A DNA stretch of 42,643 nucleotides, from the NCBI RefSeq assembly GCF_030656255.1, contig NZ_JAUSOE010000059.1, forward strand, positions 1-42,643, written 5' to 3'. This stretch comes from Brevundimonas sp. (GTDB taxonomy: Bacteria > Pseudomonadota > Alphaproteobacteria > Caulobacterales > Caulobacteraceae). Below are positions 1-42,643 of this stretch, in pieces; the stretch's first letter is position 1; every line of letters starts with the position of its first letter. The position numbers and the translations under genes are program-made. The notes under the pieces were generated by a model that was given only the letters and a program-made list of their open reading frames with translations, was not told where the DNA came from and made no database searches.

Positions 1-826
1 AGATGGCGAGCGAGCCGATCAGGCCGATCGGCACGTTGCGTTGCGGGTTCTTGGTTTCTTCGGCCGCCGTCGAAACGGCGTCGAAGCCGACATAGGCGAA
101 GAAGATCGACGCGGCGGCGCCGACGATGCCCATGCCCGAAGAAGCGCCGAACATGCCGTTGGGCGAGAAGGGCGACAGGTTGGCCGTCTTGATCACCGGC
201 AGGGTGATGACGATGAAGACGGTCAGGGCGACGACCTTGATGAGGACCAGGACGGCGTTGACGCGCGCCGATTCCGTGGTGCCGAGCATCAGCAGGCCCG
301 TGACCAGCAGGGCCACGACGATAGCCGGGATGTTGACGATCCCCGCCGAGAAGTCGGGCATGGGGAGGAAGCCGTTCATGCCCCAGGTCGGTCCGGCGGA
401 TAGCAGATCGGGGAAGTCGAACCCGAGCCCCTGTTCTATCAGCCCCAGGACATAGCCCGACCAGCCGACAGACACGGCCGAGGCGGCGACGGCGTATTCG
501 AGGATAAGCGCCCAGCCGACGGTCCAGGCCAGCAGTTCGCCCATGACGGCATAGGTATAGGTGTAGGCCGAGCCGGACACCGGGGCCATGGCCGCCAGTT
601 CCGAATAGCAGAGCGCCGCGACGGCGCAGACCGCGCCGGCGATGACGAAGCTGACCATCATGCCCGGGCCGGCTTTCTGCGAGGCCGCCGCCGTCAGGAC
701 GAAAATGCCGGTGCCGATGATGGCGCCGATGCCCAGCAAGGTCAGTTGAATAGGTCCGAGCGACCGATGAAGCGATTTCTTCTCGGCCGTGGCCAGAATC
801 GCGTCGAGCGACTTAACGCGCCACAT
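1..826 (-). CDS. APC-family amino-acid permease (3' part missing)
   Basis: This is the first ~275 residues of an inner-membrane amino-acid transporter; the rest lies beyond the window start. Translating the minus strand from the ATG at 826 gives an uninterrupted frame. After a short charged N-terminus comes the APC-superfamily first-helix motif GIGAIIGTGIFVLT, then ELAAMAPVSGSAYTY and the loop FFAYVGFDAVSTAAEETKNP. These fit the cationic amino-acid transporter (CAT/YfnA-like) branch. Several further hydrophobic helices are visible. A G-rich stretch (GGGGGT) precedes the ATG. Substrate cannot be told from the sequence. It is transcribed divergently from hrpB, across about 165 bp. Confidence 0.9.
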   Translation of the reverse strand, partial: MWRVKSLDAILATAEKKSLHRSLGPIQLTLLGIGAIIGTGIFVLTAAASQKAGPGMMVSFVIAGAVCAVAALCYSELAAMAPVSGSAYTYTYAVMGELLAWTVGWALILEYAVAASAVSVGWSGYVLGLIEQGLGFDFPDLLSAGPTWGMNGFLPMPDFSAGIVNIPAIVVALLVTGLLMLGTTESARVNAVLVLIKVVALTVFIVITLPVIKTANLSPFSPNGMFGASSGMGIVGAAASIFFAYVGFDAVSTAAEETKNPQRNVPIGLIGSLAI

Positions 827-992
827 AGAATACCCCCACGTTTACAGCGGCCCCTCGGCCACGTCGGGCGGACGCTAGCGGCGGATCGAATGGCGCGCAA
901 CGCGCATGACGAGGCGGTAAAGCCCTCACGACGCTTTCGTGATCACCGCGCATCGGTGGCGCATCGGGGGCGCATCGGGTTAGAGGCGGGAC

Positions 993-3428
993 ATGTTGCC
1001 GATCCACGCCGTCCTCGAACCGCTGAAAGCCGTCCTCGCGGCCGGAAATACGGCGGTGCTGGCCGCGCCGCCGGGGGCGGGCAAGACCACGGTCGTGCCC
1101 TTGGCTCTGCTGGATCAGCCCTGGCTGGGCGAGGGGAAGATCCTGGTGCTGGAGCCGCGCCGTATCGCCGCACGGGCGGCGGCGGACCGGATGGCCGACA
1201 CCCTGGGACAACAGGCCGGCGGGACGGTGGGGTATCGCACCCGTCTGCAGAGCCGGATCGGGCCTCAGACGCGAATCGAGGTGATCACCGAGGGGGTCTT
1301 CACCCGGATGATCCTGGATGATCCGGGCCTTGAGGGTGTCGGCGCCGTCCTGTTCGACGAATTCCACGAGCGTAGCCTGGACGCGGATCTGGGCCTGGCC
1401 CTGGCGCGCGAGACGCAAGGGGTGCTGCGCGAGGATCTGCGGCTGCTGGTCATGTCGGCGACCCTGGACGTGGCGGGGGTGTCGAGACTTCTAGACGGCG
1501 CGCCGGTGATCGAGGCGGAGGGGCGGGCCTATCCGGTCGAGACCCGCTATCTGGGGCGCAATCCGGCTGAGCGGTTCGAGGAGGCGATGGCGCGAGCCTG
1601 TCTGACGGCTCTGGGCGAAGAGACGGGGTCGGTGCTGGCCTTCCTGCCGGGACAGGGCGAGATCCACCGGGTCGCGCGGCTGGTCAACGAACGGCTGCGG
1701 CTGCCGAACGTCGATGTGACGCCGCTGTACGGCGGTCTGGACCGGGTGGAGCAGGATCGGGCCATCGAACCGGCGGCGGCGGGACGGCGCAAACTGGTGC
1801 TGGCGACCTCGGTGGCGGAGACCAGTCTGACCATCAACGGGGTGAGGGTGGTGCTGGACGGCGGCCTGTCGCGCGTGCCCCGGTTCGAGCCCGCGAGCGG
1901 CCTGACGCGGTTGGCCACGGTGCGGGTCAGCCGGTCGTCGGCGCAACAGCGGCGGGGACGGGCGGGGCGGACCGAGCCCGGCGTCTGCTATCGGCTGTGG
2001 GACGAGGAACAGACACGGGGTCTGGTTCCGCATCAGCGGCCTGAGATCCAGGAGGCGGATTTGACCGGCCTGGCGCTGGACCTGGCGCGCTGGGGCGCGC
2101 GGTCGGTCGAGGGGCTGGCGCTGCTGGACCCGCCCCCGGCCGGGGCCATGGCGGAGGCGCGCAAGGTGTTGAGCCGTCTGGGGGCGCTGGACGCCGAAGG
2201 CGGACTGTCGGATCACGGACGACGTCTGACCCGCATCCCGTTGTCGCCGCGCCTGGCCCATATGGTCGCCGTGGCGTCGGACGCCGGGGACGCCATGACC
2301 GGGGCGCGGATCGCGGCGGTGCTGAGCGAGCCGGGCCTGGGCGGGTCAGGGGTGGATCTGGCGGATCGTCTGGTCGGGCTGGAACGGGATCGGTCGTCCC
2401 GGGCGCGGGATGCGCTGAAACTGGCCGACCGGTGGGCGAAGGCGGCGGGCGGGGGCAAGGGCGAGACGGTCGAACCGGGCCTGTTGCTGGCCGAGGCCTT
2501 TCCCGAACGGATCGCCAAGGCGCGCGGCAAGACGGGCGAACTGTTGCTGGCCAGCGGACGCGGGGCCGTGCTGGACGCGACCGATCATCTGGCGCGCGAA
2601 ACCTGGCTGGCGGTGGCGGAACTGGGTGGGGGCGAGGCGCGCGACCGTGTGCGGCTGGCGGCGGCGCTGGACGGGACGCGGATCGAGGCGGACCTGGAGC
2701 GATTGATCGAGATCGAGGATCGGCTGGTCAAGGAGCCGTCCGGCCGGATGGTGATCCGGCGTGCGCGCCGGATAGGCGCCCTGGTGCTGGATGAAAAGGT
2801 GATCGGCGCGCCGGACGCCAAGACCATGACGGCGGCTCTGCGGGCCGAAATCGAGGCCGAGGGGCTGGGCGCCCTGCGTTGGGGCGAGCAGGCGACGGGG
2901 CTGCGGGCGCGGCTGGCCTTTCTGCATGGGTTGGATCCGAGCTGGCCGGATGTTTCGGACTCCGCCCTGCTGGAGGCGAGGACGGACTGGCTGTGGCCGC
3001 TCCTGGAGGGGACGAAGTCGCTGGTGGCGATCAGCGACGGGCGGCTGGCCGAGGCCCTGCGGGGGCTGATCCCCTGGGATTTGCAGCGCAGGCTGGATGA
3101 GCTGGCGCCCAGTCGGCTGGACACGCCCCTGGGGTCGGCGGGGATCGACTATGGCGCCGAAGGCGGGCCGCGAGTCGAGATCCGGGTGCAGGAACTGTTC
3201 GGCGTCGTCACCCATCCGACCGTCGGGGGCGGGCGGGTTCCCCTGACCCTGTCGCTGCTGTCGCCGGCGCGGCGACCTGTTCAGGTGACGAAGGACCTGC
3301 CGGGTTTCTGGGCCGGATCCTGGGCGGCGGTGCGGTTGGATATGCGGGGTCGCTATCCGCGCCATCCCTGGCCCGAGAACCCCGCCGAGGCCCAGCCGAC
3401 CAACCGGGTCAAACCCCGCGGCACCTGA
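993..3428 (+). CDS. hrpB: ATP-dependent RNA helicase HrpB
   Basis: An 811-residue DEAH/RHA-type superfamily 2 helicase. Visible motifs in order: Walker A APPGAGKTT (about residues 25-33), DEFH motif II (about 120), SATLD motif III (about 154) and QRRGRAGR motif VI (about 318-325). The long C-terminal half matches the HrpB-specific extension, and the length is usual for the family. The ATG at 993 is preceded by GAGGCGGG. HrpB is predicted to unwind RNA; its cellular role is poorly defined in most bacteria. The next gene, an MFS transporter, starts about 60 bp downstream in the same direction. Confidence 0.96.
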   Translation: MLPIHAVLEPLKAVLAAGNTAVLAAPPGAGKTTVVPLALLDQPWLGEGKILVLEPRRIAARAAADRMADTLGQQAGGTVGYRTRLQSRIGPQTRIEVITEGVFTRMILDDPGLEGVGAVLFDEFHERSLDADLGLALARETQGVLREDLRLLVMSATLDVAGVSRLLDGAPVIEAEGRAYPVETRYLGRNPAERFEEAMARACLTALGEETGSVLAFLPGQGEIHRVARLVNERLRLPNVDVTPLYGGLDRVEQDRAIEPAAAGRRKLVLATSVAETSLTINGVRVVLDGGLSRVPRFEPASGLTRLATVRVSRSSAQQRRGRAGRTEPGVCYRLWDEEQTRGLVPHQRPEIQEADLTGLALDLARWGARSVEGLALLDPPPAGAMAEARKVLSRLGALDAEGGLSDHGRRLTRIPLSPRLAHMVAVASDAGDAMTGARIAAVLSEPGLGGSGVDLADRLVGLERDRSSRARDALKLADRWAKAAGGGKGETVEPGLLLAEAFPERIAKARGKTGELLLASGRGAVLDATDHLARETWLAVAELGGGEARDRVRLAAALDGTRIEADLERLIEIEDRLVKEPSGRMVIRRARRIGALVLDEKVIGAPDAKTMTAALRAEIEAEGLGALRWGEQATGLRARLAFLHGLDPSWPDVSDSALLEARTDWLWPLLEGTKSLVAISDGRLAEALRGLIPWDLQRRLDELAPSRLDTPLGSAGIDYGAEGGPRVEIRVQELFGVVTHPTVGGGRVPLTLSLLSPARRPVQVTKDLPGFWAGSWAAVRLDMRGRYPRHPWPENPAEAQPTNRVKPRGT

Positions 3429-3491
3429 GCGCCGGACTTGACCGCGCGAGACGCGCAAAGCATTGGCTTTGCTTCCAAGCAGGATTTCACC

Positions 3492-4778
3492 GTGTCTGAC
3501 GCAAAGATTGTTTCGCCGACCGCCCGGAAGGGGCGGGTTCTTTTCGCCAGCCTGATCGGCACCACGATCGAATTCTATGACTTCTACATCTACGCCACGG
3601 CGGCGGTGCTGGTGTTTCCGAAGCTGTTCTTCCCCGGCGCGGATCCGACGACGGCCATGCTGTCGTCCTTCGCCACCTTCTCCATCGCCTTCTTCGCGCG
3701 GCCCATAGGCGCCCTGGCTTTCGGGCATTTCGGGGACCGGGTGGGGCGCAAGGCGACGCTGGTCGCCGCCCTGATGACCATGGGCGTGTCGACCGTGGCC
3801 ATCGGGCTGCTGCCGACCCATGCCTCGGTCGGGATCATCGCGCCGTTGTTGCTGGCCCTGTGCCGTTTCGGACAGGGGCTGGGCCTGGGCGGCGAATGGG
3901 GCGGGGCGGTGCTGCTGGCCACCGAGAACGCCCCGCCAGGCAAGAAGGCCTGGTTCGGCATGTTCCCGCAACTGGGCGCGCCGATCGGCTTCATTCTGTC
4001 GACGGGCGCCTTCATCGTGCTGACCTCGACCATGAGCGAGGCTCAATTCGAGGCCTGGGGGTGGCGTCTTCCCTTCCTGGCCAGCGCCCTTTTGGTGTTC
4101 GTCGGGCTGTGGGTGCGGTTGAAGATCACCGAGACCCCGGAGTTCCAGAAGGCGGTGGACCGCAACGAGCGGGTCAAGGCGCCGGCCGTCACCCTGTTCG
4201 CTCATCACAAGATGGCGTTGTTCCTGGGGACGTTCAGCGGGGTGACGACCTTCTCGCTGTTCTATCTGATGACCGTCTTCGCCCTGGGCTGGGCCACGAC
4301 GGGCATGGGATATGAGCGGGCGGACATCCTGCCGATCCAGTTGATCGGAGTGCTGTTCTTCGCCGCCTTCATACCGGTGACGGCCCTGCTGGCGGACAAA
4401 TACGGGCAGGTGCGGGTGCTGATTGCGTCTTCGGTGGGCATCGGCCTGTTCGGCGCCCTGTTCGCGCCCTTGTTCGGAGCGGGCCTGACGGGCCTGCTGA
4501 TCTTCTTCGCCCTGGGCTTCGGGCTGATGGGCTGCACCTATGGGCCCATAGGCGCGGCGATGGCGCGGCCCTTCCCGACGACGGTCCGCTATACGGGAGC
4601 GTCCATGGCCTTCAATCTGGCGGGGATCGTCGGGGCGTCGCTGGCGCCCTATCTGGCGACCTGGCTGGCGCAGAACTATGGGCTGGCGGCGGTCGGCGGT
4701 TATTTGGCCCTGTCGGCGGTGGTGACCATCCTGGCCCTGTGGGGCATGGGACGGGTCAGCCCGGAGACGGAACTTTAG
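3492..4778 (+). CDS. MFS transporter, metabolite:H+ symporter (MHS/ProP-like) family
   Basis: An inner-membrane major facilitator protein of 428 residues from the GTG at 3492. That start has AGGA about eight bases upstream; the frame also opens at a TTG at 3438, which lacks a good site. Family marks are TTIEFYDFYIYA at the N-terminus (the MHS first helix), the loop GHFGDRVGRKATL between helices 2 and 3, and GEWGGAVLLATE in helix 4. Relatives carry proline/betaine, shikimate, alpha-ketoglutarate or citrate with protons; the substrate here is unknown. Its TAG stop interlocks by four bases with the TAA of the convergent methyltransferase gene, leaving no intergenic terminator. Confidence 0.92.
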   Translation: MSDAKIVSPTARKGRVLFASLIGTTIEFYDFYIYATAAVLVFPKLFFPGADPTTAMLSSFATFSIAFFARPIGALAFGHFGDRVGRKATLVAALMTMGVSTVAIGLLPTHASVGIIAPLLLALCRFGQGLGLGGEWGGAVLLATENAPPGKKAWFGMFPQLGAPIGFILSTGAFIVLTSTMSEAQFEAWGWRLPFLASALLVFVGLWVRLKITETPEFQKAVDRNERVKAPAVTLFAHHKMALFLGTFSGVTTFSLFYLMTVFALGWATTGMGYERADILPIQLIGVLFFAAFIPVTALLADKYGQVRVLIASSVGIGLFGALFAPLFGAGLTGLLIFFALGFGLMGCTYGPIGAAMARPFPTTVRYTGASMAFNLAGIVGASLAPYLATWLAQNYGLAAVGGYLALSAVVTILALWGMGRVSPETEL

Positions 4779-5584
4779 GTCTCGTCCGTGGCGGCGTAGA
4801 CCATGATGCCTGTGGCGATGGCCAAGTTCAGGCTGTCGGCCCGGCCGCGCATCGGGATCTTGACGTTGACGTCGCAGGCGGCGGCCAGTTGGTCGGTCAG
4901 GCCGGCCTGTTCGTTGCCCATCAGAATCAGCGACGGTTTTTGCATCACCGCCGAGCGGTGGCTGACCTTGGCGTCCAGGCGGGTGCCGACGACGCTGCCG
5001 GGCCAGGTCTTGCGCCAGGCCAGGAAGGCCTCGGGGTCGGTCCTCGTGATCGAGACGGCGAAGACCGAGCCCATGGTCGCGCGCACGGCCTCGACCGAAT
5101 AGGGATCGACGCAGTCGCCGATCAGGATGACGCCGCCGCAGCCGGCGGCATCGGCGGTGCGGATGATGGTGCCCAGATTGCCGGGATCGCGCACCTGCTC
5201 CAGGGCCACCCAGCAGGGGGCGGAGGCCGGGTCCAGGCTGTCGAGAGGCGCATAGGCCTGGTCGAACACGCCCAGCACGGTCTGAGGATTGTCGCGACGG
5301 CTGATCTTTTCGAGGATGGCGTGGGTGACGATGATGATGTCGCCGCCGGCCTTGCGCGTTTCGGCCTTGGCCCGGTCCAGCAGGGGGTGGGGGCGGGCTT
5401 CCTCGCCGACCAGCAGCATGCGCGGCGCGCGACCCAGGTCCAGGGCCTCGCCGATGAACTTCAGACCCTCGGCCAGGAAGGCGCCGGTCAGGTCGCGCTC
5501 CTTGCGCATGTGCAGGGCGCGGACGCTCTTGATCGTGTCGTTCGTCAGGGAGGTGATGACGCGATATTCGTCTCGGGCGCTCAT
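4775..5584 (-). CDS. TrmH/SpoU-family RNA 2'-O-methyltransferase
   Basis: A 269-residue protein of the SPOUT class, which methylates ribose 2'-OH groups in rRNA or tRNA using S-adenosylmethionine. The N-terminal third resembles the RNA-binding substrate domain of SpoU proteins (FLAEGLKFIGEAL). The C-terminal catalytic part carries the three SpoU motifs: EQVRDPGNLGTIIRTADA, LILMGNEQAGL and IPMRGRADSLNLAIATGI. I place the start at the ATG at 5584, which overlaps the TGA of the upstream gene as ATGA and follows GGTGGAG; a GTG three codons earlier is also open. The RNA target cannot be deduced. Confidence 0.93.
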   Translation of the reverse strand: MSARDEYRVITSLTNDTIKSVRALHMRKERDLTGAFLAEGLKFIGEALDLGRAPRMLLVGEEARPHPLLDRAKAETRKAGGDIIIVTHAILEKISRRDNPQTVLGVFDQAYAPLDSLDPASAPCWVALEQVRDPGNLGTIIRTADAAGCGGVILIGDCVDPYSVEAVRATMGSVFAVSITRTDPEAFLAWRKTWPGSVVGTRLDAKVSHRSAVMQKPSLILMGNEQAGLTDQLAAACDVNVKIPMRGRADSLNLAIATGIMVYAATDET

Positions 5585-6492
5585 CGGCTCCACCGCGCGA
5601 AGAAGGACAGGCCGATGGCGCGGGCGTCCGGGCCGTCTTCGGACAGGGCCAGTTCGCCCCAGTCGATGCGACCGCCACGATCATGCGTCGCCTCGGCCAT
5701 CAGATGGGCCAGGGACAGGCCCGAGACCCGCGCGGCATAGGCGTTCAGCAACAGGAAGTCGGCGTCGTCGGCCAGAAGGGCGGCGCAGTCCTTCAGCAGG
5801 GGCGGCATGTCCTCGAACAGGCGCCAGACCTCGCCGGTCGGGCCGCGTCCGTATTTGGGCGGGTCCAGGATGACGCCGTCGTATTTGGAGCCGCGACGGA
5901 CCTCGCGGGCCACATATTTGCGGGCGTCCTCGACGATCCAGCGGATCGGGTGCTGAGCCAGGCCCGACTGTTCGGCGTTTTCGCGGGCGTAGTTGACCGA
6001 CTTCTTGGAGGCGTCGACGTGGGTGACCTCGGCTCCAGCGGCGGCGGCGGCCAGGCTGGCGACGCCGGTGTAGCCGAAGAGGTTCAGGATCTTCGGCGCT
6101 CTGCCGGCTTCGCGCGTAAAGCTCCGCACGCGGTTGTCCAGCCATTCCCAGTTCGCGGCCTGCTCCGGGAAGAAGGCCAGGTGGCGGAAGGGGGTGAAAC
6201 GGCCGGTGAATTTCACGTCGCGCCATTTCAGGGGGAAGGCGTCGATGGGGCCGTGCTGGTCGAATTTCCAGCGGCCGGAGTCTTCCTCTTCCTGCTGGGG
6301 ATCGAAGGTGGCCGTGGCCTTGTCGAACGCCGACGGATCGCGCGGGGACCAGAAGCACTGGGGCTCGGGACGGACCACGGTGTAGCGGCCGTAGCGCTCC
6401 AGCTTCTTGCCGTCGCCGCTGTCCAGCAGGGCGTAGTCCGACCAGCCGCGGGTCACGAGGGTTTCGGGGGTGGGGGAGAGCAGGGGCGCCAT
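5581..6492 (-). CDS. Class I SAM-dependent methyltransferase, RlmI/RlmK-like
   Basis: A 303-residue predicted methyltransferase of the COG1092 type, whose known members methylate 23S rRNA. The Rossmann SAM-binding loop is LNLFGYTGVASLAAAA, followed by the acidic strand end VDASKKSVNYARENAE. The catalytic motif is ILDPPKYGRGP. It lacks the N-terminal PUA domain of E. coli RlmI, so it belongs to the shorter branch common in alphaproteobacteria. It is coupled by an ATGA overlap to the downstream TrmH-type gene, suggesting an RNA-modification pair. The upstream glycosyltransferase ends only 18 bp before its ATG. Confidence 0.9.
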   Translation of the reverse strand: MAPLLSPTPETLVTRGWSDYALLDSGDGKKLERYGRYTVVRPEPQCFWSPRDPSAFDKATATFDPQQEEEDSGRWKFDQHGPIDAFPLKWRDVKFTGRFTPFRHLAFFPEQAANWEWLDNRVRSFTREAGRAPKILNLFGYTGVASLAAAAAGAEVTHVDASKKSVNYARENAEQSGLAQHPIRWIVEDARKYVAREVRRGSKYDGVILDPPKYGRGPTGEVWRLFEDMPPLLKDCAALLADDADFLLLNAYAARVSGLSLAHLMAEATHDRGGRIDWGELALSEDGPDARAIGLSFFARWSR

Positions 6493-6510
6493 TGTGCGGC
6501 TGATAGGCGG

Positions 6511-7896
6511 TCAGGCGGCCTCGCGTCCAGCGTCCACCGTCATCCCGGACGTGCATTCGGCATCGAACTCGGCGTCGTGGGTCGTCTTGTCCCACGCATA
6601 GGGGGCGACGATCAGCCGCCAAAGGGCATGGACGAAGGCCAGGCTGAGTAGGGACCAATAGGCCGGGGCGGCCAGCATGTCGGTCAGCCTATAGTCCAGC
6701 CCGGCCCGTTTTGCGCCCGCCGCACAGCCCATCCATGCGGCGATGACGCCCACGGTCAGGACGGCCAGGGACGCCAAGGGCACGGCCGGGGCCATGCCGA
6801 CGTGAAGGGCGACCATCAGGGCCGCAATGAGCCAGGCCAGGGTGGGCGCGTGGGAAGCGGCCGAGACGATGGCTGCGCCCAGCGTCATGACCAGCGACAG
6901 CTGGCCGCGCCGACCCAGGGCCAGAGGCGTCCGCGTGTGGACGCCCCAGGTCTGCATATAGCCTTTCAGCCAACGGGTGCGTTGCGGCAGCCAGCGTTCC
7001 AGCGCCCCCGGCGGCGCTTCCCAGGTCGGGCTTTCCAGCACGCCCAACCGCCATCCCGCAGACCAGAGCTTGAAGCCCAGATCCGCGTCTTCCGTGACAT
7101 TATAGGCGTCCCAGCCCCCGACCCGACGAAGGGCGGCGGTCCGCAGGTGATTGCTGGTGCCGCCCAGGGGAAAGGGCAGGTTCAGCTTCGCCATGCCGGG
7201 CAGGTTGACCTCGAACAAGGCTGCGTATTCGAAGGCAAATTGGCGGTCGAGGAAGGTCGAGAGTTCGGCGTTGCGCCGGCGAATCCGCAGGGGCGCCTGA
7301 AGGCATCCCAGTCGCGGTTGGTCAGCAAAACGCGAGGCCGCCTCGCGCAACTGGCCTGGATCGGGTTCATCCTCGGCGTCGTAGATGGTGAGCAGTTCGC
7401 CTGTCGCGAAAGACAGGGCGTGGTTCAGAGCGCGGGGCTTGGTTTGGGGCGCGCCCGGGGGGACCACAAGAATTCGAAGCCAGCTCGGCCGCCGCGCAGC
7501 CTTGGCCGCATTGATGGTGGCCTGATCGTGGGCTTCCAGCACGAGAAAGCCTTCGAGTTGACGCCTTGGATAGTCAATTTTGGACAGGCGCTGGATAAGC
7601 TGCGGCACGACGGCCGCCTCGTCATGAAGGGCGGCCAGAATAGTGTAGCGCGGCCACCGGGGCGGCTTGGACGGCGGGGGAAGTGGACGAAGACTGGCGA
7701 TGACCAAGGCCGCGCGCCACAGGGCCGAGGCGACGACGCCCATTTGAATCCCGATGAGCGACGCCGAAAGCGTCGAGCGAGGCCAGACAATCCCTGCGGC
7801 GACAAGCGCCGTCGCCAGGATCGTGACGATGATCGCTTGCCCCCAGGTCGGCGTCCGTCGCACCGCGCCGATCTGCGCCGCAGCCTTCGTCGTCAT
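6511..7896 (-). CDS. Membrane glycosyltransferase, GT2 family
   Basis: About 461 residues from the ATG at 7896; a GTG ten codons upstream (7926) is also open. One or two N-terminal hydrophobic segments (around AIIVTILATALVAAGIVW) precede a cytosolic GT-A domain. That domain shows the nucleotide-sugar metal motif IYDAEDEPDP, the acceptor motif VTEDADLGFKLW and the processive-type QRTRW. Several membrane segments follow. The architecture resembles cellulose- or N-acetylglucosamine-polymer synthases and secreted-polysaccharide transferases. No neighbouring exopolysaccharide genes are present, so the product is unknown. It is divergent from the TetR operon. Confidence 0.9.
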   Translation of the reverse strand: MTTKAAAQIGAVRRTPTWGQAIIVTILATALVAAGIVWPRSTLSASLIGIQMGVVASALWRAALVIASLRPLPPPSKPPRWPRYTILAALHDEAAVVPQLIQRLSKIDYPRRQLEGFLVLEAHDQATINAAKAARRPSWLRILVVPPGAPQTKPRALNHALSFATGELLTIYDAEDEPDPGQLREAASRFADQPRLGCLQAPLRIRRRNAELSTFLDRQFAFEYAALFEVNLPGMAKLNLPFPLGGTSNHLRTAALRRVGGWDAYNVTEDADLGFKLWSAGWRLGVLESPTWEAPPGALERWLPQRTRWLKGYMQTWGVHTRTPLALGRRGQLSLVMTLGAAIVSAASHAPTLAWLIAALMVALHVGMAPAVPLASLAVLTVGVIAAWMGCAAGAKRAGLDYRLTDMLAAPAYWSLLSLAFVHALWRLIVAPYAWDKTTHDAEFDAECTSGMTVDAGREAA

Positions 7897-7958
7897 GTCC
7901 GTTCGCCCCCGCGCCCAGCGGAACACAACTAGAAATATTCATTTGACGCAACCTTGTT

Positions 7959-7988
7959 CTGTGAGACGTCGATTGGCGTCGATGACAG
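7959..7988. promoter_or_regulatory. Imperfect palindrome, candidate TetR operator
   Basis: Arms CTGT-GA-GACG and CGTC-GATG-ACAG flank the spacer TCGATTGG. The site lies between the divergent glycosyltransferase and TetR genes, about 40 bp before the TetR start. TetR regulators usually bind such palindromes next to their own gene. The arms are imperfect and I cannot test significance. Within the site CGTCGAT also occurs twice as a direct repeat. Confidence 0.35.
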
Positions 7989-8027
7989 ATTGTCGCTATT
8001 CAGGACGGGCCAGATCCGGAGTCGCCG

Positions 8028-8657
8028 TTGCCCGTCGTTTCGCCATCCTCGCGTTCCAGTCGCAAACCCAAGGGCGAGGGCCATTCGCGGCGTGGCGAGA
8101 TCCTCGCCGCAGCCGAACGCATCTTCGTCGAGTACGGCTATGAAGGGGCGACGATCCGCAAGATCGCCGACGAGGTCGGCCTGTCTTCGACCGCCCTCTA
8201 TATGCATTTCCCCGACAAGGGTGCGATCCTGCAGGAAATCTGCCGCCATGCGTTCGAAGAGCTGATTAGGGCGGCGGAATCCCTGTCCGCCCTCGATGCG
8301 CCGCCCGAGGTTCGCCTTCGGCGCATGATCGAGGTCTATGTCGATTTCGGATTCGCCAATCCGAACGCCTATCGCCTCATCTATCTGACCCGCCCCGTCG
8401 AGGCCCGGGACGGTGCCCAGAGCCTGTCGCAGGAACTGGGGGCGGGGGTCTTCGCCGCCTTCGAGACCCTGGTCGGTGAAACCGTGGCTGCAGGGCGAAT
8501 GCAAGGGGATCCCCGCACGATCGCCCAATCGATCTGGGCCTCGGCCCATGGCGTCGTGTCCCTGATGATCACCAAACCCTATTTCCCTTGGGCGGAACGT
8601 GAGGCGCTGGTGAAGACCACGCTGGACGCCGTCTTTGCCGGCCTGCTGAAATCGTGA
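8028..8657 (+). CDS. TetR/AcrR-family transcriptional regulator
   Basis: A 209-residue DNA-binding repressor-type protein. Residues ~20-65 form the TetR helix-turn-helix: RGEILAAAERIFVEYGYEG, then ATIRKIADEVGLSSTALYMH and FPDKGAILQEI. The C-terminal ligand domain resembles the WHG/TetR_C_33 type, with a PYFPWAEREALV segment. Initiation at the TTG at 8028 is supported by GGAG six bases upstream, and no closer ATG exists. Its TGA overlaps the next start as GTGA, so the regulator is the first gene of the ABC-importer operon and probably controls itself and the importer. The ligand is unknown. Confidence 0.92.
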   Translation: MPVVSPSSRSSRKPKGEGHSRRGEILAAAERIFVEYGYEGATIRKIADEVGLSSTALYMHFPDKGAILQEICRHAFEELIRAAESLSALDAPPEVRLRRMIEVYVDFGFANPNAYRLIYLTRPVEARDGAQSLSQELGAGVFAAFETLVGETVAAGRMQGDPRTIAQSIWASAHGVVSLMITKPYFPWAEREALVKTTLDAVFAGLLKS

Positions 8658-9457
8658 ACCGCCTTTGGGGGCTGGCGGCGGCGGCTGCGGTCATGGCCGT
8701 CGCCCAGGGGGCGCAGGCGCGTCCCTTGCGGGTCATGGCTCTGGACCAGTGCGCCGATCAGTATGTGCTGGCGCTGGCGCCGGACGCCGATCTGGCCCTG
8801 TCGCCGCGCGCCGACGATCCCGACGCCTGGTTGAGGCGCGAGGCCGCCGGTCACCGGCGTCTGCGGCCGACGCTGGAGGCGGCGGTGGGGTTCAAGCCGG
8901 ATGTAGTCGTGCGCTATTGGGGCGGAGAACCCCGGCTGTTGAACGCCCTGGAAATGCGGGGCGTCAAGGTCGTCACCATCGCGGACGCGACCGATCTGGA
9001 CGGGGTCCGCGCCAATATCCGCACGACGGCCCAGGAACTGGGCCAGGTCGAGCGCGGCGCGCGGTTGGAGCAGACCATGCAGGCCAAACTGAACCAGGCG
9101 GCGGCGCCTCGTGATGGGCCGAGGCCGGGCGCGGTCTATCTGACCTCGGGCGGGTTCACTTCCGGACCCGGCACCTTGATGGATGCGATGATGCGCGCCG
9201 CCGGGTTTCGCAATCTGACGACGACGCCGGGGTTCGGCGTGATCAGCGTCGAGCGGATCGCCATGGAGCCGCCGATCCGGTTCGTGCTGGGCTTCTTCGA
9301 TCAGTTGCGGGCCGACTGGCGCGGACCGGGCCGGCATCCGGTGGTGCGGCGCGCGGCCCAGGGACGGACGGCGGCGAAACTGCCGGCGGCGGTGCTGACC
9401 TGTCCGGCCTGGTTCGCGGCCGACGGGGTCGAGATGATGGCGCGAGGGCGGCCATGA
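8654..9457 (+). CDS. Periplasmic substrate-binding protein of a BtuF/FepB-type ABC importer
   Basis: A 267-residue protein with a signal peptide (hydrophobic MNRLWGLAAAAAVMAVA, probable cleavage after AQA). The body resembles the helical-backbone (class III) binding proteins for cobalamin, haem or ferric siderophores: RVMALDQCADQYVLALA at the N-terminus and GFKPDVVVRYWG in the linker-preceding part. It starts at GTG 8654, overlapping the TetR stop by four bases, and ends in an ATGA overlap with the permease gene. Cobalamin is the best guess from general resemblance. Iron-siderophore uptake is equally compatible. Confidence 0.85.
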   Translation: MNRLWGLAAAAAVMAVAQGAQARPLRVMALDQCADQYVLALAPDADLALSPRADDPDAWLRREAAGHRRLRPTLEAAVGFKPDVVVRYWGGEPRLLNALEMRGVKVVTIADATDLDGVRANIRTTAQELGQVERGARLEQTMQAKLNQAAAPRDGPRPGAVYLTSGGFTSGPGTLMDAMMRAAGFRNLTTTPGFGVISVERIAMEPPIRFVLGFFDQLRADWRGPGRHPVVRRAAQGRTAAKLPAAVLTCPAWFAADGVEMMARGRP

Positions 9458-10443
9458 GCCGGACGGCGCGGCTGTGCCTGATCCTGGGGCTGGTCATCGT
9501 CGCAGCCCTGGCGGCGGCGGTGATGATCGGCGAGACGGGATTTGACGGCGCCCAGTATGCAGCGGCCTTCAGCGATCCGACGTCGGGGCCCTGGGAGGTC
9601 TTGTGGCAGGTCCGTGCGCCGCGTGCGGTCTGCGCCCTGATGGTCGGGGCCGCGCTGGGTCTGGCCGGGGCGGTGATGCAGGGCCTGCTGCGCAATCCGC
9701 TGGCGGATCCCGGCGTTCTCGGGGTGTCGGCGACGGCGGCCCTGGGGGCGGCTCTGGCCATCGTCCTGGGCGGCGCCGGGGTGACGGGCGTGGTCGAGAT
9801 GTCCGCCCTTGTCGGGGCGGCGGCGGCGGGCGGGCTGTTGATCGCGGCCTCGGGCCTGATGCGGGCGCCGGAGGCTCTGATCCTGTTCGGGGTGGCCTTG
9901 TCCAGTTTCGCCGGGGCGGTCACGGCGTTGATCTTCAATCTGTCGCCGTCGCCCATCGCCCAGGCCGAGGTGATGTCCTGGCTGCTGGGGTCGGTGCAGA
10001 ACCGCAGCTGGGTCGATGTGGCCTGGGTCACGCCGGCGGTGGTCGTCGCGGCGGTCTTCGCCGGTCTGTCGGCCGGAGGGCTGCGGATGCTGACCCTGGG
10101 CGACGAGGCGGCGGCCGCGTCGGGCCTGTCCATGGGACGGATTCGCGCCTTCGCCCTGATCGCGGCGGCGGTGGCGACGGGGGCGGCGGTGGCCGTGGCC
10201 GGCGTGATCGGCTTCGTCGGTCTGGCGGCGCCCCATCTGGTGCGGGCGGCGGTGCGCGGCGATGCAGGACGGATACTGGCGCCCTCGGCCCTGGCCGGCG
10301 GCTTGATGCTGGTGGTCGCCGACCTGCTGGCGCGGCTGACGCCGACGGATCAGGAACTGAAGCTGGGGGTGTTCACCGCCTTGATCGGCGCGCCCCTGTT
10401 CGCCTTGATCGCCTGGCGCGCGGCGCGGGAGTGGCGGCTGTGA
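9454..10443 (+). CDS. FecCD/BtuC-type ABC importer permease
   Basis: A 329-residue, strongly hydrophobic inner-membrane subunit. Marks of the FecCD family are WQVRAPRAVCALMVGAALG with GAVMQGLLRNPLADPGVLGV near the N-terminus. Towards the C-terminus come GVIGFVGLAAPHLVR, which contacts the ATPase, and the end GAPLFALIAW. It forms the translocation pore with the ATPase encoded next and receives substrate from the preceding binding protein. Both ends overlap their neighbours by four bases (ATGA and GTGA). Confidence 0.94.
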   Translation: MSRTARLCLILGLVIVAALAAAVMIGETGFDGAQYAAAFSDPTSGPWEVLWQVRAPRAVCALMVGAALGLAGAVMQGLLRNPLADPGVLGVSATAALGAALAIVLGGAGVTGVVEMSALVGAAAAGGLLIAASGLMRAPEALILFGVALSSFAGAVTALIFNLSPSPIAQAEVMSWLLGSVQNRSWVDVAWVTPAVVVAAVFAGLSAGGLRMLTLGDEAAAASGLSMGRIRAFALIAAAVATGAAVAVAGVIGFVGLAAPHLVRAAVRGDAGRILAPSALAGGLMLVVADLLARLTPTDQELKLGVFTALIGAPLFALIAWRAAREWRL

Positions 10444-11195
10444 GCCTGTTGTCGTTGAACGCCGTCGGGGCCAGGATCGGGCGCGAGCGGGTGCTGGACG
10501 GGGTCAGCCTGAACGTCTGCGCCGGCGAGGTCGTGGCCCTGTGCGGCCCGAACGGGGCGGGCAAGAGCAGCGTCATCCGAGCGGCGGCGGGCCTCTTGGC
10601 CTTGGAAAGCGGCGCGGTGCGACTAGGCGACGACGACATCGGCCGTCTATCGCCGCGCCAGAGAGCCGAACGCCTGTCCTATCTGCCGCAGGAGCGGCGG
10701 ATCGCCTGGAACCTGCCTGCGGTTGAGGTGGCCGCCCTGGGCGCGCCCTTCCTGGCGGGCGGGGCGGCTCTGGATCGGGCCAAAGAGGCGCTGCTCGCTG
10801 TTGGGGCCGGGCATCTGGCGGATCGAGGCGTGGCCGAAATGTCGGGCGGCGAGCGGGCGCGGGTTCTGCTGGCGCGGGCCCTGGTGGTCGATGCGCCGCT
10901 GTTGCTGGCGGACGAGCCGACGGCGGGTCTGGACCCGGACGCTCAGCGGCTGGTGCTGGAACAGCTGCGGGCGCGGTCTAGAGCCGCCGCCGGGGTGCTG
11001 GTCAGCCTGCATGACCTGACCCTGGCCGCGGCCTTTGCGGACCGGGTCGTCGTGCTGGACGGCGGACGCGTCGTCGCCGACGCCGCGCCGCTGGACGCCC
11101 TGGCGCAGCCGGTGCTGCGCCAGGTCTTCGGCCTGGATGGGACTTGGATCGAAGGGCCGGACGGGCCGCTGCTGGCGGCCCGCCGGGCTCAGTAG
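10440..11195 (+). CDS. BtuD/FecE-type ABC importer ATPase
   Basis: A 251-residue nucleotide-binding subunit starting at GTG 10440, overlapping the permease stop as GTGA. It carries Walker A GPNGAGKSS (about residues 36-44), a Q-loop in SYLPQERRIAWN, signature MSGGERARVLLARAL (about 134), Walker B LLLADEPTAGLD (about 154-165) and the switch histidine in SLHDLT. The same frame stays open upstream to 9603 inside the permease gene, but that part is not homologous to ABC proteins. Its end overlaps the convergent transglycosylase gene by seven bases. Confidence 0.95.
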   Translation: MSLLSLNAVGARIGRERVLDGVSLNVCAGEVVALCGPNGAGKSSVIRAAAGLLALESGAVRLGDDDIGRLSPRQRAERLSYLPQERRIAWNLPAVEVAALGAPFLAGGAALDRAKEALLAVGAGHLADRGVAEMSGGERARVLLARALVVDAPLLLADEPTAGLDPDAQRLVLEQLRARSRAAAGVLVSLHDLTLAAAFADRVVVLDGGRVVADAAPLDALAQPVLRQVFGLDGTWIEGPDGPLLAARRAQ

Positions 11196-13249
11196 GCGGC
11201 GTAGGGGCGGGGACCGGCGGCCGCGCCGCGTGCGATGTCGGACGAGGTCGTGAGAGGGGCCGAACCGCCGTTCAGCCGGGCCTTATAGACCGCCATATTC
11301 TCCATCACCCGCATCATATAGTTGCGCGTTTCTGTGAAGGGCGCGCATTCGATGAAGTCGATAGCCGCATTGGAATCGCCGCGCGGGTCGCCGCAGCGGG
11401 CGATCCACTGGTTCGGACGCGCCGGGCCGGCGTTGTAGCCCACGGTCGCCAGCAGCATGGAGCCGTTGTTGGCCGTCATCAGCTCGCCCAGGTGATAGCT
11501 GCCCAGGGTCATGTTGTAGTCCGGGTCCCACAGCTGTTCGGCCGAGAAGCTCATGCCCAGTCGACGGGCGACGCCCGAGCCGGTGGCGGGCAGGAACTGC
11601 ATCATGCCGCGCGCGTCGGCGCCCGAGCGGGCGCGGGGATCGAAGCTGGATTCCTGGCGGGTGATGGCCTGGGTGAACTCCAGCGGCGCGGCGCCTGCGA
11701 CCTGGGGCGGGATGCGGATCGGATACATGCGTTCGGGCAGGACGAAGCCGCGCTGGCTGGCGGCGCGACCGACCATCATGGCGGTGAAGCCTTCGCCATA
11801 GCCCCGCGACAGGTCCATCAGCAGGGCCAGGTCCTCGATGGTCGGCAGGTCATTGTCGAGTTGATAAGCGAAGACGCGCAACAGGCTGGTCTCGCCGGTT
11901 TCGCCCAAGATGCGGGTGGCGCGGACAATCTCGTTGGACTCGAACCGGGCGATGTCGGCCTGGGTCGGGGCGGGTTCTCCGGGCAGCTGCAGGCTGGTCA
12001 TGCCCGCCTTCTCGGCGGAGAGCTGGCCGTAGAAGGTCTGCCAATGCTGGGCGCCGTTGCGATAATAGGTCTGGGCGGCCTCGCGCTCGCCCCGGGCCTC
12101 GGCGGCCCGGCCCAGCCAGTAATAGGCCCGGCCCTGGGTGATCGGGGTCGAGGAGGCGGTGCGCAGGGCCTCGAAATGCCGCGCGGCGACCTCGGGCTGG
12201 TTCAGCTTGGTCAGGGCGACCCAGCCGGCGAAGAACTCGGCATCCACCATCCGGTCGCCGGCGGTGAAGCCGTGGCCGTTCATGGCGTCATAGGCGGCGC
12301 GCCAGTTTCCCTGCTGCAGAGCATCGAGATAATAGTTGCGGCGCTCGGTCCACAGGGTGTTTTCACCAGCCGAATGGTCCGGGGCGGGCGGCAGGTTCGC
12401 CAGCAGGGGGAAGGCTTCCGATTGGCGATTCTGCGAGCGCAGGATGCGGACCCGTTCCAGCGTCACCGCCGGATCAGCCGCCTGGGCCGGGCTCAGGCCG
12501 GCGACGACGGCGTCGGGGCTATAGGCCGTGCGCAGGGTCATGACCGTATTGGCGATGCTGGCGCGCTCCGGCGAGACCAGGCTCAGCATGGCGCGCGTCG
12601 CCGGGCCATGGGGGCCGAGCAGCAGCATGTTCAGCCGCGCCTCATGATCGTCAGGGGTCAGCCAACCGCCCCAGCGCGCCAGGATGCGCGATTGCGGCGC
12701 CTCGTCGAAGGATCGGGTCCGCCACCAGTCGCGGATCAGGGCGCGGGCCTCGTCGCGACGTCCACGCTGCTCCAGAGCCGCCGCATTGGCGATGGCGCCT
12801 TGCACGGTCTCGGGCGCGTGGTCGGAGAACAGGGCCATGACGGCGTTCGGCGCGGCGCCTGTGCGGTCCAGCACCACCTCGGCGGCGGCGCGACGTGATT
12901 CGGCGCGAGGCCAGCCGGCGAGATCGGTCTGGGCCTGGGCCAGTTCGGCGTAGGACAGTTGTTCGCCGGATGTATCGATCAGCGCCCATTCCACCAGTTT
13001 GCGGGCGGTCGAGTCGCGTAGCTGCGACATCGCCGACTGGGCGCCGGGGACGTCGCGCGCCCGGGCGGCCGCCAGGCCCTGACGGAACAGCGCCGTATCC
13101 TGATCATTGAGCACCCGGCCCTGATAGGTGGGGCTGTATCCGGGAACAGTTTGTGAGACGGCGGAATAGGGAACAGGTTGACCGGGCAGGGCGTCCTGCG
13201 GGGTCGGGGCGAGGACGGCGAGGGCCGCCGCCAGGCTGGTCGCGATCAT
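11189..13249 (-). CDS. slt: Soluble lytic murein transglycosylase (Slt70-like)
   Basis: About 686 residues. I choose the ATG at 13249 because AGGA lies seven bases before it and it gives a clean signal peptide (MIATSLAAALAVLAP). An ATG six codons earlier (13267) is possible. A long helical superhelical region (tetratricopeptide-like, to about residue 500) precedes the C-terminal SLT domain. The catalytic glutamate is E533 in AITRQESSFDPRARSGAD, followed by GMMQFLPATG and TVGYNAGP. It cleaves peptidoglycan to 1,6-anhydro-muropeptides in the periplasm, during growth or wall insertion of complexes. Confidence 0.94.
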   Translation of the reverse strand: MIATSLAAALAVLAPTPQDALPGQPVPYSAVSQTVPGYSPTYQGRVLNDQDTALFRQGLAAARARDVPGAQSAMSQLRDSTARKLVEWALIDTSGEQLSYAELAQAQTDLAGWPRAESRRAAAEVVLDRTGAAPNAVMALFSDHAPETVQGAIANAAALEQRGRRDEARALIRDWWRTRSFDEAPQSRILARWGGWLTPDDHEARLNMLLLGPHGPATRAMLSLVSPERASIANTVMTLRTAYSPDAVVAGLSPAQAADPAVTLERVRILRSQNRQSEAFPLLANLPPAPDHSAGENTLWTERRNYYLDALQQGNWRAAYDAMNGHGFTAGDRMVDAEFFAGWVALTKLNQPEVAARHFEALRTASSTPITQGRAYYWLGRAAEARGEREAAQTYYRNGAQHWQTFYGQLSAEKAGMTSLQLPGEPAPTQADIARFESNEIVRATRILGETGETSLLRVFAYQLDNDLPTIEDLALLMDLSRGYGEGFTAMMVGRAASQRGFVLPERMYPIRIPPQVAGAAPLEFTQAITRQESSFDPRARSGADARGMMQFLPATGSGVARRLGMSFSAEQLWDPDYNMTLGSYHLGELMTANNGSMLLATVGYNAGPARPNQWIARCGDPRGDSNAAIDFIECAPFTETRNYMMRVMENMAVYKARLNGGSAPLTTSSDIARGAAAGPRPYAAY

Positions 13250-13374
13250 GATATTTCCTGTTCTCATTCATCCCGGTTGCGGCGAAGCCGCTGGCGACCT
13301 AACGTCCCGCGCTCTCAAGACAGAGGTTCTGGACATTCGTCCATCGCCCCTCCCCACGCAGGCTAGCTAGTCCC

Positions 13375-14259
13375 ATGACCGCCCCCTTGTTCAAGGGCGT
13401 GATCACCGCCCTGATCACACCACTTCATGACGGAAACGTGGACGAAGCCGCATTCGCCACGCTCATCGAAAGACAGATCGCCGCAGGCGTCAGCGGGCTC
13501 GTGCCTGTCGGGACGACAGGCGAGGGCGCCAGTATGGATCTGGACGAACACAAGCATGTGATCGACCTGTGCGTACGCCTGGTGGCGGGGCGCGTCAGCG
13601 TCATCGCCGGCACAGGCTCGCCCTACACCAAGGAAGCCATCGACCTGACCCGCCACGCCAAGACGGTGGGAGCGGACGGGGCGTTGATCGTCACCCCCTA
13701 CTATATCCGCCCTTCTCAGGCGGGCATGGCGGCGCATTTCGAGGCCATCGCCGACGCCGTCCAGCTGCCGATTCTGCTGTACAACGTGCCGCCGCGGACA
13801 GGGGCCGATCTGGCCAATGAGACGGTGGCGCGACTGGCCGCGCATCCGAACATCGTCGGCATCAAGGACGCCACCGGAGACATGGGCCGCGTCAGCTGGA
13901 TGCGCGCCAACATCGGCGGACAGTTCGACCTGATCTCGGGCGATGATTCGAGCTATCTGGGTTATCACGCCCATGGCGGGGTCGGATTGATCTCGGTGGC
14001 TTCCAATGTCGCGCCCGAGGCCATGGTCGCCCTGCACAATGCGCTGGCGGCCGGCGATTACGCCACCGCCCGCGATTGGCAGAATCGGCTGATCGGCTTG
14101 TGCAAGGCGCTGTTCCTCGACAATTCGCCGGCGCCGACCAAATACGCCCTGGCCCGGTTGGGCCTGTGCAGCGAGGAGGCGCGCCTGCCGCTGTCGCCGA
14201 CCGCTGACGCAGTCAAGCCGTTGATCGACCGCGCCATGGCGGATGCGGGCGTCGTCTGA
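13375..14259 (+). CDS. dapA: 4-hydroxy-tetrahydrodipicolinate synthase
   Basis: A 294-residue TIM-barrel aldolase condensing pyruvate with aspartate semialdehyde, the first committed step to lysine and meso-diaminopimelate for the cell wall. Visible residues: GTTGEGASM (pyruvate site), the tyrosine of LYNVPPRTG (Y136) and the Schiff-base lysine in GIKDATGDM (K164), close to K161 and Y133 of E. coli DapA. The length is typical. No strong Shine-Dalgarno sequence is visible before the ATG, so it may be leaderless or weakly initiated. Its TGA overlaps the smpB start (TGATG). Confidence 0.97.
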
Positions 14260-14732
14260 TGGCGCCGCAGCCGCAGTCCAAATCGAAACTCATCGCTGAA
14301 AATCGCCGCGCACGGTTCGACTATTTCCTTGAGGACAATATCGAGGCGGGCATTCAGCTGCTCGGCACCGAGATCAAGGCGTTGCGCGACGGCCGGGCCA
14401 ATATCGCCGAAAGCTATGCGGCGGTGGAGGGGCGCGAGATCGTCCTGATCAACGCCGACATCCCGCCGTACAAACAGGCCAACCGCTTCAATCACGAGCC
14501 GCGCCGGCCGCGCAAACTGCTGTTGCACAGGAAGCAGATCGACCGGTTGATCGGGGCGGTGCAGCGCGACGGTCAGACGATCATTCCGCTGAAGCTGTAT
14601 CTGAACGATGCGGGCAAGGCGAAGCTGGAGATCGCCCTGGCCAAGGGCAAGAAGCTGCACGACAAGCGCGAGGCCTCGGCTGAGCGCGACTGGCAGCGCG
14701 ACAAGGCCCGACTGATGCGCGACAAGGGCTGA
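14259..14732 (+). CDS. smpB: SsrA-binding protein SmpB
   Basis: A 157-residue tmRNA partner that brings SsrA RNA to stalled ribosomes for trans-translation. The OB-fold core shows [34 protein letters not shown] and the conserved loop [13 protein letters not shown]. It has the basic C-terminal tail [17 protein letters not shown] needed on the ribosome. It starts inside the dapA stop (TGATG), so it is translationally coupled to it. tmRNA itself is not in the window. Confidence 0.98.
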
Positions 14733-14751
14733 AGCCGGACGCTGTTCGCTC

Positions 14752-14946
14752 TCAGCCCAGCGGCCTGGCGTCGGTGACGCCCGGCAGATCGGCGAACCCA
14801 TAGCCGCCCGCGCCGCCGGTTCCTGTGGACGGGTGGAACAGACCGCCCGTAATCAGGGCGAGAGCCGTGACCACGACCACGAGGATCGCGGCCAGGATTC
14901 CGATCCTGCGTTCGCGTCGTGTGAATAGTCCGTCAGTGCGTCGCAT
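14752..14946 (-). CDS. Small single-pass membrane protein of unknown function
   Basis: Sixty-four residues: a basic N-terminus (MRRTDGLFTRRERR), one strong transmembrane helix (IGILAAILVVVVTALALITG) and a glycine-rich tail (STGTGGAGGYGF). The positive-inside rule predicts a cytoplasmic N-terminus and periplasmic tail. It is probably real because a perfect AGGAGG lies seven bases before the ATG and the frame is clean. I know no family. It is convergent with smpB, about 20 bp away. Confidence 0.7.
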   Translation of the reverse strand: MRRTDGLFTRRERRIGILAAILVVVVTALALITGGLFHPSTGTGGAGGYGFADLPGVTDARPLG

Positions 14947-15046
14947 GGTCCAGCCTCCTGCTGGTAGACGAACGCCAAATGTTCGCCTCTGTTCCGCCTC
15001 ATTTCAACATGGCAGAGTCGTGCGACACGCGAGCAACAGTTGATGG

Positions 15047-15685
15047 TTAGCGGGCCATGATCTCGCGCGCCCGGTCAAACACCGCCTCGAACATGGCGGG
15101 GGTCAGCCGGCCCGTGTTCGTGTTCAATCGGGAGCAGTGATACGAGTTCAGGATGACGTATCCGCCGGCCTCGCCCTCGGCGCCGTGGCCGGCCGGCATA
15201 GCCGAGGCGGGACGGCCGAACGCCTTCAGGATGTTGCGGCGCGACACATCGCCCAGGGTCACGATGACCTTCAGGTTCGGCAGCAAGGCCAGGCGGTCGA
15301 TCAGGAAAGGGCGGCAGGTGGTCTCTTCGATCGGCAGCGGCTTGTTGCCGGGCGGGGCGCAGCGGACGGCGTTGGTGATCATGCAGTCGACCAGGGTGAG
15401 GTCGTCGTCGCCGTTCGGGTCATATTGGCCCTTGGCGAAGCCGGCCTTTTTCAGGGTGTCGTACAACAGCCAGCCGGCGTGATCGCCGGTGAAGGGCCGC
15501 CCCGTGCGATTGGCGCCGGTGCGGCCGGGCGCGAGGCCTGCGACCAGCAGCCGGGCGTTCGGATCACCGAAAGAGGGGGCGGGGCCGTTCCACCAGTCGG
15601 GGTTCTGGCGCGCGTTCTCCTGGCGATACTCGACCAGACGCGGGCAAAGGGGACAGTCGCGGGGGGGCTCGGGCGTCAGGCTCAT
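15047..15685 (-). CDS. Uracil-DNA glycosylase, family 5 (UdgB) type
   Basis: A 212-residue iron-sulfur uracil-DNA glycosylase that removes uracil and some other deaminated bases from DNA. The N-terminal CPLCPRLVEYR and later cysteines (AVRCAPPGNKP, TTCRPFL) fit the 4Fe-4S ligands. Motif A is GLAPGRTGANRTGRPFTGD, which lacks the usual catalytic acid as in family 5, and motif B is NSYHCSRLNTNTG. The ATG at 15685 overlaps the stop of the upstream NYN gene as ATGA. The open frame extends far upstream to 16522, but that part is only a shadow of the NYN gene. Confidence 0.93.
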   Translation of the reverse strand: MSLTPEPPRDCPLCPRLVEYRQENARQNPDWWNGPAPSFGDPNARLLVAGLAPGRTGANRTGRPFTGDHAGWLLYDTLKKAGFAKGQYDPNGDDDLTLVDCMITNAVRCAPPGNKPLPIEETTCRPFLIDRLALLPNLKVIVTLGDVSRRNILKAFGRPASAMPAGHGAEGEAGGYVILNSYHCSRLNTNTGRLTPAMFEAVFDRAREIMAR

Positions 15686-16224
15686 TGACCGGCGCCCGTC
15701 TTGGGACGGCCGAACTCGGCCGCCAGGTCGTTCAGATCCAGGAAGGCGTCGGCCTGGCGGCGCAGCTCGTCGGCGATATGCGGCGGTTGGGTCTTCTGGG
15801 TCGAGACCACGGTGACGCGTACGCCCCGGGCCTGGACCGCCTGGACCAGCCGGCGGAAGTCGCCGTCGCCCGAGAACAGCACGACATGATCGAGGTGCGG
15901 GGCCAGCTCCAGCATGTCCACCGCGATCTCGATATCCATATTCCCCTTGATGCGGCTGTGGCCTTGGCCGTCCGTGAACCGCTTCACCGGCTTGGTCACG
16001 ACCGAAAAACCGTTGTAGTCCAGCCAGTCGACCAGGGGCTTTACCGGCGAGAACTCTTCGCCCTCGACCACCGCCGTGTAATAATAGGCGCGTGTCAGGA
16101 CGGATTTCTCGCGGAACCAGTCCAGCATCCGCTTGAAGTCCATATCGTGCTGCAAGGCGCGGGCGGCGGAATACAGGTTCGAGCCGTCGATGAAGATCGC
16201 CAAGCGGTCGGTGGAATGAAACAT
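15682..16224 (-). CDS. NYN-domain (LabA/DUF88-like) putative RNase
   Basis: A 180-residue PIN-like protein. The start at 16224 puts the conserved first strand DRLAIFIDGSNLY near the N-terminus. Other acidic active-site candidates are in NMDIEIAVDML and LFSGDGDFRRLVQ. NYN proteins are predicted metal-dependent ribonucleases. The ATG interlocks with the ATG of divergent folK in CATG (16222-16225), so any promoter must lie inside folK. It is coupled to the downstream uracil glycosylase by ATGA. The frame continues upstream to 16506 without family resemblance, so I exclude that part. Confidence 0.9.
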   Translation of the reverse strand: MFHSTDRLAIFIDGSNLYSAARALQHDMDFKRMLDWFREKSVLTRAYYYTAVVEGEEFSPVKPLVDWLDYNGFSVVTKPVKRFTDGQGHSRIKGNMDIEIAVDMLELAPHLDHVVLFSGDGDFRRLVQAVQARGVRVTVVSTQKTQPPHIADELRRQADAFLDLNDLAAEFGRPKTGAGQ

Positions 16225-16798
16225 GGTCGAGGCCGTCAAAAGGAATGAAGAAAATGGCACCCGGCCGGACGCTGCGGTCGATGTGGGAATCGACGGCGCC
16301 CCCGATCTGGACGCCGCAGTCATCGTGGCGCTGGGCTGTAATGACAAGGGGGTCTGGGCCTCCTGCCACGAGGCGCTGGAAGCCGCCCTGGCGCGTTTTC
16401 GCAGCGAGGGCATCGATGTGGTGGCGCGGTCGTCCTGGTGGTCGTCCATGGCCTGGCCCGATCCGCAGGACCCGCCGTTCCTGAACGGGGTGGTCATCGT
16501 CGCCACGCGCCATGACCCCCACGACCTGATGGCGGCCCTGGGGCGGATCGAGGATGTCTTCGGCCGTCAGCGGTCGGTCCGCAACGCCCCGCGCACGCTG
16601 GATCTGGACCTGATCGCCTATGGGCGGCTAAGCGGCGATCTGGACGGACTGATCCTGCCGCACCCCCGCGCGGCCGAGCGCCGCTTCGTTATGGGGCCGA
16701 TTGCGGAGATCGCGCCGGACTGGGTCCATCCCCACAGCGGGCTGGCCCAGGCCCTGGCGGCTTCGGCGACGGTGGGGCGTGACGCCCATCCGGTCTGA
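16223..16798 (+). CDS. folK: 2-amino-4-hydroxy-6-hydroxymethyldihydropteridine pyrophosphokinase
   Basis: A 191-residue folate-pathway kinase that transfers pyrophosphate from ATP to hydroxymethyl-dihydropterin. Diagnostic parts are AVIVALGCNDKG (first strand, usually GLGSN), FLNGVV, RNAPRTLDLDLIAYG and LPHPRAAERRFVMGPIAEI. The ATG at 16223 follows GGTGGA, but it gives about 30 residues before the first strand, longer than usual. A GTG at 16283 would give a normal length without a good ribosome site. At the ATG, two divergent genes share a CATG. Confidence 0.92.
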   Translation: MVEAVKRNEENGTRPDAAVDVGIDGAPDLDAAVIVALGCNDKGVWASCHEALEAALARFRSEGIDVVARSSWWSSMAWPDPQDPPFLNGVVIVATRHDPHDLMAALGRIEDVFGRQRSVRNAPRTLDLDLIAYGRLSGDLDGLILPHPRAAERRFVMGPIAEIAPDWVHPHSGLAQALAASATVGRDAHPV

Positions 16799-16882
16799 GG
16801 CCGCACTTTCGCCGCTCTGGCGTTGCAAAAGTCAGTCCCTATCTGTATTTCACGCGGTTCTCCCCCGCGTTCGAGGAATTTC

Positions 16883-17242
16883 ATGGCCCGCGTCACCGTC
16901 GAAGACTGCATCGAAAAGGTACCGAACCGCTTTGGTCTGGTGCTGATGGCCGGCCACCGCGCCCGCAGCATCGCCAATGGCGCCGCCCTGACGATCGACC
17001 GCGACAACGACAAGAACCCGGTCGTGGCCCTGCGCGAAATCGCCGACGACACCGTCGTGCCGGACGAACTGCGCGAGACCATCATCACCACGCTGCAACG
17101 CGTCGATGAGCGCACCGAAGCCGAGGACGAAGCCGAAACGGTCGCCCTGCTGGCCGAACCGCAACACATGAACATGGCCGAGGCCGAGCTGATCCGCGCG
17201 CTGCAAAGCGACCGCGACGGCGGTCAGGAGGAGCGGTACTGA
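16883..17242 (+). CDS. rpoZ: RNA polymerase omega subunit
   Basis: A 119-residue subunit that helps assemble RNA polymerase and, in many bacteria, takes part in ppGpp binding. The N-terminal [16 protein letters not shown] and [12 protein letters not shown] are diagnostic. GAGGAA precedes the ATG at 16883; in-frame codons back to 16823 are not part of the family. The order rpoZ followed by the ppGpp synthetase/hydrolase is widely conserved. Here the stop codon overlaps the next gene as CTGA. Confidence 0.97.
17226..17241 (+). promoter_or_regulatory. Ribosome binding site deciding a CTG start for rsh
   Basis: AGGAGG (17226-17231) sits seven bases before CTG (17239-17241). The rsh frame has no ATG, GTG or TTG between an in-frame TGA at 17107-17109 and the internal ATG at 17464. 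The intervening codons include conserved Rsh sequence. This makes CTG the best start candidate. Confidence 0.65.
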
Positions 17243-19530
17243 CGCCCGAGGGAGCCCCTGGCGTCACTATCCTGCCGGCGCGGACCGAGACGGTTCCGCC
17301 GGCGCCCCAAACTGCAAACAAAAACGACCCTGTTTCGACTGCAGAACCGGCGCCCGCCATCAAGCGTGCGCCGGTTCTTCGTCAGTTCGAGCTGATCGAG
17401 GCCGTCAAGGCCTATGACCCGACCGCCGACGAAGCGCTGCTGAACCGCGCCTATGTCTATGCGATGAAGATGCACGGCTCGCAGATGCGGGCCTCGGGCG
17501 ATCCCTATTTCGCCCACCCGATCCAGGTCGCGGGCATACTGACCGACTACAAGCTCGACACCGCCACCATCGTCACGGCCCTGCTGCACGACGTGGTCGA
17601 GGACACCTCGGCGACGCGCGACGACATCGCCCAGATGTTCGGCGAAGAGGTCGCAGTCTTGGTCGAAGGCGTGACCAAGCTGAGCCGGCTGGAGCTTCAG
17701 GCTGAACACACCCGCCAGGCCGAGAACCTGCGCAAATTCATTCTGGCCATCAGCCGGGACGTGCGGGTGCTGCTGGTCAAGCTGGCCGACCGGCTGCACA
17801 ACATGCGCACCCTCCAGTACGTCAAGCCGGAGAAGCGCGAGCGGATCAGCCGCGAGACCCTGGAAGTCTATGCCCCGCTGGGACGGTCGATCGGCATCCA
17901 CTCGATCGCGTCCGAGTTGGAAGAACTGGCCTTCACCCATCTGAATCCGACCGCCAAGACCGCCATCGAGCGGCGGCTGGAGGCGTTGAAGCTTGAACAC
18001 GGTCGCGCCATCGAAGGCGTGTCCGGCGAGGTCGAGCGGGTGTTGTCCGAAGCGGGCGTGGGCGCCCATGTGTTCGGGCGGCAAAAGACGCCCTATTCGA
18101 TCTGGCGCAAGCTGCAGCGCAAGTCGGTCGGTTTCTCGTCCCTGTCCGACATCTATGGTTTCCGGGTCATCGTCGAGGCGGAAGACGACTGCTACCGCGC
18201 CCTGGGCGTCATCCACCGCGAATGGCCGATGGTGCCGGAGCGGTTCAAGGATTTCATCTCGACGCCCAAGTCGAACAACTATCGCTCGCTTCACACCACT
18301 GTGGTCGGGCCGCGCGGCCTCCGGATCGAGATGCAGATCCGCACCGAGGCGATGGACCGCGTGGCGGAAGACGGGGTGGCGGCCCACTGGCGCTACAAGA
18401 ACAAGTCCTATGGCTTCGACCATGAAGCCATGGCCAAGGGCGGCGGACGCGATCCGCTGCAGAACCTGCGCCATCTGGTGCAGGTGATCGAACACGGCGA
18501 AGGCGGCGAAGACTGGGTCGAGCACGCCAAGCTCGAAATGTACCTGGATCAGGTGTTCGTCTTCACGCCCAAGGGGCGGCTGGTGACCCTGCCGCGCGGC
18601 GGCATGCCGCTGGACTTCGCCTACGCCGTCCACACTGAGGTCGGGGACACGGCCGTGGGGGTGAAGGTCAACGGCGAACTGAAGCCGATGCGGACGCCGC
18701 TTCAGAACGGCGACGTCATCGAGATCATCCGGGGGGCGAAACGGGAAGTGCCCGCCGACTGGCGCAGCCTGACCGTCACCGGCCGGGCCCGCTCGGCCAT
18801 CCGTCGGCACATTCGGACCTCGGAACGCGAGGAGTTCGTGAAATTGGGCCGGGTGGCGCTGCAGCAGACCCTGGCGCGGATCGACAAGACCCTGGCCGAG
18901 GTGTCGTTGAAACCGATCCTGGAGACCCTGGCGGTCGCCGGCGATGATGATGTGTTCGAAAGCCTGGGCCGCGGCCGTCTGTCGCCGACGGCGGTGGCGG
19001 AAACCCTATTCCCGGCCTTGAAGGGGCGGCTGAAGGCCGGACCCGAGAAACAGCGGATCGAAAGCGACACCGCCCGTCTGTTCGTGCGCGGCGGGGGGCT
19101 GACGCCGGGCGTCAGCGTCCATTTCGGTCAGTGCTGCACCCCGGTGCCGGGCGATCGGATTGTCGGCATTCTGGAGCCCGAGATCGGCCTGACGGTCCAT
19201 ACGATCGACTGCCAGTCCCTGGCGGCCTTCGCCGATGACGACTCGGTCTGGCACGACCTGCAATGGACGCCCCAGGCCGAGACCGACGCCGTGGCGGCGG
19301 TTCGACTGAATGCGACCATTCGCAACGCGCCGGGCGTGCTGGGCCAGGTGACGACCCTGATCGGCGAGGCGGGCGGCAATATCATCAATCTGTCGATGGC
19401 CTACCGCCAGCAGGACTTCTTCGATGTGACCATCGACGTCGAGGTCGAAGACGCCAAACATGCGACCATGCTCATGGCGGCGCTGCGGGCCAATCCGTCC
19501 GTCGATAACGTGGATCGCGGTCGAGGCTGA
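17239..19530 (+). CDS. rsh: Bifunctional (p)ppGpp synthetase/hydrolase Rsh (RelA/SpoT)
   Basis: A 763-residue stringent-response enzyme making and degrading (p)ppGpp. Order: N-terminal HD hydrolase with HPIQVAGIL and LLHDVVED (about 115-122); the synthetase with [33 protein letters not shown] and [14 protein letters not shown] domain ([14 protein letters not shown], from about 440); a conserved [13 protein letters not shown]; and a C-terminal ACT domain with [20 protein letters not shown]. An intact HD motif suggests hydrolysis is active. Starting at the ATG at 17464 would remove [19 protein letters not shown], which belongs to the family, hence the CTG start at 17239. It is coupled to rpoZ by CTGA. 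Confidence 0.95.
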
Positions 19531-19568
19531 GCCTTTGACTCGAGGGGCCGAGGCGCTAAGACCGCGCC

Positions 19569-20153
19569 ATGAACACCCAAGACGTCCTCAACGAATTCCG
19601 TGACGCCGGCGCCCTGCGCGAAGGCCATTTCGTCCTGTCGTCCGGCCTGCACAGCCCGGTCTTCCTGCAGAAGAACCTGGTCTTCATGCAGACGGACCGC
19701 TGCGAGCGGCTGTGCAAGGCGCTGGCGGACAAGATCGTCGCGACCGTGGGGCCGGTGGACGTCGCCATTTCGCCGGCTGTGGGCGGGATTATTCCGGGAT
19801 ATGAGACCGCGCGTCACCTGGGCGTGCCGTCGATGTATGTCGAACGGGAAGGCGGGCAGTTCAAGCTGCGGCGCGGCTTCTCGGTCGAGCCGGGGCAGAA
19901 GGTGGTGATGGTCGAGGACATCGTCACCACGGGCCTGTCGTCGCGCGAATGCATCGCCGCCATCCAGGCTGCTGGAGGCGAAGTGGTTGCGGCCGCCTGT
20001 ATCGTCGATCGTTCGGGGGGCAAGGCGGACGTCGGCGTGCCGCTGATCGCCCTGGCGTCTCTGGAAGTGCCGGCCTATCCGGCCGACGCCCTGCCGCCGG
20101 AACTGGCGGCCTTGCCGATCGAAGATCCGGGCAGCCGCAGACTTTCGAAATGA
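19569..20153 (+). CDS. pyrE: Orotate phosphoribosyltransferase
   Basis: A 194-residue enzyme joining orotate to PRPP to give OMP in pyrimidine synthesis. The PRPP-binding motif is [14 protein letters not shown]. The N-terminal [17 protein letters not shown] and [13 protein letters not shown] are also typical. It lies about 40 bp after rsh and 24 bp before pdxJ, probably in one transcript. Confidence 0.96.
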
Positions 20154-20177
20154 TGTTCGGTTTGGCGAGGAGCTGAG

Positions 20178-20918
20178 ATGCGCGAACGGGTCAGGCTGGG
20201 CGTCAACATCGACCATGTCGCCACTGTGCGCAACGCGCGGGGCGGGACGCATCCCGATCCGGCCCGTGCCGCCGAGGCGGCCCTGGCCGCCGGCGCCGAC
20301 GGAATCACCGCCCATCTGCGCGAAGATCGTCGCCACATCACCGACGCCGACATCGACGTGCTCAGCGCCCTGTGCGCCCGGGCCGGCAAGCCGCTGAACT
20401 TCGAGATGGCGGTGACGGAGGAGATGCTGGCGATCGCCCTGCGCCATCGACCCCACGCCGCCTGTCTGGTGCCCGAACGGCGTGAGGAGGTCACGACCGA
20501 GGGCGGTCTGGCCGTGGCGGGGCACGAGGCGCGGATCGCGCCGGTGGCCCAGGCCCTGGCCGAGGCGGGCATCCGGGTGTCCCTGTTCATCGAACCGTCC
20601 GAAGACCAGGTCGAGGCCGCCGCCGCCGTCGGCGCTCAGGTGGTCGAGTTCCACACGGGTCGCTATTGCCTGCTGACCGATCCCGGCGAGCGGGAGGTCG
20701 AGTTCGAACGGATCGCCGCCGCCGCCGCCCAGGCCGATATCCTGGGGCTTGAGGTTCATGCCGGCCATGGGCTGGATTACGACACGGCGCCGCGCATGCT
20801 GGCGATCCCCGAAGTGCGTGAGCTGAACATCGGCCATTTCCTGATCGGCGAGTCCATCTTCGTCGGCCTGGATTCCGCGATCCGACGTATGCGGGCGGCG
20901 ATGGACGCTGCCCTGTGA
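20178..20918 (+). CDS. pdxJ: Pyridoxine 5'-phosphate synthase
   Basis: A 246-residue TIM barrel that condenses 1-deoxyxylulose 5-phosphate with 3-amino-2-oxopropyl phosphate in vitamin B6 synthesis. Visible family blocks: [63 protein letters not shown] and [13 protein letters not shown]. Length is typical. GAGGAGCTGAG precedes the ATG. The TGA overlaps the acpS start as GTGA, the usual gene pairing. Confidence 0.97.
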
Positions 20919-21316
20919 TCATCGGCGTCGGCGCGGACCTGTCGGATATTCGCCGCATCCAGGCCTCGCTGGATCGGTTCGGCGAGCGGTTCAAGCAGCG
21001 CTGTTTCACCGAAATCGAGCGGACGCGGTCGGATCGCAAGCCTGACGCCGCCTGGAGCTACGCCAAGCGGTTCGCCGCCAAGGAGGCCTGCGCCAAGGCC
21101 CTGGGCACCGGGATGCGGGCCGATGTCTATTGGCGCGACATGGGGGTGGTGAACCTGCGCTCGGGCCAGCCGACCCTGGCCCTGACGGGACATGCCGCCG
21201 ACCATCTGGCGCGGCTGACCCCGGCTGGTCATGAGGCGAAAATCCACCTGACCCTCAGCGATGAACACCCCTATGCACTCGCCTTCGTGGTGATCGAAGC
21301 CTTGCCGGTGTCGTAA
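20915..21316 (+). CDS. acpS: Holo-[acyl-carrier-protein] synthase
   Basis: A 133-residue 4'-phosphopantetheinyl transferase that activates acyl carrier protein with Co[15 protein letters not shown] holds the magnesium-binding aspartate and [17 protein letters not shown] the conserved KEA glutamate and lysines. GTG start at 20915 overlaps the pdxJ stop. The pdxJ-acpS-lepB-rnc-era order is a common alphaproteobacterial cluster. Confidence 0.96.
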
Positions 21317-21374
21317 TCGCGATATACCCGTCACGAGACGACCGCGCAGACGCGGCAAGGGGATGCCTGATCGC

Positions 21375-22340
21375 ATGAGCGAAGACCAGAAGCCGCACGA
21401 CGCCGATGCGGCCAAGACCAACGCGACCGACGCCACGCCGGAGGAAGTCTTCGCCGCGTCCGAGGCCGACGCGCCTGTGGAGGCGGTGAAGGATCCCGCC
21501 GCCGAAAAGCGCCCGGTCTGGAGCGACAAGGGGGATGCGCCGTTCGAGGACGAGCCGACGACTCCGGTCTATGCGCGCAAGCCGGCCAAGAAGGCCAAGG
21601 CCGAACAGAGCGCCGGCGACGAGACGATGGAGATCGTCAAGACGATCTTCTTCGCTCTGCTCATCGCCATGGTGCTGCGGATTTTCCTGTTCCAGCCCTT
21701 CACCATACCGTCGGCTTCGATGGAGCCGAACCTGTACGAAGGCGACTATATCGTCGTGTCGAAATGGTCCTACGGCTATTCGAAACACTCGATCCCGTTC
21801 AGCCCGCCGCTGTTTGACGGACGCATCATGGGGTCCGCGCCCAAGCGCGGCGATATCGTGGTGTTCAAGCTGCCGCGCGACGACAAGACCGACTTCATCA
21901 AGCGGGTGATCGGCCTTCCGGGCGACCGCATCCAGATGATCGCCAACAAGCTGTATATCAACGACAAGCCGGTTCAGGATGTCGTCGTCAGCCAAGGTGA
22001 AATCGACGACATCTTCGGCGCGCACCCGGTCGCCGAGGTCCGCGAGACCTTGCCGGAAGGCAAGAGCTTCATGACCCAGGACTTCGGCCCCGGCAACGAC
22101 CTGGACGACACCCCGGTCTATGAGGTGCCGGTCGGCCATTACTTCATGATGGGCGACAATCGCGACAACTCGATCGACAGCCGGGTCGAACAGTCCAGCG
22201 GCGTGGGCATGGTCCCGGCCGAGAACCTGGTCGGCAAGGCGGAGATCATCCTTTTCTCGTGGAAGCCCGGATCGTCGCTGTGGAACCCTGTGAGCTGGTT
22301 CAACGTGCGGCTCGACCGGTTCTTCAACGTCCTGCACTGA
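21375..22340 (+). CDS. lepB: Signal peptidase I
   Basis: About 321 residues. An acidic, alanine- and lysine-rich cytosolic extension of roughly 85 residues precedes one membrane helix (TIFFALLIAMVLRIFLF). The periplasmic catalytic domain has the nucleophile in PSASMEPNL (about S115) and the general-base lysine in DFIKRVIGLPGDRI (about K176). GDNRDNSIDSR is box E. It removes signal peptides from exported proteins. I prefer the ATG at 21375; the ATG at 21363 touches the only G-rich site with no spacer. The stop overlaps rnc (TGATG). Confidence 0.94.
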   Translation: MSEDQKPHDADAAKTNATDATPEEVFAASEADAPVEAVKDPAAEKRPVWSDKGDAPFEDEPTTPVYARKPAKKAKAEQSAGDETMEIVKTIFFALLIAMVLRIFLFQPFTIPSASMEPNLYEGDYIVVSKWSYGYSKHSIPFSPPLFDGRIMGSAPKRGDIVVFKLPRDDKTDFIKRVIGLPGDRIQMIANKLYINDKPVQDVVVSQGEIDDIFGAHPVAEVRETLPEGKSFMTQDFGPGNDLDDTPVYEVPVGHYFMMGDNRDNSIDSRVEQSSGVGMVPAENLVGKAEIILFSWKPGSSLWNPVSWFNVRLDRFFNVLH

Positions 22341-23050
22341 TGGCCAATTTACGGGCCGAGGCTGTCACGGCGCTGCAGACGCGCATTGGCCATCCCTTCA
22401 AGGATACGGCGCTTTTAGAGCGCGCCCTGACCCACGCCAGCGTGGGCGAGGGCGCGCCGGTCGGCGTGCACGGGCCGCGTGACAACGAGCGGCTGGAGTT
22501 CCTGGGCGACCGGGTGCTGGGTCTGCTGGTGGCCGAGAAGCTGTCGCGGGACTATCCCACCGCAAACGAGGGCGAACTGTCGTCCAGCCTGCACGCCCTG
22601 GTCGACAAGACCGCCTGCGCGCGGGTGGGCGAGGCCCTGGGCGTCGGCGCTGCGCTGCGTCTGTCTCCAGGCGAAACCAAGACCGGCGGGCGCCGCAAGG
22701 TCGGGGTCATCGCCGACGCGGTCGAGGCCATCCTGGCGGCCGTCTATCTGGACGGCGGGCTGGAGGCGGCGCGGACCTTCTTTGACAAGGCCTGGGCGGA
22801 GGAGTTTTCGGCCTCGCCGTCGCGGACCGTGACCAACCCCAAGTCGGCGCTGCAGGAGTGGGCCCAGGCCAAGGGCCGTCCACTGCCGACCTATCGTGTC
22901 GCGGATCGGACGGGTTCGGATCATGCCCCGACTTTCACGGTCGAGGTGTCGGTCGATGGCGTGGAGCCCTTGACCGCACAGGGGCGTTCGCGTCAGGAGG
23001 CGGAGAAGGCGGCCGCAACGGCCCTTTTGAAACGTGAAGGCGTGATTTGA
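22340..23050 (+). CDS. rnc: Ribonuclease III
   Basis: A 236-residue double-strand-specific endoribonuclease processing rRNA precursors and structured mRNAs. The signature is NERLEFLGDRVLGL, with the second acidic cluster in VIADAVEAILAAVYLDGG. The C-terminal double-stranded RNA-binding domain runs from NPKSALQEWAQAKG to the end (RQEAEKAAATALL). The ATG at 22340 overlaps the lepB stop; an upstream open frame to 22259 is not family sequence. It overlaps era as TTGA. Confidence 0.97.
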   Translation: MANLRAEAVTALQTRIGHPFKDTALLERALTHASVGEGAPVGVHGPRDNERLEFLGDRVLGLLVAEKLSRDYPTANEGELSSSLHALVDKTACARVGEALGVGAALRLSPGETKTGGRRKVGVIADAVEAILAAVYLDGGLEAARTFFDKAWAEEFSASPSRTVTNPKSALQEWAQAKGRPLPTYRVADRTGSDHAPTFTVEVSVDGVEPLTAQGRSRQEAEKAAATALLKREGVI

Positions 23051-23994
23051 CCGATATCGAAAACCAGCGGGCGGGCTTCGCCGCCATCATTGGCGCGCCG
23101 AACGCCGGCAAGTCCACGCTGGTGAACCGGCTGACCGGGTCCAAGGTCTCCATCGTCACCCAGAAGGTGCAGACGACGCGCTTCCCCGTGCGCGGCATCG
23201 CCATGGAAGGCGACGCCCAGATCGTGCTGGTGGACACCCCCGGCATCTTCACCCCTCGCCGTCGCCTGGACCGGGCCATGGTCGCCTCGGCCTGGGGCGG
23301 GGCACAGGACGCGGACATCGTCGTCCATCTGATCGACGCCCAGTCGCACATCAACTCGGAAGGCCGTGAAGGCACGGCGGCGGATCGCCGCTCGGCCGAG
23401 GATACCGAGACCATCATCGCCAATCTGCAGTCGACCGGAACCAAGGTGGTTCTGGCGCTGAACAAGATCGACGGCATGCGCCGCGACACCCTGCTGGCCC
23501 TGTCGCAGAAACTGTTCGAGAGCGGCGTCTATGAGGAGGTCTATATGATCTCCGCCGCCAATGGCGACGGGGTCGAGGACCTGAAACAGCGGTTGGCGCG
23601 GTCGATGCCCCAGGGGCACTGGCTCTATCCCGAGGATCAGGCAGCGGACGTGCCCGTGCGGGTGCTGGCGGCCGAGATCACGCGCGAGAAGGTCTATCTG
23701 CGCGTCCACGAGGAACTGCCCTATTCGGCGGCGGTGGAGACCACCAGTTTCGAGGACCGCGCCGACGGCTCGGCCCGGATCGAACAGACCATCTATGTCG
23801 AGCGCGAGAGCCAGCGGCCCATCGTCCTGGGCAAGGGCGGCCAGACCCTGAAATGGATCGGCCAGAAGTCGCGCGAGGAGCTGAACGAGATCCTCGGCCG
23901 ACAGGTCCACCTGTTCCTGACCGTCAAGGTCGATCCCAAATGGCAGGATTCGCGGGCCCTCTATGCCCAGTTCGGTCTCGATTTCGACGTCTGA
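23047..23994 (+). CDS. era: GTPase Era
   Basis: A 315-residue ribosome-assembly GTPase that binds 16S rRNA near its 3' end. G motifs: GAPNAGKST (about 16-24), DTPG (about 63-66), NKID (about 139-142) and SAANGDG. The C-terminal KH domain shows QRPIVLGKGGQTLKWIG. Translation starts with TTG at 23047, inside the rnc stop (TTGA). A middle insertion with SHINSEGREGTAADRRSAED lengthens the GTPase domain relative to E. coli Era. Confidence 0.97.
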   Translation: MTDIENQRAGFAAIIGAPNAGKSTLVNRLTGSKVSIVTQKVQTTRFPVRGIAMEGDAQIVLVDTPGIFTPRRRLDRAMVASAWGGAQDADIVVHLIDAQSHINSEGREGTAADRRSAEDTETIIANLQSTGTKVVLALNKIDGMRRDTLLALSQKLFESGVYEEVYMISAANGDGVEDLKQRLARSMPQGHWLYPEDQAADVPVRVLAAEITREKVYLRVHEELPYSAAVETTSFEDRADGSARIEQTIYVERESQRPIVLGKGGQTLKWIGQKSREELNEILGRQVHLFLTVKVDPKWQDSRALYAQFGLDFDV

Positions 23995-24000
23995 GTTCCC

Positions 24001-25245
24001 GTGTTTGAAGTGCCGCGTACCCCTGGGGGCCATCCCCGGCTCGTTCTGGGCGTCCTTGGGGCGCTGATCCTCGGCGGGGCGGTCTGGGCCGGCTTTTCCA
24101 CGGCCGTGAAACCGACCAGCGACGCGGTTCTGGCCTCCATACGTCCCGACACGCCGCCGCGTCCGCCCCTGGTGGTGGTCGAGGACTTGCCGCAACTGGC
24201 CGCGCGGCTCGACCGAGAGGCGGCCGCCGGCCGGTTCATGGGGGCGGTGCTGGTGGCCAAGGGCGATCAGGTGCTGTTCCGCCAGGTCTATGGCGAGGCG
24301 AACTATGAGCAGGACCGCCCGCTGAAGCTGGACTCGCGCTTCCGGCTGGCCTCGATTTCGAAACAGTTCACCGCCACGGCGATCCTGCGACTGCAGGATG
24401 AAGGGAAGCTGAGCGTCTCGGATCCGGTCTGCAAATGGATTCAGCCCTGTCCGAAGGCCTGGGAGCCGGTGCGGATCAGCCACCTGTTGTCGCACACTTC
24501 GGGCATTCCGGACCTGATGGCGCGGCCGGGTTGGGGCATGCGGCGCACGACGCCGGCGACCCTGAACGAGCTGACCGAGGATTCGAAACAGTTCGGCCTG
24601 CAATTCTCGCCGGGGACCAAGGTTCGTTACGATAACGCGGGCTTCAATCTGGCGGCCGCCATTGTCGAGACCGCCAGCGGCCGGCCCTATGAGGCCTATA
24701 TGCACGAGACCTTCTTCGGCCCTCTGGGGATGAAGGATAGCGGACTGGACCTGGACGGCGGCGACCATGGGGTGATCATGGGCTACGCCAACTTCCCGGC
24801 CGGACTGGCGGCCCAGCCGAACGCCAACACCTCCATCGTCGCAGGCGCAGGCGCGGTCTATTCGACGCTGGACGATCTGCTGGTGTGGCAGAGGGCGCTG
24901 CACCGGGGGGCGCTGCTGAAGCCGTTCAGCTATCAGCAGATGCTGGCCGACCACGCCCCGGCCGACACGCCCAAGGAGCGCGGCCATCCGCGCCGCGACT
25001 GGGGATACGGAGTATTCTCCAATCGGCTGGGCGATCAGGTCCGGCCCAGCTTCCAGGATCGCCAAATCTATCATACCGGCAGCTGGGGCGGGTTCCGCAA
25101 CCTGATGCTGTATCAGCCCGAGGCCGATGTGACGGTGATCGTGCTGTCGAACAACTATCACCTCCGCGACCAGGTCTTCCTGATCAGCCAGCAGGCCATG
25201 GCCGAGGCCCTGGGCCGGGACTTCCCCACGACCCTGGCCCGCTGA
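24001..25245 (+). CDS. Serine hydrolase of the class C beta-lactamase / DD-peptidase fold
   Basis: A 414-residue protein with an N-terminal hydrophobic segment (LVLGVLGALILGGAVWAGF), so membrane-anchored or exported. Penicillin-binding motifs are S118-I-S-K121 (SxxK), Y210-D-N (YxN) and H358-T-G (KTG equivalent). HLLSHTSGIPDL is typical of the Beta-lactamase family (COG1680). Members include esterases, peptidases and true beta-lactamases, so activity cannot be assigned. GTG start at 24001, six bases after era; probably cotranscribed with it. Confidence 0.9.
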   Translation: MFEVPRTPGGHPRLVLGVLGALILGGAVWAGFSTAVKPTSDAVLASIRPDTPPRPPLVVVEDLPQLAARLDREAAAGRFMGAVLVAKGDQVLFRQVYGEANYEQDRPLKLDSRFRLASISKQFTATAILRLQDEGKLSVSDPVCKWIQPCPKAWEPVRISHLLSHTSGIPDLMARPGWGMRRTTPATLNELTEDSKQFGLQFSPGTKVRYDNAGFNLAAAIVETASGRPYEAYMHETFFGPLGMKDSGLDLDGGDHGVIMGYANFPAGLAAQPNANTSIVAGAGAVYSTLDDLLVWQRALHRGALLKPFSYQQMLADHAPADTPKERGHPRRDWGYGVFSNRLGDQVRPSFQDRQIYHTGSWGGFRNLMLYQPEADVTVIVLSNNYHLRDQVFLISQQAMAEALGRDFPTTLAR

Positions 25246-25252
25246 TCGCCCG

Positions 25253-28185
<2,933 letters not shown>

Positions 28186-28225
28186 GCGAGGGCCCTGGTT
28201 CAAGTCCCATAGCGCGCCGGTTCGG

Positions 28226-28281
28226 TGCGAGGCTCGCGTTCATTTTTGCGCCTCGCAAGCGTGAGGCGACGGCGTTCGCCT
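28226..28281 (+). terminator. Two hairpins after recO, possible terminator region
   Basis: TGCGAGGC (28226-28233) pairs with GCCTCGCA (28250-28257) around a 16-base loop containing TTTTT. AGGCGA (28264-28269) pairs with TCGCCT (28276-28281). No U-run follows either stem, so intrinsic termination is uncertain. They begin 40 bases after the recO stop and end before the palindrome preceding the R-body genes. Confidence 0.35.
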
Positions 28282-28309
28282 GAACCCTTCTTCAAGTCTG
28301 TCTCGAAAA

Positions 28310-28355
28310 ACAACCATGGGAATTCACGCCAGGCGACATGGCGCGTCATGGTTGT
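28310..28355. promoter_or_regulatory. Long interrupted palindrome upstream of the R-body operon
   Basis: Perfect 9-base arms ACAACCATG (28310-28318) and CATGGTTGT (28347-28355) enclose a second short stem, ACGCCA (28326-28331) against TGGCG (28339-28343). It lies about 70 bases before the first R-body start codon. It could be an operator or a hairpin in the mRNA leader. I see no convincing sigma-70 -35/-10 pair in 28186-28424. Confidence 0.45.
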
Positions 28356-28424
28356 GGGGGTCGACTTTCAACGGGGCCACGCGACCCTCCATCCGAGGCC
28401 TCAATCGAATGGAAGGAGACAACC

Positions 28425-28763
28425 ATGGCTATTCCGACACCGGTGAACGGTCAGATCACCGACGCCGTCACCCAGGCGAATGTGAAGGTCCTTGGCGACG
28501 CCCCGGCGATGGCCATGGGCGCGATCTATCAGTCGCTCGCCCACTCCACCGGCATTCTCTACGAGAACGCGACCTCCTCGCAGCAACAGCTGGCGATCGC
28601 CGCCCAGGCCGCGACCAATCAGGGCGTGATCCAGATCTACAGCGTCGACACCATGGCCGGCGCGGTCGCCACATCGAAGATCGCCCAGTCGGATACGCCC
28701 GACAACATGATGGCCCTTCTGACGGCCCTGCGCGCCGTCGGTCCCACGGCCGCGGTTTCCTGA
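28425..28763 (+). CDS. RebB-family R-body protein (long form 1)
   Basis: A 112-residue protein of the RebB ('killing trait') family. The signature N-terminus is PTPVNGQITDAVTQANVKVL, followed by APAMAMGAIYQSLAHSTGI and the helical ENATSSQQQLAIAAQAATNQ. R-body ribbons of Caedibacter are built from such small alanine- and glutamine-rich proteins. The ATG at 28425 has GGAAGGAG upstream; the open frame back to 28338 is spurious. No signal peptide or membrane helix is evident. It differs from the next gene's product at about nine of the first 104 positions, so the pair is a tandem duplication. Confidence 0.92.
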   Translation: MAIPTPVNGQITDAVTQANVKVLGDAPAMAMGAIYQSLAHSTGILYENATSSQQQLAIAAQAATNQGVIQIYSVDTMAGAVATSKIAQSDTPDNMMALLTALRAVGPTAAVS

Positions 28764-28803
28764 TTTTCCGTCCCGCAAAACCCAAAACAGAAGGACTTGA
28801 GAC

Positions 28804-29127
28804 ATGGCGCTTCCGACACCCGTCAACGGCATGATCACCGACGCCGTCACCCAGGCCAACGTCAAGGTGCTGGGCGACGCCCCGGCCATGGCCATGGGCG
28901 CGATCTATCAGTCGCTCGCCCACTCCACCGGAATTCTCTACGAAAACGCCGCCTCTTCGCAGCAGCAACTGGCCATCGCCGGCCAGGCCGCGACCAATCA
29001 GGGCGTCATCCAGATCTACAGCGTCGATACCATGGCCGGCGCTGTCGCGGCCAGCAAGATCAGCCAGTCGGACACGCCTGACAATCTGTTGTCCCTGCTG
29101 ACGGCCCTGCGCGCCACGGCGGCCTGA
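28804..29127 (+). CDS. RebB-family R-body protein (long form 2)
   Basis: A 107-residue paralogue of the preceding gene, near-identical through TDAVTQANVKVLGDAPAMAM and IYQSLAHSTGILYENAASS. Differences are mostly conservative and gather near the C-terminus (NLLSLLTALRATAA). It probably forms the ribbon together with its twin, as RebA and RebB are both structural in Caedibacter. It follows after 40 bp with a purine-rich AGAAGGACTTGAG site. Confidence 0.92.
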   Translation: MALPTPVNGMITDAVTQANVKVLGDAPAMAMGAIYQSLAHSTGILYENAASSQQQLAIAGQAATNQGVIQIYSVDTMAGAVAASKISQSDTPDNLLSLLTALRATAA

Positions 29128-29154
29128 CGCCGCCCTTGGATATCCGTGAAGGCT

Positions 29155-29179
29155 GCGGCGGGAGGCTGGCGCCCGCCGC
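29155..29179 (+). promoter_or_regulatory. GC-rich intra-operon hairpin
   Basis: GCGGCGGG (29155-29162) pairs perfectly with CCCGCCGC (29172-29179) around a nine-base loop. It lies between the twin long-form Reb genes and the third gene. Without a U-run it is more likely an mRNA-stabilising, processing or attenuation element than a terminator. It could leave the first two genes more highly expressed. Confidence 0.5.
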
Positions 29180-29200
29180 GCCAACCCCTGGAGGACGACC

Positions 29201-29566
29201 ATGGTCGAGGCGAAGATGAACGAGAAGACGGCGGAAAAATCCGCACAGACCCTCGGCGACTTCGAGGAGATTCTGAAGCTCATGCTGGAGCTCAGCAAGA
29301 ACCCCGCGACGGCCCCCACGGCGGAATCGGTCGCCAATACCCTGCTGACCGTCATCGGCTCGGGTCCCAGCTTCGCGGCGATGCAGAGCCTGGTGGCCGC
29401 CAATCAGGCCAGCGGGATGATGTACCACAACGCCGTCGCCAACCAGCAGACCACAAACATCCTTGGCATGGTCGCGACCATGAACTGCGTCCAGGCGCTG
29501 ATGGACAAGCCGTCCGTCATTCCGTGGCCGGACATCGGTCCGCGTCGTGAGGAGCCATTCGAATGA
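29201..29566 (+). CDS. Small R-body-cluster protein, possibly a diverged Reb relative
   Basis: A 121-residue protein. An acidic, lysine-rich N-terminus (AEKSAQTLGDFEEILKLMLE) leads into a helical region. The stretch SLVAANQASGMMYHNAVANQ, then TTNILGMVATMNCVQAL, recalls the IYQSLAHSTGILYENA...Q..A...AATNQG pattern of RebB proteins. That is my visual reading, not an alignment. It has one cysteine and a C-terminal proline-rich, charged tail. GGAGG precedes the ATG. Its stop overlaps the next gene as ATGA, so the two are made together. Confidence 0.75.
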   Translation: MVEAKMNEKTAEKSAQTLGDFEEILKLMLELSKNPATAPTAESVANTLLTVIGSGPSFAAMQSLVAANQASGMMYHNAVANQQTTNILGMVATMNCVQALMDKPSVIPWPDIGPRREEPFE

Positions 29567-29898
29567 CACGCGAGGACAAGCGATTGAGAACGGAAGAAGG
29601 GCTCGCCGTCTCGGCCTGTCGGGACGACGCCCTGCTGCTGTGCGCCGGAGCCGGCGTGTGCAACGCCGGTCTGATCACCATCATGGCCTCGGCGGACGCC
29701 TTCGCCGCGCGTCTGGCCGCTTCGACGCAGCATGCGGCGGAACTGTCGACGCTGCAGATCCGGCAACTGGCGGCCAGTCTGTCTGACATGCAGCAGGTTC
29801 GCACGGTCCGGACTGCCGACGTCGGCGTGCGGTCGGTGTCGCAAGTTCGTCAGGAGCCTGCGCCATCGGCCTTCTACGGCGCGCCGGTCGTCACCTGA
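29563..29898 (+). CDS. Unknown small cysteine-containing protein in the R-body cluster
   Basis: A 111-residue product I do not recognise. The N-terminus is charged (MTREDKRLRTEEG). Then come three cysteines within about 17 residues (VSACRDDALLLCAGAGVCNA). An alanine-rich helical middle (ASADAFAARLAASTQHAAEL) and a less ordered arginine/valine/glutamine tail follow. There is no signal peptide. Its start sits in the previous stop codon (ATGA). The cysteines could serve crosslinking or metal binding. Both are guesses. Confidence 0.75.
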   Translation: MTREDKRLRTEEGLAVSACRDDALLLCAGAGVCNAGLITIMASADAFAARLAASTQHAAELSTLQIRQLAASLSDMQQVRTVRTADVGVRSVSQVRQEPAPSAFYGAPVVT

Positions 29899-29925
29899 GC
29901 ATCAAGAAAAGGGGGAGGCTTCGTC

Positions 29926-30150
29926 GTGAGCGACACGGTCAACGCACAGATCACCGACGCCGTCACCCAGACCAACGTCAAGGTGCTGGGCGAGGGGCCG
30001 GCGGAAGCCATGGCCGTATCGGTCCAGGCGGTGGCGCACGCCACCAGTCTTTCGGTCGAGAACGCCAGCCAGACCCAGGGGGGCATGCAGCAGATCAATA
30101 ACGCCGCCGTCGGCGCCCTGATCGCCAAGATTCTCGAAATCGCGGTCTGA
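29926..30150 (+). CDS. RebB-family R-body protein (short form 1)
   Basis: A 74-residue Reb protein: TVNAQITDAVTQTNVKVLGE is the family signature, then ATSLSVENASQTQGGMQQIN and an aliphatic C-terminus (ALIAKILEIAV). It lacks the central AATNQGVIQIYS segment and the tail of the long forms. GTG start at 29926 with GGGGGAGG upstream. Three bases separate it from the next long-form gene. Confidence 0.88.
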   Translation: MSDTVNAQITDAVTQTNVKVLGEGPAEAMAVSVQAVAHATSLSVENASQTQGGMQQINNAAVGALIAKILEIAV

Positions 30151-30153
30151 GCC

Positions 30154-30489
30154 ATGGCCTATCCGACCGCCGTGAACAGTCAGATCACCGATGCGGTGAC
30201 GCAGCAGAACCTGATGGTCCTGGGCGCCGCCTCCACGATCGCCATGGGCTCGATCTATCAGAGCGCGGCCCATTCGACGGCGATCGTGTTCGAGAACGCG
30301 GTCCAGGCCCAGCGCCAGGCCTCGATCTGCGCCCAGGCCGCCACCAACCAGGGCGTGATGCAGGTCTATGAGATGGGAAGCATGGTCTCGGCCATCGCCA
30401 CCACGCGGATCGCCGCCCGACCGCCGGCGCCCAGCCCGCTCGAAAACGCCCTTGTTCTGCTTATCGCCGCCAAACTGCTGAATCTCTAG
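30154..30489 (+). CDS. RebB-family R-body protein (long form 3)
   Basis: A 111-residue Reb protein with AVNSQITDAVTQQNLMVLG, GSIYQSAAHSTAIVFENAVQ and AQAATNQGVMQVYEMGSM. It has a distinct tail: PPAPSPLENALVLLIAAKLL. It has one cysteine (ASICAQ). It is clearly homologous to the first two genes but more diverged and has its own C-terminal hydrophobic end, which suggests a different place in the ribbon. It follows a short-form gene by three bases, so translation is likely coupled. Confidence 0.9.
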   Translation: MAYPTAVNSQITDAVTQQNLMVLGAASTIAMGSIYQSAAHSTAIVFENAVQAQRQASICAQAATNQGVMQVYEMGSMVSAIATTRIAARPPAPSPLENALVLLIAAKLLNL

Positions 30490-30508
30490 AATTGTCAGGA
30501 TCTGAACC

Positions 30509-30742
30509 ATGGCCGCCGACACGCCCGTCAACTCGCAAGTCACCGACGCGGTCACCCAGACCAACGTTAAGGTGCTGGGCGAAGCGCCGGCCCAATCGAT
30601 GGCGCTGGTCTATCAGAGCATGGCCCATTCGATCTCTCTGGCCATGCAGAACGCCCAGCAGGCGCAAGGGGGGCTGCAGCAGATCGGCAACGCCGTCACC
30701 TCCAGCGCCGTCACCATGATCATGAACGCGGCGCAGAAATAG
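30509..30742 (+). CDS. RebB-family R-body protein (short form 2)
   Basis: A 77-residue Reb protein with TPVNSQVTDAVTQTNVKVLG, then YQSMAHSISLAMQNAQQAQG and a methionine-rich end (VTMIMNAAQK). It resembles short form 1 (shared TDAVTQTNVKVLGE and QGG-QQI-NA). The cluster thus alternates short and long members here (short, long, short). Confidence 0.9.
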   Translation: MAADTPVNSQVTDAVTQTNVKVLGEAPAQSMALVYQSMAHSISLAMQNAQQAQGGLQQIGNAVTSSAVTMIMNAAQK

Positions 30743-30773
30743 CGCCTTCATCTGAAACGAGAGCTTTCGCGCC

Positions 30774-31157
30774 GTGACCGAACCGACCGTCAACAGCCAG
30801 ATCAAGGACGCCGTTCAGACCTCGACGAACTGGGCGCTGGGCTTCGCGCCGCTCGAGCAGGGCACGCCCTCGACCTCGACGCGCGTCTCGGCCGGCGGCG
30901 CCATCGCCTACGACAAGGCCACCCAGGCGGCGGCTCTGTCGGTGCAGGACGCCGCCGATTACCAGCGCAACATGCTGTCCATCAGCACCACCGTCCAGGG
31001 CAAGGCCATGGCCATGATGCTGGCGTCGGGCGGGATGAACGAACCGGCGCTTATCGCCTACGCCATGGCCCTGGTCAGTTCGTTCGCGGCGCCGATCGCG
31101 GCGGGCCTGGCGGCGGAATCCGTCACCACGGCGGTCAAGACCTTTCCCAGAAACTAG
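30774..31157 (+). CDS. Diverged Reb-like protein with an insertion
   Basis: A 127-residue product from GTG 30774. TEPTVNSQIKDAVQTSTNWA preserves the Reb VNSQI-DAV start. It is followed by an inserted threonine/serine-rich segment (EQGTPSTSTRVSAGG) and then a helical part (YDKATQAAALSVQDAADYQR). The C-terminal 45 residues are hydrophobic and alanine-rich (LIAYAMALVSSFAAPIAAGL), possibly membrane-interacting. This is the most unusual family member here. A capping, membrane-contacting or chaperone role is speculation. Confidence 0.82.
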   Translation: MTEPTVNSQIKDAVQTSTNWALGFAPLEQGTPSTSTRVSAGGAIAYDKATQAAALSVQDAADYQRNMLSISTTVQGKAMAMMLASGGMNEPALIAYAMALVSSFAAPIAAGLAAESVTTAVKTFPRN

Positions 31158-31180
31158 CCGAAGAGAGAGAAGGAGCAGCC

Positions 31181-31531
31181 ATGTCCCGTTTGACCCTATC
31201 GAAGATGAGCGACGCCGAGGCCGTCGTCCAGGAAGCGGAAACGCTGGAATGGGAGACGCGATGCGAGACCGAGCGGTGGAGCGACGCCGCAGAAGACAGA
31301 CCCTCGGCCGAACGGTTTGAGGAAAGCCAGTCCAGATATCAGGAACTGCGTGCTGCGGCGGAGGCGATGGTCGCCATTCTGTACCGAATGCAGGAGCCGT
31401 TGCTGACCGATCCCTATGCGCCCTGGGCGGCGAAGCTGATGGTCAAGGCGCGCGGCCTGTTGACCGATATCGAAGACGGCGAGCTGGTCGAGAAGATCTC
31501 GTTCGTCTCCGCCGGCTCCGACAAGGAATGA
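31181..31531 (+). CDS. Unknown acidic helical protein in the R-body cluster
   Basis: A 116-residue protein, rich in glutamate, predicted mostly helical by eye: ETLEWETRCETERWSDAAED, then RFEESQSRYQELRAAAEAMV. No family recognised, no signal peptide or membrane helix. AGAAGGAG precedes the ATG. It is cotranscribed by position with the Reb genes. An assembly or chaperone role would fit its acidity but is not shown. Confidence 0.75.
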   Translation: MSRLTLSKMSDAEAVVQEAETLEWETRCETERWSDAAEDRPSAERFEESQSRYQELRAAAEAMVAILYRMQEPLLTDPYAPWAAKLMVKARGLLTDIEDGELVEKISFVSAGSDKE

Positions 31532-31550
31532 GGCCGGACAGGAGGGTTTG

Positions 31551-31811
31551 ATGACAGACGATTCTCCTACGCCTGAGGCCGCCGGCGGCGAGCCGCAGGT
31601 TCCGGCTGCGGATCCCATTGTCGTGGCGGCCCGCCGGATGGTCGCCGAGGTCTTCAGGACCTCGGCTGCGCGCCTGCCGGAGTTGCTGGCGGCTCAGTCG
31701 CCGCCGGACACGCCGATTCCCCAGTTCACCGAGGCCATGATCGAGCAGCTTCAGGTGCAGCTGACGCGGGCTCTGGGGCTGCCGCCCGATGAAGACGGAT
31801 CCGCCCGATGA
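31551..31811 (+). CDS. Unknown small protein in the R-body cluster
   Basis: Eighty-six residues from the ATG at 31551, which has GGAGG six bases upstream; a TTG one codon earlier is open. A proline/alanine-rich first 25 residues precede a helical part (DPIVVAARRMVAEVFRTSAA, FTEAMIEQLQVQLTRALGL). No family recognised. It overlaps the next gene as ATGA. Confidence 0.7.
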   Translation: MTDDSPTPEAAGGEPQVPAADPIVVAARRMVAEVFRTSAARLPELLAAQSPPDTPIPQFTEAMIEQLQVQLTRALGLPPDEDGSAR

Positions 31812-32137
31812 CGGATGCGCAAGGGGCGAGTGGACGACATCTCTATGACTCCATATCGGAGCAGAAACACACGGTCGTCGACAGTTTCGCCGATCAGCGC
31901 GAGCTGTTGAAACGCGCCGTGGCCGAGCAACGCCTGGCGGCCATGCCCGAAGACATGCAGCGCGCGGCGAGGGGGCCTTCCGCCCAGGTCAGTCTCGAGA
32001 TCGTCGAGGCCTTGCAGAAGATCATCGCGCGCGAGGTGACACGGCAGTTGGACCTCGCGATCTGCGCAATGATCGAACGGACCGCCGCATCGTCATCGGC
32101 CGTCGCGCCGGCTCACGAGGCGTCAGCCGGCCAATAG
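31808..32137 (+). CDS. Unknown helical protein, last gene of the R-body operon
   Basis: A 109-residue protein coupled by ATGA to the preceding gene. It looks largely helical: DSISEQKHTVVDSFADQREL, then LEIVEALQKIIAREVTRQLD. No family recognised and no export signal. The pair (31551-32137) may form a heteromer since they are translationally coupled. An AT-rich gap follows before the sigma gene. Confidence 0.72.
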   Translation: MTDAQGASGRHLYDSISEQKHTVVDSFADQRELLKRAVAEQRLAAMPEDMQRAARGPSAQVSLEIVEALQKIIAREVTRQLDLAICAMIERTAASSSAVAPAHEASAGQ

Positions 32138-32160
32138 CTGTCAATATTTGCAAGCATCGC

Positions 32161-32199
32161 GTGAACTGGCTTCACAAAAAGAAATAATGCCCGTCTAAG
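32161..32199 (+). promoter_or_regulatory. Candidate promoter with an overlapping inverted repeat before the sigma gene
   Basis: TTCACA (32171-32176) resembles a -35 box (5 of 6 to TTGACA). Seventeen bases later TCTAAG (32194-32199) is a weak -10. The inverted repeat GTGAA-CTGGC-TTCAC (32161-32175) overlaps the -35, as an operator would. The region is conspicuously A-rich within GC-rich surroundings. Transcription from here would give a leader of about 160 bases. Confidence 0.4.
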
Positions 32200-32240
32200 T
32201 AGTATGACTGGGGCTGTTTCAAACTCTGGTTGATGTGACG

Positions 32241-32332
32241 TCGTCGATCCAGCATCGCGACGAGACCTCGACCGGTACGCTCCCGTTGGTTCTGCCAGGC
32301 CAAGCGTAGGGGGCGAGCTCGTTTTGAGCTTG
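32241..32332 (+). promoter_or_regulatory. Structured leader of the sigma gene: two hairpins
   Basis: TCGTCGAT (32241-32248) pairs with ATCGCGACGA (32254-32263) with a two-base bulge and a five-base loop. CGAGCTC (32314-32320) pairs with GAGCTTG (32326-32332), one G-U, around GTTTT. No coding sequence was recognised in 32138-32367. The stems were found by eye and not folded computationally. Confidence 0.4.
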
Positions 32333-32336
32333 ATGG

Positions 32337-32362
32337 TCACTCCTCACGCCGAGGGGGAGTGA
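32337..32362 (+). promoter_or_regulatory. Hairpin covering the sigma-gene ribosome binding site
   Basis: TCACTCCTC (32337-32345) pairs with the GGGGGAGTGA run ending at 32362 (nine pairs, one G-U). The Shine-Dalgarno sequence GGGGGAG (32353-32359) is inside the stem, eight bases before the ATG at 32368. This would hold translation low unless the stem is opened. Confidence 0.5.
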
Positions 32363-32367
32363 CGGAT

Positions 32368-33105
32368 ATGAATGTCGTCCGGTTGTTTCCGGATTGGGAG
32401 ACGGAAAGCGGAGAGGAAAGGGCGCCTGCGACGCCTTCGCCGCCTGAGCGGCGTTCTGCTTCCCATCGTTCAGCGCCGCGTACGCCGTCGCCTGTCGAGA
32501 TTCTGGCCCGAGCGGCCGGCGGCGATCGGGGCGGGGGTCCAAAAGCCGGGTTGACGCCAGCGGGCGTGATCGCGCGCGCTCTGGACCGGCCGCCGTCAAT
32601 GGACCGCTTCTGGGCGATCTGGATGGCGCATCAGAGCAGTCTGCGGCAGCGAAGCCTGCGGCTCTCCGGCGGCAATCGGGCCGACGCCGAGGACGCGTTG
32701 AGCGCGGCCATGGTGCGGGCGGCCCAGGCCTTTGACCGTCAGCCGGTGCAGAACCCCGGGGCCTGGCTGGTGCGGATCCTGCACAACGCCTGCATGGATC
32801 AGCACCGCCAGAACGCCAATCGCATTCCCATCGCGACAGAGGACGCCGATCTGCCGTCACCCTCCGCCGCCGCCTGGGTCAAGGCGGCGCCGTCGCCGGA
32901 GGAGGCGCTGTCGCAGCAGGAAAGCGATGCAGCCTGGGGCCGGGCCATGAACGCTCTTCCGGCCGCCTTGGTCGAACCCTTGCGGCTTCATCTGGACGAC
33001 TGGAGCGACGACCGTATCGCCGCCCATCTGAACATCAGCCGAGAACTGGTCCGCAAGCGTCGCCAGTTGGCCAAGAACCGGCTGCGGCTGCTGCTGGACC
33101 TTTAG
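32368..33105 (+). CDS. Sigma-70-family RNA polymerase sigma factor of the R-body locus
   Basis: A 245-residue ECF-sized sigma factor with an extra N-terminal region of about 75 residues, rich in proline, arginine and serine and probably disordered. Region 2 spans roughly RFWAIWMAHQSSLRQRSLRL to NPGAWLVRILHNACMDQHR. Region 4 includes ALVEPLRLHLDDWSDDRIAA followed by the helix-turn-helix HLNISRELVRKRRQLAKNRL. I choose the ATG at 32368 (spaced eight bases from GGGGGAG) over the GTG at 32359. Its place after the Reb genes suggests it directs their transcription; no anti-sigma gene is seen. Its TAG interlocks with the convergent dipZ stop. Confidence 0.9.
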   Translation: MNVVRLFPDWETESGEERAPATPSPPERRSASHRSAPRTPSPVEILARAAGGDRGGGPKAGLTPAGVIARALDRPPSMDRFWAIWMAHQSSLRQRSLRLSGGNRADAEDALSAAMVRAAQAFDRQPVQNPGAWLVRILHNACMDQHRQNANRIPIATEDADLPSPSAAAWVKAAPSPEEALSQQESDAAWGRAMNALPAALVEPLRLHLDDWSDDRIAAHLNISRELVRKRRQLAKNRLRLLLDL

Positions 33106-34832
33106 CCGAAGGTGAAGGCGAAGACCTGGACGCCGGGATCGAGAAACTCGATCTCGAAGGTGCGTTCGCGCACTGGGCCTGACTGGCGGATCAACTGATA
33201 CAGGCGCTGCTGGTCGATGCGGCCCACCCCTTGGGCGTCGATGTCGGAGCCGGCGTCGGCGCCGGGCGCCTGGCCGTCGATCAGGACGCGGAAACGCGGC
33301 GTCGCGCCGGTCGCGCCCGGCCCCATGACCAGATGCAGGTCGCGGGCCTTGAAGCGGAACGAGACCCGTCCGCCCGCCGCCGCCAGTTCGGCGTGCTCGC
33401 GCGTCACGCGCCAGCGCCCGACCAGGCTCCAGTCGTTCAGGTCCAGCGGGCTGGCCACATAGGTCTTGACGGCGTCGCGGGCGAGGCCGCCCGGCGAGCG
33501 GAAGTTTTCGGCGCGGGCGTAGCCGACATAGGTCTCGGGCGAGCCGAGCTGGTCCATGGCGGCGGCGGCCTCGGCGCCCTGGGCCTGAACCCGGACCACG
33601 TCGGCGGCGACATCGGCGGCCCCGGCCTCCTTGAGCAGTTGCTGGATGACCCGTTCCGAGCCCTCATAGTCGCCCTCGCCGAAATGGTGGTGGCGAATGC
33701 GGCCCTGGGCGTCGATGAAGTAATGGGCGGGCCAGTACTGGTTCTTGAAGGCGCGCCAGATGGCGAAATCATTGTCCATGGCGACCGGATAGTCGACGCC
33801 GAGACGGCGCACCGCGTCGCGGACATTGGCCTCTGACTTCTCGAAGGCGAACTCGGGCGTATGGACGCCGATCACGACCAGGCCCTGATCCTTGTACTTG
33901 TCGGCCCAGGCCCGGACATAGGGCAGGGCGCGCAGGCAGTTGATGCAGGAATAGGTCCAGAAATCCACGACCACCACCTTGCCGCGCAGTTGCTCCGGCG
34001 TCAGGGGCGGGGAGTTGATCCAGGTGGTGGCTCCGGTCAGGGGCGGCATGACGCCCTCGACCGGCAGGTTGGCCAGGTCCGTCGGGGCCGCGTTCATCGG
34101 CGCGCCGCGGCCGATGGTGGTCAGCAGCGCCTGTTCCAGCCTTCCGGTGCTGCCGGCCGAGATCCGGGTCAGAAGGCCCGTGTCCAGGCCCAGGCCGATG
34201 GCGACGACGCCGATCAGGACAAGGACGCCCAGGCCGCGTCGCAGCCATTCCCCGGCCCCGAGCGCCCCCTTCATCGCCTTGAACACTCGGCCGCCGACGA
34301 CCAAGGCCAGTGCCAGGGATGTGGCGGCGCCCAGGGCATAGGCCAGAAGCAGGACCGTCGTGCCGACGCCCGCGCCTTGAAGCGCCGCCCCGGTCAGGAT
34401 GACGCCCAGGATCGGTCCGGCGCAGGGGGCCCACAACAGGCCTGTGGCCACGCCCAGCAGCAGGGAGGCGCGCACGTCGCCCTGGTCGCCCGACTGGCGT
34501 TCGGCCCGTTCCGTCAGCCATGAGCCCAAGGCCACGAAGGGCCGCATCAAACGGTCGCCGAACTGGGGGATCAGCAGGCTGAGGCCCAGCACCGCCATGA
34601 CCGCGAGCGCGATCCAGCGTCCCGCCTCATTGGCCCGCACCGCCCAGCCGCCGCCCACGGCCGCCAGACTGGCCACACCGGCGAAGGTGATCGCCATGCC
34701 GACCAGCAGCGGAAAGCCGTTGCGCACAAACGGGCGGTCGGCACGGGCGAAGACGAAGGGCAGGACCGGCAGGATACAGGGGCTGACGATGGTCAGGGCG
34801 CCGGCCAGATAGGAAAGCAGGAACAGGATCAT
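33102..34832 (-). CDS. dipZ: DipZ-type CcdA-thioredoxin fusion protein
   Basis: A 576-residue membrane thiol-disulfide protein. The N-terminal half is CcdA/DsbD-like with paired cysteines in SPCILPVLPFVFA and WAPCAGPILGVIL and about six membrane helices. It is followed by a periplasmic thioredoxin-like domain with C296-I-N-C299 (in WTYSCINCLRALPY). A C-terminal beta-rich domain follows, as in mycobacterial DipZ. It likely moves reducing power across the membrane to periplasmic targets or supports cytochrome c maturation. It is divergent from parC over 147 bp. Confidence 0.92.
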   Translation of the reverse strand: MILFLLSYLAGALTIVSPCILPVLPFVFARADRPFVRNGFPLLVGMAITFAGVASLAAVGGGWAVRANEAGRWIALAVMAVLGLSLLIPQFGDRLMRPFVALGSWLTERAERQSGDQGDVRASLLLGVATGLLWAPCAGPILGVILTGAALQGAGVGTTVLLLAYALGAATSLALALVVGGRVFKAMKGALGAGEWLRRGLGVLVLIGVVAIGLGLDTGLLTRISAGSTGRLEQALLTTIGRGAPMNAAPTDLANLPVEGVMPPLTGATTWINSPPLTPEQLRGKVVVVDFWTYSCINCLRALPYVRAWADKYKDQGLVVIGVHTPEFAFEKSEANVRDAVRRLGVDYPVAMDNDFAIWRAFKNQYWPAHYFIDAQGRIRHHHFGEGDYEGSERVIQQLLKEAGAADVAADVVRVQAQGAEAAAAMDQLGSPETYVGYARAENFRSPGGLARDAVKTYVASPLDLNDWSLVGRWRVTREHAELAAAGGRVSFRFKARDLHLVMGPGATGATPRFRVLIDGQAPGADAGSDIDAQGVGRIDQQRLYQLIRQSGPVRERTFEIEFLDPGVQVFAFTFG

Positions 34833-34979
34833 GGTGACGGGCCTGACGTGAGAATGTCACCCTCATACGACCGGGGGCGGCGTTCGGTTACCTTTCGACA
34901 GGCTTCTCCCACAGATAGACGCCCTGTCTTGAACTGAACGGGCTAGACTTCGCGCTCCCGATCCTCGATTCGCTGGCCC

Positions 34980-37193
34980 ATGACGATCCACGCTCCGCCG
35001 CCGGAAGGCGGCCGTATCATCGACGAGCCGATGGAGACGGCCCTCAGCCGCCGCTATCTGGCCTACGCCCTGTCGACCATCACCAACCGCGCCCTTCCCG
35101 ACGTTCGGGACGGGTTCAAGCCCGTGCACCGGCGCATCCTTTACGCCATGCACCAGATGCGTCTGAACCCGCAGGCGGCGGCACGTAAATGCGCCAAGGT
35201 CGTCGGCGAGGTCATGGGCGGATACCACCCGCACGGCGACGCCTCGATCTATGAAGCCCTGGTGCGTCTGGCCCAGGACTTCGCCCAGCGCTATCCGCTG
35301 GTCGACGGTCAGGGCAACTTCGGCAATATCGACGGCGATAGCGCGGCGGCCATGCGCTACACCGAGTGTAAGCTGACCCCGGCGGCCGTGCTGCTGCTGG
35401 ACGGGATCGACCAGGATTCGGTTGATTTCCGTCCGACCTATGACGACCAGGACGAAGAGCCGATCGTCCTGCCGGCCGGCTTCCCCAATCTGTTGGCCAA
35501 TGGATCGTCCGGCATCGCCGTGGGCATGGCGACCTCCATTCCGCCGCACAATGTCGGCGAACTGATCGACGCCTGCCAGATGTTGCTGGATCGGCCCGAG
35601 GCGACGACCGAGGACCTGGTGCGACTGGTCCCCGGTCCGGATTTCCCGACCGGCGGGGTGGCCGTGGAAGGCCATGCCTCGATCCTGGACGCCTATGAGA
35701 CGGGACGCGGCGGGGTGCGGCTGCGGGCGCGCTGGGAGACCGAGGACCTGGGGCGCGGCGTGTGGCGGATCGTCGTCACCGAAATGCCGTACCAGGTGCA
35801 GAAGTCGCGCCTGATCGAGGCGCTGGCCGACCTGATCGAGCACAAGAAGGCGCCGCTGCTGGGCGACGTGCGCGACGAGTCCGCGGAAGACATCCGCCTG
35901 ATCCTGGAGCCCAAGAACCGCACCATCGAGCCCGAGATGCTGATGGAGAGCCTGTTCAAGCTGTCGGATCTGGAAGTGCGCTTCCCGATCAACATGAACG
36001 TGCTGGACGCCGACGGCACGCCGCGCGTCATGGGGCTGAAGCCCTGTCTGCGCGCCTTCCTGGATCACCGGCGCGAGGTTCTGAACCGGCGTTCGCAATG
36101 GCGGATCGCGCGGGTCGAAAAGCGGCTGCACCTGCTGGAAGGCCTGCGTATCGTCTTCCTCAACATCGACGAGGTGATCCGCATCGTCCGCGAGGAGGAA
36201 CAGCCCAAGGCCGTCCTGATCGCGCGCTTCGGCCTGACCGAGGTCCAGGCCGATTTCATCCTCGACACCCGGCTGCGTCAGTTGGCGCGTCTGGAAGAGA
36301 TGACGATCGAGAAGGAGTTCAAGGAGCTTTCGGAAGAGCTGGCGAACCTGCAGGCCCTGACGTCGTCGGAAGGCAAGCAGTGGAAGGCCATCTCCAAGGA
36401 GCTGGAGGCCGTGCGCAAGGCGCTGATCTCGCCGCGCCGGACGACCATCGCCGACGCCGTGGACTCGTCCGCCTTCGTGGCCCCCGAGGCCTTTATTCCG
36501 CGCGAGGCCATCACTGTCATCCTGTCGGAACGCGGCTGGATCCGCGCCGCCAAGGGCAAGGTCGAGGATCCGTCGGAACTGAAGTTCAAGGAAGGCGACC
36601 AACTGGCCTATCTGGTCCCGGCCTATACGACCGACAAGCTGCTGGTCGGGGCGTCGGACGGACGGATCTTCACCATCGGGGCCGACAAGCTGGCGTCCGG
36701 TCGGGGGCATGGCGAGCCGCTGCGGTTGATGATCGACCTGGATGAGAAGGCCGAGATCATCAATGTCCTGGCGCACCAGCCGGGCGGGAAACTGTTGATC
36801 GCGTCGAAGGCCGGCTATGGCTTCATCGCGCCGGAAGACGAGACCCTGGCCCAGAAGCGCGGCGGCAAACAGGTGCTGAACGGCGACATGCTGGCCATGC
36901 TGCGCATCCCGCAGACGCCGGCGGCCGATCATGTCGCGACCATAGGCGAGAACATCAAGACCCTGATCTTCCCATTGGCCGAACTGCCCGAGATGGGGCG
37001 CGGCAAGGGCGTGCGGCTGCAGGGCTTCAAACAGGGCGGCCTGGCCGATGTGACCGTGTTCAACGCCGAACAGGGCCCGGAATGGGCCGACGGCGGCGGA
37101 CGCCGTCGCAACTGGCCCGACTGGAAGGACTGGCTGGGCAAGCGCGCCGGGGCGGGTCGTCAGGGACCGCGAGGCTTGCGGAAGTTCAGGTAG
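34980..37193 (+). CDS. parC: DNA topoisomerase IV subunit A
   Basis: A 737-residue type IIA topoisomerase subunit that decatenates chromosomes with ParE. The N-terminal part shows [19 protein letters not shown]; the catalytic tyrosine is about Y126 in [14 protein letters not shown] coiled-coil and gate region follow, then the C-terminal beta-pinwheel. In the quinolone-binding helix ([14 protein letters not shown]) alanine stands where E. coli ParC has Ser80. This is usual in alphaproteobacteria and may lower drug sensitivity. GGCC-rich upstream sequence lacks a clear ribosome site. Confidence 0.97.
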
Positions 37194-37200
37194 GGTTTGG

Positions 37201-37361
37201 CCTCTCCCTCCCCCTGCGGGGAAGGGGGGCGAAGGCGTAGCCGAAGCCGGGTGGGCCGGGCCGGGCGATACATCGATTTGCTCAGTTGGACCGTGCGTCC
37301 CTGCCGGGCCGCCCCCACCCCGTCGCTGCGCGACGCCCCTCCCCGGACGGGGAGGGAGAGG
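37201..37361. repeat. REP-like fold-back repeat between convergent parC and bpt
   Basis: CCTCTCCCTCCCC (37201-37213) is repeated inverted and exact as GGGGAGGGAGAGG (37349-37361). Each end also has its own small stem (CCCC-TGCGGGG left, CCCC-GGAC-GGGG right). The middle is GC-rich with GCCGGG/CCCGGC elements. Such palindromic units recur in Caulobacterales genomes; copy number here is unknown. Between two converging genes it may act as a two-way terminator or mRNA end stabiliser. Confidence 0.75.
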
Positions 37362-37369
37362 CGGTTCGC

Positions 37370-38107
37370 TTAATCTTCTAGCCGCACCCAGCCGAGCTTG
37401 CCCAGCACTTCCATCGGGCGGAAACCCGACTTGTAGTCCATCTTGTCCGAGCCCTGGACCCAGTAGCCCAGATAGACGAAGGGCAGGCCGACCAGGGCCG
37501 CCTGGCGAACGTGGTCCAGGATGGCGAACCGGCCCAGGCTGCGGCGCTCCAGGGTCGGATCATAGAAGCTGTAGACCATCGACAGCCCGTCCTTCAACAG
37601 ATCGGTCAAGGTGACGGCGACCAGATCGCCCGGGCCGCCGTCGGTCGAAGCCAGGCGATATTCTATCAGATGGGTGCGAACCGTCGTGTCCTCGACCATG
37701 GCGACATAGTCGAGCCAGCCCATGTCGCTCATGCCGCCGGTCGGGTGGCGGGTGGTCAGATAGCGACGCAGCAACTGGAACTGTTCGGTCGTGGCCTCGG
37801 CCTCGACCAGACTGCGCGACAGGTCGTCGTTGCGCGCCAGCACCTTGCGCTGCGACCGGCTGAAGGCGAACTCGGGGACCGGCAGGCGGACCGAGACGCA
37901 GGCGTCGCAGGCTTCGCAGGCCGGGCGATAGGCGATGTTCTGGCTGCGCCGGAAGCCGGCGATGGTCAGTTCGTCGTTGACGTGGGCGCCGTCCGAAAAG
38001 GGCAAATTGGCGAAGACCTTACGCTCGGTCTTGTCCGGCAGATAGGGACACGGCGCGACCGAGGTCATGAAGAACCGGAGCTGTCGTGTCGGGACATGCT
38101 GCGTCAC
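37370..38107 (-). CDS. bpt: Aspartate/glutamate leucyltransferase (Bpt, arginyltransferase-like)
   Basis: A 245-residue aminoacyl-tRNA-protein transferase. Family blocks: PCPYLPDKTERKVFANLPF, the cysteine pair YRPACEACDACVSVRLPV, and at the end YLGYWVQGSDKMDYKSGFRP. Bacterial members attach leucine to proteins starting with Asp or Glu, which marks them for ClpS/ClpAP degradation. Leucine rather than arginine is inferred from family, not visible directly. Confidence 0.93.
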   Translation of the reverse strand: MTQHVPTRQLRFFMTSVAPCPYLPDKTERKVFANLPFSDGAHVNDELTIAGFRRSQNIAYRPACEACDACVSVRLPVPEFAFSRSQRKVLARNDDLSRSLVEAEATTEQFQLLRRYLTTRHPTGGMSDMGWLDYVAMVEDTTVRTHLIEYRLASTDGGPGDLVAVTLTDLLKDGLSMVYSFYDPTLERRSLGRFAILDHVRQAALVGLPFVYLGYWVQGSDKMDYKSGFRPMEVLGKLGWVRLED

Positions 38108-38221
38108 GGCGCTAGATCCGCACCCGATCTTGCCGAGAGTGTGACGGTCGAAGGCTCATGGTCGGATTTGGCGTCATTCCTCGCCGGGCCGCAAGCGTGT
38201 TCGCGCCACAGCCGAGCGGGA

Positions 38222-39121
38222 TCACAGCGAGGTGTCCATCGGCAGGACGGGGGCCTCACGCAGCAGAACGATGGCGATGCGGCGGTTGCCGGCCAGGGTC
38301 GGGTCGTCGGGATAGAGGGGGTCCGAACCCGCTTTGCCGGCGACGGAATAGACCCGGTCAGCGTCTACGCCCGCGCCCTGCAGCACCAGGCGAGAGCCGT
38401 TGGCCCTTTCCGAGGACAGGGTCCAGTCGGCCGGTCCGCTGGCGCGATTGGAGCCGGGCGTGGCGCTGGTGTGGCCGGTGATGGAGATACGGTTCGGCAG
38501 TTGGTTGATGACCTTGGCCACGGCGCGCAGCAGGACCTGGGCCCGGGCGTTCGGCCGGGCCGAGTTGTTGTCGAACATGGAGCGGCCCTCCTGATCGACC
38601 AACTGGATGCGCAGGCCCTCGGGCGTCTGATCGACGATCAGCTGTTTCGACAGTTCGGCAAGTTCCGGCATCGACTGCATGGCCTGACGCAGGGATTCGG
38701 CGGCGCTGGCGAACTCGGCGGCCTCGCGCTTCTGGATCTCGGCCTGGAGCGCGGCCTCGCTGGCGGATGCGAGATTGGTGCTGGATCCGGCGGTCGTGGC
38801 GTCGGCCGGGGCTTCGGGCGCGAGTTGCTCGATCACCGACTGAGATCCGGAGCTCTTGGGGCCGTCGTCGCCGAGGGCTGTGCCGCCCAGTATGCCGCCC
38901 GAGCCGGACGTGGTTTCGGACACGCTGGCCGGCGCGAAATATTCGGCAATGCCCTTCTTCTGCTCCGGATCGGTCGTGTTGATCAGCCACATCAGCAGGA
39001 AGAAGGCCATCATGGCGGTCACGAAGTCCGCATAGGCCACCTTCCACGCGCCGCCGTGGTGGCCGCCGCCGGAGACCTTCTTGACCTTCTTGATGAGGAT
39101 CGGACGATCGCTCACGGACAT
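38222..39121 (-). CDS. motB: Flagellar motor protein MotB
   Basis: A 299-residue stator subunit. The single N-terminal helix is AYADFVTAMMAFFLLMWLI, with the proton-binding aspartate at D32, the same number as in E. coli. The amphipathic plug region follows (TDPEQKKGIAEYFAP). The periplasmic OmpA-like domain binds peptidoglycan (ISITGHTSATPG, DWTLSSERANGSRL, GNRRIAIVLL). MotA is not adjacent in this window. It lies 113 bp from bpt, same direction. Confidence 0.94.
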   Translation of the reverse strand: MSVSDRPILIKKVKKVSGGGHHGGAWKVAYADFVTAMMAFFLLMWLINTTDPEQKKGIAEYFAPASVSETTSGSGGILGGTALGDDGPKSSGSQSVIEQLAPEAPADATTAGSSTNLASASEAALQAEIQKREAAEFASAAESLRQAMQSMPELAELSKQLIVDQTPEGLRIQLVDQEGRSMFDNNSARPNARAQVLLRAVAKVINQLPNRISITGHTSATPGSNRASGPADWTLSSERANGSRLVLQGAGVDADRVYSVAGKAGSDPLYPDDPTLAGNRRIAIVLLREAPVLPMDTSL

Positions 39122-39250
39122 GGATGACTACCCCGAGTATTTCCGGACCATTGTGGGCGCAGCAAGGTTAACCCCGCGTTGATCGGGGCGCAGCGCCTTG
39201 AACACAGGTCCGGTGCGGCCTAGTCCCTGCGTCAGACCAAGGAGCTTGTC

Positions 39251-40111
39251 ATGAAGATCTCATTCGCCGGCCTGGGCGTCATGGGCGCCCCGATGGCGCG
39301 TCACCTGGTCGAAGCGGGACACGACGTGACCGGTTTCAATCGCAGCCCGGCCAAGGCCGAGGCCTGGGCTTCCGCAGCGGGCGGGCGGTTTGCGATGACG
39401 GTGGCGGAGGCGGCCCAGGGCGCTGATCTATTCATCCTGTGCGTCGGCAATGACGACGACGTGCGCGCCGTCGTGACCGAGGCCCTGCCGAATCTGGCGG
39501 AAGGCGCGGTGATCGTCGATCACACGACGACGTCTGCGAAGGTAGCCCGCGAAATGGCGGAGCTGGCCGAGGGGCAGGGACGCCGCTTCATCGACGCCCC
39601 GGTATCGGGCGGCCAGGCGGGCGCCGAGAACGGCCAGCTCAGCGTCATGGCCGGCGGCGACGCCGAGGCGCTGGCCAAAGTCGAGCCTGTGTTGATGGCC
39701 TATTCCAAGGCGATCAAACATATGGGGCCGGCCGGATCGGGCCAGTTGACCAAGATGGTCAATCAGATCGCCATCGCAGGCGTGGTTCAGGGCCTGGCCG
39801 AGGCGGTGCATTTCGCCCAGGTCGCGGGCCTGGACACCGACGCCGCCTTTGACGCCGTCTCCAAGGGCGCGGCTCAGAGCTGGCAGATGGACAATCGCTG
39901 GAAGACGGCGGCGAAAGGCGAGTTCGAATTCGGCTTCGCTGTGGACTGGATGCGCAAGGATCTGGGCCTGGTGCTGGACGAGGCGCGGTCGAACGGGGCG
40001 CGGCTGGCCCTGACCGCCCTGGTCGATCAGTTCTACGCCGAGGTCCAGGCCATGGGAGGCAATCGCTGGGACACCTCCAGCCTGGCGGCGCGACTGCAGT
40101 CGAAGGGCTAA
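39251..40111 (+). CDS. 3-hydroxyisobutyrate dehydrogenase-like NAD(P)-dependent reductase
   Basis: A 286-residue beta-hydroxyacid dehydrogenase. The Rossmann motif is ISFAGLGVMGAPMARHL. The substrate motif is DAPVSGGQAGAENGQLSVMA, and the catalytic lysine is in GSGQLTKMVNQIAI. NRSPAKAEAW after the second strand tends to favour NADPH (arginine two residues after the strand). Substrate may be hydroxyisobutyrate, tartronate semialdehyde or succinic semialdehyde. AAGGAG precedes the ATG. Its TAA interlocks with the convergent GNAT stop. Confidence 0.92.
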   Translation: MKISFAGLGVMGAPMARHLVEAGHDVTGFNRSPAKAEAWASAAGGRFAMTVAEAAQGADLFILCVGNDDDVRAVVTEALPNLAEGAVIVDHTTTSAKVAREMAELAEGQGRRFIDAPVSGGQAGAENGQLSVMAGGDAEALAKVEPVLMAYSKAIKHMGPAGSGQLTKMVNQIAIAGVVQGLAEAVHFAQVAGLDTDAAFDAVSKGAAQSWQMDNRWKTAAKGEFEFGFAVDWMRKDLGLVLDEARSNGARLALTALVDQFYAEVQAMGGNRWDTSSLAARLQSKG

Positions 40112-40605
40112 AGCCGTCTATGCATGACGTGCAGGCCGACCAGGCCGTCCCTCGGGTGGTCGAAGGCCTCCGGCAAGGTGCCGATGATCTCGAAGCCCAG
40201 CTTGCTCCATAGGGCCACCGCGACCGTATTGGTTTCGACCACAGCGTTGAACTGGATCGACCGGAAGCCGGCGTCGCGGGCGAAGTCGAGCGCGACCTCG
40301 CCCAGCCGACGGGCCAGGCCCCGCCCGCGCGCCTGTGGGGCGACCAGGAAGCTGCCGTCGGCCACATGGGCGCCATTGCCCTGCTGGTTCGGCGTGATCT
40401 TGGCCGCGCCGAGAACCCGGCCGTCATCGACCGCGACCAGAGTCGCGCCGGGCGGGGGCGGAGTCCAGATCACGCGGGCTGCGGCCTCGGTCAAATCCAG
40501 CGGATAGGTATAGGTCTCGCCGGCGCGTGCGACCGACTCGATGATGGGCCAGAGGCCTGGCCAATCGTCGGGCGTTGCGGGGCGGATGACGACGGGATGA
40601 GTCAG
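40108..40605 (-). CDS. GNAT-family N-acetyltransferase (CTG start)
   Basis: A 165-residue acetyltransferase. VVIRPATPDDWPGLWPIIES is a typical GNAT first strand and helix. The acetyl-CoA loop is VAPQARGRGLARRLGEVALD, and VETNTVAVALWSKLGFEIIG is motif B. It resembles the phosphinothricin-type acetyltransferase group. The conserved part starts at once after CTG at 40605, which overlaps the oligopeptidase stop as CTGA. No ATG, GTG or TTG lies near; the nearest upstream ATG (40788) would add about 60 unrelated residues. Substrate unknown. Confidence 0.85.
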   Translation of the reverse strand: MTHPVVIRPATPDDWPGLWPIIESVARAGETYTYPLDLTEAAARVIWTPPPPGATLVAVDDGRVLGAAKITPNQQGNGAHVADGSFLVAPQARGRGLARRLGEVALDFARDAGFRSIQFNAVVETNTVAVALWSKLGFEIIGTLPEAFDHPRDGLVGLHVMHRRL

Positions 40606-42643
40606 GCCTGTTCCCAGCCCTTGTCGACGGCCCAGACGGCGAAGGCGTAGTCGTGGGCGACTTCCTTCAGATAGTCGAACCGACCGGCCGCCCCGCCGTG
40701 TCCAGCCTCCATATTGATCTTCAGCAGCACCGGCTTGCCGGAGGTGGTCGCCGGCCGCAGCTTGGCGACCCATTTCTGGGGCTCCCAATAGGTGACGCGA
40801 GGATCGGACAGGCCGCCCGTCGCCAGTATGGCGGGATAGGCTTTCGGCCCCACCTGATCATAGGGGCTGTAGCTCATCATATAGTCGTAGGCCTCGGGGT
40901 CCTCGATGGGATTGCCCCACTCGGGCCACTCCGGCGGCGTGAGCGGCAGGGAGGTGTCGCTCATGGTGTTGATCACATCGACGAAGGGCACCTGGCCGAT
41001 GACGCCGGCCCACAGGTCAGGCCGCATATTGTTGACGGCCCCCATCAGCAGACCTCCGGCCGACCCGCCCTGGGCGACGATTTTTCCAGTCGCGGCGTAT
41101 TTGCGGTCGATCAGGTGTTCGGCGGCGGCGATGAAGTCGGTGAAGGTGTTCTTCTTCGTTATCCGGCGGGCGTCCAGGAACCAGCCCCAGCCCTTGTCCG
41201 AGCCGCCTCGGATATGGGCGATGGCGTAGATCCAGCCGCGATCCACCAGGGACAGCCGGTTGGTCGAGAAGCTGGCCGGCATCGGAATGCCATAGGAGCC
41301 GTAGCCGTAGAGCAGCAGGGGCGCCGAGCCGTCCACCGGCGTGGATTTGCGACGCAGCACCGTGACCGGCACCAACTGACCGTCCGAAGCGGGGGCGTTC
41401 AGCCGCTCGACCACATAGTCCGAGGCGTCATGGCCCGACGGCACCTCCTGAACCTTGCGCAGGGTCCGTTCCCGCGTGGCGAGGTCATAGTCATAGGTCG
41501 ATGTCGGCGTGGACGGCGAGTTGTAGCCGTAGCGCATGACCGTCGTGTCGAACTCGGAGGCTCCGCGCAGGGAGAGGGAATAGGCTGGCTCGTCGACAGC
41601 GATCTCGTGCTCGGCGCCTGCGCGGTCGCGGATGACGATCTTCGTATTGGCGTCGGCCCGTTCCTGGCGGCCGATATGGTTCTTCGCCAGCGCCACGCTT
41701 TCAATGTAACGACCGGGCGTATGCGGGACCAGGTCGGTCCAGTGCGCCTTGCCCGGAGCGGCCGTCGGAGCCTCGACAATCCTGAAGTCGATTGAATCGT
41801 CGGCATTCGTGCGGATCACCCAGCGGTCGCCCCAGTGATCGGCGTCGTACAGCCGGCCGACGCGGCGCGGCTCCAGCACGGCGGGGGCCGCGGTCGGGTC
41901 GGCGGCGGGGATAAACCGCGCCTCGGACGTTTCCTGATTGGCGATCGAGATTATCACGAAGGCGTCGTCGGCGGAGCGGCCGACGCTGATGAACATGCCA
42001 TCGTCGCTCTCCTCATAGACCAGCGACGTCTCTCCGCCACGGGCCGGACGGCGGAAGATCTTGTCAGGGCGACCGTTGTCGTCGCGGTTGGTCCAGAAAA
42101 TCCACTGGCTGTCGGGAGAGAAGGTGAAGTCGCCGGTGGCCGAGCCGATCGGATCAGGCAGGACCTCGCCGTTCGCCAGGTCCTTGACGAAGCTCTGGTG
42201 CACCTCGGACCCCTGTGCGTCCTCGGAATAGGCGAACAGGGCGTGGTCGGGGCTATGGCCGGTGGCGCTGACCTGCGAATAAGCCTTTCCCTCTGCGAGG
42301 GCGTTGGCGTCGAGAAGCAGATCCGCCACGCCGCCGCCGCGCGGCTGGCGCATGTACCGGGGATGCTGCTCGCCGGTCCGGTATTCGACGAAATACTCCC
42401 AGGGGCCGTCAGGCGAGGGGACGGAGCTGTCCGCCTCCTTGATCCGCCCTTTCATCTCCTCGAACATCGCCGCCTGCAGCGGCAGGGTCGAGGCCATCAT
42501 GGCTTCGCGATAGGCGTTTTCCGCCTCGAGATGTTCCTTGACGTCGGCCTTGATCAGGGTCGGGTCGCGCAGCACCCCCTGCCAGTTGTCGTCCTTCATC
42601 CACTGATAGTCGTCGACCCGGACCCGCCCCAGCTGCTCGATGC
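40602..42643 (-). CDS. ptrB: Oligopeptidase B, prolyl-oligopeptidase family S9A (5' end missing)
   Basis: About 680 residues are visible; the beginning lies beyond the window end, since the frame continues through RVRVDDYQWMKDDNW. The beta-propeller region fills the first part. The catalytic domain carries IAHIRGGSDKGWGW, the nucleophile in GGSAGGLLMGA, the PtrB mark PPEWPEWGNPIEDPEAYDYM and the catalytic histidine in INMEAGHGGAAGRF. It cleaves short peptides after basic residues. The frame has an ATG at 42599, but this is inside the gene. The stop is part of a CTGA overlap with the GNAT gene. Confidence 0.94.
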   Translation of the reverse strand, partial: IEQLGRVRVDDYQWMKDDNWQGVLRDPTLIKADVKEHLEAENAYREAMMASTLPLQAAMFEEMKGRIKEADSSVPSPDGPWEYFVEYRTGEQHPRYMRQPRGGGVADLLLDANALAEGKAYSQVSATGHSPDHALFAYSEDAQGSEVHQSFVKDLANGEVLPDPIGSATGDFTFSPDSQWIFWTNRDDNGRPDKIFRRPARGGETSLVYEESDDGMFISVGRSADDAFVIISIANQETSEARFIPAADPTAAPAVLEPRRVGRLYDADHWGDRWVIRTNADDSIDFRIVEAPTAAPGKAHWTDLVPHTPGRYIESVALAKNHIGRQERADANTKIVIRDRAGAEHEIAVDEPAYSLSLRGASEFDTTVMRYGYNSPSTPTSTYDYDLATRERTLRKVQEVPSGHDASDYVVERLNAPASDGQLVPVTVLRRKSTPVDGSAPLLLYGYGSYGIPMPASFSTNRLSLVDRGWIYAIAHIRGGSDKGWGWFLDARRITKKNTFTDFIAAAEHLIDRKYAATGKIVAQGGSAGGLLMGAVNNMRPDLWAGVIGQVPFVDVINTMSDTSLPLTPPEWPEWGNPIEDPEAYDYMMSYSPYDQVGPKAYPAILATGGLSDPRVTYWEPQKWVAKLRPATTSGKPVLLKINMEAGHGGAAGRFDYLKEVAHDYAFAVWAVDKGWEQA

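Follow-up and report, generated by a model that had tools for sequence, protein, structure and literature searches.

A probable R-body locus of Brevundimonas with its own sigma factor and a shared promoter signature

Twelve genes of Brevundimonas sp. at positions 28425-33105 of the window (the whole stretch of 42,643 nucleotides analysed here) very probably constitute an apparently complete, chromosomally encoded R-body system under the control of a sigma factor of its own. R-bodies are spring-like protein ribbons that rupture membranes, and what turns reb genes on has been worked out for few species. A preliminary description of this DNA had proposed an R-body system on the chromosome under sigma control; that proposal is supported by RebB-family matches over the profile cut-off, by conservation of the cassette as a unit, by co-occurrence of the sigma gene with the cassette in 11 of 11 genomes, and by a shared promoter signature. 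All 12 genes lie on the forward strand (Table 1), in agreement with the single direction described earlier. The right edge had been placed at parC, which lies further out; the adjoining gene is instead DsbD/thioredoxin-like (33102-34832, reverse strand). Gaps between genes range from -4 to 73 nt from reb1 to orf11 and are followed by 221 nt before the sigma gene; reb1-orf11 and the sigma gene are therefore likely two transcription units. A scan of the locus for sigma-70 promoters gave no match, and terminator-like sites number six, compared with 2.9 in shuffled sequences, two of the six being inside the sigma gene.

Table 1 Genes and predicted promoters of the R-body locus (window coordinates)
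Feature	Position	Strand	Remarks
Predicted sigma-dependent promoter of reb operon, TTCAC-N16-CGTC	28323..28347	+	102 nt upstream of reb1; CGTC at 28344-28347
reb1, RebB-family R-body protein	28425..28763	+	PF11747 97.2 bits
reb2, RebB-family R-body protein	28804..29127	+	PF11747 95.3 bits
reb3, diverged Reb protein, N-terminal extension	29201..29566	+	PF11747 34.1 bits; profile E 4e-5
orf4, no known family, C-terminus GAPVVT	29563..29898	+	in 11/11 cassettes
reb5, short RebB-family protein	29926..30150	+	PF11747 63.3 bits
reb6, RebB-family protein	30154..30489	+	PF11747 74.2 bits
reb7, short, highly conserved RebB-family protein	30509..30742	+	PF11747 75.8 bits
reb8, distant Reb homolog	30774..31157	+	profile-profile match to RebB E 1.6e-5; orthologs 11/11
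orf9, small protein without family	31181..31531	+	8/11 by sequence, 3 by position
orf10, Pro/acid-rich N-terminus	31548..31811	+	11/11; start probably ATG 31551
orf11, no significant family	31808..32137	+	11/11 cassettes
Predicted autoregulatory promoter of sigma gene, TTCAC-N16-CGTC	32171..32195	+	CGTC at 32192-32195; exact in 9/11 cassettes
ECF-type sigma-70 factor	32359..33105	+	TIGR02937 54.7 bits, Sigma70_r2 41.4 bits

Reb proteins and conservation of the cassette

To identify RebB-family members, the candidates reb1-3, orf4, and reb5-8 were compared with Pfam PF11747 at its cut-off of 24 bits, which six of the eight exceed. With three or more clustered reb genes as the criterion, we count six within 2.3 kb. 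The five proteins first described as clearly RebB-type are reb1, reb2, reb7, reb6, and reb5, at 63.3-97.2 bits, and the diverged Reb-like protein of that description is reb3, at 34.1 bits also over the cut-off. A seventh protein, reb8, has no Pfam match and is recognised as a distant Reb protein by profile-profile alignment: its 11-member profile matches the RebB profile built here with E 1.6e-5 (HHalign probability 79%), close to the match of the reb3 profile (E 4e-5, probability 70%). The locus thus has seven Reb-type paralogues of 74-127 aa. Reb1, Reb2, and Reb5-7 are likely ribbon subunits, with Reb3 and Reb8 as diverged members of the family.

The number and small size of these paralogues would also suit proteins that no longer make R-bodies and instead form another polymer or a non-killing Reb-fold structure, and the parts of the literature covered yielded no account of ribbons in either Brevundimonas or Caulobacter. 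We consider this unlikely, since reb1, reb2, and reb7 share 90-100% identity between genera (reb7 91-100% in all 11 cassettes), and since the signature described for primary Reb proteins (PMC13430693), (Q)ITD/VTD plus KxxxD/E, is present in proteins of the reb1, reb5, and reb7 types. Read directly, QITD and KxxxD/E are present in reb1 and reb5; in the signature comparison, reb2 has MITD, reb7 has QVTD, and reb6 has QITD without the K.

Among 390 family genomes, the 12-gene cassette is present in 11, belonging to Brevundimonas, Caulobacter, and one further genus. The comparison across Brevundimonas genomes proposed in the preliminary description finds the cassette conserved as a unit, with eight in the genus and three loci outside it. 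Gene order is kept in all 11 genomes, with an additional copy of reb1 in one, and dN/dS is 0 to 0.46 across cassette genes in the five pairs compared; recurrence of 12 genes in order under such constraint argues that the locus is not a product of chance. RebB was detected in 36 family genomes; the comparison took in loci from 29 of them, all but seven single-copy genomes (G200, G207, G213, G215, G232, G270, and G273), and did not extend to a second RebB place in G214.

The four small genes unrecognised at first reading (orf4, orf9, orf10, and orf11) gave no significant match to any family in scans of Pfam and related profiles, and their own profiles show no link to the RebB profile. They are conserved within the cassettes: orf4 ends in GAPVVT in all 11 orthologs (dN/dS 0.12-0.37), orf10 has a dN/dS of 0.20-0.46, and orf9, with a dN/dS of 0.07-0.23, can be assigned in the three non-genus loci solely from its position and a residual motif. 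The best conserved of the four outside the genus is orf11, with 57-61% identity in three distant cassettes (dN/dS 0.13-0.30); its single, weak PADLOC match (E 0.0055) was taken as chance. We infer that all four encode cassette-specific accessory proteins acting in assembly or regulation.

Sigma factor and promoter signature

The sigma-70-like factor of the preliminary description can be assigned to the ECF type on the basis of its matches to Sigma70_r2 (41.4 bits) and TIGR02937 (54.7 bits; cut-off 42.9). It has regions 2 and 4 and no match to region 3, the arrangement of ECF factors, with the region 4 model scoring 22.4 bits, just below its cut-off of 25.7. The start codon is more likely ATG 32368 than GTG 32359, because starts resembling MNVVRLFP are common to its relatives. 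Neither an anti-sigma factor nor an inducing signal was identified.

Orthologs of the sigma factor (E<=1e-15) occur in 11 of the 390 family genomes, exactly the 11 cassette carriers, and none was found without the cassette. A class sample of 385 genomes adds seven more genomes with distant relatives (up to seven first-look candidates were scored per genome in both searches). RebB is present in six of these seven, within 10 kb of the sigma gene in five and about 17 kb off in one; the remaining genome, G495, has the sigma factor and no RebB. That the sigma gene is a mere neighbour of the reb genes, with no functional link, might be suggested by the 221 nt that separate it from orf11 and by three relatives in which reb cassette and sigma gene are separated by 5.5-5.7 kb, the intervening DNA carrying a glycosyltransferase and an autotransporter-like gene. 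This is very improbable given that the sigma gene was not found without the cassette in 390 genomes and that its distant relatives adjoin reb genes in other families.

The sequence TTCAC-N16-CGTC is found upstream of reb1 in 11 of 11 cassettes, invariant in the eight of the genus, and upstream of the sigma gene in nine; of the two exceptions, one has CGTT and the other no signature. The signature was derived without the three loci from outside the genus, where it recurs before reb1 in 3/3 and before the sigma gene in 2/3. An extended motif has two matches in the 3.35 Mb genome, both in this locus, and none for the reversed control. Within the window alone, a spaced 5+4 word common to both upstream regions carries no significance, being matched in 148 of 500 simulated pairs; the case for a promoter rests on conservation across genomes. 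Strict matches elsewhere, for example at window position 29150 on the reverse strand and in the left flanks of L034, L035, and L037, occur at background rate. An over-specific pattern, GGNTTCACAAA-N13-CGTC, gave three sites in 10 genomes, all in cassettes; it missed most known sites and so provides no enrichment test.

A relaxed pattern, [TG]TCAC-N16/17-CGTC, is present upstream of a reb gene in all 18 reb loci whose genome has a sigma relative, that of Ruegeria pomeroyi among them, and in none of 24 reb loci in genomes without one, counts that are not independent because the loci are related. The distant loci had already been seen when the pattern was relaxed to [TG] and N17, and both groups were scored with the identical pattern, which has a background of 0.013 per 230-nt window; the strict form is present in 12 of the 18. 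L043 and L070 are omitted from the count, having no reb gene by the Reb profile built here (L070 has one weak sigma-profile match, 8e-7). L094 (G417) and L096 (G495) have a sigma gene and no reb gene in the stretch; G417 is counted via its reb stretch L106, and L096 is left out. Before the sigma gene itself, TTCAC-N15/17-CGTC is present in two of the six class-sample genomes with both sigma and reb genes. Ruegeria pomeroyi has three signature copies, one strict and two with GTCAC, 61-63 nt upstream of three reb-locus genes, and no signature upstream of its sigma gene.

The signature could also be read by another ECF sigma factor, for example of the ECF41 type, with the cassette sigma having some other role. 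The ECF41 promoter signature, TGTCACA-n16-CGTC, is almost the same, and its CGTC is described in the excerpted source as comparable to many ECF promoters (PMC3426412). We regard this as quite unlikely, since the signature tracks the cassette sigma (18/18 versus 0/24 loci) and precedes its own gene in 9/11 cassettes. Nor does the cassette sigma appear to be an ECF41 factor itself, as the match to region 4 stops at residue 242 of a 248-residue protein and the C-terminal regulatory extension is absent. It is most likely, on these sequence patterns, that the cassette sigma drives the reb operon and its own gene.

In the mechanism we propose, the ECF sigma would recognise TTCAC-N16-CGTC upstream of reb1 and of the sigma gene itself, and by acting on its own promoter would create a self-reinforcing switch. 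Reb subunits would form ribbons, perhaps in only some of the cells, as reported for rebP1 in Pseudomonas aeruginosa PA14. On reaching an acidic vacuole the ribbons may unroll, breaking the membranes of a grazer or host.

A nuclease-like gene in related cassettes

The locus had been called self-contained, a description to be qualified by the extra, probably co-regulated gene present in seven of the 11 cassettes. This divergent gene, absent from the window's cassette and from the window's genome, encodes a PD-(D/E)XK nuclease-like protein and has the same promoter signature. It was found only in those seven cassette genomes among the 390 of the family, with up to eight first-look candidates scored per genome. 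The D...ExK core and an upstream helix E (E79, D113, E131, and K133) are invariant in 22 of 22 sequences; the best Pfam match of any of the 22 has E 0.0076, and PDDEXK_9 matches one member at E 0.069. A nuclease scan, not exhaustive in that it missed the nuclease-bearing G097 and G247, returned an Okeania locus that was dropped, as the match covers just 44 residues and there is no reb gene.

By its promoter signature and its restriction to these cassettes among the family genomes searched, the nuclease-like protein is a candidate R-body payload. An unknown toxin has been invoked because R-bodies produced in E. coli are non-toxic to sensitive paramecia, according to the excerpted text of PMC3583457. 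It is a tentative possibility, taken jointly, that the sigma regulon comprises the R-body and a nuclease-like payload, a possible R-body toxin, and that [TG]TCAC-N16/17-CGTC is a general promoter code of sigma-driven R-body loci in Alphaproteobacteria. If this were true, the nuclease-like protein could be the long-sought toxin released by R-bodies, and the window's clade (three of the 11 cassettes) and one other would have lost the nuclease or would use another payload.

A sigma factor dedicated to the cassette, together with a promoter signature short enough to search for, offers a concrete way to find what is made together with the R-body. In these cassettes the signature is present at the reb operon, in most cases at the sigma gene too, and in 7/11 at the nuclease-like gene. 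The questions of switch and payload become testable, for example in Ruegeria pomeroyi DSS-3 or in Brevundimonas or Caulobacter isolates.

Comparison with known systems

Among the titles and abstract openings covered from the literature on R-bodies and ECF sigma factors, no report of this cassette, motif, or nuclease was found. The reb genes of Caedibacter taeniospiralis (pKAP298) are likewise of the RebB family, and reb1 matches one of them at 38.8% identity. They differ in being plasmid-borne, and the stretch examined has three annotated RebB-family genes, with neither a sigma gene nor the signature found there. The near-identical promoter signature is shared with ECF41 (PMC3426412, in excerpt), from which the cassette sigma differs in lacking the C-terminal extension and in its presumed targets, reb genes rather than COE genes.

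The Pseudomonas aeruginosa PA14 cluster (rebP1P2, rebD, rapA, rcgA, and fecI2) resembles the cassette in that reb genes are clustered with a sigma factor needed for their transcription, FecI2 being required for rebP1 promoter activity, and in having an extra conserved gene besides the ribbon subunits, as far as the excerpted account describes it (PMC8322103). Unlike PA14, the window has seven Reb-type genes and four other genes without family, and no recognisable transcription factor besides sigma among its 12 genes. The likeness concerns gene content and the role of sigma; a logo for FecI2 has been published (PMC4362757, in excerpt).

In the group 2 reb synteny of Raymann 2013 (PMC3583457, in excerpt), a sigma factor adjoining reb genes is frequent, a likeness matched by protein type and not to HP2.3 by name. 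Judged by size, no HP2.1/HP2.2 is recognisable in the cassette, as none of its proteins without family has the length of about 205-220 aa given for these; a weak similarity (P 0.006) links orf11 to a 207-aa protein encoded in the Ruegeria reb locus. A cyclic-nucleotide/Crp regulator (HP2.4), described there as frequent and not universal, was not detected in the 12 cassette and four flanking genes scanned. The reb locus of Ruegeria pomeroyi DSS-3 has the group 2 sigma and Crp-type hallmarks and carries the same promoter signature as the cassette.

Gene content and conservation of the reb cassette

The locus comprises 12 genes on the same strand (reb1-3, orf4, reb5-8, orf9-11, and a sigma gene). 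The tally in the preliminary description (five clear RebB-type proteins, one diverged Reb-like protein, one further possible relative, four unrecognised genes, and a sigma factor) is borne out by Pfam searches and profile alignment. All five clear proteins match the Pfam RebB family, and the diverged reb3 also scores above the cut-off. While reb8 has no match in Pfam, a profile built from its family can be aligned to that of RebB (profile-profile alignment, E 1.6e-5). No family match was found for orf4, orf9, orf10, or orf11 in family searches, and the final gene encodes an ECF-type sigma factor. By its sequence, the locus qualifies as a predicted R-body system. It had been placed between recO and parC; recO does lie on its left, but a DsbD/thioredoxin-like gene on the opposite strand lies directly to its right, with parC beyond. 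The SnoaL_3-domain protein adjoining recO has 49-86% identity among relatives, versus 93-98% for recO.

RebB is present in 36 of 390 genomes of the family and in 11 of 131 genomes of the genus, eight of which carry six copies. Loci read directly show the 12-gene cassette, with its order kept, in 11 genomes. The proposed comparison across Brevundimonas accounts for eight of these, in which recO always precedes the cassette; the other three belong to two other genera, and none of the window's recO, dsbD, and parC was found in the 20 kb fetched around their cassettes. Across all cassette genes, dN/dS ranges from 0 to 0.46 (window versus five relatives), with reb1, reb2, and reb7 under some of the strongest constraint and orf10 under the weakest. 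In the three distant cassettes, orf9 can be recognised from its position and a short motif alone.

Coordinates of the cassette and associated features (L numbers are fetched loci with their own coordinates)
Feature	Locus	Position	Remark
reb cassette, 12 genes	window	28425-33105	+ strand
SnoaL_3-domain protein	window	26966-27454	
Autotransporter-like gene and glycosyltransferase	L037	10510-15378	
Autotransporter-like gene and glycosyltransferase	L038	10275-15143	
Autotransporter-like gene and glycosyltransferase	L040	7252-12052	
Sigma gene in two matches	L040	12492-13191	incomplete MAG; split by unresolved bases
Divergent signature	L055	8231	reverse-complement coordinates
Relaxed signature copies, Ruegeria pomeroyi DSS-3	L128	3923, 6574, 7564	

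The sigma factor and an associated promoter signature

Comparative sequence evidence indicates that the sigma factor is part of the cassette. Its orthologs (E<=1e-15) occur in the same 11 of 390 family genomes as the cassette, among the best candidates (at most seven) scored per genome. More distant relatives were found, among the candidates scored, in seven further genomes of a 385-genome class sample. Six of these have RebB, within 10 kb of the sigma gene in five and ~17 kb away in one. The seventh, G495 (L096), encodes a protein related to the cassette sigma (E 1e-25) yet has no RebB match; this relative may have a different target. At ten RebB-type genes, the array in genome G417 (L105/L106) is the largest among the loci compared; the sigma gene of this genome lies ~17 kb away. 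In three relatives, orf11 and the sigma gene are separated by 5.5-5.7 kb, with the sigma promoter signature still there. An autotransporter-like gene (1085-1110 aa; the L037 copy has no Pfam match) and a family-4 glycosyltransferase occupy this interval.

The signature comes from alignments, across the eight cassettes of the genus, of the sequences that precede reb1 and sigma. In these, TTCAC and CGTC are conserved at a spacing of 16 in front of both genes; one sigma promoter has CGTT in place of CGTC. Three cassettes outside this discovery set have the signature before reb1 (3/3) and before sigma (2/3), bringing TTCAC-N16-CGTC to 11/11 and 9/11 overall. The extended form TTCAC-N16-CGTC-N3-G-N2-GT matches only the reb1 and sigma sites in the 3.35-Mb genome (reversed control, none), a count that shows rarity and is not an independent test, since the motif was derived from those two sites.

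A looser form, [TG]TCAC-N16/17-CGTC, was drawn from the distant loci. It occurs 63-179 nt upstream of a reb gene in all 18 reb loci of sigma-bearing genomes (12 with the strict form) and in none of 24 reb loci without sigma, a contrast to which no probability is attached because the loci are related. The background expectation is 0.013 per 230-nt interval. Among the sigma-less loci, the lack of sigma refers to the whole genome for the 16 from the family and to the fetched stretch for the other eight. On the Ruegeria pomeroyi DSS-3 megaplasmid, genes for a Crp/Fnr protein and a sigma factor stand in a row with RebB genes. Three signature copies, one strict and two starting GTCAC, are located 61-63 nt before the start codons of two RebB genes and one hypothetical gene; there is none upstream of its sigma gene. 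Many genomes of genus g13, to which Caulobacter sp. SLTY also belongs, have a single RebB gene (L062-L069) without cassette, sigma, or promoter signature.

Proposed switch and the nuclease-like protein

The locus is most likely a sigma-driven, self-reinforcing R-body switch, for which we infer sigma binding, ribbons, and a target. A trigger would free or raise sigma, which would drive transcription of both the reb1-orf11 operon and the gene that encodes it. Ribbons would assemble, and an unrolling ribbon would open the producer cell once a grazer or host, the presumed target, takes it up.

Seven of 11 cassettes have a divergently oriented gene for a PD-(D/E)XK-type nuclease-like protein. That it is probably co-regulated and exclusively linked points to a candidate payload freed along with the ribbon. 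No immunity gene for this predicted protein is evident, which counts against reading it as a toxin. Its absence from 4/11 cassettes is in keeping with an accessory role and argues against one in ribbon assembly. At L055, a divergent signature without a nuclease-like gene after it is possibly a remnant or chance.

Comparison with known systems

In Pseudomonas aeruginosa PA14, the rebP1 promoter is active in 0.26% of cells, and this activity requires both the FecI2 sigma factor, which is analogous to the cassette sigma, and the RcgA regulator (PMC8322103). The main text of the 2013 and 2026 R-body surveys (PMC3583457, PMC13430693) does not mention Brevundimonas or Caulobacter, and the latter left non-Reb neighbours such as sigma factors aside (PMC13430693). 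As in the group 2 synteny class of Raymann (2013), a sigma gene stands beside the reb genes; however, the cassette is not filed there because a Crp-type regulator and recognisable HP2.1/HP2.2 are missing. The weak resemblance of orf11 to a 207-aa Ruegeria protein (P 0.006) is no more than a lead. While the cassette sigma lacks the C-terminal extension of ECF41 factors, their published signature, TGTCACA-n16-CGTC (PMC3426412), is close to that of the cassette.
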